A stretch of DNA of 64,000 nt from contig QCGK01000001.1 in the NCBI GenBank assembly GCA_003279945.1, forward strand, positions 302,211 to 366,210, read 5' to 3'. Under the pieces are notes generated by a model. The model had not been told where the DNA came from, did no database searches, and worked only from the letters and a program-made list of their open reading frames with translations. The stretch comes from Prochlorococcus sp. AG-388-A01. Its GTDB lineage: Bacteria; Cyanobacteriota; Cyanobacteriia; PCC-6307; Cyanobiaceae. This document shows, piece by piece, positions 1 to 64,000 of the stretch (position 1 is the stretch's first letter; each line of letters opens with the position of its first letter). The translations under genes and the position numbers were made by a program.

Positions 1-8
1 GAAAATTA

Positions 9-1262
9 ATGGAAACGATTCAAAATTTCCCTGAAATAACCAATAAAGACTTCCCTCTTTTAAATAAGAAATTAAAAAGTAATGAACAAATCATTTATTT
101 AGACCATGCTGCGACCACGCAAAAACCCATACAAGTCTTAAAAAAAATTGATGAATATTACAGGAACTTTAATGCTAATGTACATAGAGGTGCTCATCAA
201 TTAAGTGCTAAAGCAACAGAAGAATTTGAAAATTCAAGATATTTAATTAGTAAATTTATAAAAGCGAATTCAACAAAAGAAATTATTTTTACAAGAAATG
301 CTACTGAAGCAATCAATCTCGCAGCTAGATCATGGGGTGAATCTTCTTTAAAAGAAAATGATGAAATTCTTTTGTCAATAATGGAGCATCATAGCAATAT
401 TGTGCCTTGGCAAATGGTTGCAGCAAAAAATAAATGCAAATTAAAATTTGTAGGTATAGATAAAAATGGGAAATTAGATCTTGACGATTTTAAATCTAAA
501 TTAACATCAAGGACAAAGCTTGTTAGCATCGTACATATAAGCAACACACTAGGTTGCTGCAATCCAATTAAAGAAATAACTAAACTAGCTAAACAAAAAG
601 GTTCTTTAGTTCTAATAGATGCATGTCAAAGTTTGGCGCATCAAAAACTGGATGTGATTGATCTTGATATTGACTTTTTAGCAGGTTCAGGACATAAACT
701 TTGCGGTCCAACAGGTATTGGTTTCCTCTGGTCAAGAAAAGAAATCCTAGAAAATATTCCTCCTCTCTTTGGTGGTGGTGAAATGATTCAAGATGTTTTT
801 GAAGAGACAAGTACTTGGGCGGAACTCCCACATAAATTTGAAGCTGGAACTCCTGCTATTGCAGAAGCAATAGGTCTTGCAGAAGCAATAAATTACATAA
901 ATAATATTGGTTTGAATGAAATACATGAATATGAGAAAAATATTACTAAGTATTTATTTGAAAAATTAAATCAGATAGATGATATTGAAATTATCGGTCC
1001 ATCTCCAGACAAAGATCCAGATAGAGCTTCACTTGCTACTTTTTATATAAAAAATATACATTCAAACGATATTGCTGAAATTCTAGATTCGAAGGGGATT
1101 TGTATCAGAAGTGGTCATCATTGCTGTCAACCTCTGCACAGATATATTGGAATTAAATCAACTGCTAGGATTAGCATGAATTTCACAACCAATAAAGAAG
1201 AGATAGATATATTTTTAGAGAAATTACAAGAGACTATTGATTTCCTAAAAATAAATTCTTAA
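9..1262 (+). CDS. sufS: Cysteine desulfurase SufS
   Basis: PLP enzyme of 417 residues that takes sulfur from L-cysteine for Fe-S cluster assembly by the SUF system in the cytosol. The PLP lysine is K230 in the GSGHKLCGPTG motif, and the catalytic cysteine is C372 in RSGHHCC, the SufS/CsdA (group II) pattern. The N-terminal LDHAATTQKP motif and the full length agree with the family. In cyanobacteria sufS usually ends a sufBCDS cluster, so the rest of the operon probably lies just before position 1 (inference). The next gene is convergent and overlaps its 3' end by 4 bases. Confidence 0.95.
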   Translation: METIQNFPEITNKDFPLLNKKLKSNEQIIYLDHAATTQKPIQVLKKIDEYYRNFNANVHRGAHQLSAKATEEFENSRYLISKFIKANSTKEIIFTRNATEAINLAARSWGESSLKENDEILLSIMEHHSNIVPWQMVAAKNKCKLKFVGIDKNGKLDLDDFKSKLTSRTKLVSIVHISNTLGCCNPIKEITKLAKQKGSLVLIDACQSLAHQKLDVIDLDIDFLAGSGHKLCGPTGIGFLWSRKEILENIPPLFGGGEMIQDVFEETSTWAELPHKFEAGTPAIAEAIGLAEAINYINNIGLNEIHEYEKNITKYLFEKLNQIDDIEIIGPSPDKDPDRASLATFYIKNIHSNDIAEILDSKGICIRSGHHCCQPLHRYIGIKSTARISMNFTTNKEEIDIFLEKLQETIDFLKINS

Positions 1263-3184
1263 ATATTCAAAGCATTTTTTAAAAATTGCTGAGATTTTTT
1301 AATTACTACTTCCTTAGTTTCAATATTTTTAAAACCATGTCCTTCATTTTCAAAAAAAATAGCTTCTGAATATTTATTATTACGAATCGATATTTCTTGA
1401 ATTTTATACGTTTGTTTATATGAAACAACAGAATCTTTTTTTCCATGAAACAATAAGATAGGTTTTTTTATTTTGTTAATTCGATTTATTGGCGATCTAT
1501 TTATGTAATCATCATGGTTTTTTGCATAATCTCCTACCAAAGAATTTAAATAATCTTTTTCAAACCTATGGGTGTTGTAATGCATATCCTTAAGATCAAT
1601 AACAGGATATTTACAAATTGCAGCTTTAAAAATAGACCCATCAAACAAGCAATTTAGAGCGGTAAATCCACCAGCACTATTACCGAAAATTACTACTTTT
1701 TTACTATCAACTAGATCTAACTTAATTAATTCAAGAGTAAGTGCTTTGCAATCATAAGAATCAACAATACCCCACTTATAGTTCAATCTCTCTCTATACA
1801 ATTTCCCAAAACCAGATGATCCTCCATAATTAACTTCAGCAACAAAAAATCCTTTGGCAGTCCAATATTGAACTTCAGCATTATACGAGCCATCAAATAA
1901 TGAAGTTGGCCCACTATGAGCTCTAACAAAGAGTGGTGGTTTACTAAATTTTTCAACAAGCGGTCTATACAGAAAAGAATGAGTACATTTATCTTCAAAA
2001 CCTTTAAACCAAAAAGATACAGGTTTTGAATAATCTTTTATGTATTCAATATTTATTTCCTCAAAAAAATTTGAAGAAACTTTTTCTGTAAAATCAATTT
2101 CAAGTAAATTCCCAAAAAAATCAGATCCATGACCTTTTAAAACAATTTTCTTCCTAAAAACACTAAAATCACTGACTGCAGTAAAGTGGGTGGAAAATTC
2201 CTTAACTAATACAAGATCCTTATAATGTTCGACTATCAAATTATTTTCTTTTTTTGCTAAACAAAATAAATTTTTGATGGTTCCTGAAAAAAATGTTATT
2301 CCAGAGACCCATTGTGGTGATCCATATTCAATCAAATTTCTCTCTACTTTTTTTTTAATAACAATACTCTCAAAATCACTTGCATCTAAAAACAATAAAT
2401 TCCACCATCCAGAACTATCTTCAGAACATACTAAAAGTTTTTCACTTATCCAATGAGGTTGAAAAAAAGAAACGTTTTTATTAACATTAACTAACTTATT
2501 TGAGAATTTTTTTATTTTTTTTAACTCTCCATCAAAGTCTATTTGAGCGAAAAACAGCTCATTTTTTTCCCAGGGCATATATGGAGAATCCCACTCGATC
2601 CAAGAAAGTAAGCTAGCAGAATTATTAGAAGATAAATCTCCAGCAAAATTTTTAAATTGTTTTATTAGATGAATATCTTGTTTAGTTTTTTTTAAGTTTA
2701 AAGAAAATAAATAATCTCTACTATTTATTTCGCAAATACCATACAAAAAATTGTTTTCAGAAATAACAAATGAAGAATCGAAATTTCCCTCAATTGATTT
2801 AGATAGTTGTCTAGGTTCTTGTACTGAATCAAGATATTTACTTTGACTTCTATAATTTGATGCTACCTCTTTAAAAATTTGAAACCATACTGCCTTTGAC
2901 AACTGATCTATCCATATCAAATAAATATTATTTTTAAAATCGATACATGCATAAGATTTACCACCATATCCATGAAATTTATTTTTTATATTAAAATTTT
3001 TATTAGTTAATTTTTGCGGCAATGCATCTTTCTCATTAAATGGTCTTGCAAAAATAGCATTTTGATTTGGACCTTCGCCAATAAAATCAATCCAAAAAAT
3101 GGTATCTCTAATAATAATTAATTCCTTAAAATCTTTTTTTTTAGATAAATTTTTCCTAACTTTTAACTTAACATCGTTACCCAT
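1259..3184 (-). CDS. S9-family serine peptidase (acylaminoacyl-peptidase-like)
   Basis: Protein of 641 residues with the two-part layout of prolyl oligopeptidases: an N-terminal beta-propeller-like part (about 1-380) and a C-terminal alpha/beta hydrolase. The nucleophile is S503 in GNSAGG. The acid is probably the Asp in GKKDS, and the base the His in NEGHGF near the C-terminus. Family members cleave short peptides in the cytosol; the exact specificity cannot be read from sequence. It is transcribed toward sufS and divergently from def, with an 80-bp gap. No signal peptide is visible. Confidence 0.88.
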   Translation of the reverse strand: MGNDVKLKVRKNLSKKKDFKELIIIRDTIFWIDFIGEGPNQNAIFARPFNEKDALPQKLTNKNFNIKNKFHGYGGKSYACIDFKNNIYLIWIDQLSKAVWFQIFKEVASNYRSQSKYLDSVQEPRQLSKSIEGNFDSSFVISENNFLYGICEINSRDYLFSLNLKKTKQDIHLIKQFKNFAGDLSSNNSASLLSWIEWDSPYMPWEKNELFFAQIDFDGELKKIKKFSNKLVNVNKNVSFFQPHWISEKLLVCSEDSSGWWNLLFLDASDFESIVIKKKVERNLIEYGSPQWVSGITFFSGTIKNLFCLAKKENNLIVEHYKDLVLVKEFSTHFTAVSDFSVFRKKIVLKGHGSDFFGNLLEIDFTEKVSSNFFEEINIEYIKDYSKPVSFWFKGFEDKCTHSFLYRPLVEKFSKPPLFVRAHSGPTSLFDGSYNAEVQYWTAKGFFVAEVNYGGSSGFGKLYRERLNYKWGIVDSYDCKALTLELIKLDLVDSKKVVIFGNSAGGFTALNCLFDGSIFKAAICKYPVIDLKDMHYNTHRFEKDYLNSLVGDYAKNHDDYINRSPINRINKIKKPILLFHGKKDSVVSYKQTYKIQEISIRNNKYSEAIFFENEGHGFKNIETKEVVIKKSQQFLKNALNI

Positions 3185-3263
3185 TTCAAAAACTGTAAAG
3201 AAAGTAAATTAAAGTGCTAATATTTTTATAGCTAAACTCTTTACTAAAAACTTTTTTATTAAC

Positions 3264-3869
3264 GTGGCAAACCATTTTTCACAACTTGCAAGAAAGTCAA
3301 GAACAAATGGGGGCTCGGAAAAAATTACAAAAGAACAAACAGGTAAGCCATCTCTAGAAATTTATAAACTTGGTGATGATGTTTTAAGACAAAATTCCAA
3401 AAGAGTAACTAAGGTTGATGAATCGATTAGAAAACTTGCTAGAGAAATGCTTCAAAGCATGTATGCAGCAAAAGGAATTGGACTTGCTGCACCTCAAATT
3501 GGTATTAATAAAGAGCTTCTTGTGATTGATGTAAATTTTGAAGATTCAGCAGCAGAACCTTTAATATTAATAAATCCAGAAATTACAGACTATGGAACAA
3601 CCCTTAATTCATACGAAGAAGGCTGTTTGAGTATTCCTGGCGTATATTTGAATGTCGTGAGACCATCAACTATAAAATTGAAATTTAGAGATGAAATGGG
3701 TAGACCACGTAAAATGAAAGCAGATGGACTCCTAGCTAGGTGTATTCAACACGAAATGGATCACTTAAATGGAATATTATTTGTTGACAGAGTTACATCA
3801 AAAGATGATTTAAACAAAGAACTTATAAAAGAGGGATTTCACCAAAAAGACGTTATTTCTATTAACTAA
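3264..3869 (+). CDS. def: Peptide deformylase
   Basis: Removes the formyl group from nascent protein N-termini. All three family motifs are present: GIGLAAPQIG, EGCLSIPG (metal Cys) and QHEMDHLNG (HExxH metal and catalytic residues). The 201-residue length includes an N-terminal extension of about 25 residues, common in cyanobacterial enzymes. The start codon is GTG. The HIT gene follows after 4 bases, so the two are probably co-transcribed. Confidence 0.96.
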   Translation: MANHFSQLARKSRTNGGSEKITKEQTGKPSLEIYKLGDDVLRQNSKRVTKVDESIRKLAREMLQSMYAAKGIGLAAPQIGINKELLVIDVNFEDSAAEPLILINPEITDYGTTLNSYEEGCLSIPGVYLNVVRPSTIKLKFRDEMGRPRKMKADGLLARCIQHEMDHLNGILFVDRVTSKDDLNKELIKEGFHQKDVISIN

Positions 3870-3873
3870 TTTA

Positions 3874-4215
3874 ATGACTGAAACTACAATATTTCAAAAA
3901 ATAATTAATGAAGAACTTCCCTGCGATAAGCTTTACGAAGATAAGTTTTGTATTGCATTTAATGATATCCAGGCGCAAGCTCCAATACATTTTTTAGTGA
4001 TTCCTAAAAAGCCAATTATAAGTTTATTAGACTGTATTGAAGAAGACGCAAATTTATTAGGCCATTTACTGTTTGTAGGTACCAAAATAGCTAAGTCAAA
4101 AAAATTAACTAACTGGAGAACAGTAATTAATACTGGAGCAGAATCGGGACAAACAGTTTTTCATTTACATATTCATTTTTTATCTGGAAGAAAAATGAAT
4201 TGGCCACCGGGTTAA
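3874..4215 (+). CDS. HIT (histidine triad, HINT-like) family protein
   Basis: Protein of 113 residues ending in the histidine-triad signature HLHIHFLSGR. HINT-type enzymes hydrolyse adenosine phosphoramidates and similar adducts; the physiological substrate in cyanobacteria is not established. The N-terminus (FQKIINEELPCDKLYED) is also typical of HINT proteins. It lies immediately downstream of def on the same strand, which suggests co-transcription only. Confidence 0.93.
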   Translation: MTETTIFQKIINEELPCDKLYEDKFCIAFNDIQAQAPIHFLVIPKKPIISLLDCIEEDANLLGHLLFVGTKIAKSKKLTNWRTVINTGAESGQTVFHLHIHFLSGRKMNWPPG

Positions 4216-4262
4216 AACTCTCGAAATAAATCTTTATGGGTTATAAATAAATAAAAAGAAAA

Positions 4263-4541
4263 ATGAATACTCCAGATTCTATAAACACAGAATCCAAAAA
4301 CTTGTTAAATTTAATCTCAAAAAATTGGGACTCATTAGATGACTCACTAAAAAGTAAGTTAAAAAAAATTTGGACCATTTTAACTTACAAATGGCAATTA
4401 CAAATTTTATTTAATCTACCTTTATTAATATGGTGGGCATTAGATAAATTTTTTCCAAAAGTACATGAATTTGATGCCACAATTTTGAATTACTTAAATT
4501 TACCTGACTGGGCACTTTCCTTTATTGGCTTTAGTCAATAG
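4263..4541 (+). CDS. Small hypothetical protein with a hydrophobic middle
   Basis: I do not recognise a family. The 92 residues start with a polar, Ser/Lys-rich part (1-40), followed by a Trp-rich hydrophobic stretch (about 48-65, LQILFNLPLLIWWAL) that could be one membrane segment, and a short C-terminal tail ending in SFIGFSQ. It sits between the HIT gene and an ABC transporter on the same strand with gaps of about 45 bases, so it may belong to the same transcription unit. Coding status is supported by the clean spacing and membrane-protein-like composition. Confidence 0.7.
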   Translation: MNTPDSINTESKNLLNLISKNWDSLDDSLKSKLKKIWTILTYKWQLQILFNLPLLIWWALDKFFPKVHEFDATILNYLNLPDWALSFIGFSQ

Positions 4542-4583
4542 ACTTCAAAAAGATATAATTTATTTTATAAAACTTGTCGAGTA

Positions 4584-6566
4584 ATGAATAAAACCCTTAA
4601 AAATAAATCCAAAATATTTTACCAATTACAAAAATTAAGAAGGTTATCCCAGCCATTTTTTCTCCCAATAGATCAATGTAATGGATTTCAATTCATTTGG
4701 CTTTTAATATCTCTTTTATTTTGTGTTGGTGGAGTAGTCCTTGTTGGCCTAACAGGAATAATAAGTTTTTTTGAAAGCTTTCAACCTATTTTTCTTGAAA
4801 AATATTTCGGAGGTGTAATAAAAACTGTCAATTTAATTTGGGCTGGTAACTGGGGATTACTTTTCTCTGCTTTATTTCTAATTGGATCAGGAAGCTTTTT
4901 TAGTTTAAGACGTCAATTAAAAAACCGTAGATGGTTACATTGGTTATTTCTTGCGATAATTGTATTAATGCTCTTAGCTGTAAACGGAATAAATGCAGGA
5001 ATAGGATTTATAGCAAGAGATTTAACTAATGCTTTAGTAGAAAAACAAGAAGATGGATTTTATCGGATATTGGGGATATACGCTTGTTGTTTTGCTGTTG
5101 CTCTACCAATACGTGTTTCCCAAATATTTTTTACATACAAATTAGGAATAATTTGGAGAGAATGGCTTTCAAAAAGTTTAGTCAAGGATTATATGACTAA
5201 TAAAGCTTATTACCAATTAAATCCCAATGATGAAGAGCAAACTGATGTAGATAATCCTGATCAAAGAATCACAGATGACACCAGAGCTTTTACAGGACAA
5301 AGTCTCTCTTTTACATTAGGTATTTTTGATGCATTACTAACATTCTCACTTAATATTCTTATTTTGTGGAGTATCAGTACAACACTTACTTTTTCTTTAT
5401 TTGGTTACGCTGCATTTGCAACATCTATTCTTTTAATTGCTGGTAAAAATCTTGTAAAGATAGACTTTGATCAACTCAGATACGAAGCAGATTTTAGATA
5501 TGGCTTGGTGCACATTAGAGATAATGCTGAATCAATTGCTTTTTACTCTGGGGAGAATCCTGAGCGGAGTGAAACTGAAAGGCGATTAGGAGAAGTGGTT
5601 AGAAACTTTAATTTACTGATCATATGGAGAGTAATAATTGATGTCATGAGAAGGTCCATTAATTACGCAGGAAATTTCTTTCCATATTTAATAATGGCAA
5701 TCCCTTATTTCAAAGGTGATATTGATTATGGGCGTTTTATTCAAGCAAGCTTTGCATTTGGTATGGTCGAAGGTTCGTTATTTTTTATTGTTAATCAAAT
5801 AGAGGAACTTGCAAAATTTACGGCTGGGATAGGAAGATTAGAGGGATTTCAATCAAAAGTCGAATCTATTAGTCAAACTAGCCCTACAAGCAATCGTAAC
5901 GTTATTTCAGATTATCCCTCAATTCTTATTAATAATGCTGACCTTTCCCCACCAGGATCAAATAAAATAATAATTAAAAATTTAAATTTGAGTATAGACA
6001 ATAATCAATCACTTTTGGTTGTAGGCCCTTCTGGATGTGGAAAAACATCTTTATTAAGAATGATTAGTGGTTTATGGGAACCTGATCATGGAGTAATTAA
6101 AAAACCAAAAATTGGGGAATTATTATTCATACCTCAAAAGCCTTATATGTTACTAGGTTCTTTAAGAGAACAATTATGTTATCCCACAGAAGTTAAGAAA
6201 TTTAGTGATGAACATCTTACTTCTGTACTTCATGAAGTAAATTTAAAAACCTTAGTGGATCGTTATCCTAACCTTAATATCAAACAAGATTGGCCAAGAA
6301 TTCTTTCTCTGGGGGAGCAACAAAGATTAGCTTTTGCAAGACTCTTACTAAATTCTCCAAGATTTGCAGTACTTGATGAGGCAACAAGTGCTTTAGATAT
6401 TGATACTGAAAAAAAACTATATAGTTTACTAAAGGAAAGGGAACTTTCTCTAATTAGTGTTGGACATAGACCTAGTTTAAAAGATTTTCATGAAAATATT
6501 TTAGAATTAAATGGACAAGGAGACTGGAAATTATTCACTTCAGATAAGTATAATTTTATAGATTAA
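4584..6566 (+). CDS. ABC transporter, fused permease/ATPase of the ABCD/SbmA type
   Basis: Half-transporter of 660 residues: an N-terminal membrane domain with about six helices (roughly 35-410), then one nucleotide-binding domain. The NPDQRI motif near residue 215 marks the ABC_membrane_2 family (peroxisomal ABCD and SbmA/BacA relatives). The ATPase has Walker A (GPSGCGKTS, lysine K487), signature LSLGEQQR and Walker B FAVLDEATSALD. It probably works as a homodimer. The substrate is unknown; relatives move acyl-CoA, peptides or cobalamin. An Hli gene starts 8 bases downstream. Confidence 0.9.
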   Translation: MNKTLKNKSKIFYQLQKLRRLSQPFFLPIDQCNGFQFIWLLISLLFCVGGVVLVGLTGIISFFESFQPIFLEKYFGGVIKTVNLIWAGNWGLLFSALFLIGSGSFFSLRRQLKNRRWLHWLFLAIIVLMLLAVNGINAGIGFIARDLTNALVEKQEDGFYRILGIYACCFAVALPIRVSQIFFTYKLGIIWREWLSKSLVKDYMTNKAYYQLNPNDEEQTDVDNPDQRITDDTRAFTGQSLSFTLGIFDALLTFSLNILILWSISTTLTFSLFGYAAFATSILLIAGKNLVKIDFDQLRYEADFRYGLVHIRDNAESIAFYSGENPERSETERRLGEVVRNFNLLIIWRVIIDVMRRSINYAGNFFPYLIMAIPYFKGDIDYGRFIQASFAFGMVEGSLFFIVNQIEELAKFTAGIGRLEGFQSKVESISQTSPTSNRNVISDYPSILINNADLSPPGSNKIIIKNLNLSIDNNQSLLVVGPSGCGKTSLLRMISGLWEPDHGVIKKPKIGELLFIPQKPYMLLGSLREQLCYPTEVKKFSDEHLTSVLHEVNLKTLVDRYPNLNIKQDWPRILSLGEQQRLAFARLLLNSPRFAVLDEATSALDIDTEKKLYSLLKERELSLISVGHRPSLKDFHENILELNGQGDWKLFTSDKYNFID

Positions 6567-6574
6567 CAAAAAAA

Positions 6575-6850
6575 ATGAATTCTAAAGAAGAACAAACTAA
6601 CTCAGAAGTAACTAATTTAGCGAATGAGAGTTCTAAAGAAGAGGAGAAAAATGAAAATTATATCAATGAACAAACTAAAGAGAATAAACTAGATAAGAAA
6701 TCAATAGAAATTGAAGCTCAATATAAATTCGGATGGAGTAACTATTCTGAAGTAACTAATGGAAGATTTGCAATGATAGGATTCTTAGCAATAATACTAA
6801 TTGAATTATTTAGTCAACAATCGTTTTTAAAATGGGCAGGAATCTTATAA
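6575..6850 (+). CDS. High-light-inducible (Hli/ELIP-type) protein
   Basis: Protein of 91 residues with an acidic, Glu/Asn/Lys-rich N-terminus (1-55) and a C-terminal chlorophyll a/b-binding-type helix. The core motif is EVTNGRFAMIGFLA, where the Glu and Asn/Arg pattern ligates chlorophyll in this family. Hli proteins sit in thylakoids and protect photosystems or assembly intermediates under excess light. The long N-terminal extension is unlike the shortest Hli forms. It lies directly after the ABC transporter gene and ends tail to tail with ycf66. Confidence 0.85.
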   Translation: MNSKEEQTNSEVTNLANESSKEEEKNENYINEQTKENKLDKKSIEIEAQYKFGWSNYSEVTNGRFAMIGFLAIILIELFSQQSFLKWAGIL

Positions 6851-7777
6851 TCAATCATCAAATCTAGAACTGTTATCTCTAGGTTTCTTTTTATTTGTTC
6901 CAACAGTATATCTACCATTTTGATTCTTTGAACTTGATCTAGCTGAAGAACTTACTCTACGGGTCTCACGAGATTTTCTTAATTGATTAGCATCTTTAAA
7001 TGAAGCATCTTCTACTTGCTCAGTTGAAGTTTGCTGCCTAATAGGAGATATTACAGGTTTCTTTCTTGATGTAGAAGAATTATCAGGAGTAGAAATATTA
7101 TCTTGTCTAGATACTGTCCGATTCATTCTAGGTCTTGATCCTGTTTTCACTTCATTGCGAGATAAGTTTCGTCTCTCACCAAAGTTATTTCTTTCTGATT
7201 GATTACTATTTTTATCTGCTGAGGACTTTCTTCTTCTTGTAGGTTCTTCATCTGCAAACTTATTTACTGCTCTTGTAGATGGTCTGCTTCTACTTGCAGC
7301 AGCAGAGGGTATAGCTCTTGAAACATTCCTCCTACGAAGTCTATCTTCCTCATAGTCGTCTTCAAATTCATCTTCTTGTGGTTTAAATCTTCTTGATGAT
7401 CTTTCAGCTTCTTCAAACCTATCGTAATCGTCATTAAATCGACCTCTAGAATTTCTGGGCGAATCAGAAATAGGTTCATCATCAAAATAAGATGACCTTC
7501 TAGCTTGATCAGTTGCAACTCCCCTCAATCGGACACTTTCATATGCGAAAAAAACTGTGGTTCCTGCTAACAAAAACTGACCAAACTGAAGAATAGGATC
7601 TAACCTCCAACCTTGAAAAAATAATATTCCCCCGCACAAAAGACCTATTGCTGCGAAGAAAACATCATAATCTCTTGCTAATGCAGGTTTAAAAGACCTT
7701 AAGAAATATAGACCTCCGCCACATACGGCGAGGACTATACCAACAATACTTGCCCAATTGAGACTAGCATTGACCAC
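6851..7777 (-). CDS. Ycf66-family membrane protein
   Basis: Protein of 308 residues. The first 85 or so are hydrophobic with about three membrane segments and the Ycf66 pattern (VCGGGLYFLRSFKP, ILFFQGWRLDP). The rest is a highly charged Arg/Ser/Asp-rich, probably disordered tail. Ycf66 is shared by cyanobacteria and some plastids and has no proven function. The start is GTG with a GGAG element 7 bases upstream. A run of alternating TA (about 7820-7840) in the gap to psbX may hold the -10 region. Confidence 0.85.
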   Translation of the reverse strand: MVNASLNWASIVGIVLAVCGGGLYFLRSFKPALARDYDVFFAAIGLLCGGILFFQGWRLDPILQFGQFLLAGTTVFFAYESVRLRGVATDQARRSSYFDDEPISDSPRNSRGRFNDDYDRFEEAERSSRRFKPQEDEFEDDYEEDRLRRRNVSRAIPSAAASRSRPSTRAVNKFADEEPTRRRKSSADKNSNQSERNNFGERRNLSRNEVKTGSRPRMNRTVSRQDNISTPDNSSTSRKKPVISPIRQQTSTEQVEDASFKDANQLRKSRETRRVSSSARSSSKNQNGRYTVGTNKKKPRDNSSRFDD

Positions 7778-7858
7778 ATTCTTTCTCCAAAATTTATTTT
7801 TTAAGGGTTACTTAAATCACCCTATATATATATATTGTACTTAAAACTTCTACAAAAA

Positions 7859-8044
7859 CTAGCGCCTTCCAGTAGAAGTACGATCAAGGGAATCTTTCTG
7901 ACTCACAAAAATCAAAAATGCAGAAGCTGGAATAACGATAATTAAAGCGGCGGCAATAAAACTACCAATCATTCCAACTGCGGAATTATTTGCAACTTCA
8001 GCAGAAAAATCTGCTGCTAGTAATAAATTTGAAATTTGAAACAC
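7859..8044 (-). CDS. psbX: Photosystem II protein PsbX
   Basis: Small thylakoid subunit at the edge of the photosystem II core. The C-terminal half ([21 protein letters not shown]) matches the single PsbX membrane helix and its SQKD stromal end. The 61 residues include an N-terminal extension of about 20 compared with the 39-41 residue proteins of freshwater cyanobacteria; I recall this as usual for marine picocyanobacteria. The start codon is GTG. It is followed on the same strand by ycf66. Confidence 0.92.
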
Positions 8045-8125
8045 TTTTTAAATATTAAATTCTCAACTAATAATAAGAATTAAATACGTTTCAATGGGTT
8101 ATTTATTAAGATGAATTAAATAATT

Positions 8126-8440
8126 GTGATTTCCTTGCTTGTAGACCCTCTCAAAATTTTAGATGTTAGTTTAGGAATTTCTCTATCGTATCTAACTATA
8201 GTTTTTTTAATAAGATTAATTCTTACTTGGTATCCAAAAATTGATTTAAGTCAAGGTTTATGGTTATTAATTTCAATACCATCTAGTTCTATTTTAAATT
8301 TAACAAGAAAATTAATACCCCCGATAGGAGGAGTTGATGTAGGACCCGTAATTTGGATTGGAGTTATAAGCTTTATAAGAGAGATATTAGTTGGTCAACA
8401 AGGGCTTATAAAACTTGCATTGCATACCCATATTTCATAG
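8126..8440 (+). CDS. YggT family (Ycf19-like) membrane protein
   Basis: Protein of 104 residues with two hydrophobic segments (about 12-33 and 82-100) and the YggT signature between them (LILTWYPKID, then NLTRKLIPPIGGVDVGPVIWI). In cyanobacteria and plastids the family has been linked to membrane organisation and chloroplast or cell division, but its biochemical role is unclear. The start is GTG. It runs divergently from psbX and convergently with accC. Confidence 0.88.
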   Translation: MISLLVDPLKILDVSLGISLSYLTIVFLIRLILTWYPKIDLSQGLWLLISIPSSSILNLTRKLIPPIGGVDVGPVIWIGVISFIREILVGQQGLIKLALHTHIS

Positions 8441-8458
8441 AGCTTATTTAATTATTCC

Positions 8459-9805
8459 TCAGTAATTTGGCAATAATTCTTCTTCTACATATTTAGTATG
8501 TATCTTACCTTCCTTAAATTTAGCTTTATTCAATAACTTTAGATGAAAGTTAATTGTTGTAGGAATGCCGGTTACTGCACATTCATTTAAAGCCCTATTC
8601 ATGCGTTTAATTGCAGCGTTACGATCTTTTCCCCAGACTATTAATTTACCAATTAAGGAATCATAAAATGGAGGTATTTCATAACCGGTATATACATGAC
8701 TATCCACCCTTACACCTGGACCGCCAGGTGGAAGCCACCCAGTTATTTTTCCAGGTGATGGTCGGAAGTTATGAGAAGGATCTTCAGCATTAATTCTACA
8801 CTCAATTGCATGACCGTTTAAGTGTATATCTTCCTGTTCAAATCCCAAGTTTGCTCCGCTAGCGATTTTAATTTGCTCAGCTATTAAATCAACCCCCGTA
8901 ACCATTTCAGTAACAGGATGTTCAACTTGAATCCTAGTATTCATTTCCATGAAATAAAAATTATCGTCATCAACTAAAAATTCAACTGTACCAGCCCCTT
9001 CGTAACCGATACTTTTTGCAGCAGCAATAGCTGCATTTCCCATTTTTTTTCTTAATTCGGTATTGATTGCGGGGCTAGGAGACTCTTCCAATAATTTTTG
9101 ATGTCTTCTTTGAACAGAGCAATCCCTCTCTCCTAAATGAACAACATTACCCGACCTATCGGCCAAAATTTGAATTTCTACATGTCTTGGCTTCTTTATA
9201 AATTTCTCCATATATAGTCCATCATTACCAAAAGCTGCTTCTGCTTCACCTTGAGCTGCTTTAAACATTTTTTCAAGATTATCAGCGCTTTCAACCAACC
9301 TCATGCCTCTTCCACCTCCTCCAGCAGTAGCTTTGATAATTACTGGATAACCGATATCATCTGCCAATTTATAAGCTTCATCAACATTTGATAACAAGCC
9401 TTTACTTCCGGGGACTGTTGGAACCCCTACCTCTTCCATAGTTTCTTTTGCTGTAGATTTATCACCCATAGATCTAATTGCTGTAGGAGATGGGCCAATA
9501 AAAACTATGCCATGATCGTTACACATCTCAGCAAATTTATCATTTTCAGCAAGGAATCCATAACCAGGATGAATGGCATCAACTCCTCTCGATGTAGCCG
9601 CAGCAAGTATATTTGGAATATTTAAATAACTCTTATTACTTAACGAGTCTCCAACACACACTGCTTCATCCGCGAGCTGAACATGTAATGCTTTTTTATC
9701 TACAGTGCTAAAAACTGCTACTGTTGCAATCCCAAGTTCTCTACAACTTCTGACAATTCGTAAAGCTATTTCTCCACGATTAGCAATTAAAACTTTTTCA
9801 ACCAT
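8459..9805 (-). CDS. accC: Acetyl-CoA carboxylase, biotin carboxylase subunit
   Basis: Catalyses ATP-dependent carboxylation of biotin on AccB, the first half-reaction of malonyl-CoA and fatty acid synthesis. The 448 residues are full family length. Visible motifs are the N-terminal [11 protein letters not shown], the glycine-rich ATP lid GGGGRGMR, the [15 protein letters not shown] catalytic strand and the C-terminal RMNRALNE region. Its partner accB lies at 51.3-51.8 kb; the separation of these genes is common in cyanobacteria. Confidence 0.97.
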
Positions 9806-10032
9806 TATGAAAATTGAAGAAATGAAAATGACTTAAAATAAAAAATTCTTTGCCAAAGTACTGAACAAAATTTTTTAATGATCAGAGGACATTTTTTACA
9901 ATACAACCTAGAACGTTATATATGTATAAATATTTGTTTTATGCAATAGAAAAATAATTAAAAATATTAAAAAATCCTCTAAGCAAACTACATCCTTATT
10001 TCATTCAATAATGTATGATAATTTTAAGGTTT

Positions 10033-10050
10033 AAGTACCCGACGGTGCTT
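10033..10050 (+). promoter_or_regulatory. Leader hairpin before tRNA-Leu
   Basis: Seven-base-pair stem AAGTACC / GGTGCTT with one G-T wobble and a CGAC loop, ending 11 bases before the tRNA. A TATGATAAT stretch at 10014-10022 could be the tRNA promoter -10 box. The hairpin is therefore probably in the precursor transcript. Its role (5' processing or chance) is not known. Confidence 0.4.
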
Positions 10051-10061
10051 GAAAACCCTTT

Positions 10062-10143
10062 GCGGACGTGGCGGAATTGGTAGACGCGCACGTCTAAGGA
10101 GCGTGTGGCTTAGGCCTTGCGAGTTCAAGTCTCGCCGTCCGCA
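10062..10143 (+). tRNA. tRNA-Leu, anticodon AAG as read from the sequence
   Basis: Class II tRNA of 82 bases. Acceptor strands GCGGACG and CGTCCGC pair fully with discriminator A at 10143; CCA is not encoded. The D arm is GCGGAATTGGTAGACGC. The anticodon stem is CACGT/GCGTG around the loop CTAAGGA, placing the anticodon AAG at 10096-10098 between T33 and G37. The long variable arm contains GGC/GCC, and the T arm is GCGAG-TTCAAGT-CTCGC. The long variable arm and overall sequence say leucine. An A at position 34 is unusual for bacteria. Confidence 0.95.
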
Positions 10144-10147
10144 TTTT

Positions 10148-11434
10148 ATGTATTCTTTTTTAACTGCAATGAAAAAAAAATCACTTGCAGTAGTTATAGT
10201 TTCTAATGGTCCAGGTGAATTAGCTACGTGGGTCAGACCGGTAGTTGATGAACTTAACAAAATCAATAAATCTCAATGTGAAAACGATATCTTGGATTTC
10301 AATCTTAGATTAGTCTTAGTTCCTTGCCCAAATGCTACTGGTAAAGAATTTATAGTTGCAAATTCATGGAATAAATTCGAATTGATTACTAAATCAAACA
10401 GTTTTTGGAAATTAATAATAAACCCATATTCTTTTGCAAATTGGCCAAAAAAAGGGATTGTGATTTTCCTTGGAGGAGATCAATTTTGGAGCATTTTATT
10501 AGCTAAAAGATTAGGCTATATGAATATCAAATATGCTGAATGGATTTCACGATGGCCTCAATGGACAGATAAAATTGCAGCTATGAACGCAAAAGTAAAG
10601 GAATTAATACCTAAAGCATATAGGAATAGATGTCAAATAATAGGAGATTTGATGGCAGATATCGAATTACAAAGTGAAATATCATTAAAAGATAAGCAAA
10701 AGCACTATATTGCATTATTACCTGGTTCTAAGAAAGCCAAGCTATCTATTGGAATTCCTTTTTTCTTAGAAATAGCAGATAATATCGCAAAAAAAAATAA
10801 AAATATAAATTTTATAATCCCCATCGCCCCAACTACCAATAAAAGTGAATACTTATTCTTTCAAAGCGATAAAAATCCTATTGCACAATATTACACTTCC
10901 AAAATCAAAACAATTAAAAACATTAAAGATTCCATTTTTGATTATGAAATTAAAACATCAAAAAATACAACGATTTATCTAGTAAAGAAAAATCCTTGCT
11001 ACGAAATATTAAAAGAATGTGAACTGGCAATTACAACTGTAGGGGCAAATACTTCAGAATTAGCAGCAATCGCTCTTCCAATGTTAGTTGTTCTACCAAC
11101 TCAACATTTAAATATGATGAATGCTTGGGATGGTATCTTTGGATTAATAGGAAAAATTTCGATTATAAATAGATTCATAACTTTTATAGTGAAATTTTTC
11201 TACTTTAAAAAAAAGAAGTTTTTTGCTTGGCCAAATATTAAAGCAAAAAAAATGATTGTCCCAGAAAGGATAGGCAATATTTCGCCAAAAAAAATTGCAA
11301 AAGAAGTATTATTTCTAATTAAAAATAGAGATCAATTAAAAAGTATGAGGAAAAATTTACTTAAAGAAAGAGGAGAAAAAGGAGCCACTGCAAAACTTGC
11401 TTATATAATTTTTGATTCAATAAAACAACTTTAA
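10148..11434 (+). CDS. LpxB-like (lipid-A-disaccharide-synthase-related) protein
   Basis: About 428 residues, related to LpxB-type glycosyltransferases; a cyanobacterial subfamily is known whose acceptor is undefined. Visible features are the N-terminal VVIVSNGPGELATWVRPV motif, LLPGSKKAK in the middle, and ITTVGANTSELAA followed by LPTQHLN, which is the nucleotide-sugar-binding region. The reading frame stays open upstream through the tRNA, so I place the start at the first ATG after it; a second ATG at 10169 is equally possible. It runs convergently with the PRC-barrel gene. Confidence 0.85.
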   Translation: MYSFLTAMKKKSLAVVIVSNGPGELATWVRPVVDELNKINKSQCENDILDFNLRLVLVPCPNATGKEFIVANSWNKFELITKSNSFWKLIINPYSFANWPKKGIVIFLGGDQFWSILLAKRLGYMNIKYAEWISRWPQWTDKIAAMNAKVKELIPKAYRNRCQIIGDLMADIELQSEISLKDKQKHYIALLPGSKKAKLSIGIPFFLEIADNIAKKNKNINFIIPIAPTTNKSEYLFFQSDKNPIAQYYTSKIKTIKNIKDSIFDYEIKTSKNTTIYLVKKNPCYEILKECELAITTVGANTSELAAIALPMLVVLPTQHLNMMNAWDGIFGLIGKISIINRFITFIVKFFYFKKKKFFAWPNIKAKKMIVPERIGNISPKKIAKEVLFLIKNRDQLKSMRKNLLKERGEKGATAKLAYIIFDSIKQL

Positions 11435-11437
11435 TAA

Positions 11438-12499
11438 TTACCAAGGATCTTCAATATCAAAGTTTTCTGATTTTTTATTATCTTTAACTAAATTTTTTTC
11501 ATCTAATGGTTCAATATCTAAAGTTTCTATTGCATTTTGAATTGGTCTTTTCGATGCCAAATTCATATTTGATGGTTTCTGGATTTTTAAATCAATATTT
11601 TTTTCTTCATCTACTTGATTAGAAATATTTTGATTATCGATCGTATCAGAGTAATCATTCTCCATATATAGCTTTTTTCTTTTATTAATTTCTTCTGAAG
11701 AACCCTTTATTTCAACATATTGAAGTTCATTTTCATAATCATCTTCATAATCATCTGCATATTCATCTTGTTCTTGAACAACTTCTTCTTCATATTCGTC
11801 AACCAAATTGATTTGTTGTTCTGATTCCGAACCAGACAGTAATTGATTCTCAACTGGTACAAGATTTCCTGAGTATCCACCTGATTCCCTTTCGTCCCAT
11901 GCAGAGCCTCCTACTCCAAGTTTCTCAAGCAGTCCACTACTTAATTGGTTCAATTTCTCTTCAGCACCTTCATAAACAATAATTCTATCTGTACCACTAC
12001 TTACTATTTCCTCAACAGGAATTTCCCAAGTACTTAAAACTCCCTCCCCTAAAAGCGGAACACCGACTGCACCCATGACAAGAGAAATCAAATCACCAGT
12101 CTCGATATCAAAAGAAAAACCAAGCACTCTGCCTAAAAGTTGTCCAGACTCTGTAATCACCTGACAATTAATTACCTTTCCATATCTTTCTGGAGAAAAA
12201 CCTTCGCTCAATGAATCTAAAGAGTCTACTAATATGACATCTCCAACTTGCTTAATACTTTCCAAAGGCATCCATTTTGGTAACCCTGGTAAAAATCTTG
12301 TAAGTGGATTATCTCTAAGTCCCAAAGCAACCACTTCTCTTCTGTCAATATCAACAACAACTTCGCCAACTACGCCTAAACGCCTGCCAGTATCAGTTGT
12401 TATAACTTGAGTTCCCATCAATTCTGATCTCAACCATAACCGTTCGCTAGGAACTGAATTAGGACGATTTTTATTTGCAGATGTTTTAGACAAACTCAT
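11438..12499 (-). CDS. PRC-barrel domain protein with acidic C-terminus
   Basis: Protein of 353 residues. Residues about 25-110 and 110-185 form two PRC-barrel-like units (LMGTQVITTDTGRRLGVVGEVVVD, then VITESGQLLGRVLGFSFD). The rest (about 225-353) is rich in Asp/Glu/Asn and probably disordered. PRC barrels occur in photosynthetic reaction-centre H subunits and in RNA-processing proteins. This cyanobacterial two-barrel form has no assigned function that I know. It follows smc on the same strand after 45 bases, so co-transcription is likely. Confidence 0.8.
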   Translation of the reverse strand: MSLSKTSANKNRPNSVPSERLWLRSELMGTQVITTDTGRRLGVVGEVVVDIDRREVVALGLRDNPLTRFLPGLPKWMPLESIKQVGDVILVDSLDSLSEGFSPERYGKVINCQVITESGQLLGRVLGFSFDIETGDLISLVMGAVGVPLLGEGVLSTWEIPVEEIVSSGTDRIIVYEGAEEKLNQLSSGLLEKLGVGGSAWDERESGGYSGNLVPVENQLLSGSESEQQINLVDEYEEEVVQEQDEYADDYEDDYENELQYVEIKGSSEEINKRKKLYMENDYSDTIDNQNISNQVDEEKNIDLKIQKPSNMNLASKRPIQNAIETLDIEPLDEKNLVKDNKKSENFDIEDPW

Positions 12500-12544
12500 A
12501 AATATCTTTTTATCATTCTGACGTATAAATTTAAAAAAGTGGGT

Positions 12545-15500
12545 TTATGCAGCATTTGGTAACCCAAGAACTTGAGTATTAGCACCTCTTGCTTGCGCAA
12601 CACCAATTGTTCGTTCAGACGCACTTATCATAGGCCTTCTATGACTTACGACTATAAATTGCGCATTTGATGACTGATTAGATATTAATTTTGATAACCT
12701 TTCAACGTTTATACCATCTAAAAAACTATCAACCTCATCTAGTGCATAAAAGGGTGAAGGTTGATACTTTTGCAAAGCAAATAAAAAACTTAAAGCAGTT
12801 AATGATTTTTCGCCACCGGACATGGAAGCTAATCTTCTGACGTTTTTGCCCTTAGGATGAGCAACTAAGGTTAAGCCACCTTCCAAAGGAGAACTAGGAT
12901 TTTCAAGCTGCAGGAAACCATCTCCATCAGATAAATTTGCAAAAATTTCTCTAAAATGCTTATCAACTTCTACAAATGCTTGCATAAAAGCCTCTTGACG
13001 CATAGTCGATACAGTTTCAATTCTCAGCAATAATTCAGATCTTTCATTAGATAAAATTTCTAATTTTTCACGTAAACCATTTAATCTCTCAATTAATTCT
13101 TCTAATTCATCAAGAGCCAACATATTTACAGGCTCTAAGCTTTGTAATTTTGCATTGAGGATCGAGATTTCTGATTGTAAATCTTCAAGACTCTTGCCTT
13201 CATATTGTCCAAACTCAGGAAGAGGACTAGGTAGATCTTTTTTATAATTTTCTAATTTTATTTTCTCGCTCCTCATCTCTTCTTTAAGAGAATGAATATC
13301 TCTTTCGAGGTATTCCAACTTTAAAAGGAAGTTATTATAATCTTGCCTTTTATTTGAAATTGAGGCGTTTAATTCATCTCTTTTTCTTCTCAATAAACCT
13401 AAATCTTTTTCCAAAGAAATTTTTTGATTATCAAGAACTAGAAGCTCTTTTTTATATTCATCTCTTTTTTCTATCCATTCACTATGAGAAATCGCAAGAT
13501 CTTTGATTGATTCCTGCAAATTTTTTTCTTTTATTAATGTAATTTTTAATGAATTATTGATACGTTCTTTATTTAAAGCAAATTGATTCTTCTTATCTAA
13601 TAATGTATCTCTCTCCTGAATAAGTAATTCAAGTTTTTTATCCAAATTATTAAATTCATTATTAAAAACTATTAGTGATGATTTTTGATTTTTTTCATAA
13701 TTATTTTTAAGAATGATTTGCAATTTATCAAATTTGTCTTGATTGGGCTTAAGTTTATTTTTTAAACGATCTAATTCTCCAAGCAATAAACTATTAGCAC
13801 TATCAAGTTTATTTAATCTAGATTTACAATGCTCAATTCTTTGTACGACATCATCAAGAGAATTTTTATTTACTTCTATTTCTTTATTAAATGCGGCACA
13901 ATCCTCAATTATTTGACTATGGTTTGAATTTAATGCACTGAGTCTATTGGTTTTTATGATCAAATCATTATTTGACTCTTTTAAAGCTTCTTCAATAACC
14001 AATAATCTTTCTTCCATAGGGCTAGAGTCATCAAGATCATTATTAATTCCAAATCTATAAGCTAAATCTTTTTTTAACTTACTACCTCCTGTAATAGCAC
14101 CACTTGCCTCTAATAATTCTCCACTTAAAGTAACTAGCCTAATTTTTTGTTTAGATAACCTAGCTGAAGCTAAATCTGAAAAAACCAAAGTCTCTCCAAA
14201 AACATATCTAAAAACTTCAGCATACACTGCTTCAAAAGAAATTAAATTAATAGCTTTATCAATAAAACCAGGTTCTTTATTATTCTCAAATCTTGCAATT
14301 GCATAATTCTTTGTTTGACTTTTAATTCTATTTAAAGGTAAAAAAGTTAATCTTCCTGCCTTCTTCTTTTTAAGAATTTCAATTGCTTTAGCCGCAATAT
14401 GATCATTATCAACAACAATTTGCCCGAGTCTATTTCCTGCTGCAATTTCCAATGCGTATCTATTTTTCTCACTAACCTCTCCAAGTTGAGCTACATAGCC
14501 ATGTATACCCTCTAGCCCTGCTTCTAAAAGAATTCGGAGAGCGTATGAACCTCTGGATTCATTTAAAACTTCTTTTCTACTTTCAAATCGTGATAAATCC
14601 TTTTCAAGACTTAATTGTTCGTTATTTAGCCTTAATTTAGTTTTATTTAATACATCGATTTCATTTTTTAAAGAATTAATTTCTGCGCTATTACTTACCA
14701 ATTTATTATTTTTCAAGTCGGCTGTTTCTTTTTTTCTTTTGTTTCTTTCTAAAAGTTTCTGTTGTTCTGAAATCAAAGCATCTAACTGAGAAGATATTTC
14801 ATCTTTTTGAATATTATTTTGAATTGTCTCTTCTTCAACTTTTCTTTTATTTAATTCCAAAGGACTAATTATATTTTTTAAATTATCTAGCTCATCATTT
14901 AATTTGATACTTTGTTTTGAGAATTCACCAGATTCTCCAGCTGCATCAGAAAGTTTTTTTCTGGATAATTTATGTTTTAAAGTAAGATCATCAATTTGCA
15001 AGTTTAATTTATTTAAAAAATTCTCATCAAAATTTTCTTGCTTCATCTTTTCTGTCTCTATATTCCTCTTAGATATTGAAATTTCATCTCGCTGTTTTTG
15101 TAATTTAATTCCCTCTTCTTTATTCTGACTTGATATTCTATCAAGTTCTCTCAAGCTAGAATTAATACTTCCAATATCTGAATTCACTTTTATTAAATTA
15201 TCCTCTCCTTTCTCCTTAAGCTCAGCAACCAATATCTTCATGGCACCTTCTAAGACGGATATTTCTTTATTAATCGATTCTTTTTGTTGATTAAATAAAA
15301 TTTTATTTTTTTCAATTTCCGTTTCTTTTTTGTCTATAGATTCGACGTGCTTAACTTGTTTATCAAAAATAAGAACTTTCTCTAATTCTATTATTTTAAG
15401 GAGTTTTCCCTTTAATTCTTTATATCTTTTAGCTTTTTCACATTCTTTTTCAAGCTTATTTTTACTAGATTGCAATTCATTTTCTAATATTTCACACCTT

Positions 15501-16129
15501 TCTTGTCTTTCAAAAACATCATTTAATTTTGCATTAGTTTGTTCTATTCTCGTATCAAAAAGTGCGACTCCTGCTAATTCATCAATAAGATTCCTTCTCT
15601 CCTTATTATTCATTGATACTATTCTTGTGACATCACCCTGCATAACAACATTGCTACCCTCTGGATCAACACTAATTTCCCTTAAAATTTTCTGTATTTG
15701 TTGCAAAGTGCATTGTTGTCCATCAGAAGTATAAGTCGAAGCGTAAGAACCTCCAGGCATAAGCCTTAACTTTCTAGAAACTACCCATTCTTTTTGATCC
15801 TTTTTAAGAGAAATATCATCTTCTTCTAATTCCAAAGGAGGAAGATCCTCTCTAGGAGACCAATCCTGAATATTAAATTTTACTGATACAAATGTTTCAG
15901 ATGATTTACCCTCTTTAACTTTGGAATTATTTATTAGATCTGGTAATCTTTCTGCTCTCATCCCTCTACTATTAGCTAAGCCTAAACAAAACAAAATACC
16001 ATCTAAAATATTACTCTTGCCAGAGCCATTAGGCCCAGTAACCACTGTAAATCCCTCTTCAAGAGGAATTTTTATATTTCCCCCAAAAGATTTAAAATTT
16101 TCAAATTCGACCTGATTGATATGTACCAA
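12545..16129 (-). CDS. smc: Chromosome segregation protein SMC
   Basis: ATPase of 1194 residues that organises and segregates the chromosome with ScpA/ScpB. The N-terminal Walker A is GPNGSGKSN (K38). Two long coiled-coil arms flank a hinge at about 520-650 (GLEGIHGYVAQLGEV, then RLVTLSGELLEASGAITGG). The C-terminal ABC signature SMSGGEKSLTALS and Walker B FYALDEVDSFLDG complete the head. The length is standard. The ParA-like gene at 20.7 kb is not adjacent. Confidence 0.97.
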   Translation of the reverse strand: MVHINQVEFENFKSFGGNIKIPLEEGFTVVTGPNGSGKSNILDGILFCLGLANSRGMRAERLPDLINNSKVKEGKSSETFVSVKFNIQDWSPREDLPPLELEEDDISLKKDQKEWVVSRKLRLMPGGSYASTYTSDGQQCTLQQIQKILREISVDPEGSNVVMQGDVTRIVSMNNKERRNLIDELAGVALFDTRIEQTNAKLNDVFERQERCEILENELQSSKNKLEKECEKAKRYKELKGKLLKIIELEKVLIFDKQVKHVESIDKKETEIEKNKILFNQQKESINKEISVLEGAMKILVAELKEKGEDNLIKVNSDIGSINSSLRELDRISSQNKEEGIKLQKQRDEISISKRNIETEKMKQENFDENFLNKLNLQIDDLTLKHKLSRKKLSDAAGESGEFSKQSIKLNDELDNLKNIISPLELNKRKVEEETIQNNIQKDEISSQLDALISEQQKLLERNKRKKETADLKNNKLVSNSAEINSLKNEIDVLNKTKLRLNNEQLSLEKDLSRFESRKEVLNESRGSYALRILLEAGLEGIHGYVAQLGEVSEKNRYALEIAAGNRLGQIVVDNDHIAAKAIEILKKKKAGRLTFLPLNRIKSQTKNYAIARFENNKEPGFIDKAINLISFEAVYAEVFRYVFGETLVFSDLASARLSKQKIRLVTLSGELLEASGAITGGSKLKKDLAYRFGINNDLDDSSPMEERLLVIEEALKESNNDLIIKTNRLSALNSNHSQIIEDCAAFNKEIEVNKNSLDDVVQRIEHCKSRLNKLDSANSLLLGELDRLKNKLKPNQDKFDKLQIILKNNYEKNQKSSLIVFNNEFNNLDKKLELLIQERDTLLDKKNQFALNKERINNSLKITLIKEKNLQESIKDLAISHSEWIEKRDEYKKELLVLDNQKISLEKDLGLLRRKRDELNASISNKRQDYNNFLLKLEYLERDIHSLKEEMRSEKIKLENYKKDLPSPLPEFGQYEGKSLEDLQSEISILNAKLQSLEPVNMLALDELEELIERLNGLREKLEILSNERSELLLRIETVSTMRQEAFMQAFVEVDKHFREIFANLSDGDGFLQLENPSSPLEGGLTLVAHPKGKNVRRLASMSGGEKSLTALSFLFALQKYQPSPFYALDEVDSFLDGINVERLSKLISNQSSNAQFIVVSHRRPMISASERTIGVAQARGANTQVLGLPNAA

Positions 16130-16211
16130 TCTGAAGTCTCAATAGCTAAATAAGAATAACCAATTTGCAAAAATTCTCAAGAGAAATATTACGATTATTT
16201 ATAAATGAATA

Positions 16212-16574
16212 TTAATTATATTTGCTTAATTTACAAGAATTGCCGGAAATTTCAAACACACCATTAAGAAGGTGGCCTTCCAAAATGAATCTAAAACAGT
16301 CAGAGTATGAATTATCAGAAACATTTGTAAATATTCCATGGTCTATTCTTCTTACGAAGCCTCTATTTCCAGAGAGTTCATATTGTTCCCTAGCTAGCCA
16401 TACAAGTCTATGGTTTGGCTGTTTAAGAATTTCTATAGAAGCTTGATTTAATAAAGGTAGTTTTAAAAATTTCCAAGTTAAACAATCTATTTCATTTTCA
16501 ACAAGAAAATCATAATGAATATCCAAAGATTTATCAGAATAAACTTTATGTTCAAGCAAAACCCATTTATTCAT
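16212..16574 (-). CDS. Small protein resembling the LigD 3'-phosphoesterase domain
   Basis: Protein of 120 residues, normally left hypothetical. Two stretches fit the DNA-ligase-D phosphoesterase fold: LLEHK...LDIHYDFLVE...LTW (H9, H20, D22, W34) against the family HYDxRLE...W pattern, and NHRLVWL...LSGNRGFVRRIDHGIF (H55, R71, D78). In that family the HxD pair and the later His bind metal. The Arg after HYDF is a Leu here (L24). No Ku or ligase gene is nearby. The match was made by eye, so function is a hypothesis. It lies upstream of smc on the same strand. Confidence 0.6.
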   Translation of the reverse strand: MNKWVLLEHKVYSDKSLDIHYDFLVENEIDCLTWKFLKLPLLNQASIEILKQPNHRLVWLAREQYELSGNRGFVRRIDHGIFTNVSDNSYSDCFRFILEGHLLNGVFEISGNSCKLSKYN

Positions 16575-16652
16575 TATCTAGTTGATAAAAAATCCAATCA
16601 ACTTTAAAACAAAGTTGACTTAAATATATTTTTTTTAAGGTTGTTTTGCTAT

Positions 16653-16790
16653 TTAATTACTTGCATCAGGGACAAATCTTAAAGCAATGAATAGCAAACT
16701 TCCAGCTCCTGCGATAGCTGCAGCTACTAATCCAATATCTGTAGGAATTGTGCGAGATGCAAAAATGAATGATGCAAATGTGATATCCAT
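16653..16790 (-). CDS. Small single-helix membrane protein (45 aa)
   Basis: An in-frame ATG at 16808 would give 51 residues, but I prefer the start at 16790 (MDITFASF), which is nearer the size of small photosystem and NDH subunits. The central segment TDIGLVAAAIAGAGSLLFIAL is one clear membrane helix, followed by RFVPDASN. The clean reading frame and composition suggest a real thylakoid-type small subunit. I cannot match it to PsaI, PsaM, PsbM, PsbN, PsbZ, Psb30 or PetG/L/M/N as I remember them. Confidence 0.65.
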   Translation of the reverse strand: MDITFASFIFASRTIPTDIGLVAAAIAGAGSLLFIALRFVPDASN

Positions 16791-16978
16791 GATTAAATTT
16801 AAACTCATTTAATAAATTCAGTAACAGCTTAACAAAACCTTCTTGCAGAACAGAGTAGATAAATAAAATGTAAATAAACTTTTATATGTTTTTATTCTAC
16901 ATAAATCGTACAAATCTTTAGATAAGGGTTCCAAATTAAGAAAATAGGGACTAATCTTAAAATAATCAAGATTAAATA

Positions 16979-17440
16979 ATGGAGACTTACGATCCTCCCA
17001 AAGAAGTAGAAGAAAAATTAGATAACTCTGAACTTCCTGAACAAGAAGTTATCTTGGAAAAATGGTTACTTGAAAAAATTGATAGTTTAATACCTTTGAT
17101 AAAAGAAAAATGGCCTACTATTGCTCAGCAAACCATTGAGGCTACAAAAGGGAGTATTGATGATTTAGTTAAAGTAATAGCAAGCCATACTGGAACCTCC
17201 ACAATTGGCACAAAACGCCAACTATTTGAAATCATTGATTCAATCCGAGAAAACAATTGGGAAATCTCAGAAAAAATTGAACCTATCGAAAGTCAATTAG
17301 AAGAGTTATTAGAAGAACTTAACAATACTCTTAGACCAAAAATAGAGAGTCCAATAAGAAAAAAACCACTATTATCTATTGCTATTGCGGCTGGTATTGG
17401 TTTACTGATAGGGAGTCTACTAAACAGTGGCAGAAAATAA
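16979..17440 (+). CDS. Hypothetical protein with C-terminal glycine-zipper anchor
   Basis: Protein of 153 residues: an acidic, helical N-terminal part (1-125) rich in Glu and Leu, then a short membrane anchor SIAIAAGIGLLIGSLLNSGRK. This C-terminal pattern of small residues resembles the ElaB/YqjD (DUF883) group of ribosome- and membrane-associated proteins. The next gene encodes a holin-superfamily-like membrane protein, as yqjE follows yqjD in enterobacteria, which supports but does not prove the link. The frames may overlap by 14 bases. Confidence 0.7.
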   Translation: METYDPPKEVEEKLDNSELPEQEVILEKWLLEKIDSLIPLIKEKWPTIAQQTIEATKGSIDDLVKVIASHTGTSTIGTKRQLFEIIDSIRENNWEISEKIEPIESQLEELLEELNNTLRPKIESPIRKKPLLSIAIAAGIGLLIGSLLNSGRK

Positions 17441-17828
17441 TATGGAAAAACCAAAAAATAAGAACTTTGCAAATACTGCTTCAAGAATTTCAGCTATCGC
17501 AAGTTCAGTGATGGATTTACATGTAAGAATAGCTCTTCAAGAAGTAGATAGAGAAAAAAGAAGATTAATTAGTGGTGGAATATTTTTAGCAATTGGAATT
17601 ACATTATTATTGTTAGTACTAATTTGTATCCATATTATATTTTATCTTTTTCTAACAAATTATAATAACTGGAATATTGAATATAATTTATTACTCATAA
17701 TATTTATCGATTTATTTCTTGCAGGCTTAAGTTTAAAGCTTGGAGGAAAATTAGCCAAAGGTCCTTATCTACCACAAACATTAGAGGGTTTAGGTAAGAC
17801 AACAAAGGCCGTTTTAGGCAAAAAATAA
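17427..17828 (+). CDS. Phage-holin-superfamily-like (YqjE type) membrane protein
   Basis: Protein of 133 residues with a basic amphipathic N-terminal region (SSVMDLHVRIALQEVDREKRR) and two membrane helices (about 48-72 and 84-106), the layout of YqjE/DUF1469 proteins. The GTG start at 17427 overlaps the upstream gene by 14 bases and has GGAG 11 bases before it. An ATG at 17442 is the alternative, giving 128 residues. It is probably co-transcribed with the gene before it. The family has no lytic role proven in such contexts. Confidence 0.72.
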   Translation: MAENNMEKPKNKNFANTASRISAIASSVMDLHVRIALQEVDREKRRLISGGIFLAIGITLLLLVLICIHIIFYLFLTNYNNWNIEYNLLLIIFIDLFLAGLSLKLGGKLAKGPYLPQTLEGLGKTTKAVLGKK

Positions 17829-17829
17829 A

Positions 17830-18954
17830 TTACCTTATTAAATATTTTATCCATCTACAATCTATCCCCCCATTACTGACGGGAATTTTCATTGAAGATT
17901 TCAATTTCAAATATTTTGTTAGTTTTGGATTTCCACTAAGCAGCCAAAATTCCCAACCTGAAAAATTATTCTTTAGGAAGATGCCCATTTCTTCATATAA
18001 AGAAATCAATTCATTTTCATAACCCAATTTTTTGCCATATGGAGGATTACATATAATGATCCCAGATGTGTATTTTAATTGGAGTTCTAAAAAATCATTA
18101 TTTATAAGTTCAATATAGTTTTCAAGTCCAGCCAATGATATGTTTACTTTTGCCTGCTCAAAAACCTTTTTATTAATTTCGCAGCCTATTATTGTTGGTA
18201 ATTTTTCATAATTTATAATTTTATTTTTTGCCTTATTCTTTTCATTAAGATAAATATCTTTCCTAAAGTCCAACCAATTCTCAAAAAGATATACTTGGTC
18301 AATATTTATTGGAACTTCAAGAAACTGGTTTACTGCCTCAATTAAAAAAGTTCCTGAGCCGCACATAAAATCAATTAAAGGGACTTTGCCATTCCATTGA
18401 GTAATATTTATCAATCCAGAAGCTAAATTTTCTTTTAATGGAGCATTTCCAACTGCGGGTCTATAGCCTCGTTTGTGTAAGCTTTCCACACTACTTTGAA
18501 GACTGATAATGGCTTTATTATTATTTAAATGCAGATGAATTATAAAATCAGGATTATCTAAAGAAATATTTGATCTTTTATTCCAAACTGACTGTTGCAA
18601 ATCAGTTATAGAATTTTTTACTTGAAGAGCAGTGAAATGTGTATGACTTAAAGAGGATGTTTTCCCAGTTACTTGCACATTAAAGGTTTTTTCAAAGTGC
18701 AACCAATTTAACCAATCAAATGAATCTCTGACGCCCTCATATAAAGATTGCTTGTCATAGCAATTAAAACTTGCAATTTCTCTATAAAAACGAAAAGCTA
18801 ATCTGGAATAGAAATGAACTCTATAAAAAGTTTCGAAATCACATTCAAAATTTATAAATCTTCTATAAGTATTAACATTAAAGCCACCTAAATTTGAAAT
18901 TTCTTCAGCTAAAGATTTCTCTAGTCCCCCAGGAGCTGATGCAACTACATTCAT
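17830..18954 (-). CDS. THUMP-domain class I RNA methyltransferase (RlmL/YpsC-like)
   Basis: Protein of 374 residues. An N-terminal ferredoxin-like/THUMP region (about 1-155) recognises RNA, and a Rossmann methyltransferase domain follows, with the SAM motif LIDFMCGSGTFLIEA and the catalytic NPPYG (about 303). NPPYG enzymes methylate the exocyclic amine of guanine. By length and layout it resembles RlmL-N/YpsC, which make m2G in 23S rRNA; the exact site cannot be read here. It is divergent from the tmRNA gene. Confidence 0.9.
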   Translation of the reverse strand: MNVVASAPGGLEKSLAEEISNLGGFNVNTYRRFINFECDFETFYRVHFYSRLAFRFYREIASFNCYDKQSLYEGVRDSFDWLNWLHFEKTFNVQVTGKTSSLSHTHFTALQVKNSITDLQQSVWNKRSNISLDNPDFIIHLHLNNNKAIISLQSSVESLHKRGYRPAVGNAPLKENLASGLINITQWNGKVPLIDFMCGSGTFLIEAVNQFLEVPINIDQVYLFENWLDFRKDIYLNEKNKAKNKIINYEKLPTIIGCEINKKVFEQAKVNISLAGLENYIELINNDFLELQLKYTSGIIICNPPYGKKLGYENELISLYEEMGIFLKNNFSGWEFWLLSGNPKLTKYLKLKSSMKIPVSNGGIDCRWIKYLIR

Positions 18955-19009
18955 ATACGATAAAACTTAATAAAAAAACTATTCAATACTCATTTTGCCT
19001 GTCAGAATA

Positions 19010-19275
19010 TAAATGTCCAATTGGACTAGGTGATCTCAACCGATGTTTCGGACAGCGGTTCGATTCCGCTCAACTCCACTATTTGGGGTTGTAATGGTTT
19101 CGACGGGGCATAAGGAAGGTGACTGAAGCCGGCTCGGTTAGAGCAAAAAACACAAACGCTAACAAAATCGTTAGTTTCTCCCGTCAAACAGCACCAGTTG
19201 CTGCTTGATCCTAAAGGAGATGGGGTCATATCAGCCTTATCAACCAAATGATACGCGGAGTCTGGAAGGACTCCA
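19010..19275 (+). ncRNA. ssrA: Permuted two-piece tmRNA
   Basis: Rescues stalled ribosomes. The gene is circularly permuted: the acceptor piece comes first, with T arm AGCGG-TTCGATT-CCGCT (19054-19070), 3' acceptor strand CAACTCC (19071-19077) and discriminator A. After a 6-base spacer (19079-19084) comes the 5' acceptor strand GGGGTTG (19085-19091), which pairs with CAACTCC. The tag frame runs from 19158 to the stop at 19206-19208 and reads ANKIVSFSRQTAPVAA. Two-piece tmRNA is established for this cyanobacterial group. The 5' end of the acceptor piece is uncertain. Confidence 0.93.
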
Positions 19276-19282
19276 CTTTTTT
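19257..19282 (+). terminator. Intrinsic terminator of tmRNA
   Basis: Perfect stem GGAGTC (19257-19262) with GACTCC (19269-19274), loop TGGAAG, followed by ACTTTTTT. It directly follows the tmRNA coding piece, and part of the stem may remain in the mature RNA. Confidence 0.8.
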
Positions 19283-19436
19283 AAATAACTAAGAAGTTGT
19301 AGTAGATAATTTGTTAGCGTGTAAATATTGCTGCAATTGGCTGTATTAAAAAAAAAATTTTTAATTTTATAAGTATAAATACTGAGAAGATAAGTTTTAA
19401 ATTAATTTATCTTATTAAAAACTCCAATCTTACAAA

Positions 19437-19574
19437 ATGGAACCTAATAAAAAACTAAACGATTTGATAATAAATCTCAAACCTAAAGTTATTAGATTCA
19501 CTGGCGAAAAATTTCCTACTGAACTATGGGATAATGGTAGTGAAATAAAAAAAAATAAGAAAATATCTACCTAA
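19437..19574 (+). CDS. Small hypothetical protein (45 aa)
   Basis: Reading frame of 45 codons from ATG to TAA in the gap between tmRNA and a convergent aldo/keto reductase. The product is basic and Lys/Asn-rich, with a central VIRFTGEKFPTELWDNGSE that looks like ordinary protein rather than random AT-rich translation. No membrane helix and no recognised family. Small genes of this kind are common in Prochlorococcus, but coding status is not certain. Confidence 0.5.
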   Translation: MEPNKKLNDLIINLKPKVIRFTGEKFPTELWDNGSEIKKNKKIST

Positions 19575-19582
19575 AAATTTAA

Positions 19583-20611
19583 TTAAATACTTGAAAAAGG
19601 ATTTTTGGGCATTTTTTTTAAACAATTTTTTGAAATTTCCTGAAGTAATTTAAATTCATTTTGATTTAAATTCCATTTGAATACATTTGATACATCTATA
19701 ACTTGAGATTTTTTTCGCATTCCAACGAGCGGAATAGCTCCTTGATAACAACACCAATTAATTGCTACTTGAGCTTGGGACACTGATCTTTGATTTGCAA
19801 TTCTTTTAAGACACCTCCGCAATTCATATGTTGGTTTTTTATAGTTTTCAAATAAAGCATTACGAATAAAACTTTTTTCCTTATTTTCTTCTTTATCTGG
19901 ATCAATACAAAGTATTCCAAATGACAAAGGACTATAAGCAAAGAAATCAATATTATTTTCTTCGCAAATTTTTTTTACTTGATATTGTTTGTTTAAATCG
20001 GGAGCAAGCAAAGAAAACTGTATCTGAACACTTTTTAGTCTTTGATCTCTTTTTGCCAAGAAATTAATTAATTTCTTCAACCTTTGAGGCCCTATATTTG
20101 ATAAGCCAATTTGAAAATCAAAGCCTTGATCTTTTAAATCGCAAAGATTATTCAACAGACCTAATTCCTGCCAAGGATTGTATTTTGCAGTTGACCAATG
20201 CAATTGCACTATGTCTAATTTATTATTTAGCCTTTCTAAACTTTTTAAAAAAGGTTTATTAAACCCTCTATCCCCAATTCTCCAAGGATAAGGTGCGAGT
20301 TTGGTCGCAATTTGAATTCTATTTTTTTTTGCAAAAGGAGTATCTACTAAAAACTTGCCTATCAATAATTCACTTCTACCCCTAAGATTCCCCGTACCGT
20401 ACGAATCAGCAGTATCAATTAAATCAAAACCTCTTTTCAGAGCTTCATTATATGTCTCACGTAAATCATCGTCATTTGCAGATTTATAATTCCAAAAAAT
20501 CTTATTCCCCCAGGACCAAGTACCTAGTCCAATTCTTTTTTTCACAAGCCTATTTAAATAAAGCACTTTAATAAGGTTATCTAAAATATTGAACAGTTTG
20601 AAATATTTCAA
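19583..20611 (-). CDS. Aldo/keto reductase
   Basis: NAD(P)H-dependent oxidoreductase of 342 residues with a TIM-barrel. The catalytic tetrad is visible: D66 and Y71 in DTADSYG, K104 in IATKLAPY and H138 in VQLHWS. A late SQVAINWCCYQGAIPLVGMRK matches the cofactor-binding end of the barrel. The substrate is unknown; the family reduces aldehydes and ketones. The first 25 residues extend before the conserved RIGLGTWSWG start, so the true start may be a little further in. Confidence 0.9.
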   Translation of the reverse strand: MKYFKLFNILDNLIKVLYLNRLVKKRIGLGTWSWGNKIFWNYKSANDDDLRETYNEALKRGFDLIDTADSYGTGNLRGRSELLIGKFLVDTPFAKKNRIQIATKLAPYPWRIGDRGFNKPFLKSLERLNNKLDIVQLHWSTAKYNPWQELGLLNNLCDLKDQGFDFQIGLSNIGPQRLKKLINFLAKRDQRLKSVQIQFSLLAPDLNKQYQVKKICEENNIDFFAYSPLSFGILCIDPDKEENKEKSFIRNALFENYKKPTYELRRCLKRIANQRSVSQAQVAINWCCYQGAIPLVGMRKKSQVIDVSNVFKWNLNQNEFKLLQEISKNCLKKMPKNPFSSI

Positions 20612-20698
20612 AAAAAATAAGTTTTAAAGCATTAAAAATCAATTTCTCTTGACATTAAGAGATTATTCTCCAAAGTAAGAGAAATAAAAATAAAAAAA

Positions 20699-21370
20699 TT
20701 GTTCATTACCGTTTGCGGACAAAAAGGAGGTGTGGCCAAGACCTGCACAAGTATTCACCTTGCTAGTGTTTGGCATTCTGAAGGAAAAAAAGTATGCATA
20801 GTAGATGCTGACAAAAATAGATCTGCATTAGCATACTCTTTAAGAGGTAATCTTCCATTTCCAGTTTTCCCAGTCAGTTCAGCTGCTAAAGCATCAAGAT
20901 CATCAGAAATCGTAATAACTGATGGACAAGCTAGCAGTGATCAAGAAGAACTTAAACACTTAGCATATGGTTCAGATTTAGTTATCTTACCTACCACTGC
21001 AAAGGCAAGATCCGTAGAGTTAACTGTTGAATTAGCTAATTTATTAAGCAACTTAAAAGTTCACCATGCAGTAATGATAGTAAAAGTTGATTTTAGACAG
21101 CAAAAAGCAGCGCAACAAGCCAAAGCAGCTCTAGAGAAATTTGGTTTATATGTTTTTGATACCTTTATACCCCTACTTTCAGCGTTCGACAAAGCAGAAG
21201 CCTCTGGTAATGCTGTATTTGACGCTGTAGATGATTTGGGCAGATCAGATCCTCGTCGAATGGCGGGCTGGTCTGCTTATTGTTCAATTGCCTCACAAAT
21301 TCCATGCCTGATTTCGAAGCCCTCATCCGACACCAACAACTTAAACAACCAACAGCCAATCAGCGCTTAA
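20699..21370 (+). CDS. ParA/MinD-family ATPase (orphan)
   Basis: P-loop ATPase of 223 residues with the deviant Walker A GQKGGVAKTCT (K9 and K14). VCIVDADKN and the later VITDGQAS and LVILPTTAKARSVE regions follow the ParA pattern. Family members position DNA or protein cargo by ATP-driven dimerisation on nucleoid or membrane. No ParB or centromere-like repeats are adjacent, so the cargo is unknown. The start is TTG; no ATG lies near it. The C-terminal end overlaps the next gene by 67 bases. Confidence 0.88.
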   Translation: MFITVCGQKGGVAKTCTSIHLASVWHSEGKKVCIVDADKNRSALAYSLRGNLPFPVFPVSSAAKASRSSEIVITDGQASSDQEELKHLAYGSDLVILPTTAKARSVELTVELANLLSNLKVHHAVMIVKVDFRQQKAAQQAKAALEKFGLYVFDTFIPLLSAFDKAEASGNAVFDAVDDLGRSDPRRMAGWSAYCSIASQIPCLISKPSSDTNNLNNQQPISA

Positions 21371-21546
21371 AAGTAGTTGATAATCCTATTTTTGATGAAG
21401 AAAAAAACGAAGAACCAATAATTACAAAATCTGGATTATTAATAAATTTTTTTGGAGGTTTTATAGGTTCTGTAATTGGAACTTTAACAATATTGTTCCT
21501 TTATATAAATGAATATCTACCAATAGATTTACTAAAACTCAAGTAG
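21304..21546 (+). CDS. Small membrane protein overlapping the ParA gene
   Basis: About 80 residues from ATG at 21304 (MPDFEALIRHQQLKQ), overlapping parA by 67 bases in another frame. A polar N-terminal part is followed by one hydrophobic helix rich in glycine (INFFGGFIGSVIGTLTILFLYI) and a short tail. The overlap implies translational coupling. It could be a membrane partner for the ATPase, which is inference from position only. A longer frame from 21280 is open but less likely. Confidence 0.7.
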   Translation: MPDFEALIRHQQLKQPTANQRLKVVDNPIFDEEKNEEPIITKSGLLINFFGGFIGSVIGTLTILFLYINEYLPIDLLKLK

Positions 21547-21616
21547 TATATTCTATATTGATAAAAATATATGGAGTAAAAGTTAGTTATATCAATTAAT
21601 CTCAAGGATTAAGTTG

Positions 21617-21754
21617 ATGCCATATTGGTGTCATAAACCTTTTCAAGGTCTTCGAAAATATTGCTATCACTATACGAGTATCATAAAAAATGTAATAAGT
21701 TGGAAGACTTGGAATCAATTAAAAATTTCTAGAACTAAAAATAGTCGTAAATAA
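21617..21754 (+). CDS. Possible small hypothetical protein (45 aa)
   Basis: ATG-to-TAA frame of 45 codons in the 219-base gap before the secreted repeat protein. The product is basic and rich in Tyr, Trp, His and Lys (MPYWCHKPFQGLRKYCYHY at the start). It has no recognised domain. A weak AAGG lies 10 or so bases upstream. Treat as tentative. Confidence 0.35.
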   Translation: MPYWCHKPFQGLRKYCYHYTSIIKNVISWKTWNQLKISRTKNSRK

Positions 21755-21765
21755 CTTTTATTATC

Positions 21766-22029
21766 ATGCAAACATTTAAAATTCTGCTAACTTCAAGTAT
21801 TTCAATTTTAGGACTTTTAACACTTTCTTCCCCTGCGCAAGCGGGATATAGGTGTTCTACTAATTCTTGGGGAACAACTACTTGTTCAGGATCAATTAAT
21901 GGGCAGAGTGTTTATTCAAGAACTTCCACTAATTCTTGGGGAACATCTACTACTACTGGAAGTATTGGAGGAAAATCTTTTTATCAGAGGTGTTCTACTA
22001 ATTCTTGGGGAACAACTACTTGCTATTAA
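21766..22029 (+). CDS. Secreted repeat protein (STNSWGT repeats)
   Basis: Protein of 87 residues. Residues 1-26 are a clear Sec signal peptide (hydrophobic core, AQA cleavage site). The mature part is an exact 23-residue period: STNSWGT starts at 31, 54 and 77, with Thr, Ser, Gly and paired Cys (C30, C40, C76, C86). The first and third repeats are identical at DNA level over more than 30 bases. No known domain was recognised. It is probably periplasmic or surface-exposed, with possible disulfides. Confidence 0.8.
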   Translation: MQTFKILLTSSISILGLLTLSSPAQAGYRCSTNSWGTTTCSGSINGQSVYSRTSTNSWGTSTTTGSIGGKSFYQRCSTNSWGTTTCY

Positions 22030-22201
22030 TTTTAAAAGATAATTAATTTCTTGATTTAATAATGTCATTAAAGTAATTATTATTAATCCAAATTTTTAAA
22101 AATCTTCATTTGAAATAATTTTATTTAGAAATCTACTGTCATATACATGTCATAAAGTTTTTATTATCTCTGTAATCTATTGCCCTGCAGTCGATTTAGA
22201 C

Positions 22202-23440
22202 TTATGTAGTATATTCGCTATTTATTTCAACATACTTTTTAGAAAGATCGCATCCCCAAGCTGTGCCTTTTGATTCGCCAGAATTTAGATTAATCATAAT
22301 TTGTACAATATCATCAACTAAATATTTACCTTTCATTTTAGACCTAATATAGTCTGTAACTTTTTGAGAATCATATTTATTTAACTTGCCCTTTTCCAAA
22401 ATCTTATCGCTACCTATATATAAATCTAAGTCATTTAGATTGAATTTAACGCCAGAATTCCCTGCAGCAGAAATGATTCTTCCCCAATTAGGATCACAGC
22501 CATGTATAGCAGTTTTTACCAACACAGAATTGCATATAGATTTAGCAACCATAATTGCATCATCAGTATTTTTTGCTCCTTGAACTAAAACTTCTAATAA
22601 ACAATTTGCCCCCTCTCCATCCCTCGCGATACTTTTTGCCAAATTTTGACATACAATATCAATTCCTTTTTGGATGACTGGCAAAAACATTTTATCAATT
22701 TTATTTCCTGCATTTATGCCAACAAAAGAATCGTTTGTGCTTGTCTCTCCATCAACTGTTATTGCATTAAAAGATTTTTTAGAAGCAATAGAAATCATTT
22801 TGTCCCATTCTTCTTTCTCAATACCCACATCACAAGTTAAGAAAGCAAGCATTGTAGCCATATTGGGATAAATCATTCCTGATCCTTTTGCAAATCCTGC
22901 TATTTTTATCTTTCTACCTTGAATTGTCGTCTCTATTAAAACTGTTTTCAAAGTCAAATCAGTAGTTAAAATTGCTTGTGCTGCATTTTGAAAGTTATTA
23001 ACTGTTAAATCACTAACTAAATTCGGTAAATTTTTTACTAAATCGTTTATTTCTATTGGAACACCAATTACACCAGTTGAACACATTAAAACTTCTTCAT
23101 CTTTTATTCCTAAAAGTTCTGCAATCTTTGCTGTAGCAATTTGAAAATGTTGCAATCCAAGATTTCCTGTACATGCGTTTGCTTGACCAGAATTAATTAG
23201 TATTGCTCGTACAAAACCTGAAGATTTTTTAATCCTTTCTTCACAAATATCTACACAAGAAGCTCGAACTATTGATTGAGTAAACATCCCACTAAAAATG
23301 CTTCCTTCTGGAGCAAATATAAGTGCTAAATCTTTTTTATTAGAAGCTTTTAATCCAGCCGATATTCCAGCAAAAAGAAATCCTTTAGGTGTTTCATTAC
23401 CTTCATCAACAAATGACCAAGTGAAATCAGACTGGCTCAA
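22202..23440 (-). CDS. argJ: Bifunctional ornithine acetyltransferase/glutamate N-acetyltransferase
   Basis: Recycles the acetyl group between N-acetylornithine and glutamate in arginine synthesis. The self-cleavage site lies in KGSGMIYPNMATMLAFLTCD, where processing before the Thr of MAT gives alpha and beta chains. Other family signatures are INSGQANACTG and HGCDPNWGRIISAAGNSG. Length 412 is normal. argH lies at the far end of the window. Confidence 0.96.
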   Translation of the reverse strand: MSQSDFTWSFVDEGNETPKGFLFAGISAGLKASNKKDLALIFAPEGSIFSGMFTQSIVRASCVDICEERIKKSSGFVRAILINSGQANACTGNLGLQHFQIATAKIAELLGIKDEEVLMCSTGVIGVPIEINDLVKNLPNLVSDLTVNNFQNAAQAILTTDLTLKTVLIETTIQGRKIKIAGFAKGSGMIYPNMATMLAFLTCDVGIEKEEWDKMISIASKKSFNAITVDGETSTNDSFVGINAGNKIDKMFLPVIQKGIDIVCQNLAKSIARDGEGANCLLEVLVQGAKNTDDAIMVAKSICNSVLVKTAIHGCDPNWGRIISAAGNSGVKFNLNDLDLYIGSDKILEKGKLNKYDSQKVTDYIRSKMKGKYLVDDIVQIMINLNSGESKGTAWGCDLSKKYVEINSEYTT

Positions 23441-23517
23441 TCTTTTTTTATATTTTTAATTCATACTAACTTCTCTTGAATCCTAAAGAAACAGATAATT
23501 AGATTATTATTAAATAT

Positions 23518-24135
23518 ATGGATATTCTTCATAAATTAAAAAATAACCAAAGAAGAATTGGTTTAACTGGAGGAATTGCCAGTGGGAAATCAACCATAAC
23601 AAATTTCATTAGAAAACATAAAAACATTCCAATATTAGATGCAGATAATTTATCAAGAGAATTAATCAAACCAAACACTTATGGATATAAAAAAATTTTA
23701 GGTTATTTTGGAAATCAAATAATTGATAATAAGAACAATCAAAAAAACGAAATAAACAGAAAAATTTTAAGAAACATTATTTTTAAACATTCAGAAAGTA
23801 AAGAATGGATTGAAAAACTGCTTCACCCCTTAATTAAAGAAAAAATGATAAAAGAATGCAGTAAATACAAAGATAATCAAACTATAGTATTGGTTATTCC
23901 ATTATTATTTGAAGCAAAATTTGAAGATGTATGCACTGAAATATGGTTAGTTAAATGTCCTCGAGAACTACAAAAAAAAAGACTTATCTTACGAGATAAA
24001 ATTAGCGAAAAAGAAGCATATGAAGCAATAAATCTTCAATTAAGTTTTGAAGAAAAAAGAAAACTCTCAGATATTATTTTAGATAATTCAGATGACCAAA
24101 ATAAATGGATCAAAACAATTAGCGAACTTCTTTGA
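23518..24135 (+). CDS. coaE: Dephospho-CoA kinase
   Basis: Last step of coenzyme A synthesis: ATP-dependent phosphorylation of the ribose 3' hydroxyl. The P-loop is GGIASGKST (about 19-27), followed by ILDADNLSREL, the acceptor-binding motif. The LLHPLIKEKM and VLVIPLLFEAKFE regions match the family CoA-binding domain. Length 205 is typical. It is divergent from argJ and convergent with gatB with only 4 bases between. Confidence 0.94.
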   Translation: MDILHKLKNNQRRIGLTGGIASGKSTITNFIRKHKNIPILDADNLSRELIKPNTYGYKKILGYFGNQIIDNKNNQKNEINRKILRNIIFKHSESKEWIEKLLHPLIKEKMIKECSKYKDNQTIVLVIPLLFEAKFEDVCTEIWLVKCPRELQKKRLILRDKISEKEAYEAINLQLSFEEKRKLSDIILDNSDDQNKWIKTISELL

Positions 24136-24139
24136 AGAT

Positions 24140-25612
24140 TTAGATATTCAACTTTTCTCTAAGAAGTTTATTTGCAAGTTTAGGGTCAGCTTTACCTTTG
24201 GTTCTTTTCATAAGTTGACCAACAAAAAAACCAAGTAATTTAGTTTTACCATTCCTAAATGCTTGAACTTCATTTGGATGTTCAGTTATGAGTTCATTAA
24301 TTATTGGTAAAATACTTGAAGAATCAGATATCATAGCCAATCCTTTTTCATCAACTAATTTTTTCGGAGAAATATTTTTTTGAATTAGTTCTGGTAAAAT
24401 TTCTTTTGCAATTTTTCCACTAATAATATTTTTTGAAATCATATTAATCATTTCAGCTAGATTATCAGGAGTAAGCATTAATTCAGTAAAACTAAGTTTG
24501 TTTGCTTTTAAATAACCCACAATATCACTCGTTACCCAATTTGAAGCTAGTTTGGCATCAGCACCCTTAGCTACTGTTTCTTCAAAGAAGTTTGCCATGT
24601 TAATTTCATCAGAAATTACCCTTGCATCATATCCAGATAAGCCAAATTCACTAACATATTTCTTTCTTTTCTTTGAAGGTAATTCTGGTAGTTCTTTAAA
24701 CCATATTTCTTTTTGAGCTTTTGTTATTTCAATTGGTCCTAAGTCAGGATCAGGAAAATATCTATAGTCACTACTACCTTCTTTTAGTCTCATACTTTTT
24801 GTTAATTGCTTAGCTTCATCCCATAATCTTGTTTCTTGGAAAATTTCTCCCCCATTTTCATAAACTTCTATTTGTCTGTCAATTTCATAATCGCAAGCCT
24901 TTTGAATTGCAGAAAATGAATTCATATTTTTAATTTCTACTTTGGTACCAAAAGGGGCATTAGGTCCTTTTCTAACAGAAATATTGACATCACATCTTAA
25001 TGAACCCTCCTGCATATTTCCATCTGATACGCCTAGATATCTAACTGTTCTTCGAATCTCTGAAGCATATTCAGATGCCTCCTTACCTGTTCTAATATCT
25101 GGTTTACTTACAATTTCACAAAGTGCTATTCCAGCACGATTATAATCAACTAAGGAATACTTAGAGCCAGCTAATCTGTCACTGCCCGAATGAACTAATT
25201 TACCTGCATCTTCTTCCATATGTAGCCTTTCTATACCAATTTTCTTAAAATAAGGTTCTTTACCCTTTTCTATTATTTCGACTTCTAACCATCCATTTTC
25301 AGCTAATGGCTCGTCAAATTGTGAAATTTGATAATTTTTGGGCAGATCTGGATAAAAATATTGTTTTCTATCAAATTTACAATGTTCTGCAACCTTTAAA
25401 TTTAATGCTAGAGAAGTTTTCACAGCGTACTCCAGAACGGTCTCATTCAAAACTGGAAGAGTACCTGGCAAACCGCAAACTACAGGATCAATATGAGTGT
25501 TAGGTTCATCACCAAAAGCTGTTGATGCAGATGTAAATATTTTACTTTTCGTATTAAGCTGTACATGGGTTTCCAAACCAATAACAGCTTCCCAAGATTC
25601 AAAATTGTTCAT
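24140..25612 (-). CDS. gatB: Aspartyl/glutamyl-tRNA amidotransferase subunit B
   Basis: Subunit of GatCAB that turns Glu-tRNA(Gln) and/or Asp-tRNA(Asn) into the amide forms. It begins WEAVIGLETHVQLNTKSKIF, has YSLVDYNRAGIALCEIVSKPD and the MQEGSLRCDVN motif, and ends with the YqeY-like tail (GQLMKRTKGKADPKLANKLL). The frame is open to 25699, but the first 29 residues of that form are hydrophobic and match nothing, so I use the ATG at 25612 (490 residues), which leaves 78 bases to the divergent thiO. Confidence 0.95.
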   Translation of the reverse strand: MNNFESWEAVIGLETHVQLNTKSKIFTSASTAFGDEPNTHIDPVVCGLPGTLPVLNETVLEYAVKTSLALNLKVAEHCKFDRKQYFYPDLPKNYQISQFDEPLAENGWLEVEIIEKGKEPYFKKIGIERLHMEEDAGKLVHSGSDRLAGSKYSLVDYNRAGIALCEIVSKPDIRTGKEASEYASEIRRTVRYLGVSDGNMQEGSLRCDVNISVRKGPNAPFGTKVEIKNMNSFSAIQKACDYEIDRQIEVYENGGEIFQETRLWDEAKQLTKSMRLKEGSSDYRYFPDPDLGPIEITKAQKEIWFKELPELPSKKRKKYVSEFGLSGYDARVISDEINMANFFEETVAKGADAKLASNWVTSDIVGYLKANKLSFTELMLTPDNLAEMINMISKNIISGKIAKEILPELIQKNISPKKLVDEKGLAMISDSSSILPIINELITEHPNEVQAFRNGKTKLLGFFVGQLMKRTKGKADPKLANKLLREKLNI

Positions 25613-25690
25613 TATTAAAAGTTTCTTAATTAATAATATTGGATATAAGGTAAAAGAGGACCAAAAACTAGTAAAAATATTAAATATTAA

Positions 25691-26800
25691 ATGACTCAAG
25701 AAACAAAAAATTCAATTTTAATTATTGGTGGTGGATTAATAGGTTTATCTATTGCTTATGAATTTGCTAGAAATAATTTTCAAGTTTTAGTTTTAAGCAA
25801 AAACAGAAATGAATCAGCTGGATTTGTTGCGGCAGGAATGTTAGCTAGTCATGCTGAAGGGCTCAAAGATGAATTACTAAAATTTGGACAAGAGAGTCAA
25901 AGTCTAATACCAAAATGGATAAAAAGTATAGAACAAGATAGTAGTATTAAATGCGGATTAAAAAAATGCGGAATAGTAGTTCCTTTCAGGAATAAAGAAG
26001 ATCTTGAAGAATTTCCTACTTATAAATATGGAAGGTATTTAAATCAAGAAGATCTTCAAGCAGAAATTAATGGAATAAATTCTATTTGGAAACACGGTTT
26101 ACTTTTTGAACAGGATGGTCAGATAGATAATCGAAGAAGATTAATGCGTGCACTCGAGAGGGCATGCTCCTTGCATGGAGTGAAATTTCAAGAAGGATCA
26201 GAAGTACAAGATTTGATAATAGAAAAAAACAAAATTACTGGTGCAACAGTTTTGTGTGCTACGGGAGGACTGAAAAAAATTTATTGTGAAAAAGCAATTC
26301 TATGCAGTGGTGCTTGGAGTAAAAAAATATTCAACAAGATTCCTGTTTTTCCTGTAAAGGGACAAATGCTTTCAATACAAGGTCCAACAAATTTTTTGAA
26401 AAGAGTGATTTTTGGACCAACAACCTATCTAGTGCCGCGTGAAGATGGACTGATTGTCGTTGGAGCAACAGTTGAAAAAGGTTCAAAATTTAATCCCGGG
26501 AATACGCCTAATGGTATCAATCAACTGCAAGAAGGAATTAGGTCTCTATTACCTGAAGCAATTAATTGGCCACAAATGGAACATTGGTGGGGATTTAGAC
26601 CTTCCACACCAGATCTTCAACCAATACTTGGGGAATCTAAAATTGAAAACTTTTTTTTAGCTACGGGTCATTATAGAAATGGGGTTTTATTTTCTGCAAT
26701 AACAAGTGATCTTCTTTTTAAATTAGTTCAGAATAAAAGCCTAAAAAAAATAGAAAAAAGATTTTTAGAAAAATTCAGTGTAGATAGATTTGAGATTTAA
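25691..26800 (+). CDS. thiO: FAD-dependent glycine oxidase ThiO
   Basis: Amine oxidase of 369 residues that oxidises glycine to iminoglycine for the thiamine thiazole. The dinucleotide-binding motif IIGGGLIGLSIAYE is at the N-terminus; ESAGFVAAGMLASHAEG and the C-terminal HYRNGVLFSAITSDL are typical of ThiO-like DAO family members. A general D-amino acid oxidase-type activity is the alternative. thiL further along the window (53.5 kb) supports a thiamine pathway. Confidence 0.88.
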   Translation: MTQETKNSILIIGGGLIGLSIAYEFARNNFQVLVLSKNRNESAGFVAAGMLASHAEGLKDELLKFGQESQSLIPKWIKSIEQDSSIKCGLKKCGIVVPFRNKEDLEEFPTYKYGRYLNQEDLQAEINGINSIWKHGLLFEQDGQIDNRRRLMRALERACSLHGVKFQEGSEVQDLIIEKNKITGATVLCATGGLKKIYCEKAILCSGAWSKKIFNKIPVFPVKGQMLSIQGPTNFLKRVIFGPTTYLVPREDGLIVVGATVEKGSKFNPGNTPNGINQLQEGIRSLLPEAINWPQMEHWWGFRPSTPDLQPILGESKIENFFLATGHYRNGVLFSAITSDLLFKLVQNKSLKKIEKRFLEKFSVDRFEI

Positions 26801-26803
26801 ATT

Positions 26804-27262
26804 TTAATTTTCAGATCGCCATTTCGAATCAGAAGTTTCCCACTCACATAATTCCTCTTTGTTAAACCATAGATTAATTTCAAATTCTGCTGTATCTTCT
26901 CCATCAGAACCATGAATTATATTCCTCCCAATATCAATAGCTAGATCACCTCTAATTGTTCCAGGCTCTGATTCAAGAGGTTTTGTTGCGCCTATTAATT
27001 TCCTAGCACTTAAAATAACTCCTTCGCCTTCCCAGACCATTGCAACAACAGGACCACTTGAAATAAAGTTTACTAAATCACGAAAAAATGGCCTTTCTCT
27101 ATGTACTCCATAATGATTTTGAGCAAGATTTTTTGATGGGATTAATTGCTTTAAACCAACCAATTTAAATCCTTTTTTTTCAAATCTGCCGATGATCTCA
27201 GCAATATATCCTCTTTGAACTCCATCAGGTTTAATTGCAATAAACGTTCTCTCTTTGGTCAT
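26804..27262 (-). CDS. ndk: Nucleoside diphosphate kinase
   Basis: Transfers phosphate from ATP to nucleoside diphosphates through a phosphohistidine. The active-site His is in NIIHGSD; the conserved N-terminus ([15 protein letters not shown]) and the [21 protein letters not shown]pn-loop region are present. Length 152 is standard. It ends 4 bases from the thiO stop. Confidence 0.97.
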
Positions 27263-27385
27263 TTAATTAATAATCACTCTATGTATATTCAGCTTTTGGG
27301 TGGTAACTTGGCAAGTAATCATTAAAATAAAAGATATTGTTTTAAATTTTTTTCAAAAACATTTCTTAAATTACTAATACAAAAA

Positions 27386-29332
27386 TTGACCAATTTTGAG
27401 CCAAAAAAATCAAAGAATAATTGGACTATTAAAGATAGTATTTCTACTTACAACATTGATAAATGGGGGGATAAATATTTTTCTATTAATTCAAAAGGAA
27501 ATATCTCAGTCACCAAAGACATAAAATCAGAAGAGAAGATTGATCTTTTTAAGCTTGTCAAAGAACTCAAAAGTAGAGAAATAAATACCCCATTAATTAT
27601 AAGATTTAACGATATATTGAAAGATCGTATAAATGAATTACATGAAGCTTTTATAAAAGCAATAAAAACTTATAAATATAAGAACATTTATCAAGGAGTT
27701 TTTCCTGTCAAATGTAATCAACAGAAAAATGTTCTTGAAAAGATAATAGAGTTTGGGAGCCCATGGAATTTTGGTTTAGAAGTTGGAAGTAAATCAGAAT
27801 TATTAATTGGGCTTTCACTTCTTGAAAACCAAAGTTCATTATTGATATGTAACGGATATAAAGATAAAAAATATATTGAGATTGCTACTTTGGCAAGAAA
27901 ACTCGGGAAAAATCCAATAATAGTTATTGAACAACGCGATGAGGTCAAAAGAATTATTCAAGTAGTTCAGGATTTAAAGGCGACTCCATTGATAGGGATA
28001 AGAGCCAAGTTATCAAGTAAAAGTAGCGGTAGGTGGAGCAAATCTATTGGAGATAATTCCAAATTTGGATTATCAATCCCAGAAATTATGTTAACAATAC
28101 AAGAACTTAAAGAAGCAAATCTTATAAACGAAATGAAATTGCTTCATTTTCATATAGGAAGTCAAATAAGTGATATTGCTGTAATTAAAGACGCCTTACA
28201 AGAAGCTAGTCAAATATATGTTGAACTAAGTAAACTAGGTGCCCCAATGAAATATATCGACGTTGGGGGGGGATTGGGGATAGATTTCGATGGAACTAAA
28301 ACTTCCTCCAACACTTCTACAAATTATTCTCTTCAAAATTATGCTAACGATGTAGTTGCAACCATTAAAGATTCATGTGAATTAAATAATATTGAACATC
28401 CAACTATTGTCTCAGAAAGCGGAAGAGCAATAATTAGTCATTGTTCGGTTTTAATTTTTAATGTCTTAGGAACAAGCCATGTAAGCTCCAAACTGAGAAT
28501 TTATGATGAAAATAATCATTCATTAATCACTTTAAATCTACTTGAAACTTTCTATGAACTAAAAAAACTTAAAAATAAAAAGATAAATTTATCTCAAATA
28601 ATTGAACTATGGAACGATGCAAAAAAGTTTAAAGAAGATTGCTTAGTAGCTTTTAGATTAGGATTTTTAAGTTTGGCAGAAAGAGCTTATGCCGAAGAAC
28701 TGACCTGGGCTTGCGCAAAAGAAATTGCTAATAACCTGAATAATGATGAAATCAATCACCCTGATTTGTTTGAAATTACAGAAACTCTTGCATCAACTTA
28801 TTATGCAAATTTATCTATCTTTAAATCGATTCCTGATAGCTGGGCAATCAATCAGATTTTTCCAACAGTACCAATACATAGGCACTTAGAAGAGCCATTC
28901 TGCAAAGGAAACTTTGCAGATTTAACTTGTGATTCAGATGGGAAACTAAATAGTTTTTTTAATAATGGAAAAATTAAATCATTACTAAATTTACATAAGC
29001 CAGAGCAAGATAAAGATTATCTAATTGGAATCTTCATGACTGGTGCCTATCAAGAAGCATTAGGAAACTTGCACAATTTATTCGGCAATACAAACGTTGT
29101 TCATATTGATATAAATGAAGATGATTCATATACAGTCAAAAATATTATTAAAGAGGACAGTAAATCTGAAATTTTGCAATTATTGGATTACAGTTCAGAT
29201 TCTATGGTCGAATCTATAAGGATCAATACTGAATCAGCAATTGATCAAAAAAAATTAACTATTGAAGAATCAAGAAAATTAATTGATCAAGTCGAAATAA
29301 GTCTGAGAAAAAGTAGTTATTTATCAGAATAA
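27386..29332 (+). CDS. speA: Biosynthetic arginine decarboxylase
   Basis: PLP enzyme of 648 residues producing agmatine for polyamine synthesis. The PLP lysine is K109 in [22 protein letters not shown] and [14 protein letters not shown] are the phosphate-binding motifs of fold III decarboxylases, and [14 protein letters not shown] follows. Length agrees with SpeA rather than ornithine decarboxylase. Start codon TTG. It overlaps the convergent alaS by 16 bases at the 3' end. Confidence 0.95.
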
Positions 29333-31977
29333 CTTTCTAATATTTTTTGCAAATGATTTTTTGCATAATCTAAAGCAATGCTTAATTTATCAATATCTTT
29401 AGCGCCTGCTTGTGCAAAGTTAGGTTTTCCTCCTCCACCTCCCGAACAAATGCTTGAAATCTCTTTAATTAATTTACCTGCATGAAGTCCCATATTTACG
29501 GCATCATCACCAAAAGAAACTACAAATAACAACTTTCTGGTCTCTGGATTTGGTATTCCCCCAAGAATAACTATTGCTTTCTTTCCTAAATAAGATGTTA
29601 AATTTAGTGCTGCAGATTGCAAAGAATTTCCATCTAAACCATCAATCTGATTTACTAATATTGAAAAAGAATTTACTCTTTTTGCAGATGATTTTAGAGA
29701 AGAGTATTTAATATATGCAATTTCATCTTTCATTTTTTGTATTTTTTTATTCTTATTTATAAGTTCTGCTTGCAAATTATTAACCCTTTCAAAAAGTTGA
29801 TGAGGATTAGCTTTTAACAAATCACTTAGTTGATTTACTAAAGCATTTCTGTCACTAAAATAGTCGAAGGCTGATTGGCCTGATAATGCTTCGATTCTTC
29901 TTACTCCAGCTGAGATTCCTTCCTCACTAATTATTTTGAAAGAACCTAATTCAGATGTATTTCTTACATGTGTTCCTCCACATAGTTCCATTGAAACTCC
30001 TGGCACATTAACAACACGTACTTCATCATCATATTTTTCTCCAAACATGGCAACTGCACCCTTTTCGAGAGCCTCACTCTTGGACATATTTTTTATTTCA
30101 AGGGAATGATTTTCCATAATCCAGGAGTTAACTAGGGTCTCAATCTTTGAGATTTGATCTTTAGAAATAGGATTAGAAGAATTAAAGTCAAATCGTAATT
30201 TATTAAAGGCTACTAATGAACCTTTTTGTCCAACACTTTCATCAACAACTGATTTAAGAGCAGATTGCAACAAATGGGTAGCTGTATGATTTGCTGCAGC
30301 CCTAGTTCTATTAGAGGATTCAACCTTAGTCTTGACTTTTTGTCCAATAGTTAATATTCCTTTTTTTATCTTTCCAGAATGTAAAAAAACATTTTTCTTT
30401 CGAACAACATTATCAACTAAGACCTCTGCACCTTTTGAAAATATCGTTCCAATATCACCAACTTGCCCGCCAGATTCTCCATAAAAAGTTGTCTGGTCAA
30501 GAACAATTAAAACTTCCTGACCCTCACTTGCTTGCTTAACTAATTTTGAATCCCTGAATATACCCTTTATTTCAGCTTCCGTAATAAGTGAATCATAACC
30601 ATTAAAAACAGTTTTATTAAATAAATCTATTTCTCGTTCTAATGATCCCTCTAATGTTAAATCAATATTACTTGAAGCAGCTTTTGCTCTCTCTTTTTGT
30701 GCATGCATTTCTTCCTCAAAACCCTTTATATCAACCCTAATACTATTTTCTTCAGCAATTTCTATAGTAAGTTCTAGAGGAAATCCATAAGTATCATAAA
30801 GTTCAAAAGCTTGAAAACCAGAAATTAATTTCTGCCCTGATGAAATTAACTCACTTAGCAATTTCTCTCCCCTTTCAAGAGTTTCCCTAAACCTAACTTC
30901 TTCAATTTTTATCTCATTCAAAATTAAATCATTATTATTTTTTAAATCAGGATAATTCTTTTGCATTAAATCTATACCCACAGAAGCAATATGAGGCAAA
31001 AATTCATTTGTTATGCCTAATAATCTCCCATGTCTAACCATTCTTCTAATAAGCCTTCTTAATATATATCCTCTGCCGAGATTACTAGCTGCTACTCCAT
31101 CAGAAATTAAATGAATAACAGCTCTTGTATGATCTCCAATGATTTTTAAGGAAATTCTGTTTTTGTTATCTGAAGAAAAATAATCAATATTTGCAAACTC
31201 ACAAGTTTTTTGAATAATAGGAAAAATTAAATCTGTCTCATAATTATTTTTCTTTTTTTGCAATATTTGAGCCATTCTCTCTAGGCCCATTCCTGTATCA
31301 ATATTTTTAAATTTTAAATCTGTCAATTTTCCACTAGAGTCGCGATTATATTGCATAAATACAAGATTATAAAATTCAATAAAACGATTTCCATCTTCCA
31401 AATCGATATTCTGCAGACCTTTTTCAGGATTAAAATCATAATAAAGTTCTGAGCAAGGACCACATGGACCTGTTTTTCCAGAAGACCAAAAATTATCTTT
31501 CACGCCTAGTTTCACTATTCTATCTGGATGAAGACCAATTTCATCTCTCCAAATTTTTGCAGACTCTCCGTCTTCATGAAAAACACTCACAATTATATTT
31601 TCAGCAGAAAGTTGATAAATATTAGTAACTAATTCCCAAGCCCATTGAATTGCCTCTCTTTTAAAATAATCTCCAAAAGAAAAATTACCAAGCATCTCAA
31701 AAAAAGTATGATGTCGAGCTGTAATTCCAACATTTTCTATATCATTCGTCCTAATACACTTTTGGCTTGAAGTAGCCCTTTTAGATGGTCTTTCTTTTAA
31801 ACCCAAAAATACTGGTTTAAAAGGTAGCATTCCAGCAATTGTGAGCATAACAGTAGGATCATCTGGGATTAAAGATGCACTTGGAATGATTTTATGTAAT
31901 TTTTCACTGTAAAAATTTAAAAAAGCATTTCTTATCTCATCTCCAGTAATTATTTTTTTAATTAGTCGAGATGTCAT
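29317..31977 (-). CDS. alaS: Alanyl-tRNA synthetase
   Basis: Full-length AlaRS of 886 residues. The class II catalytic core is at the N-terminus ([29 protein letters not shown]). The editing domain has [11 protein letters not shown] and CGGTHVRNT, which together supply the zinc ligands. The C-Ala domain ends with [15 protein letters not shown]. Charging tRNA-Ala is essential. It is divergent from the flavodiiron operon with a 120-base gap. Confidence 0.97.
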
Positions 31978-32097
31978 TTACCCAGAATAAAAAGAACAAA
32001 AAATTAAAGAAAAGCGTAATTTCGGTTATTTCGCAAAAATAATCACGCGGATTTATATTCTATATAACTAAAGTTAATTTATAAAGCGAATTATTCT

Positions 32098-33873
32098 ATG
32101 ATAGCTTCTGCCCAGACAAGTAATTCTAAATTGGCAAAAATAAATAACAAGTTGACAGTTCAATCTCAAAACTTCGCTGTTGATTCTTGCGCCATAAGAT
32201 CTTTGGATTGGGATCGCAGTAGATTTGATATTGAATTTGGTTTGAGAAATGGAACTACCTATAATAGCTTCATTATTAAAGGCGAAAAACTAGCAATTAT
32301 TGATACTAGTCACGCAAAGTTCGAAGAATTATGGTTTGAAGAATTACTGAAAGAGGTAAATCCGCAAGAAGTTGATTATTTAATTACAAGCCATACAGAA
32401 CCTGATCATTCTGGTTTAATAGGTAATCTTTTAGAATTAAACCAAAATATCACAGTAGTAGGATCAAAATTAGCTCTTAAATTTATCGAAGACCAAATAC
32501 ATATTCCCTTTAAGCGTCTAGAAGTTAAAAGCGGAGAGTTTTTAAATCTAGGAACTAATCCTAATAGCGGTTTAGAACATAATATTGAATTTATAAGCGC
32601 ACCAAATTTACATTGGCCAGATACAATTTTTTCATATGATCACAGCACACATGTTCTCTATACATGCGATGCATTTGGACTCCATTATTGTTCTAATGAT
32701 TTTTATGACACTAATCAAAAAGAAATATATGACGATTTTCGTTTTTATTATGATTGCTTAATGGGTCCAAACGCTAGAAGCGTTCTACAGGCAATTAAAA
32801 GAATAGATAAGTTACCTGAATTAAAAACAATAGCCGTAGGTCACGGGCCTTTGCTTCATAATCAAGTCAACTTTTGGAAGGAAAAATATCTACAATGGAG
32901 CAGTAATAAAAGTAAAGGAAACGAATTTGTAGCAGTATGCTACATAAGCGACTATGGATATTGTGATCGACTAAGCCAAGCGATATCTCATGGGATAAGT
33001 AAAGCAGATGCGCAAGTTCAATTAATTGATTTAAGATCTTCTGATCCTCAGGAATTAACAGGTTTAATATCTGAAGCAAAAGCAGTGGTTATTCCCACAT
33101 GGCCCGTTAATGCAGATAATGAATTAAAAGAATCTCTTGGCACTTTGTTTGCAGCGTTAAAGCCTAAACAATTTACGGCTGTATATGATGCTTTCGGAGG
33201 AAATGATGAGCCAATAGATTCTTTAGCAAGCAAGTTAAGAGAACTAGGCCAGAAAGAAGCCTTTTCACCTTTAAGAGTCAAAAATATTCCAAATCCAATT
33301 ATTTATCAACAATTTGAAGAGGCTGGAACTGACTTGGGTCAATTGATCAACAAAAAGAAAAATATTGCCTCCATGAAGAGCCTTGACTCAAATTTAGATA
33401 AAGCTTTAGGCAGGTTAAGTGGAGGATTATATGTTGTTACAGCTAGCCAGGGAGAAGGTTCGTCACTCAGACAAAGTGCAATGGTCGCAAGTTGGGTTAG
33501 TCAAGCAAGTTTTTCTCCACCAGGTATTACAGTTGCAGTAGCAAAAGATAGAGCTATTGAATCGTATATGCAAGTTGGAAACGGTTTTGTTGTGAATATA
33601 TTGAGGGAAGACAACTATCAAAAAATGTTTAGACATTTTTTAAAAAGATTTGCTCCTGGAGCCGATAGATTTGCAGATGTAGATATAATTAACAACATCG
33701 CAGTGGGAGGACCAGTCTTATCAGATTCACTCGCTTTTTTAGATTGTAAAGTGAGTTCCAGACTAGAGACTCCAGATCATTGGATAATTTACGGAATCGT
33801 TGAAAATGGTAATGTCTCTGATTTATCATGCAAAACAGCAGTTCATCATAGAAAAGTTGCTAATCATTATTAG
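32098..33873 (+). CDS. flv3: Class C flavodiiron protein, iron-ligand-complete (Flv3/FlvB type)
   Basis: Protein of 591 residues with three parts: a metallo-beta-lactamase-like diiron domain (about 25-270), a flavodoxin domain (about 275-420) and a C-terminal flavin reductase domain (about 430-591). The diiron ligands are intact: SH-T-E-P-DH (H99, E101, D103, H104), His in NLHWPDT, Asp in YTCDAFG and His in VGHGP. Such proteins reduce oxygen to water with NADPH beyond photosystem I. A partner gene follows after 16 bases. Confidence 0.9.
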   Translation: MIASAQTSNSKLAKINNKLTVQSQNFAVDSCAIRSLDWDRSRFDIEFGLRNGTTYNSFIIKGEKLAIIDTSHAKFEELWFEELLKEVNPQEVDYLITSHTEPDHSGLIGNLLELNQNITVVGSKLALKFIEDQIHIPFKRLEVKSGEFLNLGTNPNSGLEHNIEFISAPNLHWPDTIFSYDHSTHVLYTCDAFGLHYCSNDFYDTNQKEIYDDFRFYYDCLMGPNARSVLQAIKRIDKLPELKTIAVGHGPLLHNQVNFWKEKYLQWSSNKSKGNEFVAVCYISDYGYCDRLSQAISHGISKADAQVQLIDLRSSDPQELTGLISEAKAVVIPTWPVNADNELKESLGTLFAALKPKQFTAVYDAFGGNDEPIDSLASKLRELGQKEAFSPLRVKNIPNPIIYQQFEEAGTDLGQLINKKKNIASMKSLDSNLDKALGRLSGGLYVVTASQGEGSSLRQSAMVASWVSQASFSPPGITVAVAKDRAIESYMQVGNGFVVNILREDNYQKMFRHFLKRFAPGADRFADVDIINNIAVGGPVLSDSLAFLDCKVSSRLETPDHWIIYGIVENGNVSDLSCKTAVHHRKVANHY

Positions 33874-33889
33874 AAAATAAACCTTTCAA

Positions 33890-35692
33890 ATGACAGAAAT
33901 TAATGTGAGCTCACTTTCAAAAAAACAAAACTTGTCAAAATTTGAAATTACTGAAAATTTTACTTGTTTCAGATTCATTGATCAAAATAAAGAAAGATTT
34001 GAGCTTGAGTTTAATCTAGAAAAAGGAACCTCTTTTAATACTTTTTTAATCAGAAATAATCAAGAACTCTATATTATTCATCCACCTGAAAAACAACATT
34101 TAAATTCATTTATTGAGTTAATATCAAATTTTTTTGACCATTTTAAATTACATAAAATAAACATAATCTCCGGACATATAAATCCTCAAATTATAGAAAC
34201 TATAAAAAATATTAGTACTCAATTTCAAAATTTAACTATTACTTGCTCAAATCCTGGGTTTAAACTTATTTCCGAACTTTGGCATCAAAGAAATCCTAAC
34301 TTAGATAACTTTATTGAAATTCAATTACCCAAAACAAACATAATCAAAAAAGAACTTCGTTTGGAATTAAATAACATTTCACTAGATTTAATTCCTATTC
34401 CAACAGCGCGTTGGCCTGGAGGCCTAATTATTTATGAACGCAATCAAGAGATACTTCTAAGTGAAAAAATTTTCTCTGCACACATTGCATCTGAATTTTG
34501 GTCAGAGACAAATCGACTTAGTACAGAAACTGATAGGAAACATTTCTATGATTGTCTGATGGCTCCAATGTCTAATCAAGTGGTATCAATTACTGAAAAA
34601 ATTGCAGATTACGACATTAAAACTATTGCACCATTACACGGTCCCGCTATCGAATATAGCTTAAAAAGCTTTTTAAATGACTACATAAGATGGGGTGAGA
34701 ACCTCTCAACAAATAATCCTAAAATTGCTTTAATTTATGCAAGTGCATATGGAAATACAGCCTCCATAGGCGATGCATTAGCAAAAGGGATCAATAGAAC
34801 GTCAGTCGAAGTTGAGAGTATAAATTGCGAATTTACTCCTAATGATGTGCTTGTAAAATCCATCCAAAATGCTGATGGATATTTAATCGGTTCACCTACA
34901 CTAGGAGGTCACGCCCCAACTCCTATAGTCAGTGCACTAGGAACATTGTTATCAGAAGGTAATAGAGACAAACCAGTGGGTATTTTTGGTAGTTTTGGAT
35001 GGAGTGGCGAAGCAATAGATTTACTAGAATCAAAATTAAAAGATGGTGGTTTTAAGTTTAGTTTTGACCCTATAAGAATAAAATTCAGTCCAAATAAACC
35101 AAAGATTAAAGAGCTAGAAGAAATAGGAACTCACTTTGGAAGGAAAATTATAAAAAAAGCCAGGAAAAAACCTAGAAATTCAGATACTGGAATGATTACA
35201 AGCAAAACAGATCCAAAGTTACAAGCTCTTGGAAGAGTAATTGGCTCACTTTGTGTTCTAACAGCTTCTAAAGGAAAAGATGAGAATAATATTAAAGGAG
35301 CTATGCTTGCATCTTGGGTTAGTCAAGCAAGTTTTTCTCCGCCTGGATTAAGTATTGCAGTAGCAAAAGATAGATCGGTAGAATCTCTCCTTCAAATAGG
35401 GGATTCATTCGCATTAAATATTTTAAGTGAAAAGGATTTTAAAGAACCTTTGAAAAGATTCACAAAACCTTTTACACCAGGAGAAGATAGATTTGCAGGA
35501 TTAAATATTGAATTAACTCCTAATGAACAGCTAATCATTCCTGAGTCTTTAGCATGGTTAGATGCCTCTGTAAAAGAGAGAATGGAATGCGGAGATCATT
35601 GGGTAATATACGCCGAAGTACTACACGGTAATATACTAAAATCCGATAGTCTAACAGCAGTTCATCACCGTAAAACTGGTGCTAACTATTAA
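33890..35692 (+). CDS. flv1: Class C flavodiiron protein lacking iron ligands (Flv1/FlvA type)
   Basis: Protein of 600 residues with the same three domains as its neighbour. The diiron site is degenerate: HxExDH is replaced by HINPQI (H96 to I101), the next His position reads TARWPGG, and the Asp position reads SEKIFSAH. The flavodoxin (IALIYASAYGNTASIGDALAKG) and flavin reductase domains are well kept. In cyanobacteria the FlvA-type partner commonly shows such losses and works as a heteromer with the FlvB type. Operon with flv3 and an FMN reductase. Confidence 0.9.
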   Translation: MTEINVSSLSKKQNLSKFEITENFTCFRFIDQNKERFELEFNLEKGTSFNTFLIRNNQELYIIHPPEKQHLNSFIELISNFFDHFKLHKINIISGHINPQIIETIKNISTQFQNLTITCSNPGFKLISELWHQRNPNLDNFIEIQLPKTNIIKKELRLELNNISLDLIPIPTARWPGGLIIYERNQEILLSEKIFSAHIASEFWSETNRLSTETDRKHFYDCLMAPMSNQVVSITEKIADYDIKTIAPLHGPAIEYSLKSFLNDYIRWGENLSTNNPKIALIYASAYGNTASIGDALAKGINRTSVEVESINCEFTPNDVLVKSIQNADGYLIGSPTLGGHAPTPIVSALGTLLSEGNRDKPVGIFGSFGWSGEAIDLLESKLKDGGFKFSFDPIRIKFSPNKPKIKELEEIGTHFGRKIIKKARKKPRNSDTGMITSKTDPKLQALGRVIGSLCVLTASKGKDENNIKGAMLASWVSQASFSPPGLSIAVAKDRSVESLLQIGDSFALNILSEKDFKEPLKRFTKPFTPGEDRFAGLNIELTPNEQLIIPESLAWLDASVKERMECGDHWVIYAEVLHGNILKSDSLTAVHHRKTGANY

Positions 35693-35709
35693 ATTTATTT
35701 ATCTAATTT

Positions 35710-36234
35710 ATGACTGAATCAAAAGATCTAATTATCATCACGGCTAGCTGCGGCAAAAATTTAGAACTTTCTGAAAAATTCATTGAAAAAAGTAATGAAC
35801 TTAAAATAAGTTCTGAAATATTAGATCTTACGACTCTTGATATTCCGTTATTCAATCCAAGAATTCACAACAAAGATAATATCCCAGATGAAATAAAAGC
35901 AATTAAAAAAAAGCTTTTCGCAATAGAAAAATGGGTTATTTGTGCTCCTGAATATAATGGATCTATACCTCCTATTCTCACCAACTTCATAGCATGGCTT
36001 TCCATTTCTGGAGATGACTTTAGAAATTTATTTAATGGTCAACCAATTGCAATTGCAACATTTTCTGGTGGGATAGGATTAGAACTTCTTACCTCATTAC
36101 GCATTCAATTAGTCCATTTAGGCAGCCAAGTATTAGGTAGACAACTTTTGTCCTCATATAGTAAACCGATAGATACCAAAACTATTGAAGATATTATTCA
36201 AAGACTTTTACAAATGCAAAAATTAAAGACATAG
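35710..36234 (+). CDS. NADPH-dependent FMN reductase-type flavoprotein
   Basis: Flavodoxin-like protein of 174 residues. The family signature KWVICAPEYNGSIPPILTNFIAWLS contains the GS(I/V)PP loop that binds FMN; ATFSGGIGLELLTSLR follows. It lies 17 bases after the second flavodiiron gene, so it may supply or share reduced flavin with them, which is inference. Related proteins act as quinone or chromate reductases. Confidence 0.85.
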   Translation: MTESKDLIIITASCGKNLELSEKFIEKSNELKISSEILDLTTLDIPLFNPRIHNKDNIPDEIKAIKKKLFAIEKWVICAPEYNGSIPPILTNFIAWLSISGDDFRNLFNGQPIAIATFSGGIGLELLTSLRIQLVHLGSQVLGRQLLSSYSKPIDTKTIEDIIQRLLQMQKLKT

Positions 36235-36257
36235 AATTTAAAAGATAAACATTATTA

Positions 36258-38048
36258 TCATTTTTTTTCATTCCAAACGTTTAAAATTTGTCTAGCCATA
36301 GGAAGCGCATGTACAGAACCTCCACCAGGGGTATTTTGTGCAAAAGCAACTACAAGCAATTCACTGTTTTCAGAAGGAGTAAAGCAAACAAACCAAGCAT
36401 GATCTAAGCCACCTTCACCATCTTCAGCAGTTCCTGTTTTACCTGAAACTGGAGGTAAATTCGAAACTCCATAATTCATCGATGCTCCTGTTCCAGACTC
36501 TACTACTTTCCTGAGACCACGTTTTATCAACTCAATATTATTTGGATCAATGTCTAATTTAATACGTTTTTGATTTGAAAGATTTTCTGCATCTTTTTTT
36601 ACTAAATAGGGCGTAACTAGATAACCTCCATTTGCAATAACAGCATATGCTCTAGCTATTTGAATAGGAGTAACTTGAACGACGAATTGTCCAATAGACA
36701 TACTTGCAATATCTTCTGGAACCCATGGAGTTCTTCCTGGTTCGCCCCATCCTCTACCTTCTATAGCCCATTCACTATTAGCTACTAATCCTATATTTTC
36801 TTGTTCAGAAATTTCAATTCCAGATAAAGCATTAAAACCAAGCTTTTTAGAGACCTTATAAATTTCATCAACCCCTACACCATATCCGACTTGATAAAAA
36901 AATGTATTACTTGAAACTCTCAAAGCATCCTCATACCCTATGACTCCAAAACCTAAATCATTATGTTCTCTAAAACATTGACTACCATAAGTAATACATG
37001 ATTTCGTTTCTAACATAGTATCAATAGGAAATTTTCCACTTTCCAAGCCAGCTAAAGCCGTTACAATTTTCCATACACTACCTGGATCATAAGCATTTAA
37101 TGCTCTATTAAAGAGAGGTTTCTCAGGCGAATTAAATAGTTCATTATATTCTTTCTCAGACTTAAAATCCTTTGAAAAAAAATTTAAATCGAATGTAGGT
37201 TTACTTGATATTGCTCTTATTGCACCATCTCTTGGATCCATGACTATTATTGCTCCAGCTTTTTTATCTTTAAGTACTTTTTCAGCAACTAATTGTAAGT
37301 TCATGTCAATAGTCAATTCGATATCATTGCCTTGTTTTGAGGGTTTTATACCCAATGATCTTTGAAATTTGCCTAAAGAATTTACTTCAACCATTTCTCC
37401 ACCCCATTCACCTCTTATAAAATCTTCGTAAACATATTCAATTCCAGTTCTCCCTATTAAGTCATTTAATTTATAACCCTTCTTTGATAAAAATTTATAT
37501 TCTGCTTCAGTGATTGGTTGAGTATAACCAATTGCATGAGCAGCAACAGATTTATAAGGATAATTTCTAATTAATTTCGTCGCTATTTCAAAACTAAATA
37601 AATTATCTTCATTTTCCTTAAATTTTATTAGTTGATCTACATTTAAATCATCAAGGATAGTTACTGAAAGTTTTTGATTTTTTAAACCTTCAAAATATTT
37701 TGTTTGAATTACCTTACTATCAACATTTAACAAATCAGCAATGCTTAATTTATGTTTTTCCCAATTACTTTTATTTACAGATTGAGGCTTTACTATTAAG
37801 GAATATTTAACTCTACTATCTGCTAAAACATTACCATTTTTATCAAGAATTCTTCCACGAATTGGTTGAGAAGCAATAAGTCTGATCCTGTTTTCATCAG
37901 ACATTTTTTTAAAAGATTCATAATTGATCAGTTGTAAAAAAATTAATCTTAATAAAATTAAGAAAAACGAAATTGAAGAAAAAATAATTAAGACTAAAGG
38001 TTGTCTCTTTAATGAAATAAGTTTTTTATTAGGGCTAGTTTTTATCAA
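36258..38048 (-). CDS. Class B penicillin-binding protein (PBP2/MrdA-like)
   Basis: Peptidoglycan transpeptidase of 596 residues. One N-terminal membrane anchor (about 17-40), a dimerisation domain starting RGRILDKNGNVLADSR, and a catalytic domain with S324 and K327 in DPGSVWKI, SSN in the middle and KTG in VSGKTGTAEDG. The wide spacing and GIEYVYEDFIRG motif suit PBP2 (elongation) more than FtsI. A family neighbour such as RodA is not seen beside it. Confidence 0.92.
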   Translation of the reverse strand: MIKTSPNKKLISLKRQPLVLIIFSSISFFLILLRLIFLQLINYESFKKMSDENRIRLIASQPIRGRILDKNGNVLADSRVKYSLIVKPQSVNKSNWEKHKLSIADLLNVDSKVIQTKYFEGLKNQKLSVTILDDLNVDQLIKFKENEDNLFSFEIATKLIRNYPYKSVAAHAIGYTQPITEAEYKFLSKKGYKLNDLIGRTGIEYVYEDFIRGEWGGEMVEVNSLGKFQRSLGIKPSKQGNDIELTIDMNLQLVAEKVLKDKKAGAIIVMDPRDGAIRAISSKPTFDLNFFSKDFKSEKEYNELFNSPEKPLFNRALNAYDPGSVWKIVTALAGLESGKFPIDTMLETKSCITYGSQCFREHNDLGFGVIGYEDALRVSSNTFFYQVGYGVGVDEIYKVSKKLGFNALSGIEISEQENIGLVANSEWAIEGRGWGEPGRTPWVPEDIASMSIGQFVVQVTPIQIARAYAVIANGGYLVTPYLVKKDAENLSNQKRIKLDIDPNNIELIKRGLRKVVESGTGASMNYGVSNLPPVSGKTGTAEDGEGGLDHAWFVCFTPSENSELLVVAFAQNTPGGGSVHALPMARQILNVWNEKK

Positions 38049-38059
38049 ACAAATAAAAG

Positions 38060-38203
38060 TTAGTTAAATATTATTTTTTCCAATAAAGCAATGTTTTCTT
38101 TTATTTCTTTAAGTTTAGTAATTAAGTTTTTGTAATCACATTCTTCATTATTAAGATTGAACTTATCATTATCGATATTATTTGAATTCAAATTTCCAAT
38201 CAT
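38060..38203 (-). CDS. Possible small hypothetical protein (47 aa)
   Basis: Reading frame of 47 codons from the ATG at 38203; it stays open upstream to 38305 but that part is low-complexity. The product is acidic and Asn-rich at first, then an amphipathic helix (LITKLKEIKENIALLEKIIF) that could form a short coiled coil. No family recognised. It lies between two minus-strand genes with 11 and 109 bases to the neighbours. Confidence 0.4.
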   Translation of the reverse strand: MIGNLNSNNIDNDKFNLNNEECDYKNLITKLKEIKENIALLEKIIFN

Positions 38204-38312
38204 AAAACTCTTACTTTTGAAATTAATCATTACATTTATTATAGTCGTAAATAAAAAATTTATTTTTTCAAAATAATATATATTCCGACACTGGATAAAT
38301 ATCATAAAAAAA

Positions 38313-38921
38313 TTAATTTAGTTGATTTATGTTTTGCTCAAAATAAGGATTGCAACTATTCTTTGATATTCCTAAAGACCATCCAATAAATGATGCAATA
38401 AATATCGTAACTATTAATGGCAAAATAGCTTGTTGAGTATTATCGAGACTAAACCATTCCCTCCAGCTACTAAAAAACCTTTCTCTTTGAAATTTTCTTT
38501 TTTCATTTTCTAATAATCTCGCTTTTTTGGCGAAAGATTTTATAACCCACTTTTCAAAAGGAATCTTTTTTATGATCGCCATTTTTCTCTCAATTTCTAA
38601 TAGCTGTCCAGAACTAAGATTAGGGTGGAATGTACCTATCAATTCAAGAGTTTTTAAAAACATCTCAATAGTTGCATCTTTTATCAGCTTTTGCTCATGA
38701 CTTAAATCAGCCCAATCTATTTCTGGATAAAAACGGTTCCTATTAGGTTGAATTTGATCCTCTGACATTTGACCAGGTTCTCGAAGCCATCTATTGGTAT
38801 TTTCGTCAAACCTGCGCCAATACAAAAAAGGATTAATAAAAATTGTTTTACCAGATACTTTAACTACATCTTGTTGAAGATGATTAGTTATCTTTCTTTC
38901 AGAATTTTTGGATTTGATCAA
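38313..38921 (-). CDS. Hypothetical protein with C-terminal membrane anchor
   Basis: Protein of 202 residues of unknown family. The first 160 are soluble and charged, including WRRFDENTNRWLREPGQMS near 36-54 and a basic helical part (KSFAKKARLLENEKRKFQRERFF). One membrane segment (about 164-186) follows, leaving a short tail with one Cys. The tail-anchored layout suggests a cytosolic domain tethered to a membrane. Neighbours give no clue to function. Confidence 0.75.
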   Translation of the reverse strand: MIKSKNSERKITNHLQQDVVKVSGKTIFINPFLYWRRFDENTNRWLREPGQMSEDQIQPNRNRFYPEIDWADLSHEQKLIKDATIEMFLKTLELIGTFHPNLSSGQLLEIERKMAIIKKIPFEKWVIKSFAKKARLLENEKRKFQRERFFSSWREWFSLDNTQQAILPLIVTIFIASFIGWSLGISKNSCNPYFEQNINQLN

Positions 38922-39001
38922 AAGTTTAAATTAATAATCTAACTAAAGATTATCTTTAATTCACTATTTTTCCAGAAATATAAAAAAATTGTCCATGGGT
39001 A

Positions 39002-39715
39002 TTAAGTTATCGATAACTTCCAACGCCTCTTTAAATAATTGCAATATTCGCATGTTGATGAAGGTTTAGGAAAAGTATCCGATCGTAATAAATTGACCGT
39101 ATCAATTATTGTCTGTTCTACCCATGTTGTAGAGCACTCTAATCTAATCAGATGTACATCAAAATTTAATTGATTATTAAAAAACTCTTCATTTTTTTTT
39201 CCATTAAAATATAAAAGATATGCTTCTTTCGCAACTTTAAAACCATTTTTTTCAAAAAGCCACTGATACATCTCAAGTTGTCTCTTATAAGCTTTTGCAT
39301 ATTCATATTTATTAAAAGTCTCAGACCAATCAAAATTATTTCTTGATGTTGCTTTTACATCAACAATAATAAGATCGCCATTTTTTTTCTGCCAAATATC
39401 ATCCACAGCTCCACCAAAATCATAATGATGTTCGATTGACCTATACCTTATTCCTTGAAAATTACTTCTCCAACGTTCTAAATCTTTATGTTTAAAAGGA
39501 ACAGCATCAATACAATGATCAATAAATAAAGGATGAGGTTCCTGAATTCTTCTATAATGATCAAATTCATTTTTACATAAATTATCTACAGCTATATTTA
39601 AGGTAAATGGTAATGATGGCGGTTTTATTTGATATTTTTTATCAAGTACGCAACATCTTTGACAACTAAGATATTTCTCTATAGTAGTTCGACTTAATTT
39701 AATAATCTCGCTCAT
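39002..39715 (-). CDS. PD-(D/E)XK nuclease with Cas4/RecB-like cysteines
   Basis: Protein of 237 residues. The nuclease core shows D105 in FGGAVDD, D119 and K121 in LIIVDVKAT and the following QLEMY (Q146, Y150), the motif order of RecB-type nucleases. Cysteines lie at C18, C21 and C22 near the N-terminus and C222 and C225 near the C-terminus, the split arrangement used for a 4Fe-4S cluster in Cas4 and AddB proteins. No cas genes or repeats are nearby, so a CRISPR role is not supported. A DNA-repair or end-processing nuclease is more likely. Confidence 0.8.
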   Translation of the reverse strand: MSEIIKLSRTTIEKYLSCQRCCVLDKKYQIKPPSLPFTLNIAVDNLCKNEFDHYRRIQEPHPLFIDHCIDAVPFKHKDLERWRSNFQGIRYRSIEHHYDFGGAVDDIWQKKNGDLIIVDVKATSRNNFDWSETFNKYEYAKAYKRQLEMYQWLFEKNGFKVAKEAYLLYFNGKKNEEFFNNQLNFDVHLIRLECSTTWVEQTIIDTVNLLRSDTFPKPSSTCEYCNYLKRRWKLSIT

Positions 39716-39832
39716 TACGATTTCAATCTCATTTAAAAAAAATTTCTTACGTAAATTATAAGTCTTAATATTTTAGAAAATTTTGTTCTTAAGTTTATTC
39801 TGCTATAGAGTATTAAATAATATTTATTATTT

Positions 39833-40804
39833 ATGCGGATAATAAAGCAATCTGATAACTATTCCAAAGCAACATGGCTGAAAACCGATTTCCCAGCTCT
39901 TATAATTGATGATTTCATAAGTATTCAAGATTGTGAAAAACTCATTCTTGATGGCGAGAATTTTATAAAATCTCAGGCAAAAAGCAATTCAGTAATTCAT
40001 GGTGGAAGAGTTATGATTCCTTTTTCTTCAAATAAATTTAATGAGCTTGTAAAAGAAAGCAGGACTTGGGATAAATTTTCCAGAATATTTAGGAATAAAT
40101 GCTTTAAATTTATTATGAATGAATTAAACAATATCCAAAACTTATCAGAGATTTCCAAATCTTCTATAGAAGAATTTAAACATACAGAATTAAAAAAAAA
40201 AGATACTTTTAACATACTATCGAAATTTAATTTTGGAGATCTTGAAAAGAAATATAGTGCTTTATTAGAATATAAAATAGGTTCTATTCCACCTTATAAA
40301 TTATTATCCATATCACTTCTTAGAATTCTTGATACATATTTTAGAAGATTAATATCATTTAAAGATTATTTATTTAGGAAAAAGCCCCTAATACCACTGT
40401 TCGACTATAGCTTCTCAAGTAATGGTTACGGTAGAGAAATACATAGAGATTCTGATAACAGGTTAATAGTAGTGCTTTTATACTTAAATAATTTAGATAA
40501 ATATACTTTAGGCGGAGATCTTGAAATTTATAATATCAAAAAAGAAAAAATTAAAGACAACAAATACCCCCCTCAACCTAACAAAAAAGATTGTGATCTG
40601 GAGTACATCATAAAACCAAAAAGAGGACGGTTGGTTATGTTTGTTAATCAATTTAATTCATATCATGGCGTATCCGAAATGATAAATGACACAAGAGGTA
40701 GACATTTTATATATGGAGGTTTCACTTATCCAAGTTCAATATTTGTTAATAATAAAAGGCTTTTAAATACAAAATCAAAAACGGAAATGTTTTTATATAA
40801 CTAA
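39833..40804 (+). CDS. 2-oxoglutarate/Fe(II)-dependent dioxygenase (prolyl-hydroxylase-like)
   Basis: Protein of 323 residues. The C-terminal half has the double-stranded helix motifs: IHRDSD (iron ligands H204 and D206), GGDLEIY, GRLVMFVNQFNSYHGVSEM (distal ligand H278) and an Arg in RGRHF (R288/R290) for the 2-oxoglutarate carboxylate. The first 150 residues match nothing I know. The substrate is unknown; prolyl, lipid-linked or sugar-linked targets are possible. It is the last intact gene before the guaA-tail duplicate. Confidence 0.82.
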   Translation: MRIIKQSDNYSKATWLKTDFPALIIDDFISIQDCEKLILDGENFIKSQAKSNSVIHGGRVMIPFSSNKFNELVKESRTWDKFSRIFRNKCFKFIMNELNNIQNLSEISKSSIEEFKHTELKKKDTFNILSKFNFGDLEKKYSALLEYKIGSIPPYKLLSISLLRILDTYFRRLISFKDYLFRKKPLIPLFDYSFSSNGYGREIHRDSDNRLIVVLLYLNNLDKYTLGGDLEIYNIKKEKIKDNKYPPQPNKKDCDLEYIIKPKRGRLVMFVNQFNSYHGVSEMINDTRGRHFIYGGFTYPSSIFVNNKRLLNTKSKTEMFLYN

Positions 40805-40856
40805 AAATTCTATAAATGTAAAAAACTAAAAAATATAAAGAATTTAAAACCTAATG

Positions 40857-40912
40857 AATCAGATTATAACTGGATTCTTAAACTCCTTTTATTCCCACTC
40901 TATAGTACCGAG
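40857..40912. repeat. Duplicate of the guaA 3' end and flank (att-like, distal copy)
   Basis: These 56 bases align without gaps to 43180-43235, at the true guaA end, with about 45 of 56 positions equal. On the minus strand they still encode GTIEWE and the stop of GuaA, with silent differences (GGT ACT ATA against GGA ACT ATT). Upstream codons do not match. The two copies are offset by 2323 bases. Confidence 0.75.
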
Positions 40913-40956
40913 AAAAAGGGTAGTCATAAACGTAGTGATACCAACATGTTAGAGTC

Positions 40957-40994
40957 TATAATAACACACATTTTCCTGAGGGAAACCTTTTTTT
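40957..40994 (+). promoter_or_regulatory. TATAAT box followed by hairpin and T-run
   Basis: A perfect TATAAT at 40957-40962 stands 9 bases before a hairpin TTTCC-TGAG-GGAAA (40972-40985) followed by CC and seven T. The hairpin faces the plus strand. It could terminate the oxygenase transcript or a short RNA, or act as an attenuator in the leader of the gene at 41102. No clear -35 box. Confidence 0.45.
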
Positions 40995-41101
40995 AGATCA
41001 AATTTATTTAATAAAAACTTAAAATTTATTACTCTGTCACAGTAAATTAAACTATCACTTTAATATGAATCAATGAGAAGAAAAATTATCCTTGATATTT
41101 A

Positions 41102-41419
41102 ATGTTGCGACTTCTTCCACTCCCGATTTTTATTTGCATTTATCTATTCTCTTGGTGGAGATGTAAAAAAAATATTATCGCTAGCGATAAGCAACTAAAA
41201 CAATGCATTGATTGGGCATATGTAAAGAATTTACCTCTCCCACCAAAACCTTCATTTATCGAGTTCTATATTGTTTATGTTTCTTCTTTTTTTAAATTTC
41301 CTTTTGGGATAATTGTTCAACAACTACCTTTCTCAAAAAAAGTAAGATACTACGAAAGAGAAATGAAATTAATATTTGATAAATGGAATTTAGAAAAAAT
41401 TAAGAAAATAATTAACTAA
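41102..41419 (+). CDS. Hypothetical membrane-associated protein (105 aa)
   Basis: I do not recognise it. One N-terminal hydrophobic segment (LLPLPIFICIYLFSWWR, 3-19) is followed by a basic soluble part with PLPPKPSF and another moderately hydrophobic stretch (about 57-75). The C-terminus is a charged amphipathic helix. It lies inside the 2.3 kb interval bounded by the guaA-tail copies, and its stop codon is 1 base before a truncated nuclease-type reading frame, suggesting an old operon. Confidence 0.65.
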   Translation: MLRLLPLPIFICIYLFSWWRCKKNIIASDKQLKQCIDWAYVKNLPLPPKPSFIEFYIVYVSSFFKFPFGIIVQQLPFSKKVRYYEREMKLIFDKWNLEKIKKIIN

Positions 41420-41420
41420 T

Positions 41421-41597
41421 TTGTCTAGGAAACCAAAAAAAGAATTGTTAAAAATATCTTGTTGGAATTCAGATTGGGCAACTCCTACATCTAAGAGAGG
41501 TAAGTTTTTTATTGATAAATTTGATTCTGATATTATATGCCTTACAGAGGGATATGAGAATCTGCTCCCAAAAGTTAGTTACAACCCCATTTATTGA
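41421..41597 (+). pseudogene. Truncated endonuclease/exonuclease/phosphatase (EEP) family gene
   Basis: An open frame from TTG at 41421 reads ISCWNSDWATPTSKRGKFF and FDSDIICLTEGYENLLPK, the N-terminal pattern of EEP-fold hydrolases (metal-binding Asn and Glu strands). It then runs into the 3' end of the convergent TPR gene and stops at 41595-41597 after about 58 codons, while the family needs 220 or more. The break near 41573 therefore marks a rearrangement joint. No C-terminal part is seen elsewhere in the window. Confidence 0.7.
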
Positions 41598-42069
41598 AAA
41601 ACTCTTCTGCCGCTCCAAATCCTAAATCCATAGAAATTCGTAAATCCAAACAATAACCTTTCTTATCTCCTAAATAATTTTTAGTTGTTGCACGATCTAA
41701 ATAAAGTGCTCCAAAAGTAGGATCTAAATCTATCGCCTTATTTATAAATCCTAATGCTGCATAATGTTTTTTTAAATATCCATGAGACATAGAAAGCATT
41801 AAATAAACACGAGATTTAGATTTTGATGATAAGTTGGGGTATTTTTTTAAAATTTTCTGAAATTTCAAAATTGCTTGTTTGTTATTACCTTTATCAAATA
41901 TCTGAAGTGCATTTTCAAAATCGTAATTAAAAGAATCTGCTAATATTTTTTCTGAATATGAAATTATCATTACAGAACTTGATAAGACAATTAAATTTTT
42001 AATAATCAAAGGTTGCCCAAAAGGAATTAAAGATAATATTGCGCCAATAAAAGCAGTTCGTTTTTTCAT
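41575..42069 (-). CDS. TPR-containing secreted/anchored protein, paralogue 1
   Basis: Protein of 164 residues. Residues 1-45 form an N-terminal hydrophobic leader (MKKRTAFIGAILSLIPFGQ...) that may be a signal peptide or anchor. Two to three degenerate TPR helices follow (ALQIFDKGNNKQAILKFQKIL; HYAALGFINKAIDLDPTFGALYLDRA). The C-terminus ends with Cys. The first 16 residues match paralogue 2 almost exactly while the rest diverges. Function unknown; TPRs mediate protein contacts. Its 3' end overlaps the EEP fragment. Confidence 0.78.
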   Translation of the reverse strand: MKKRTAFIGAILSLIPFGQPLIIKNLIVLSSSVMIISYSEKILADSFNYDFENALQIFDKGNNKQAILKFQKILKKYPNLSSKSKSRVYLMLSMSHGYLKKHYAALGFINKAIDLDPTFGALYLDRATTKNYLGDKKGYCLDLRISMDLGFGAAEEFFNKWGCN

Positions 42070-42140
42070 ATCAAAATTTACTTTTAATTAATATACCAAC
42101 TGTAGAGAAAATGAACTTTATACGATTTCTCTTAAGAGAC
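42023..42140 (-). repeat. 118-bp promoter/leader module, copy 1
   Basis: Nearly identical (about 113 of 118 positions) to 42951-43068. It covers the first codons of the TPR gene, its ATG, an untranslated region with a TATATT-like -10 box on the minus strand, and a perfect palindrome TCTCTTAAGAGA at 42128-42139. Similarity stops at the same point in both copies. Confidence 0.85.
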
Positions 42141-42155
42141 AGTCAATTAGGTCAA

Positions 42156-42235
42156 TGACAAACCCGTGACAAACTGAGGGGGTGGAATCCCAGTATTTCC
42201 GTTTCTATCTCATACGTGACAAACTGGTGACAAAC
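42156..42235. repeat. TGACAAAC direct repeats in two 11-bp-spaced pairs
   Basis: TGACAAAC occurs at 42156-42163, 42167-42174, 42217-42224 and 42228-42235. Within each pair the spacing is 11 bp start to start, one helical turn; the pairs are 61 bp apart. They begin 16 bases beyond the 118-bp module. The layout suits cooperative protein binding. Confidence 0.75.
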
Positions 42236-42322
42236 CGAAGACTTCCATTCTTTATACTTTTCTCTGTAATTAGATGCACTAATTGTTGAGAATACGTCTT
42301 TAATTTCAATAACTTTTTAAAA

Positions 42323-42997
42323 TTAACAATTTTCCTTTATCCAACTTTTATTAGCATCCTCATCACCCAAAGAAAATGCTTTTTTTGCATCTGCACAAGC
42401 ACCTTTAATATCTCCAATATTCTCTTTAGATACACTTCTATTCGTATATGCTAATGCATATGCTGGATCAATTTCTATAGATTTTGTATAGTCAGATATC
42501 GCTCCATAATCATCTTTAATTTTGGATTTTGTATATCCACGGTTGTTATATGCTTTTGAATAATTTGGATCAATTTCTATAGATTTTGTATAGTCAGATA
42601 TCGCTCCGTAATAATCTTTTAAATCACTTTTAGCATTGCCACGATTGTAATATGCATCTACATCATTTGGATTAATTTCTATCGCTTTTATATAGTCAGA
42701 TATCGCTCCATAATTATCTTTCAGTCTTCTTTTTGCATTACCACGATTGTAATAAGCACCCCCACTAGGATTAATTTCTATAGATTTTGTATAGTCAGAT
42801 ATCGCTCCATAATTATCACCGTTTCTCCCCTTTTCCAAAGCACGATTAAAATAAAACGTATAAGTTTCTGCATTTACTTTTTCAGGTAAAGCAATCAAAC
42901 CTGTCGATGATAAAACTACACCAGTTTTAATTAATAATGGATGCCCTAATGGAATTAAAGATAATATTGCGCCAATAAAAGCAGTTCGTTTTTTCAT
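42323..42997 (-). CDS. TPR-containing secreted/anchored protein, paralogue 2
   Basis: Protein of 224 residues with the same leader (MKKRTAFIGAILSLIPLG...) and then four highly regular 34-residue TPR units, marked by GAISDY at 64, 98, 132 and 166, each followed by KSIEI-P or KAIEINP and NRG. The C-terminal unit ends in SWIKENC. The repeats are nearly identical at DNA level, pointing to recent expansion or conversion. A periplasmic or membrane-bound scaffold is plausible; no partner is evident. Confidence 0.85.
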   Translation of the reverse strand: MKKRTAFIGAILSLIPLGHPLLIKTGVVLSSTGLIALPEKVNAETYTFYFNRALEKGRNGDNYGAISDYTKSIEINPSGGAYYNRGNAKRRLKDNYGAISDYIKAIEINPNDVDAYYNRGNAKSDLKDYYGAISDYTKSIEIDPNYSKAYNNRGYTKSKIKDDYGAISDYTKSIEIDPAYALAYTNRSVSKENIGDIKGACADAKKAFSLGDEDANKSWIKENC

Positions 42998-43068
42998 ATC
43001 AAAATTTACTTTTAATTAATATACCAACTATGGAGAAAACAAACTTTCTACGATTTCTCTTAAGAGAC
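42951..43068 (-). repeat. 118-bp promoter/leader module, copy 2
   Basis: Second copy of the module at 42023-42140, in the same orientation and with the palindrome TCTCTTAAGAGA at 43056-43067. It drives paralogue 2. The few differences lie in the untranslated part. Confidence 0.85.
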
Positions 43069-43082
43069 GCTGAAAAAGTGCT

Positions 43083-43173
43083 ACGTAAAACTCACGTAAA
43101 ACCACCATATTTTTTATCGCCCAAATCCGCTGCTATGACATAACCACTATTTTGAATATATTTCACGTAAAAC
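43083..43173. repeat. ACGTAAAAC direct repeats beside the guaA end
   Basis: ACGTAAAAC occurs at 43083-43091, 43094-43102 (11-bp spacing) and 43165-43173, the last only 6 bases before the guaA-tail repeat. Position and phasing mirror the TGACAAAC set upstream of paralogue 1, with a different word. Confidence 0.75.
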
Positions 43174-43179
43174 CGATAA

Positions 43180-43235
43180 ATTCAAGTTATAACTGGGTTC
43201 TGAAAATCCGTTTATTCCCACTCAATAGTTCCAGG
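43180..43235. repeat. guaA 3' end and flank (att-like, gene copy)
   Basis: The proximal partner of 40857-40912. It contains the last codons of the intact guaA, its stop (43212-43214) and 32 bases of downstream flank. Conservation continues past the stop codon, so it is not explained by protein constraint alone. Confidence 0.75.
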
Positions 43236-44798
43236 AGGTTTGCTTGTAATATCATAAACAACTCTATTAACTGAAACTACTTCATTAACAATTCTATTTG
43301 CAATCCTCTCCAAAATCTGAAAAGGAATTCTTGACCAATCCGCTGTCATACCATCTTCACTAGATACACAACGTAAAACTATTGGCCATGCATATGTCCT
43401 TTTATCACCCATAACCCCTACAGTTTTAACAGGCAATAATACTGCAAAAGCTTGCCAAATATCATTATAAAGACCTGCTTTTTTAATTTCATCTCTCACT
43501 ATCCAGTCTGCATCTCTTAAACAATCAAGTTTTTCATTATTCACTTCTCCTAAAATTCTTATAGCTAAACCTGGTCCTGGGAATGGATGCCTTTTTATAA
43601 TTTCATCCGGCAAACCTAAAGCAGCTCCCAATTTTCTGACTTCATCCTTAAAAAGTTTTCTTAATGGCTCAACTAATTTAAATTGTAAATCTTTTGGTAA
43701 TCCACCCACGTTATGATGACTCTTTATTTTTACAGCTATTCTTTCACCTGTCTTAGGATCAATATTAGTACCAGCACTCTCAATAACATCAGGATAAAGA
43801 GTGCCTTGAGCTAAGTAATGAAAAGGGCCTAGTCTATTACTTTCTTCTTCAAATACTCTAATAAATTCTTCACCAATAATTTTCCGTTTTTGTTCTGGAT
43901 CGGTAATCCCTTTTAGTTTGGCAATAAACCTTTCCCTTGCATTAATATATTCAACCTTTATATGAAATTTCTTATCAAAAAAATTCATTAAAAATTCTGG
44001 TTCGCCTTTTCTCATAAAGCCTTGATCTATAAACATGCATGTAAGCTTATTTCCAATTGCTTTATTGAGAAGAAAAGCGAGAGTTGACGAATCAACTCCT
44101 CCTGACAAGGCAAGCAAAACTTTTTTATTGCCAACTCGCTCTCTTATCCTAGGAATAGTCTCCTCTATAAAGGTTTCGGTTGTCCAATCAGCAGCACAAC
44201 TAGAAATTTTATAAACAAAATTTTTAATTAACGTCATCCCGAACTCTGAATGAATAACTTCAGGATGAAATTGAACGCCAAATAATTTTTTTCTATCATT
44301 TGCAATTGCTGCATGTAGTGTGTTCTCGGTATGCGCAATTTTATTAAATCCATCAGGCAAACAATTTATTGAATCGCCATGACTCATCCACATTATAGAT
44401 TTATCTGCTACATCAGAAAGAAGGGCAGATTCTTGATCTATGTTGATAGGTGCTCTACCATATTCAGCTTTTTTAGTTGCTGAAATAACAGATCCTCCAA
44501 GTTCTTTGACCATTAATTGCATCCCATAGCATATCCCTAAGATAGGAATTCCTAAATTAAAAATTTTTTCATCACATTTAGGAGCATTTTGTTCATATAC
44601 AGAATTTGGGCCTCCACTCAAAATGATACCTTTAGGATTAATTTCATTGATATCCTCAATTGAAATACAATTACTTACCACAAGAGAAAAAACATTTGTT
44701 TCTCTAATTCTTCTTGCAATCAATTCAGAATATTGAGATCCGAAATCTAAAATTAATATTGAAGGATCTCGTTCTTTTTTTAAAGATGTTTGACTCAT
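43212..44798 (-). CDS. guaA: GMP synthase (glutamine-hydrolysing)
   Basis: Converts XMP to GMP. The N-terminal class I glutamine amidotransferase domain has the catalytic Cys in [12 protein letters not shown] and the His/Glu in [11 protein letters not shown]. The synthetase domain has the PP-loop [14 protein letters not shown], and the dimerisation domain ends KPPGTIEWE, as in the family. Length 528 is normal and the gene is intact, although its 3' end looks like an integration target for the adjoining island. Confidence 0.97.
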
Positions 44799-44851
44799 GT
44801 ATAAAAGTTAGCTCAATTTATTTACAAAAGCATAATCAATCAAAATTAATC

Positions 44852-45964
44852 TCATTGAAATAAAGAAATGTACTTATTACCCTTAGTTCCAGCCCACCTT
44901 ATTTTTCTTTTTCTGTCAAAAATGATTGATGCGATTTCCATATCTGTTTTTACATACCTATTTACATATGTAAAAGAACGCTTTTCAATGGTATTTGATA
45001 GATTTAGGAATAATTTTTTAGCCATAGATTTATTAAATCTTTCAAGTAGTAATAAGGCATCTTCCAGAGTATTTAAATGAGATAATTTGACTATTATTTC
45101 AGGTGGTATTTTTTCTTGAACTGCTAAATAAACAAGAATCTCTATTCTTCCGTCAGCTAAATGATTATGCGTATGAAAGATACCGCCCGCTAATTTAATT
45201 AATTTTCCGTGATAACCAAAAAGAATTACCGTTTTAACATTTTTTATTGCAGCATCAACTATTAGTGGTCCTATCCAGTTACCAACTTTTATAATCGGCA
45301 ACTTAAGATTACAAGTTTTTGCCAAATTTAATCCATTTTCACCAATAACAAAAACAACTTTCCCTTTAAAGTCATTTTTAATTAATTTTGCTAGCTGAGT
45401 TTTTGCCTCTTCTAATTGATCGGGAGAAGCACTCGAATAAGTTTCAGCAGAAGTTCCAATAATAGATAATCCATTCACAATATCAAATGACTTATTACTA
45501 GTTCTTTCTGCTAAAAACTCCCCATTTGGAAAAATAATTTCTAAGTTTAAATAAAAACCCTGTGGAATAGTATCCAATAAATTTTCAAATATCACTTCTT
45601 TAGCAAAATTAGAAATGCATATCTCTGATGTCTTTTCTTTGATACCTACACCTGATCCAGCAATGATATTTATTGGATTTGTTTGAATTGGATTATTAAG
45701 AGAAATTTTTTCTAATGAGGCTATTGTCCATATTTCTAAGTTTTGAGTAATATCAAGATCTAATCCAGACTTTGCAAAGGAAATTCCTAATGCATGAGTA
45801 TTACCTTTAAGAAAACCAACAGAATGAATCTCGATTTTTATTTCTTTTTTTTCATTAGGAATTTTTATTAATTCATAATTATCAAATGGAAGCCCTACTA
45901 GTTTCTTTAATGCTGATCTAGCAGCTCCAGCAACCCACAAAGGTAAAGAAAATCCTTTTTTCAA
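44852..45964 (-). CDS. cbiD: Cobalt-precorrin-5B C1-methyltransferase
   Basis: Anaerobic-route cobalamin enzyme that methylates C1 of the corrin ring. It begins GFSLPLWVAGAARSALKKLVG, has IIAGSGVGIKE, the IIGTSAETYSSAS turn and VILFGYHGKLIKLAGGIFHTHNHLADGR, all CbiD hallmarks. The 370 residues are full length. It precedes guaA on the same strand with a 53-base gap. No B12 riboswitch-like element was noticed upstream. Confidence 0.95.
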   Translation of the reverse strand: MKKGFSLPLWVAGAARSALKKLVGLPFDNYELIKIPNEKKEIKIEIHSVGFLKGNTHALGISFAKSGLDLDITQNLEIWTIASLEKISLNNPIQTNPINIIAGSGVGIKEKTSEICISNFAKEVIFENLLDTIPQGFYLNLEIIFPNGEFLAERTSNKSFDIVNGLSIIGTSAETYSSASPDQLEEAKTQLAKLIKNDFKGKVVFVIGENGLNLAKTCNLKLPIIKVGNWIGPLIVDAAIKNVKTVILFGYHGKLIKLAGGIFHTHNHLADGRIEILVYLAVQEKIPPEIIVKLSHLNTLEDALLLLERFNKSMAKKLFLNLSNTIEKRSFTYVNRYVKTDMEIASIIFDRKRKIRWAGTKGNKYISLFQ

Positions 45965-46024
45965 ATCAAGTAATTGAAAAATATATAATGAGAACTAATC
46001 TAAGAATGACCTATTTAATACAAA

Positions 46025-47188
46025 GTGGCCATACAACAAAAATTATCATTGATGATTCCTGGACCCACACCAGTTCCAGAAAAAGTTTTACAAGCATTAA
46101 GCAAGCATCCAATAGGTCATCGTAGTAAAGAATTTCAAGATCTCGTAGAAAGTACTTCTAGCAATTTGCAATGGCTTCATCAAACTAAAAATGATGTTTT
46201 AACAATTACTGGAAGTGGTACTGCTGCAATGGAAGCTGGAATAATCAATACGTTAAGTAAAGGTGATAAGGTAATTTGTGGAGAAAATGGAAAATTTGGC
46301 GAAAGATGGGTAAAAGTTGCTAAGGAATTTGGGTTAGAAGTAATAAAAATTGATTCCGAATGGGGTACTCCTCTTAATCCAGAAGAATTCAAAAAAATAT
46401 TAGAAGAAGATAAACAAAAAGAAATAAAGGCGGTAATCTTAACTCATTCTGAAACTTCAACAGGTGTAATTAATGATCTAGAAACTATAAGCAAATATAT
46501 TCAGGAACACAACAAAGCATTGTCCATCATTGACTGCGTGACAAGTCTTGGAGCTTGCAATGTCCCTGTAGATGAGTGGAAATTGGATATTGTTGCCTCT
46601 GGATCACAAAAGGGATATATGATACCGCCCGGCCTTAGTTTTATAGCAATGAGCCAAAAAGCATGGGCAGCTGCAGAACAATCTAATTTACCAAAATTTT
46701 ATTTAAATTTAAAATCCTACAGAAAAAGTCTTTTAAGTAACAGTAATCCATATACTCCAGCAGTTAATTTGGTTTTTGCTTTAGATGAAGCTTTAAAAAT
46801 GATGCGGGAGGAAGGATTAGAAAATATTTTCCTCCGACACAACAAACACAAGTTAGCTATGAGCAATGCTATAAAAGCCTTAAATCTAAGATTATTTGCT
46901 AATGAAAAATGTTTAAGCCCTTCGATTACAGCAATAAGAACTGGAGAAATGGATGCAGAGAAATTTAGAAAAACAATAAAAAATAAATTTGATATCTTAT
47001 TGGCTGGTGGTCAAGATCACTTAAAGGGGAAAATATTTAGAGTGGGTCACTTAGGATATGTAAATGATAGAGATATCATTACAGTAATTACTGCTATTAG
47101 TAATGTACTTCTTGATTTAGGTCAAATAACAGCTAAAGAAGCTGGTGAAGCATTAGTGATAGCATCTAGATATCTCAATGCAAAATAA
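46025..47188 (+). CDS. Alanine/serine-glyoxylate-type aminotransferase
   Basis: Fold I PLP aminotransferase of 387 residues. The PLP lysine is in ASGSQKGYMIPPG. The start LMIPGPTPVPEKVLQALSKHPIGHRS is typical of the AGT/PucG group, once also called the soluble hydrogenase 42-kDa subunit. Likely reaction: alanine or serine with glyoxylate, useful in photorespiration. Start GTG. Confidence 0.9.
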   Translation: MAIQQKLSLMIPGPTPVPEKVLQALSKHPIGHRSKEFQDLVESTSSNLQWLHQTKNDVLTITGSGTAAMEAGIINTLSKGDKVICGENGKFGERWVKVAKEFGLEVIKIDSEWGTPLNPEEFKKILEEDKQKEIKAVILTHSETSTGVINDLETISKYIQEHNKALSIIDCVTSLGACNVPVDEWKLDIVASGSQKGYMIPPGLSFIAMSQKAWAAAEQSNLPKFYLNLKSYRKSLLSNSNPYTPAVNLVFALDEALKMMREEGLENIFLRHNKHKLAMSNAIKALNLRLFANEKCLSPSITAIRTGEMDAEKFRKTIKNKFDILLAGGQDHLKGKIFRVGHLGYVNDRDIITVITAISNVLLDLGQITAKEAGEALVIASRYLNAK

Positions 47189-47189
47189 G

Positions 47190-47387
47190 TTAAGTTCCTG
47201 GCTCTTCAACATTTCCACCTAATTCAACAATCTTTTTTCTAAGTTTTATTGATTTTTTCTCATCCCCATTAGTTTGAGCTATTGCAAGAGCAAACTCTAA
47301 TTTTTCGAGCTGATGACCACCCTCAAAAAAAGATAATTTCTTCTTTATAGGGCTTTTATTAGCTTTGTATGAAATTTGTAAAGACAT
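47190..47387 (-). CDS. Small hypothetical protein (65 aa)
   Basis: Basic soluble protein of 65 residues with a helical middle (LEKLEFALAIAQTNGDEKKSIKLRKKIVELGG). No known domain. It lies 2 bases from the end of the aminotransferase on the opposite strand. The clean frame and start near a 130-base gap favour a real small gene. Confidence 0.65.
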   Translation of the reverse strand: MSLQISYKANKSPIKKKLSFFEGGHQLEKLEFALAIAQTNGDEKKSIKLRKKIVELGGNVEEPGT

Positions 47388-47519
47388 AAAAATTCACGCT
47401 TTATAAATATTATGCCAATAAAAGGGGACATTATGAGAGAAAAACAAAAATATAATTTGACTATAAAACCAAGCAAAAAATATTTTTTCTAATATTATGT
47501 CCAAACATCTTTAAAATTT

Positions 47520-48032
47520 ATGCCAAACATAAATCTAATCTATTATTTAATCGCTGGTAGTATTTTTGGAGCTTTGGCTCTAAAAACTGGTATCCCTGCA
47601 GCTCCTCTTGCAGGCGCTTTAATAGGCGCAAGCATACTAAGCATCAGCGGCAAAGTGGACATAGCAGAGTGGCCAATTGGCACAAGAACAATATTAGAAA
47701 TTGGAATTGGGACAGTTATTGGTACTTCGTTAACTAAAGACTCTTTAGTCGACCTGCAAACTCTATGGAGACCTGCTATCTTAATAACTTTTACTCTAGT
47801 AATTACAGGATTAGCAATTGGATTATGGACAAGCAGATTACTTAATATAGATGTGATTACAACAATTCTTGGAGCTGCGCCAGGAGGTATTAGCGGTATG
47901 AGTCTGGTTGGTTCAGAATATGGAGTAGGAGCTGCAGTAGCAACCTTACATGCAGTAAGATTAATTACTGTGCTTCTAATTCTTCCTTTAGTTGTGAAAT
48001 TCTTGAATTTGTTCGGAATAATAAAATCTTAA
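47520..48032 (+). CDS. AbrB-type (Gly-rich) membrane protein
   Basis: Membrane protein of 170 residues with about five helices. It carries the repeat signature of the AbrB/ammonia-monooxygenase-related family: ALKTGIPAAPLAGALIGASI near the start and ILGAAPGGISGMSLVGSEYGVGAAVATLHAVRL near the end. Full family members have two such units (about 350 residues), so this is a one-unit form. Function unsettled; not a DNA-binding AbrB. Confidence 0.88.
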   Translation: MPNINLIYYLIAGSIFGALALKTGIPAAPLAGALIGASILSISGKVDIAEWPIGTRTILEIGIGTVIGTSLTKDSLVDLQTLWRPAILITFTLVITGLAIGLWTSRLLNIDVITTILGAAPGGISGMSLVGSEYGVGAAVATLHAVRLITVLLILPLVVKFLNLFGIIKS

Positions 48033-48088
48033 ATTTCTATAGACATATCGCTAATAAAAGATATTTTTAAATAAAAGAAAAAAGTTTA

Positions 48089-48541
48089 ATGCAAAGAGCT
48101 AAGCAGAAAAAACTAATATTATTATCGATAGGAATATACACTCCTATAGCTCTTTTTACATCAAATGCAAAGGCAAGTTCATTTGGGGCAGAAATTTTTT
48201 GTACTATGAGGGATGGTGGTAATGATCATGAAAGTAGCTGGGATGCGGCATACAGTTATATAAAAAAACAAAAGGGAGGATTGTTCAAAGTTTCACCAAA
48301 AAATGCAGCAGCGCAAATTACTGAAACAGTTATAAGAGAAAGAGAAAAATTTAAATATTGTGTTGAATACTTAGATAATCTTCATCCAAATAGGAAACTT
48401 ATAAGAGATTTGAAAAAAGAAGAAGAAAGAAAAGAAAAAGAAGCAAAAGATAAAGAAATCAAAATGAAAAGATTAGAAAAAGAATTAGAAGAAACTAGTG
48501 AAGAATTAAGTGAAGATACCTTTGAAAGATATAGTTATTAA
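48089..48541 (+). CDS. Hypothetical secreted protein with coiled-coil tail
   Basis: Protein of 150 residues. Residues 1-31 look like a Sec signal peptide ending NAKASS. The mature part has two Cys (IFCTMRDGG and KYCVEYL) spaced to allow a disulfide, and a Glu/Lys-rich coiled coil (about 110-145). No family recognised. Same strand as the preceding membrane protein with a 56-base gap. Confidence 0.75.
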   Translation: MQRAKQKKLILLSIGIYTPIALFTSNAKASSFGAEIFCTMRDGGNDHESSWDAAYSYIKKQKGGLFKVSPKNAAAQITETVIREREKFKYCVEYLDNLHPNRKLIRDLKKEEERKEKEAKDKEIKMKRLEKELEETSEELSEDTFERYSY

Positions 48542-48665
48542 TTAATAAAGGTCTCAAAAAAAATTAATATTTTTGGATAGAAGATTTGAAAATTTTAATT
48601 TGTATCTATTAACACAAAATTATATTTATACTAGCTATTTTAGACTAAAAAATAATAAATAAACA

Positions 48666-48694
48666 TTGACTTTTGATGTATTCAAGCCATTATT
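48666..48694 (+). promoter_or_regulatory. Possible promoter of the HNH gene
   Basis: TTGACT at 48666-48671, a 17-base spacer, then ATTATT at 48689-48694. The spacing is canonical and the -35 is good; the -10 is weak. It lies about 20 bases before the HNH start codon. Confidence 0.35.
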
Positions 48695-48714
48695 CAATTA
48701 ACTAAATGATCTGA

Positions 48715-49113
48715 ATGCATATTAATGATGCGGTGTTTTTAGAGGATTTGTGCCCTAAGTTCAGATTAAGACAATGGCGAAAATCTATTCATAGATTTAC
48801 AGGAAAAAGTTGTATATATTGCGGAAAACCCTCTGAATCCATTGATCATGTATTACCGCGTAGCCAAGGCGGCTTAACTAAAACAGAAAACTGCGTGCCT
48901 GCATGTCTTTCTTGTAATGGGGATAAATCAGATGAAAATGCTTTGTATTGGTATAGGAAACAAAAATTTTATGACCCTCGAAGAGCAATGGCCATAAGAG
49001 CATGGTTAGAAGGAGATTTGAGATTAGCTATAAGATTACTGCAATGGGCTAACCCTAAATTTAGGTTAAATCAAAATTACGAAAAAGATGAAACAAAATA
49101 TAAAGCAGCTTGA
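48715..49113 (+). CDS. HNH endonuclease domain protein
   Basis: Protein of 132 residues. The HNH core is CIYCGKPSESIDHVLPRSQGG...NCVPACLSCNGDKSD, with two CxxC pairs for structural zinc and the DH and N catalytic residues, close to the McrA/HNH_5 type. The C-terminal part (RRAMAIRAWLEGDLRLAIRLLQW) is a helical region of unknown role. No intron, prophage or restriction genes adjoin it. I cannot assign a biological substrate. Confidence 0.88.
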   Translation: MHINDAVFLEDLCPKFRLRQWRKSIHRFTGKSCIYCGKPSESIDHVLPRSQGGLTKTENCVPACLSCNGDKSDENALYWYRKQKFYDPRRAMAIRAWLEGDLRLAIRLLQWANPKFRLNQNYEKDETKYKAA

Positions 49114-49344
49114 CTACCAAACATTACATATTTTTCTAGAATAATAACTCTCACATATATTTCCCAATTCTCTTGGCGATTCTGGGAATATTAAAATTGT
49201 CGAAAATGAAATGAGAATGACAAATAATTTTTGGTAGAATTGAAAATTAACTAAACTGATTTCTTTATCTATCAAAAGACTATAGCTTTTGCTTACGGTA
49301 TAAGTTTTTGATTTCAAATCAGGTTTAACAGCTGTCTTCATCAT
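49114..49344 (-). CDS. Small membrane protein (76 aa)
   Basis: A polar N-terminal part (to about 30) followed by one hydrophobic helix (FYQKLFVILISFSTILIF), then SPRELGNICESYYSRKICNVW with two Cys. The C-terminal segment looks like ordinary folded protein, so I think it is real. Convergent with HNH and divergent from the epimerase. No family recognised. Confidence 0.55.
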   Translation of the reverse strand: MMKTAVKPDLKSKTYTVSKSYSLLIDKEISLVNFQFYQKLFVILISFSTILIFPESPRELGNICESYYSRKICNVW

Positions 49345-49376
49345 TAATTAATACATATGTACTACTTTAGCGAATC

Positions 49377-50255
49377 ATGAAGAATTCCGCAAGGTCACTA
49401 AATAATAAAAATAAATTTTTAATCTTGGGATGTGGTTTCAGTGGCAGTTTCTTTGCAAAAACCATAAGGAAATTAGGTTTTACTGCTTTAACAAGTTCAA
49501 GATCTGAAAAAAAAGATCCAAATAATTTCGTATTTGACAGTGAAAACGGTATAGTCCCTAATGAAAATATTTTTGATGGAGTTACACATATTCTTAGTTG
49601 CATTCCTCCCGACAAAAATGGAAAAGATCCAGTATTAAGAAGTCTTAAAAATAAGCTAAAAAGTTTATCCCTTGAATGGATTGGCTATTTATCTACAACA
49701 GGGGTTTATGGAAACACCAAGGGTGATTGGGTTTCTGAAATTGATCAACCAAACCCTTTCCAAATAAGAAGTCATAAAAGGTTAAATTGTGAAAAAGAAT
49801 GGATTGAATCTGGTTTACCTGTACAAATTTTCAGGTTACCTGGTATTTATGGACCTGGAAGATCGACTTTTGAAGCAATAAAAAATAAAAAAATTCGAGT
49901 TATCTCTAAAGAAAATCAAGTATTTTCAAGAATTCATGTTGCTGATATTACAAATGCAATTATATATTTATTACAAAATAAAAATTCCTTAAAGTTTCAC
50001 CAAATTATTAATATTGCAGACGATAAGCCCTGTTCACAAATAGAGGTTATTCAATATTGCTACGATTTACTTGGTTTAAAAATGCCAGAGCCAATATTAT
50101 TTGAGGAAGCAAAACAAGAATTATCACCTATTGCTCAATCTTTTTGGATGGAAAATAGAAGAGTTTCTAATAAACTTTTATGCGAAACACTTGGATATAA
50201 ACTAATTTATAAAAACTATAAAATAGGCTTAAAAAATTGCTATCAGAATAGTTAA
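49377..50255 (+). CDS. NAD(P)-dependent epimerase/dehydratase-like (YeeZ type)
   Basis: Extended SDR-type Rossmann protein of 292 residues. The dinucleotide-binding motif ILGCGFSGSFFA is near residue 16; STTGVYGNTKGDWVSE supplies the Ser/Thr-Tyr region, though the Lys of YxxxK is not obvious. FRLPGIYGPGRS and IHVADITNAI complete the SDR pattern. The substrate is unknown. pdxA follows 22 bases later. Confidence 0.85.
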   Translation: MKNSARSLNNKNKFLILGCGFSGSFFAKTIRKLGFTALTSSRSEKKDPNNFVFDSENGIVPNENIFDGVTHILSCIPPDKNGKDPVLRSLKNKLKSLSLEWIGYLSTTGVYGNTKGDWVSEIDQPNPFQIRSHKRLNCEKEWIESGLPVQIFRLPGIYGPGRSTFEAIKNKKIRVISKENQVFSRIHVADITNAIIYLLQNKNSLKFHQIINIADDKPCSQIEVIQYCYDLLGLKMPEPILFEEAKQELSPIAQSFWMENRRVSNKLLCETLGYKLIYKNYKIGLKNCYQNS

Positions 50256-50277
50256 AAAATAAATTTAAAAACTTTTT

Positions 50278-51312
50278 ATGAATTTTCAGAATACAAATAA
50301 AAAATTGAAGGTAATTTTAAGCGTCGGAGATGAGTCAGGTATTGGGCCCGAAATAATATTAAAAGCTCTTTGTTCTGATGAAATACCTAAAAATATTGAC
50401 TTTATTTTAGTTGGATCAAAAAAAAATCTACAAAATACATATAGTCATCTTAAATCTTTAGGATTAAAAAACCTCGCGAATCCAAAAAATTTAAAGATAC
50501 ATGATCTAGATATTTCCTTATCAGATAATGAATCTAAATCAAGTTATGGTAATTCAAGTTTCTATTATTTAACAAAAGCAATTGAAATTGTAAAACAATA
50601 TCCTAATTCAGCACTTGTAACTGGACCAATTTGCAAAAAATCATGGTCACTAGCAGGCCATCACTTCTCTGGTCAAACTGAAGTATTAGCAAAATCTTGT
50701 GGAGTAAAAAATTTTGGAATGTTATTCACAGCAAAATCACCAATTACAGGTTGGAGATTTAATACTTTATTAGCTACAACCCACATAGCTCTTTGTGAGG
50801 TCCCTAAAAAATTAACTACAGAATTAATCCATTCCAAACTAGATCTTTTCAAAGATTTTTGTAGTACATATATTAATAAACCTACCTTAAAAGTAGCAGG
50901 ATTAAACCCTCATGCTGGCGAAGAAGGCATTTTGGGTAATGAAGAAAAAGATTGGCTAAATGATGCATTGGTTGCTTGGAATGAGAAGAATAGAGATATT
51001 AAATTATTAGGCCCTTTATCACCAGATAGTTGCTGGAATTCTTCTGTAAAAGCTTGGAGTAACAAAGATGCTGAAAAGCATGATGGCATTCTTGCTATGT
51101 ATCATGATCAAGGTTTAATACCCATGAAAGTAATAGCTCTTAATTACTCAGTAAATACAACAGTAGGTTTACCTTTTATAAGAACATCTCCAGATCATGG
51201 AACTGGATTTGATATTGCTGGCAAAGGAGTAGCTCAATCACAAAGCATGATTGAGGCTATAAAGGCAGCTATAGAGATGACTAACAATTCAAGACTGCTT
51301 AACACGCATTAA
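50278..51312 (+). CDS. pdxA: 4-hydroxythreonine-4-phosphate dehydrogenase
   Basis: NAD enzyme of pyridoxal phosphate synthesis in the DXP-dependent route. The conserved VGDESGIGPEIILKAL start, VTGPICKKSWSLAGHHFSGQTE and AMYHDQGLIPMKVIAL (metal His) are all present; GLPFIRTSPDHGTGFDIAGKG closes the active site. 344 residues. It overlaps the 3' end of the convergent accB by 24 bases. Confidence 0.95.
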   Translation: MNFQNTNKKLKVILSVGDESGIGPEIILKALCSDEIPKNIDFILVGSKKNLQNTYSHLKSLGLKNLANPKNLKIHDLDISLSDNESKSSYGNSSFYYLTKAIEIVKQYPNSALVTGPICKKSWSLAGHHFSGQTEVLAKSCGVKNFGMLFTAKSPITGWRFNTLLATTHIALCEVPKKLTTELIHSKLDLFKDFCSTYINKPTLKVAGLNPHAGEEGILGNEEKDWLNDALVAWNEKNRDIKLLGPLSPDSCWNSSVKAWSNKDAEKHDGILAMYHDQGLIPMKVIALNYSVNTTVGLPFIRTSPDHGTGFDIAGKGVAQSQSMIEAIKAAIEMTNNSRLLNTH

Positions 51313-51795
51313 AACTTGACCAAATTCAACTGGAGTTGCATTTTCAACGAGAATCTCTACTATTTCAGCATTAAATTCAGATTCAATTTCATTCATTAAC
51401 TTCATAGCTTCCAAAATACAAATAGTTTGGCCGACTTTAACGTTGTTACCTACTTCGACAAATGGCTCCTCATCAGGCGCTGCAGCCCTATAAAATGTTC
51501 CAACCATTGGAGAGGTAATATCAGTGAGGTCAGAGCGTCCAGGAGGTGCCACCTGAGGGGCTTCAGGCTCGGTAACAACTTGAATATTATCATTAATGGA
51601 TTTTTTATTAGCAATTGTTTTACTTTCAAATGAAGTATTGGAATTTAAATTATTGATAACTTGATTTTGATCCAATAAATTCCTTTTTATTTCAAGTTTA
51701 AAATCTTCTCCCTCTAGAGAGAATTCTTGAATATCGCTACTAGAGATTTTCTCTATTAGACGATTTAAGTCTTCATGATCTAATTTCATAGCCAT
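51289..51795 (-). CDS. accB: Acetyl-CoA carboxylase biotin carboxyl carrier protein
   Basis: Carries the biotin carboxylated by AccC. The C-terminal biotinyl domain has K132 in CILEAMKLMNE, the biotinylation site, and the N-terminal helix starts MKLDHEDLNRLIEKI. A Pro/Asn-rich linker joins the two. Length 168 is normal. It shares one base with the end of efp, a common cyanobacterial order (efp-accB). Confidence 0.96.
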   Translation of the reverse strand: MAMKLDHEDLNRLIEKISSSDIQEFSLEGEDFKLEIKRNLLDQNQVINNLNSNTSFESKTIANKKSINDNIQVVTEPEAPQVAPPGRSDLTDITSPMVGTFYRAAAPDEEPFVEVGNNVKVGQTICILEAMKLMNEIESEFNAEIVEILVENATPVEFGQVLMRVKQS

Positions 51796-52355
51796 TAATT
51801 TTCACGTCCTAGATAACTGTCGTTACGAGTATCAACTTTAATCATTTCTCCCACAGAAATGAATAAAGGCACCATAACTTGAGCACCTGTTTCTAGAATA
51901 GCTGGTTTGGTGCCCCCACTAGCAGTATCACCTTTAACTCCAGGATCAGTCTCTGTAACTTTCAAAGTAATAGAGATTGGAAGTTCAACTTCTAAAACTT
52001 TACCATTATGGAAAATTACATTGACCTCCATTCCCTCTTTCAAATACTTTGCGCCTTTACCGATTTGTTCAGAGGAAAGTCTTGTCTCTTCAAAACTTGT
52101 CATATCCATGAAAACATAATCTCCAGACTCCACATAAGTATGTTGCAGGTTAGACTTCTCAAGGATAGCCTGCTGTACTGATTCTCCGGCTCGAAAAGTT
52201 TTTTCAACTACGTTGCCGTTTTGAACTGATTTTAATTTTGTTCTCACAAAAGCAGAACCCTTACCAGGCTTGACATGTAGAAATTCTACAACACGCCAAA
52301 CTTGTCCATCCAATTCGATGGTAGTACCTGTGCGAAAATCGTTACTGGAGATCAT
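51795..52355 (-). CDS. efp: Elongation factor P
   Basis: Relieves ribosome stalling at polyproline. The N-terminal KOW-like domain has [19 protein letters not shown], where the tip Lys region of the family sits; two OB-fold domains follow, ending [15 protein letters not shown]. 186 residues. Operon with accB; divergent from the cyclophilin gene over only 43 bases, so promoters must overlap. Confidence 0.97.
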
Positions 52356-52398
52356 TCCTGTATTCCATCCCCAAGGATCATAAACCTGTAAGAGTGCT

Positions 52399-53490
52399 AT
52401 GCAAAAATTCTTTTCAAATCAGAACAAACTTTTCTTAATCCTATCAATCGTAATTTTACAGATTTTTCTCTATAAACCGGTTCAAGTTTTAGCTGATTTA
52501 CCTACAGGAAATGCGGTAAAAGACCCTAACGCAATCCTCAGAAACGCACTCCCTATCAAGCAAGTTGAGTTACAAGAAATTCAACACAAATTAGAGGAAA
52601 CTAGTGATCTAGTGAGAGGAGGAAGATGGCCTGCTCTTTCAAAAACTGTTACAAAATGTCAATCTTTACTAAAAAAATATCAAAGTCTAATCATTCAAGA
52701 ATTACCAAATAATAAACAGAAAATTGCTGAAAAAACATTTTTAGAGCTCAAAGAAAATTTTAATAGCCTTCAAGATCATGCCAAAGCAAGGGATAAGTAC
52801 TCATTTATAACAACCAGAAAAGAGGCTTTAGATAAGATAGGAGGATTAGAAGAGTACTTTCTACCAAATCAATTTCCTTATTCTATCCCAGAAGAATTTG
52901 ATAATTTACCAAGATTACTAGGCAGGGCAAAAGTAAATATAAAAACCTCCAAGGGAGATATGAAAGCCATTGTAGATGGATTTAACGCGCCCCTTACAGC
53001 AGGAGCATTTATAGATTTATCTTCAAAAAAATTCTATAAAGATTTACCCATTAACCGAGCAGAAGAATTTTTTGTTCTACAAACAGGTGATCCAAATGGT
53101 GATGAAATTGGTTATTTAGATCCTGAAACAGGTGAAGAACGCCATGTTCCTCTAGAGATAAGAATTCCTAATGAAAAGGATACTTTTTATAATCAAACTT
53201 TTGAAGACTTGGGCTTTTATACAGAGACACCAACATTACCTTTTGCAACTCTTGGAACTCTAGGGTGGTCACACTCAAATACTTCAGTTGATGATGGCTC
53301 ATCTCAATTTTTCTTCTTTTTATATGAAGCAGAATTGAATCCAGCAGGTCGCAATTTAATAGATGGAAGAAATGCTGCCTTTGGGTATGTTATTGATGGT
53401 TTTGATGTGTTAGAAGAACTTACCAAAGATGACATTATTATCTCAATTGATGTTTTAGAAGGAATTGAAAACCTCAAATTAAATGCGTAA
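52399..53490 (+). CDS. Lumenal/periplasmic cyclophilin-type peptidyl-prolyl isomerase
   Basis: Protein of 363 residues. A signal peptide covers about 1-32 (hydrophobic core, cut near VLA). A helical region (about 40-170) resembles the PsbQ-like part of the plant TLP40/CYP38 type, and the cyclophilin domain follows ([17 protein letters not shown], then [16 protein letters not shown]). By that homology it may help photosystem II assembly in the lumen. thiL begins inside its last codons (8-base overlap). Confidence 0.85.
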
Positions 53491-54469
53491 AGAATTATTA
53501 GAAGACATAGGAGAAAAAGAATTAATAAATAGGCTTGGAAAATTTATGCCTAAAAATCAAATTTCAGATGATTGCGCTTTAGTAAGAACTAAAAATAATG
53601 ATTTGCTTGTTAATAATGATTCATTAGTAGAGAATGTTCATTTCAATGACATTACTATTTGTGCTCAAGACCTTGGATGGAAAGCAGTTGTCAGCAACAT
53701 CTCTGACTTATTATCCAGTGGCTGCCAAAAAACTATAGGGATTACAATAAGCCTAATTTTACCTGCTAAAACTGAGTGGATTTGGGTTGAAGAGTTATAT
53801 AAAGGAATCAATAAAGCTTTAAAAAATTATGGCGGGGTAATTCTTGGAGGAGATTGCTCAATAGGGAATGAAAAAATTATCTCAATTACAGCACTTGGTA
53901 TTCAAGGGAAACTTAAATTACGAAGAAATGCATGTAAGCCAGGGGAGATTATATTAACTACAGGAATTCATGGTCTTAGCAAACTAGGATTTATCTTACA
54001 AAGTAAAAATAATTTTGAAATAGATATTTCTCTCAATAAAAGATTAATAAATAAATCCATTGAACGATTTTGTCGACCAAAAGTTTACCCAGATTTTTTA
54101 AAAAATCTCCTTAAAACTCGTTCCAGTGAAAGAATTACAAGAGTAGGATGTACAGACAGTAGTGATGGTTTATTTCAAGCCCTGCATGATTTAGCAATCG
54201 CTAGCAACTGCAAAGCAATTATTAATTACGAGAAAATACCAAAAGACGAAAATTGGCCAAAAGGAGATAAATGGGATGAATATTATTTTTTTGGAGGAGA
54301 AGATTATGAATTAGTATTTTCATTGCCCAAAAAATGGGCAGAAAAATTGTCTAAATTAGATAAAAATATAAAAGCGATTGGTTTTTTTACCAAAGGTGAA
54401 CCATCAATAGAATTTAAAGACTATAAAAAAAATGAATTATTGAAGAATACGCCTTTCAAACATTTTTAA
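53483..54469 (+). CDS. thiL: Thiamine-monophosphate kinase
   Basis: Makes thiamine diphosphate from the monophosphate. The motifs DDCALV, NNDSLVENVHF, GWKAVVSNISDL and GGDCSIG of the PurM/ThiL fold are visible. DSSDGLFQALHDLA and FGGEDYELVFSL close the nucleotide site. 328 residues. Translationally coupled with the cyclophilin gene by an 8-base overlap. Confidence 0.94.
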   Translation: MRKELLEDIGEKELINRLGKFMPKNQISDDCALVRTKNNDLLVNNDSLVENVHFNDITICAQDLGWKAVVSNISDLLSSGCQKTIGITISLILPAKTEWIWVEELYKGINKALKNYGGVILGGDCSIGNEKIISITALGIQGKLKLRRNACKPGEIILTTGIHGLSKLGFILQSKNNFEIDISLNKRLINKSIERFCRPKVYPDFLKNLLKTRSSERITRVGCTDSSDGLFQALHDLAIASNCKAIINYEKIPKDENWPKGDKWDEYYFFGGEDYELVFSLPKKWAEKLSKLDKNIKAIGFFTKGEPSIEFKDYKKNELLKNTPFKHF

Positions 54470-55492
54470 TTATTCCCATTTCTTAGCCACAATCTCTGCT
54501 AAATCAACAACTCTCTGACTATAACCCCATTCATTGTCATACCATGCAAGGACCTTAACAAGGTTATCACCTATACACATTGTAAGATCACTATCTACAA
54601 TTGATGATTCGTTAGTCCCTGCGTAATCACTAGAGACTAATGGTTCATCTCCATACTTAATAACTCCCTTCATTGAACCTAAAGAAGCTTCTTTGAGAGC
54701 ACTGTTAACATCTTCGCTTGTGACAGATTTTGAAGATTCGAAAACAAAGTCAACCGCTGAAACGTTAGGGGTAGGAACTCTCATAGCAATGCCTGTCAAT
54801 TTGCCTTTCATCTCTGGGTAAACTAACGCTACAGCTTTAGCAGCACCTGTAGAAGTAGGAACAATATTGGTTGCTGCTGCTCTAGCCCTTCTTAGATCTC
54901 TATGACTATTATCGAGAATTCTTTGGTCGCCTGTATAACTATGTATTGTAGTCATCAAACCTTTATTTATCCCAAAAGTTTGATCTAAAACTTTAACTAC
55001 TGGAGCTAAGCAGTTTGTAGTACAACTAGCATTACTCAAAATATCGTAATCTTTATGGTTATAAGTATCAGCATTAACTCCAACTACATAAGTACCAACT
55101 CCAGCGCCTTTGCCTGGAGCAGTTAAAATAACTTTTTTTGCTCCTACCTCCAAGTGCTTACTTGCTCCAACGTCTGTATTGAAAACTCCAGTTGATTCAA
55201 TAACCAAGTCCACACCCCAATCTTTCCAAGGAAGATTCATTGGGTTTCTATCAGAGAAACACTTGATTGTCTTGTTATTAATTACAAAAGTGTCGTCCGT
55301 ATATTGAATATCAACACCATCGAGTTGACCAAGTACCGAATCGTATTTTAGAAGATGAGCATTTGTCTTTGGGTCTGAAGTAACATTAATACCTACTACT
55401 TCAATATTGGTGTAAGCACCTCTACTGAGCCAACAACGCATAAAGTTTCGACCAATTCTGCCAAACCCGTTAATTGCAACACGCAAAGTCAT
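54470..55492 (-). CDS. gap2: Glyceraldehyde-3-phosphate dehydrogenase, photosynthetic type
   Basis: Protein of 340 residues starting [24 protein letters not shown] with [20 protein letters not shown], the pattern of cyanobacterial Gap2 (GapA/B-like), which uses NADP(H) and works in the Calvin cycle. The active-site Cys is in SNASCTTNC and the catalytic His in IHSYTGDQ. No C-terminal CP12-like extension is present. Confidence 0.95.
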
Positions 55493-55685
55493 AACTAAAA
55501 ATTTCTAAATGATTAACCTAAGTTGCTGATCATACTGAATTTTGTGCAATAACGTAAGGTTTTTTTGATTTATTAAGCAAATAAGTCTAGTTTTGTATTA
55601 ATTCAAGAAAAAAAAACATTTTTTTTCAAGAAAAAATACCAAAATTTTGCTAACAAGTTATTTTTATTTAAGTAAAAGATCAACA

Positions 55686-57116
55686 TTGAATAAAGAATTA
55701 CTACTGAAAAGTCATTTTCATTTTATTGGAGTGGGGGGTATTGGAATGTCAGCAGTTGCAATGGGTTTGCTGAAAAAGGGATATTCCGTTTCAGGATCTG
55801 ATTTAGTTAAAAACAATGAAACTAATAAATTAAAGCATTTAGGCGCGATTATCTTTATTTCTCAAGTTCAACAAAATATTGATTTTGTAACTTCAAAATT
55901 TAACAACAAATTGATTAATTTTGTTGTAAGCTCAGCGATCAAGCCAGACAATGAAGAATTTTCGTACTGTAGAAAAAAAAATTTAATAATAAAACATCGT
56001 TCAGAGATCCTTGCAATGTTAATGCAATCCTACACTGCATTAGCTGTTGCAGGCAGCCATGGGAAAACATCAACAAGTACATTTCTCTCTACATTACTCG
56101 AGTTGTGTACGCATGATTCTTCTTCTATAACTGGAGGAATTATTCCTATTTACAATTCTAATTGTCATTTAGAAAATACAAAATTCTTAGTTGCTGAAGT
56201 TGATGAATCTGATGGGACAATAAATAAATATAAATCTGATATCGGCATAATCAATAATATTGATTATGATCATTGCGATCATTTCTCTAATTTAGGTGAA
56301 GTTATATCTTGTTTTAAAAATTTCGCTTCAAACTCAAAAAAATTATTACTTAATTTTGATTGTGAAGTCACGAAAAATAACTTTGATTCCAATACTAAGT
56401 GGTCAAACACTACAGCATGCAACGCTACTTATGCGTTAATACCTACTGAAATCAATGAAAATCATACAATTGGAAAATATTATGAAAATGGCAATTTCAT
56501 TAGTACATTAAGTATTCCAATTCCAGGGTTACACAACTTATCCAATATCACTGCTGCAATAGCAGCTTCAAGAATGATAGGTATAGATTTTATAGAAATT
56601 AAGAAAAATATTAAATACCTTAAACTACCAAAAAAAAGATTTGAATTTAGAGGCAAAATAGATGAAAGAAATTTATATGATGATTATGCTCATCACCCAA
56701 ATGAAATAAAAGCAACAATAAAACTAGGAAGATTATTTATTAAACAAAAACGTAATAATGAATTTCAAAAAAATAGATTAGTTGTTATATTTCAACCTCA
56801 CAGATATTCAAGAGTAAAGCAATTTGCGGAAGAATTTGCAGAAGAATTATCAAAGGCAGATGTTATCTACATAACTAGCATTTATGGAGCAGGTGAAGAA
56901 AACGAAGAAAAAATTAATTCGACAATTATCACTGATCTAATTTTTAAAAAAAACAAAAATGTTAGTTACATAAATAATTACAATGAAATTATAAAAAACT
57001 TTTTTCAATTAACCCAAAAAGGGGATTTAATTTTAAATATGGGAGCTGGTGATTGTCATAATTTCTGGTCAAAATTACATATGAAGAACAATTCAAATAC
57101 TTCAATTAATTTATGA
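55686..57116 (+). CDS. murC: UDP-N-acetylmuramate--L-alanine ligase
   Basis: Adds L-Ala to UDP-MurNAc. N-terminal FIGVGGIGMSAVAMGLL, ATP-binding GSHGKTSTS, VAEVDESDGT and DDYAHHPNEIKAT are all typical. I use TTG at 55686 (476 residues) because the conserved part starts right after it. A TTG at 55647 would add 13 residues. murB overlaps by 4 bases (ATGA), so the pair is coupled. Confidence 0.94.
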   Translation: MNKELLLKSHFHFIGVGGIGMSAVAMGLLKKGYSVSGSDLVKNNETNKLKHLGAIIFISQVQQNIDFVTSKFNNKLINFVVSSAIKPDNEEFSYCRKKNLIIKHRSEILAMLMQSYTALAVAGSHGKTSTSTFLSTLLELCTHDSSSITGGIIPIYNSNCHLENTKFLVAEVDESDGTINKYKSDIGIINNIDYDHCDHFSNLGEVISCFKNFASNSKKLLLNFDCEVTKNNFDSNTKWSNTTACNATYALIPTEINENHTIGKYYENGNFISTLSIPIPGLHNLSNITAAIAASRMIGIDFIEIKKNIKYLKLPKKRFEFRGKIDERNLYDDYAHHPNEIKATIKLGRLFIKQKRNNEFQKNRLVVIFQPHRYSRVKQFAEEFAEELSKADVIYITSIYGAGEENEEKINSTIITDLIFKKNKNVSYINNYNEIIKNFFQLTQKGDLILNMGAGDCHNFWSKLHMKNNSNTSINL

Positions 57117-58006
57117 ATAAGGCAATTTTTTCGGAGAACTTTAATCTAAATACCTATACAACAATAAAGGTTGGTGGGGTCGCTGAATATTTTGCTGAAC
57201 CAAGAAGTATAGACGAATTTTATTATTTAATAAAATGGTCTAATTTGCACAATAAAAGATGCCAAATAATTGGCGCAGGTTCAAATCTTTTAATAAATAA
57301 TATTTTCATACAAGGTTTGGTTATATGTACAAAAAAAATGAGGTCATTAACGATAGACCCATATTCAGGAATTGTTGAAGCAGAAGCAGGTGTAATGCTC
57401 CCAACATTATCTAATTCTCTCGCTAAAAATAGATTACAAGGAGGGGAATGGGCTGTTGGAATTCCAGGAACCTTGGGAGGAGCAATTTATATGAATGCTG
57501 GCACAGGTGATTTATCACTAGCAAAAAATCTTGTTTCTGTAAAAGTTGTTAATAATAAAACTAATGAAAAACTTGAAATTGAAAAAAAAGATTTGAATTT
57601 CGATTATAGATTTAGCTCTTTTCAAGGTAATAATTTCGCAATTATTAGTGCAAAACTACATTTTGAACCTAATGGGAATCTCGAAAAATTAATTCAAACA
57701 ACTAAAAATAACCTTAAATTAAAAACAGAAACACAACCATATGATCAACCAAGTTTTGGGAGCGTTTTTAAAAATCCCGCAAATTATTATGCTGCAAAAT
57801 TAATTGAGGAAATGGGTTTAAAGGGTTTTAAAGTTGGTGGTGCAGAAATTTCTACAATGCATTCAAATTTTATAATTAACAATTCTTCAGCAAGTTCAAA
57901 AGATATTTATGAATTAATAACTGTAATTCAACAAAAAGTACTACAAAACAAAGGAATTTATTTGCAACCTGAAGTAAGAATGATTGGTTTTGACTATCCT
58001 AGTTAA
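57113..58006 (+). CDS. murB: UDP-N-acetylenolpyruvoylglucosamine reductase
   Basis: FAD enzyme that makes UDP-MurNAc, the substrate of MurC. FAD motifs: [10 protein letters not shown], then [15 protein letters not shown]. The Ser of SFGSVFKNP and the late Glu region ([10 protein letters not shown]) are catalytic; the layout is type II. 297 residues. Order murC-murB is usual in cyanobacteria. Confidence 0.95.
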
Positions 58007-58023
58007 AGAAACATTTTTATAAG

Positions 58024-58374
58024 ATGGCTGGTTTTGGACTTCCTAACTTTGGACAACTTACAGAAGCTTTCAAAAAAGCTAAACAAATTCAGCAAGATGC
58101 TCAAAAATTACAAGATGAACTTGAAAATATGGAGATTGAAGGGAAAAGTGATGATGAAATGGTAAAAGTATGGATTAGTGGTAACCAACTTCCTTTAAGA
58201 GTAGAAGTACAGGAAAAAATTTTAAATTCAGATAAAGAAAAAATAGAGCAAAATATTTTACAAGCTATTCAAAAAGCACATGAATTATCAACCTCAACTA
58301 TGAAAGAAAGAATGAATGACTTGACTGGAGGATTAAATCTTAATCTTCCTGGTTTGGATAATATTGATTCTTAG
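58024..58374 (+). CDS. YbaB/EbfC nucleoid-associated protein
   Basis: Small DNA-binding protein of 116 residues. The family pattern is clear: an N-terminal helix with [22 protein letters not shown], a short sheet, then a C-terminal helix ([21 protein letters not shown]). It forms homodimers and binds DNA with little sequence preference. Its end overlaps the convergent rsgA by 35 bases. Confidence 0.93.
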
Positions 58375-59257
58375 AAAACTCCATCATTTCTCTATAAAAA
58401 GGATATCTTTCAAAAGATTTATCTAAGTTACAGCCCTCATCATTTAAGTGTAAACAATTGCGAAATTTACACTTAATTCCTGCATCTACTACTTGTTTAT
58501 ATATTTCCGAATAGAGATTTGGTAAAAACTTAATATCAACCTCAAGAGGTTGCATATTAAAACCTGGAGTATCCACAATATAACTTCGTTTTGATAAAGA
58601 AAATAACTCAACATTTCTAGTAGTGTTTTTCCCTCTCTTAATTTTTTCGGAGACTGGAGCAGTATTATTATGAACGCCTGGAATTATCATATTAAGCAAA
58701 GTAGTTTTACCAACACCAGAAGGGCCCATAAATATCGAACACTTTTTTTGCTTCAACTGTATTAATAAATTTTTAAAGTAATCAGGTTTGTTTACATTTA
58801 ATGTAATTACTTGGTAACCCCATTTCTTAAATTTATCAATTAAAAAAGATCGTCTTTTGACTGAGATTAAATCACATTTAGTTAAAACTAATGAAACTTC
58901 TACTCCCACAGATTCTGCTGATATCAAAAACCTATTGACTTGAGAAAAATTTAACTCTGGCTCATCAACGGAAAAAATAACATAGATGTTGGAAATATTT
59001 GCTACCGATGGTCTAATTAATAAATTTTTTCTTTTTTCTAAACTTATTATTAATGCGCGCTTGTTTATTAAATCAATATTATCAATTATGACTTCGTCTC
59101 CAACATAAATTAATTTATCTTTGAAATTTATAGACTTCCTAACCTTACATAAAAATCTCTCACAATTTCCAAGGTTTTCTTTATTTTTAGAGTCAACTAA
59201 ATAAAATTCATTAAATTTCTTTGTAACTAAACCTAAAATTTTGTTATTATTTTTCAT
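58340..59257 (-). CDS. rsgA: Ribosome small-subunit-dependent GTPase RsgA
   Basis: Late 30S assembly GTPase of 305 residues. An OB domain is followed by a circularly permuted GTPase: TKCD (G4) comes before [12 protein letters not shown] (G1) and DTPGF (G3). The C-terminal zinc motif is [14 protein letters not shown]. It overlaps tusA by 11 bases; together with dnaJ and grpE they form a compact minus-strand unit. Confidence 0.95.
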
Positions 59258-59477
59258 TTAAAATTTTTATTTTTAAAAATGTTTCATGCTCTTTTATTTT
59301 TGTAAAAAAACATCCCATATCTTTTAAATTATTTAAAACCATTTCTTCTGGTTCACCTTTATCTAGTTCAACTATGAGTTGCTCATTTTTGGATAACTTC
59401 TCTAAAGCCAATTTTATTTTTACAACATTTAAAGGGCATGGAACAGATTTAAGATCCAAATACTTTAAAGAAGGCAT
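59247..59477 (-). CDS. TusA-family sulfur-carrier protein
   Basis: Protein of 76 residues with the Cys-Pro motif in VPCPLNVVKIKLALEKL, the sulfur-accepting site. TusA-type proteins pass persulfide sulfur for tRNA thiolation or molybdopterin. It starts in the dnaJ stop (TAATG overlap) and overlaps rsgA by 11 bases. No DsrE or TusBCDE genes are nearby, so the target is open. Confidence 0.88.
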   Translation of the reverse strand: MPSLKYLDLKSVPCPLNVVKIKLALEKLSKNEQLIVELDKGEPEEMVLNNLKDMGCFFTKIKEHETFLKIKILNEK

Positions 59478-60601
59478 TAGGATTCTTTACCAAATAATTT
59501 ACTAAAAAGACCACTACTGGAATTAATATTTTTATCTGAATATTGAGAAGCTAAACCTTCTAAAAGCTTACGTTCATCATCAGTGATGCGGGTTGGCAAT
59601 TTTACCTTTACTAAAACTTCATGATTTCCTCTTGCAACTGGATTACCAAGTCTAGGTACCCCTTTGTTTTCGAGTGAAAGAGTTGTATTTGGTTGAGTAC
59701 CACTTGGAACTTTTAAATTAACATTTCCATCAACTGTAATAATTTCAACAGTATCTCCTAAAATAGCCTGTAAATAACTCACAGTTATTTCTGAGTAAAT
59801 AGTCACACCATCTCTTTTTAATTTTGAATCATTTTTTACCTTGATGAAAACATAAAGATCCCCAGGTGGGCCACCTCTCAAACCCACATTTCCCTCTCCA
59901 GAAACTCTTAATTTAGTACCAGTATCAACGCCTGCAGGAATATTAATTCGTAATTGTTTTCTAACTTGCTTTACTCCGTTACCACCGCAACTTGCACATG
60001 GATCTGCAATTATTTGACCAACTCCATTACATGAAGGACATTCAGCTACTTGTGTGAAATTGCCAAATGGTGTTCTAGTAGCTCTTCTAACTTGTCCGCT
60101 TCCTCCACATGTTGTACAAGTTTTTGGTCCGGTTCCTGGTTTAGCACCAGTTCCCCTACAAACTTCACATGTCTCAAGATGAGGAATTTTTATTTCTCTT
60201 TGCTGACCAAATATTGCATCTTTAAAATCAACATTGAGGTCATATCTTAAATCATCTCCCTGCTGAGGACCTCTTCTTTGAGTTCTTCCACCCTGTGGAT
60301 TTTGGCCGCCAAAGCCATTAAAAAAGGTTTCAAATAAATCTGCAAAACCACCCATATCACCCATATCGGGCATTCCAGCTGCACCTCCAAGACCAGCCTC
60401 TCCAAACTGATCATATCTAGCTCTAGTATCAGGATCAGCTAATGCTTCATAAGCCTTACCAATTTCCTTAAATTTATCTTCAGCACCAGGTTCTTTATTA
60501 ACATCAGGATGATATTGTCTTGCTAATTTTCTATAAGCCCTTTTTAAGGTATCCGCATCAGCATCTCTTGAAACTCCAAGTGTTTGGTAAAAATCAGCCA
60601 T
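59477..60601 (-). CDS. dnaJ: Chaperone DnaJ (type I)
   Basis: Hsp40 co-chaperone of 374 residues with all type I parts: J domain with HPD (H31-D33), Gly/Phe-rich linker (about 65-110), four CxxCxGxG zinc repeats ([32 protein letters not shown]) and C-terminal substrate domains. Next to grpE, so it is the canonical DnaJ of the DnaK cycle. Confidence 0.96.
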
Positions 60602-60630
60602 TAGATAATGCTCAAGTAAAAATTTGGAAT

Positions 60631-61350
60631 TTATACATCTTCAGAAGTATTTTCCTCTGAATCGATATCCCCTTCAACTTTATCCTTTTCTACTTCCTCT
60701 TGTGAATTTTGTTTGCCGGGTCCCATAGAAACTTTAACTAAAGCATGTCTCAAAACCTTACCTTCTAAGTGATATCCTCTCTGCAATTCTTCGATAATAA
60801 TATCTTCTTTAAGCTCATCACTTGGCTCTCTTAATACAGCTTCATGCAAATTTGGATCAAATTGCTGACCTACAACTCTCATGGGTGCAACTCCTTGGTT
60901 TTTTAAAACTTCTACTAGTTGTTTATACAATCCTTGATAACTTCTATGAAGAGCTTGAGCTTCTTCACTTTCTGGTTTAAGTTGTTGTCTTGCTCTTTCA
61001 AAATTATCAACAATAGGGAGTATTGCGGTTAAAGACTTAGAAATGAGTTGAATTTTCATATCATCCTGATCTCTAGACTGCCTTTTCCTAAAATTATCAA
61101 AATCTGCTGATATTCTTACATATTGATTTTTTAATGTTTCATGCTCTTTTTCTAACTGTTCTAACCTTGCATCATTATTGGAAATAGTATTTTTTAATTC
61201 TTCGGTATTTATTTCTTCTGTTTTTTTAGATGATGATTCATCATTTTCAATTATTTGATCTTCTGGAGATGAAGCGTCTTCAGGAGCACTATCCTGGCTA
61301 GAAATATCATTTTCTTTATTATCAATATTGTCTGATTGATTTTCAATCAT
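60631..61350 (-). CDS. grpE: Nucleotide exchange factor GrpE
   Basis: DnaK co-chaperone of 239 residues. An acidic Ser/Glu/Asp-rich N-terminal extension (about 1-70) precedes the coiled coil ([29 protein letters not shown]) and the beta domain with [11 protein letters not shown] and [17 protein letters not shown]. dnaJ follows after 29 bases. Confidence 0.96.
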
Positions 61351-61403
61351 TTTTTTAAAAAATTAATAAGACTATTTTCCATTAAAACGAGGCACAAAAC
61401 AAG

Positions 61404-61425
61404 TTGCGGAAGGCCGCACAAATTT
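61404..61425 (-). terminator. Likely terminator after msrB
   Basis: Stem TGCGG/CCGCA (61405-61409 and 61414-61418) with a 4-base loop. On the minus strand it follows the msrB stop within about 10 bases and precedes ACTTGTTTTG, a weak U-tract. Confidence 0.5.
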
Positions 61426-61920
61426 TTAATCAGGGACAAACTTTAATGCTATGCCGTTATTGCAGAATCTTTTTCCTGTTGGAGGTGGTCCATCATTAAA
61501 GACATGCCCTTGATGGCCTCCACATCTAGAACAATGATATTCCGTTCTTGGGACAATCAACTTAAAATCAATCTTTGTTTCGATTGATCCTTGAATTGAA
61601 TCCCAAAAGCTTGGCCATCCTGTGCCACTATCATACTTTTTATCTGAGAGAAAAAGCGGCAAATCACATCCTGCGCAGTGAAAAACTCCTTTTCTTTTTT
61701 CATTATTTAATTGGCTACTGAAAGCTCTTTCAGTTCCTTCCTCCCTCAAAACATAATAGGATTCTGGACTAAGCTTGGATTTCCATTCTTCTTTTGATAA
61801 ATTCCACTCTTCTTTAGAGTTAATTGAAGAAGCTAAAACTTGAATAGGATTTAAAATTATTTTTAAGATTGACATAGTAGGAATTAGAATAAAAGATCTT
61901 CTTGTTAGAAATTGATTCAT
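61426..61920 (-). CDS. msrB: Peptide-methionine (R)-S-oxide reductase
   Basis: Repairs methionine-R-sulfoxide. Residues 1-32 carry a twin-arginine-like signal (TRRSFILIPTMSILKIIL), so export to the periplasm or lumen is likely. The MsrB domain has zinc pairs CAGC and CSRC, SGTGWPSFWDSI and the catalytic Cys in KRFCNNGIALKF. 164 residues. Confidence 0.92.
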   Translation of the reverse strand: MNQFLTRRSFILIPTMSILKIILNPIQVLASSINSKEEWNLSKEEWKSKLSPESYYVLREEGTERAFSSQLNNEKRKGVFHCAGCDLPLFLSDKKYDSGTGWPSFWDSIQGSIETKIDFKLIVPRTEYHCSRCGGHQGHVFNDGPPPTGKRFCNNGIALKFVPD

Positions 61921-61944
61921 ATACTTAAATCACATAAGGAAGTA

Positions 61945-62949
61945 ATGAGTTTTAATCAACCTAATTCTATGAAAAATATTCATAAATTAAGTATTGCTCC
62001 AATGATGGATTGTACTGATAGACATTTCAGAATGATAATGAGAAAAATAAGTTCTAAAGCCCTCTTATATACAGAAATGATTGTTGCCCAAAGTTTAGTT
62101 CATACTAATAAAAGAGAGAATTTTCTAGATTTTAATAATGAAGAACACCCAATATCGATTCAATTTGGTGGTGACGATCCTGTAATTCTTAAAGAGGCTG
62201 CTCAAATGGCCCAAGACTGGGGTTATGACGAAATAAACTTTAATGTTGGCTGCCCAAGTCCGAGAGTATGTTCTGGAAATTTTGGCGCCTCACTTATGAA
62301 AGAACCTGAAAAAGTTGCAAAATGTATAGAATCCTTAAAAACCAACTGCAGGTTACCGGTTACGATTAAACATAGAATCGGTGTGGACAATGATGATAGT
62401 TTCGTAAATTTAAATAATTTCGTGAGATGTGTTGCAAATGCAGGAGCAGACAGATTTACAGTTCATGCAAGAAAAGCTATATTAAATGGTCTCAATCCGA
62501 AACAAAATAGAACCATACCGCCACTTGAGTACGATAAAGTAAAAAAATTAAAAAAATTCAATCCAGAATTATTGATAGAAATCAACGGGGGATTCACTAA
62601 TATCAATAAATCGTTAGAAGCCCTAAATGACTTTGATGGTGTCATGATTGGAAGATCAATATATAAACATCCCTTAAGATGGTCTGAAATTGATGAAAAA
62701 ATTTATGGAATTAATACAAAATCCAAATCAGCATCAGAAATCATCCTCTCCTTAATTCCTTACATGGAAAAGCACTTAACTGATGGAGGCAAATCTTGGG
62801 ATATCTGTAAGCATCTTATAAACTTAGTGGAAGGTATACCAAAAGCAAAAATCTGGAGAAATCAAATTTCTGTTAAGTCTATAAAAAAAGAACTAGATAT
62901 TGATTATCTTCTTAAATTGACTCTAAAGCTTAAAGAGATGGGTTACTAA
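61945..62949 (+). CDS. tRNA-dihydrouridine synthase (DusA-like)
   Basis: FMN enzyme reducing uridines in the tRNA D-loop. IAPMMDCTDRHFRMIMR, LYTEMIVAQSLVH, INFNVGCPSPRVCSGNFGASLM (catalytic Cys) and HARKA match the DusA group. The frame is open to 61912, but AAGGA precedes the ATG at 61945, so I use that (334 residues). Divergent from msrB with 24 bases between. Confidence 0.92.
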   Translation: MSFNQPNSMKNIHKLSIAPMMDCTDRHFRMIMRKISSKALLYTEMIVAQSLVHTNKRENFLDFNNEEHPISIQFGGDDPVILKEAAQMAQDWGYDEINFNVGCPSPRVCSGNFGASLMKEPEKVAKCIESLKTNCRLPVTIKHRIGVDNDDSFVNLNNFVRCVANAGADRFTVHARKAILNGLNPKQNRTIPPLEYDKVKKLKKFNPELLIEINGGFTNINKSLEALNDFDGVMIGRSIYKHPLRWSEIDEKIYGINTKSKSASEIILSLIPYMEKHLTDGGKSWDICKHLINLVEGIPKAKIWRNQISVKSIKKELDIDYLLKLTLKLKEMGY

Positions 62950-63569
62950 TTTTCCTCACCTGAGGTATTACCTTCGTTGGAAACTCCCCGTTTTCTCCTA
63001 CTTCTACCACTTTCATAATCAGAATTTTCAGAGGAGTTTCCTCCATAGCTTCTATCTTCCCAACCTTCTGCTCCAGAAGATTTATTGCCACCGCCGTAGC
63101 CGCCACTATTGCCACCGCCGTAGCCGCCACTATTGCCACCACCGTAGCCGCCGCTATTGCCACCACCGTAGCCGCCACTATTGCCACCACCGTAGCCACC
63201 GCTATTGCCACCACCGTAGCCACCACTATTGCCACCGCCGTAGCCGCCACTATTGCCACCGCCGTAGCCACCACTATTACCACCGCCGTAGCCGCCGCCT
63301 CTACCTCCTCTACGAGATCCTCCAGAACCTCTAGGTTCTGCCTTATTTATTCTTAATGGTCTGCCCATAAGCTCTGTTCCTTGCAAACCATCAATAGCTG
63401 TCAACTCAATTGATTCATCTGCCATTTCAACAAATGCGAATCCTCTTTTTCTTCCGGTATCTCTTTCAAGAGGAAGAGAACAATTCAAAACTTCACCAAA
63501 AGGGGCAAACAACTGTAAAACATCTTCACGCTCTGCGCGGAAAGGCAAATTGCCAACAAAAATACTCAC
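62946..63569 (-). CDS. RRM RNA-binding protein with glycine-rich repeats
   Basis: Cyanobacterial Rbp-type protein of 207 residues. One RRM domain (1-78) has RNP2 IFVGNLPF (3-10) and RNP1 KRGFAFVE (41-48). The tail has NSGGYGGG repeated eight times, then a Ser/Gly/Arg-rich end. Such proteins bind RNA and are often cold- or stress-linked. It overlaps the dus stop by 4 bases. Confidence 0.92.
   Translation of the reverse strand: MSIFVGNLPFRAEREDVLQLFAPFGEVLNCSLPLERDTGRKRGFAFVEMADESIELTAIDGLQGTELMGRPLRINKAEPRGSGGSRRGGRGGGYGGGNSGGYGGGNSGGYGGGNSGGYGGGNSGGYGGGNSGGYGGGNSGGYGGGNSGGYGGGNSGGYGGGNKSSGAEGWEDRSYGGNSSENSDYESGRSRRKRGVSNEGNTSGEEN
63091..63282. repeat. 24-bp tandem repeat in the RRM gene
   Basis: Eight units of 24 bp plus a partial ninth, each coding for NSGGYGGG on the minus strand. 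Units differ only by synonymous G/A third-position changes (CCG/CCA in plus-strand codons). The array is locally GC-rich against an AT-rich genome. Confidence 0.92.
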
Positions 63570-63685
63570 TTTAAACTAAACAAAGAAAAATTACCTAATT
63601 AAAAAAACCACAATAAGCAGCCTTATAACTTTACTTTATTATTCTACTTCAAAGCATACCCATGTTGTAGAAAAATAATTGAGAT

Positions 63686-64000
63686 TCAAAGTAACAATTT
63701 TTTCTGCCAATTATTTATCTCCTTTTCAACCTGAGTAAAACCTGTTCCACCTTGACTAGTTCTTGATTGAACAACATTAAAAGGGTCAAGATTAACAAAA
63801 ACATCCTCATCGAATTCGGGATGAAATTTTTTTAATTCATCGATTTTTAAGTTTTTAAACAACATTTTTCTCTCTGAGCAATGCTTAACAATTTCACCCA
63901 CGACTTGATAAGCAGTCCTAAAGGCAACATTCTTACAAACTAAGTAATCCGCTAGATCAGTAGCATTAGAAAAATCATTTTCTACCGAATCAGATAAATT
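63686..64000 (-). CDS. argH: Argininosuccinate lyase, C-terminal part
   Basis: Partial gene running off the window end. The 104 visible codons read [24 protein letters not shown], then [25 protein letters not shown], the typical ArgH C-terminus. It cleaves argininosuccinate to arginine and fumarate. The N-terminal catalytic regions lie beyond position 64000. Confidence 0.93.

What the first reader, a model, noticed from the sequence alone, without database searches (positions are those of the whole stretch)
40857..43235. 2.3 kb island bounded by duplicated guaA 3' ends
The last guaA codons and 32 bases beyond its stop recur 2323 bp away with about 80 percent identity and silent codon differences, and no gap. 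This is the signature of an element integrated at the guaA end, with one tail supplied by a different lineage. guaA is a known integration hotspot in other bacteria. Here no integrase remains, and the interior holds a small unknown gene, a broken gene and two TPR genes.
Basis: partly seen in the sequence, partly recalled or inferred. Interest (0 to 1): 0.72.

Follow-up and report, generated by a model that had tools for sequence, protein, structure and literature searches.

The report
Mobile-element pile-up behind guaA
Behind the guaA gene of this ocean bacterium, whose nearest named relatives are Prochlorococcus, lies a string of small DNA units with copies of the guaA gene end between them; related genomes carry other strings or nothing at the same spot, so it is likely a docking site where mobile DNA pieces pile up, predicted to be moved by integrase enzymes that very few of these genomes carry.

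Summary
The repeat is real. The guaA-end core (43212-43232) recurs at 40889-40909 in the same orientation, and a relaxed pattern finds only these two copies in the own genome. It marks site-specific integration. Of 84 distinct related loci with both flanks, 32 have guaA 40-77 bp from the next gene and 52 carry more, up to 14.5 kb. Filled guaA genes often take their stop codon from the insert, while a host-type tail sits at the far end. The window holds at least two, by my reading four, partly fused units over about 3.4 kb (39789-43232), not one 2.3-kb island. Unit ends carry pairs of an 11-bp word, the same word left and right in 27 of 28 testable units. Tyrosine integrases sit behind guaA in 5 of 266 genus genomes and at 8 of 10 further hits in other genera; the own genome has none. 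Most integrase-less units keep the integrase's leader (38 of 55). Best reading: a guaA-directed array of integrase-less (CIME-like) units built by accretion, likely mobilised in trans. New variant of a known kind; guaA is a known hotspot elsewhere. Excision and transfer were not tested.

The parts
43212..44798 (-). guaA, GMP synthase, the gene whose 3' end is the target site
   Evidence: Pfam GATase and GMP_synt_C
43212..43232 (-). core copy 1 at the end of guaA (left attachment site)
   Evidence: perfect pattern match, one of two in the own genome
43163..43211 (-). left end of unit A with one copy of its word (GGTTTTACGTG, 43163-43174)
   Evidence: matches left ends of other inserts, at guaA and inside arrays
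43081..43103 (-). second word pair of unit A (11-bp direct repeats), predicted arm-type sites
   Evidence: layout as in integrase-bearing elements; binding is inferred
43047..43068 (-). leader of unit A, like the one in front of the integrase genes
42323..42997 (-). TPR protein, 224 aa, in the slot that the integrase has in other elements
   Evidence: Pfam TPR_1; slot by comparison
42217..42300 (-). right end of unit A up to its word pair (42217-42241), fused there to the left end of unit B; the core between them is missing
   Evidence: in 6 other loci this half lies 58-63 bp before a core; fusion is inferred
42151..42241 (-). left-end part of unit B with word pairs (TTTGTCAC word)
   Evidence: in 5 other loci this half starts 31-40 bp after a core or the guaA stop
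42118..42144 (-). leader of unit B
41575..42069 (-). TPR-like protein, 164 aa
   Evidence: Pfam TPR_2 below its cut-off
41421..41597 (+). 58-aa open fragment, probably a broken gene; unit C begins here without its left end
   Evidence: no Pfam match; the segment shared with 8 other loci starts at 41421-41422
41102..41419 (+). 105-aa protein of unknown function, cargo of unit C
   Evidence: relatives at 89-95% in L043, L061, L067, L082 in other units
40897..41010 (-). right end of unit C with one word (GGTTTCCCTCAGG, 40975-40987)
   Evidence: matches right ends of other inserts
   Evidence: perfect pattern match
40845..40888 (-). left end of unit D
   Evidence: matches left ends of other units
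39833..40804 (+). 2OG-Fe(II) oxygenase-like gene, cargo of unit D
   Evidence: Pfam 2OG-FeII_Oxy_3; no tblastn hit in the 110 loci then held
39692..39788 (-). host flank that directly follows guaA in empty sites
   Evidence: matches empty-site flanks from +3 to +7 after the guaA stop
39002..39715 (-). PDDEXK-family gene, the neighbour of guaA in empty sites
   Evidence: Pfam PDDEXK_1; synteny

Best explanation
This is a tandem array of small DNA units behind guaA, with a second copy of the guaA 3' end inside it and no integrase gene, which likely arose by repeated site-specific integration at that gene end and is predicted to be movable only by an integrase supplied from elsewhere. Shown by sequence: the site is empty or differently filled in related genomes; cores around GAGTGGGA repeat in direct orientation; filled guaA genes often have a stop codon brought by the guest; unit ends carry paired 11-bp words at fixed places; a few relatives carry a tyrosine integrase behind guaA after the same kind of left end. 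Inferred: the words are arm-type binding sites of that integrase; units that share a word with an integrase-bearing element can be mobilised in trans; recombination between word pairs removes cores or interiors and so makes fused units (as at 42217-42241) and some of the roughly 140-bp mini-units. The role of the cargo for the host is not known.
For: 32 empty and 52 filled of 84 distinct loci with both flanks; state changes on a guaA tree as many as for shuffled labels (27 against 25.7 +/- 2.1). Core copies in inserts: no reversed copy at up to 4 mismatches. Stop codon TGA in 23 of 52 filled and 0 of 32 empty guaA genes; distal cores end in the host-type AGTAA in 23 of 29. Left-end word pairs: 10/10 match in 39 of 79 units and 9/10 in 10 more, against 0.13% and 3.6% of shuffles; same word at both ends in 27 of 28. 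Integrase relatives in 5 of 266 genus genomes, all five behind guaA, and behind guaA at 8 of 10 hits in other genera. Integrase N-terminal part follows the word better than the rest does (r 0.68 against 0.37, 11 proteins). Leader kept in 38 of 55 integrase-less large units, 0 of 1200 shuffles. The window's junctions match right and left ends of units elsewhere.
Against: No excision, circle or transfer was seen. 20 of 79 units had no assignable word and 17 of 55 no leader. 10 of 52 filled loci show no further core at up to 4 mismatches, and the window's last core is degenerate. Four word types have no known integrase, and the own genome has none. Integrases are rare, so some units may be relics spread by homologous recombination. 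Most loci come from draft single-cell genomes, where repeats can be misassembled. No relative was found in viral collections.
Confidence: 0.85

Rival explanations
1. The array is a relic: units integrated long ago, lost their integrases, and now pass between strains only by homologous recombination across guaA and the PDDEXK gene.
For: Integrase in only 5 of 266 genus genomes; damaged cores, a broken fragment and fused units in the window; the mini left end is at this one locus in the 21 of 266 genomes that have it.
Against: Integrase and left end at 98.2% between two genera whose guaA is 70.1% shows recent movement of at least one element without its guaA; intact word pairs and leaders are kept on many integrase-less units.
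Confidence: 0.35
2. The second copy is a fragment of guaA from another lineage left by a homologous exchange.
For: The two copies differ by silent changes.
Against: The sequence on either side of the second copy is unit right end and unit left end, not guaA flank; cores bound units in many genomes.
Confidence: 0.03
3. The copy is a conserved regulatory element of guaA.
For: The block CCCAGTTATAG recurs behind guaA in many filled loci.
Against: Empty sites lack it (L001 keeps a scar), and it comes with inserts.
Confidence: 0.02

Closest known systems
guaA-directed genomic islands, ICEs and IMEs (ICERspD18B, GIsul2, ATE-1, IncP island of Brucella suis; Song et al. 2012 as cited in PMC7775301)
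   Same: Target at the guaA 3' end, tyrosine integrase, direct repeats that hold GAGTGGGA (passages of PMC7775301; table passage of PMC5704250).
   Different: Those are single elements, in the case read of 28.5 kb with conjugation genes and alpA beside int. Here there are strings of mostly integrase-less units from 132 bp (core to core) to several kb, with paired 11-bp words.
Cis-mobilizable elements (CIMEs) and tandem accretion; integrase-less ssrA islands of Dehalococcoides
   Same: Units bounded by attachment sites that lack integration genes, in tandem behind one target gene (passages of PMC5704250, and PMC3146451).
   Different: Different target (ssrA in Dehalococcoides, which uses serine recombinases); here family-specific words, a kept integrase leader, and a mini-unit family.
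Tycheposons of Prochlorococcus
   Same: Integrative cargo elements with tyrosine recombinases in the same genus (secondary account in PMC10872708; main paper not held).
   Different: Described there as bordered by tRNA genes. In ten genus integrase loci that I looked at, eight had tRNA-Thr/Tyr genes nearby and none a comparable word pair.
PICMI phage satellites
   Same: Small marine elements with an integrase and, in two of ours, a DUF5906 domain as in the PICMI primase model.
   Different: No AlpA or Fis match among the proteins scanned, and no phage link found.

Membership tests
guaA-directed integrative elements | insert at the guaA 3' end, bounded by direct repeats that hold GAGTGGGA | tested here: met
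   window cores 43212-43232 and 40889-40909; empty and filled relatives
guaA-directed integrative elements | own tyrosine integrase | tested here: not met
   no PF00589 match in the own genome, 88% complete; present in 5 of 266 genus genomes
CIME / accretion array | units bounded by attachment sites that lack integration and transfer genes, in tandem | tested here: met
   transfer genes were looked for only by Pfam on the window's ORFs
CIME / accretion array | attachment sites still usable, moved with or by another element | not testable with these tools
   needs excision or transfer tests
Tycheposon | bordered by a tRNA gene | tested here: not met
   target is guaA; the only tRNA or tmRNA genes in the window lie at 10061-10144 and 18989-19299
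PICMI satellite | integrase, AlpA, primase with DUF5906/DUF3987, and Fis regulator together | tested here: not met
   window: none in its array genes; integrase-bearing relatives: integrase in the five loci, DUF5906 in two, no AlpA or Fis match in the proteins scanned, which were not all ORFs

The most novel reading that the evidence does not exclude
guaA in picocyanobacteria is a shared dock run by a lock-and-key code: elements use the same guaA core, but each family has its own doubled 11-bp word, read by the N-terminal domain of its integrase. Rare integrase carriers mobilise a large commons of integrase-less cargo units, down to 140-bp mini-units, that bear the same word, and cargo genes ride in the integrase's own slot behind its leader.
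Probability: 0.4. Interest if true: 0.8.

Novelty: new variant of a known kind. Interest (0 to 1): 0.6.

Why it matters
The site is filled in 52 of 84 distinct related loci, so this one place adds to gene turnover in one of the ocean's most abundant phototrophs (abundance recalled). Cargo includes restriction-modification, sulfotransferase, acyltransferase and many TPR proteins. If the words are what they seem, they give a testable rule for which integrase can move which integrase-less island, a question open for genomic islands in general.

Tried and rejected
Phage origin: the integrases of L031 and L067 gave no relative in IMG/VR, that of L031 none in the INPHARED phages, and three DNA patterns of unit ends none in viral contigs. 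The scans use narrow patterns, so this does not exclude a phage link. The integrase of L031 had no PDB sequence match.

That all mini-units are internal deletions: 5 of 18 match larger units from the left core onward and at the right end (L092 100% and 98% to L013); 12 share a left end that I saw on mini-units only; L095 fits neither. The left-end 26-mer (up to 2 mismatches) occurs once each in 21 of 266 genomes: 17 directly behind guaA, 3 with the PDDEXK gene in the fetched stretch, and one (L192) with neither in reach but with the 26-mer of the L027 array unit; the next core lies 112-133 bp on in 18 of 21.

Cargo counts rest on 109 of 124 ORFs of at least 100 aa from L001-L080; I left out 10 genes of integrase-bearing elements and 5 others to shorten the list. 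The words were chosen by eye, and those of the correlation were put in register by hand on 11 proteins.

Full report
What was claimed. A 2.3-kb island between two guaA 3' ends, one of them from another lineage.

Check. The repeat is there (78 nt, spacing 2323, 76% without gaps; 80% over 65 bp, E 5e-10). A relaxed core pattern with up to three mismatches hits only these two places in the own genome, both perfect; the backward control gave one match per strand.

Relatives. One search fetched 80 loci that encode guaA, titled Prochlorococcus or Synechococcaceae. One search covered 151 genomes of the genus and kept 30 loci; one search took 20 more stretches. With the window, 131 loci held the guaA end, 112 of them distinct (the window counts as a duplicate of its own genome's locus L081); 84 of these had guaA and the PDDEXK gene. 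In 32 the gap is 40-77 bp (L001, gap 40, keeps a scar of a unit's left end). In 12 it is 191-555 bp and in 40 from 1.0 to 14.5 kb. On a guaA tree of 83 of these loci the filled state changes at least 27 times, against 25.7 +/- 2.1 in 500 shuffles of the labels: no phylogenetic signal.

Site of exchange. Empty guaA genes end in GAGTGGGAGTAA (25 of 32), GAGTGGGAGTAG (4) or GAGTGGGAATAA (3). Filled ones end in TGA in 23 of 52 (0 of 32 empty; Fisher p 2e-6) and in GAGTGGGAGTAA in 3 of 52. In 29 filled loci a distal core was recognised near the PDDEXK gene; 23 of these end in AGTAA, the host form. So the guest brings guaA's stop codon and the host's tail moves to the far end, as expected if the exchange lies in GAGTGGGA, the cut site reported for guaA islands elsewhere (passages of PMC7775301). 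Up to four further cores stand in one insert; none was reversed at up to 4 mismatches; 10 of 52 filled loci showed no further core.

Anatomy of a unit. From the core: some 30-45 bp often holding CCCAGTTATAG; a pair of 11-bp words at about +40; a spacer; a second pair at about +100; a leader like TCTCTATAGAGAAATCGTAGA at about +138; then a gene. At the right end another pair, mostly 59-73 bp before the next core. Of 79 core-to-core units, 39 have a 10/10 pair in the left end and 10 more a 9/10 pair; shuffles give 0.13% and 3.6%. The word is the same left and right in 27 of 28 large units that have two or more copies at both ends; 20 of 79 units could not be given a word.

Integrase. Five distinct loci carry the tyrosine integrase (454-491 aa): L031, L067, L077, L121, L122. 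It starts 203-222 bp behind guaA in four and about 1 kb behind it, after two small ORFs, in L121. Its relatives occur in 5 of 266 genomes of the genus, which are these five loci. In a search of 300 genomes of the family, 10 matches lay outside the genus: 8 stand behind guaA, 7 of these with at least one 9/10 word pair, and two had no guaA in the stretch taken; L171, L172 and L173 are broken by stops. On 11 integrases the N-terminal part follows the word (r 0.68, 0 of 5000 permutations) better than the rest (r 0.37, p 0.03); partial 0.62. L077 and L171, of two genera, share integrase and left end at 98.2% over 1695 bp while guaA is 70.1%.

Three of the four words seen with genus integrases also occur on integrase-less large units (TTTGTTGCG 4, TTTCCCGT 3, CTCACC[CT] 4); the fourth (TCACACA) does not by this count. 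Words of integrases from other genera do too (TTTCACGT 3, TTTCACAC/AT 6). TTTGTCAC, TTTTACGT, TTTCCCTCAG and TTACACGT have no known integrase. Trans-mobilisation is inferred from this.

The integrase-bearing elements also carry a 314-327-aa protein and a 216-266-aa HxH protein (each in four of the five genus loci), serine resolvases, and in two a DUF5906 protein; the tested queries did not hit other loci of the set. Integrase-less large units keep the leader in 38 of 55, integrase-bearing ones in 4 of 5, shuffles 0 of 1200. In the window, L023, L058 and L080 a TPR gene follows the leader where the integrase would stand.

The window. Unit A (word TTTTACGT, TPR224) runs from guaA to a right word pair at 42217-42241 and is there joined to the left end of unit B (TPR164). 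In other loci the first half lies 58-63 bp before a core (6 loci) and the second half starts 31-40 bp after a core or the guaA stop (5 loci), so the ends and core between A and B are missing; recombination between word pairs would do this (inferred). The segment with the 105-aa gene starts at 41421-41422 in 8 other loci and goes on to a right end of the TTTCCCTCAG family, as in L139: unit C, without its left end. Core 40889-40909 joins C to unit D with the oxygenase gene. D's far core is degenerate; host flank resumes at 39788. Four units is my reading; the two intact cores alone prove two.

Mini-units. 18 of 79 units measure 132-164 bp from core to core. Five look like internal deletions through the word pairs, 12 share a private left end, one fits neither. 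That left end is in 21 of 266 genomes, once each, and in at least 20 of 21 at this locus. Its origin is open.

Cargo. Of 109 proteins scanned, 26 match TPR_11 and 14 a sulfotransferase; one insert holds type I restriction-modification genes, another a NotI-like nuclease.

Known or new. guaA as a hotspot, integrase-less att-bounded units, and tandem accretion are in print (passages). Searches for Prochlorococcus with guaA (6 papers) and for Synechococcus with guaA and integrase (1 paper) listed no title or abstract on guaA integration in these organisms; of these papers I opened only PMC7775301, by passages, and the main tycheposon paper is not held. Hence: new variant of a known kind.

Noticed in passing
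L077:11588-13281 and L171:2753-4460: Integrase and left end 98.2% identical between two genera whose guaA genes are 70.1% identical: recent transfer. The L171 integrase has an internal stop.
   Followed up: partly
L027:12316-17167: An insert behind guaA without an integrase holds type I restriction and methylation/specificity proteins.
   Followed up: no
L121:3445-4200 and relatives in L031, L067, L122, L166, L167, L169: Protein family with invariant HxH and Y/NK residues, no Pfam match; perhaps a replication initiator.
   Followed up: partly
L144 (G000:C1:14994-15042, outside the window): A 49-bp stretch 84% like the start of the window's 224-aa TPR gene lies elsewhere in the own genome.
   Followed up: no
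43047-43068 and 42118-42144: A near-palindromic leader, also found before the integrase genes, may be a promoter or regulator site.
   Followed up: partly
L175-L195: A family of roughly 140-bp mini-units with a private left end and one of two words, in 21 of 266 genomes.
   Followed up: partly
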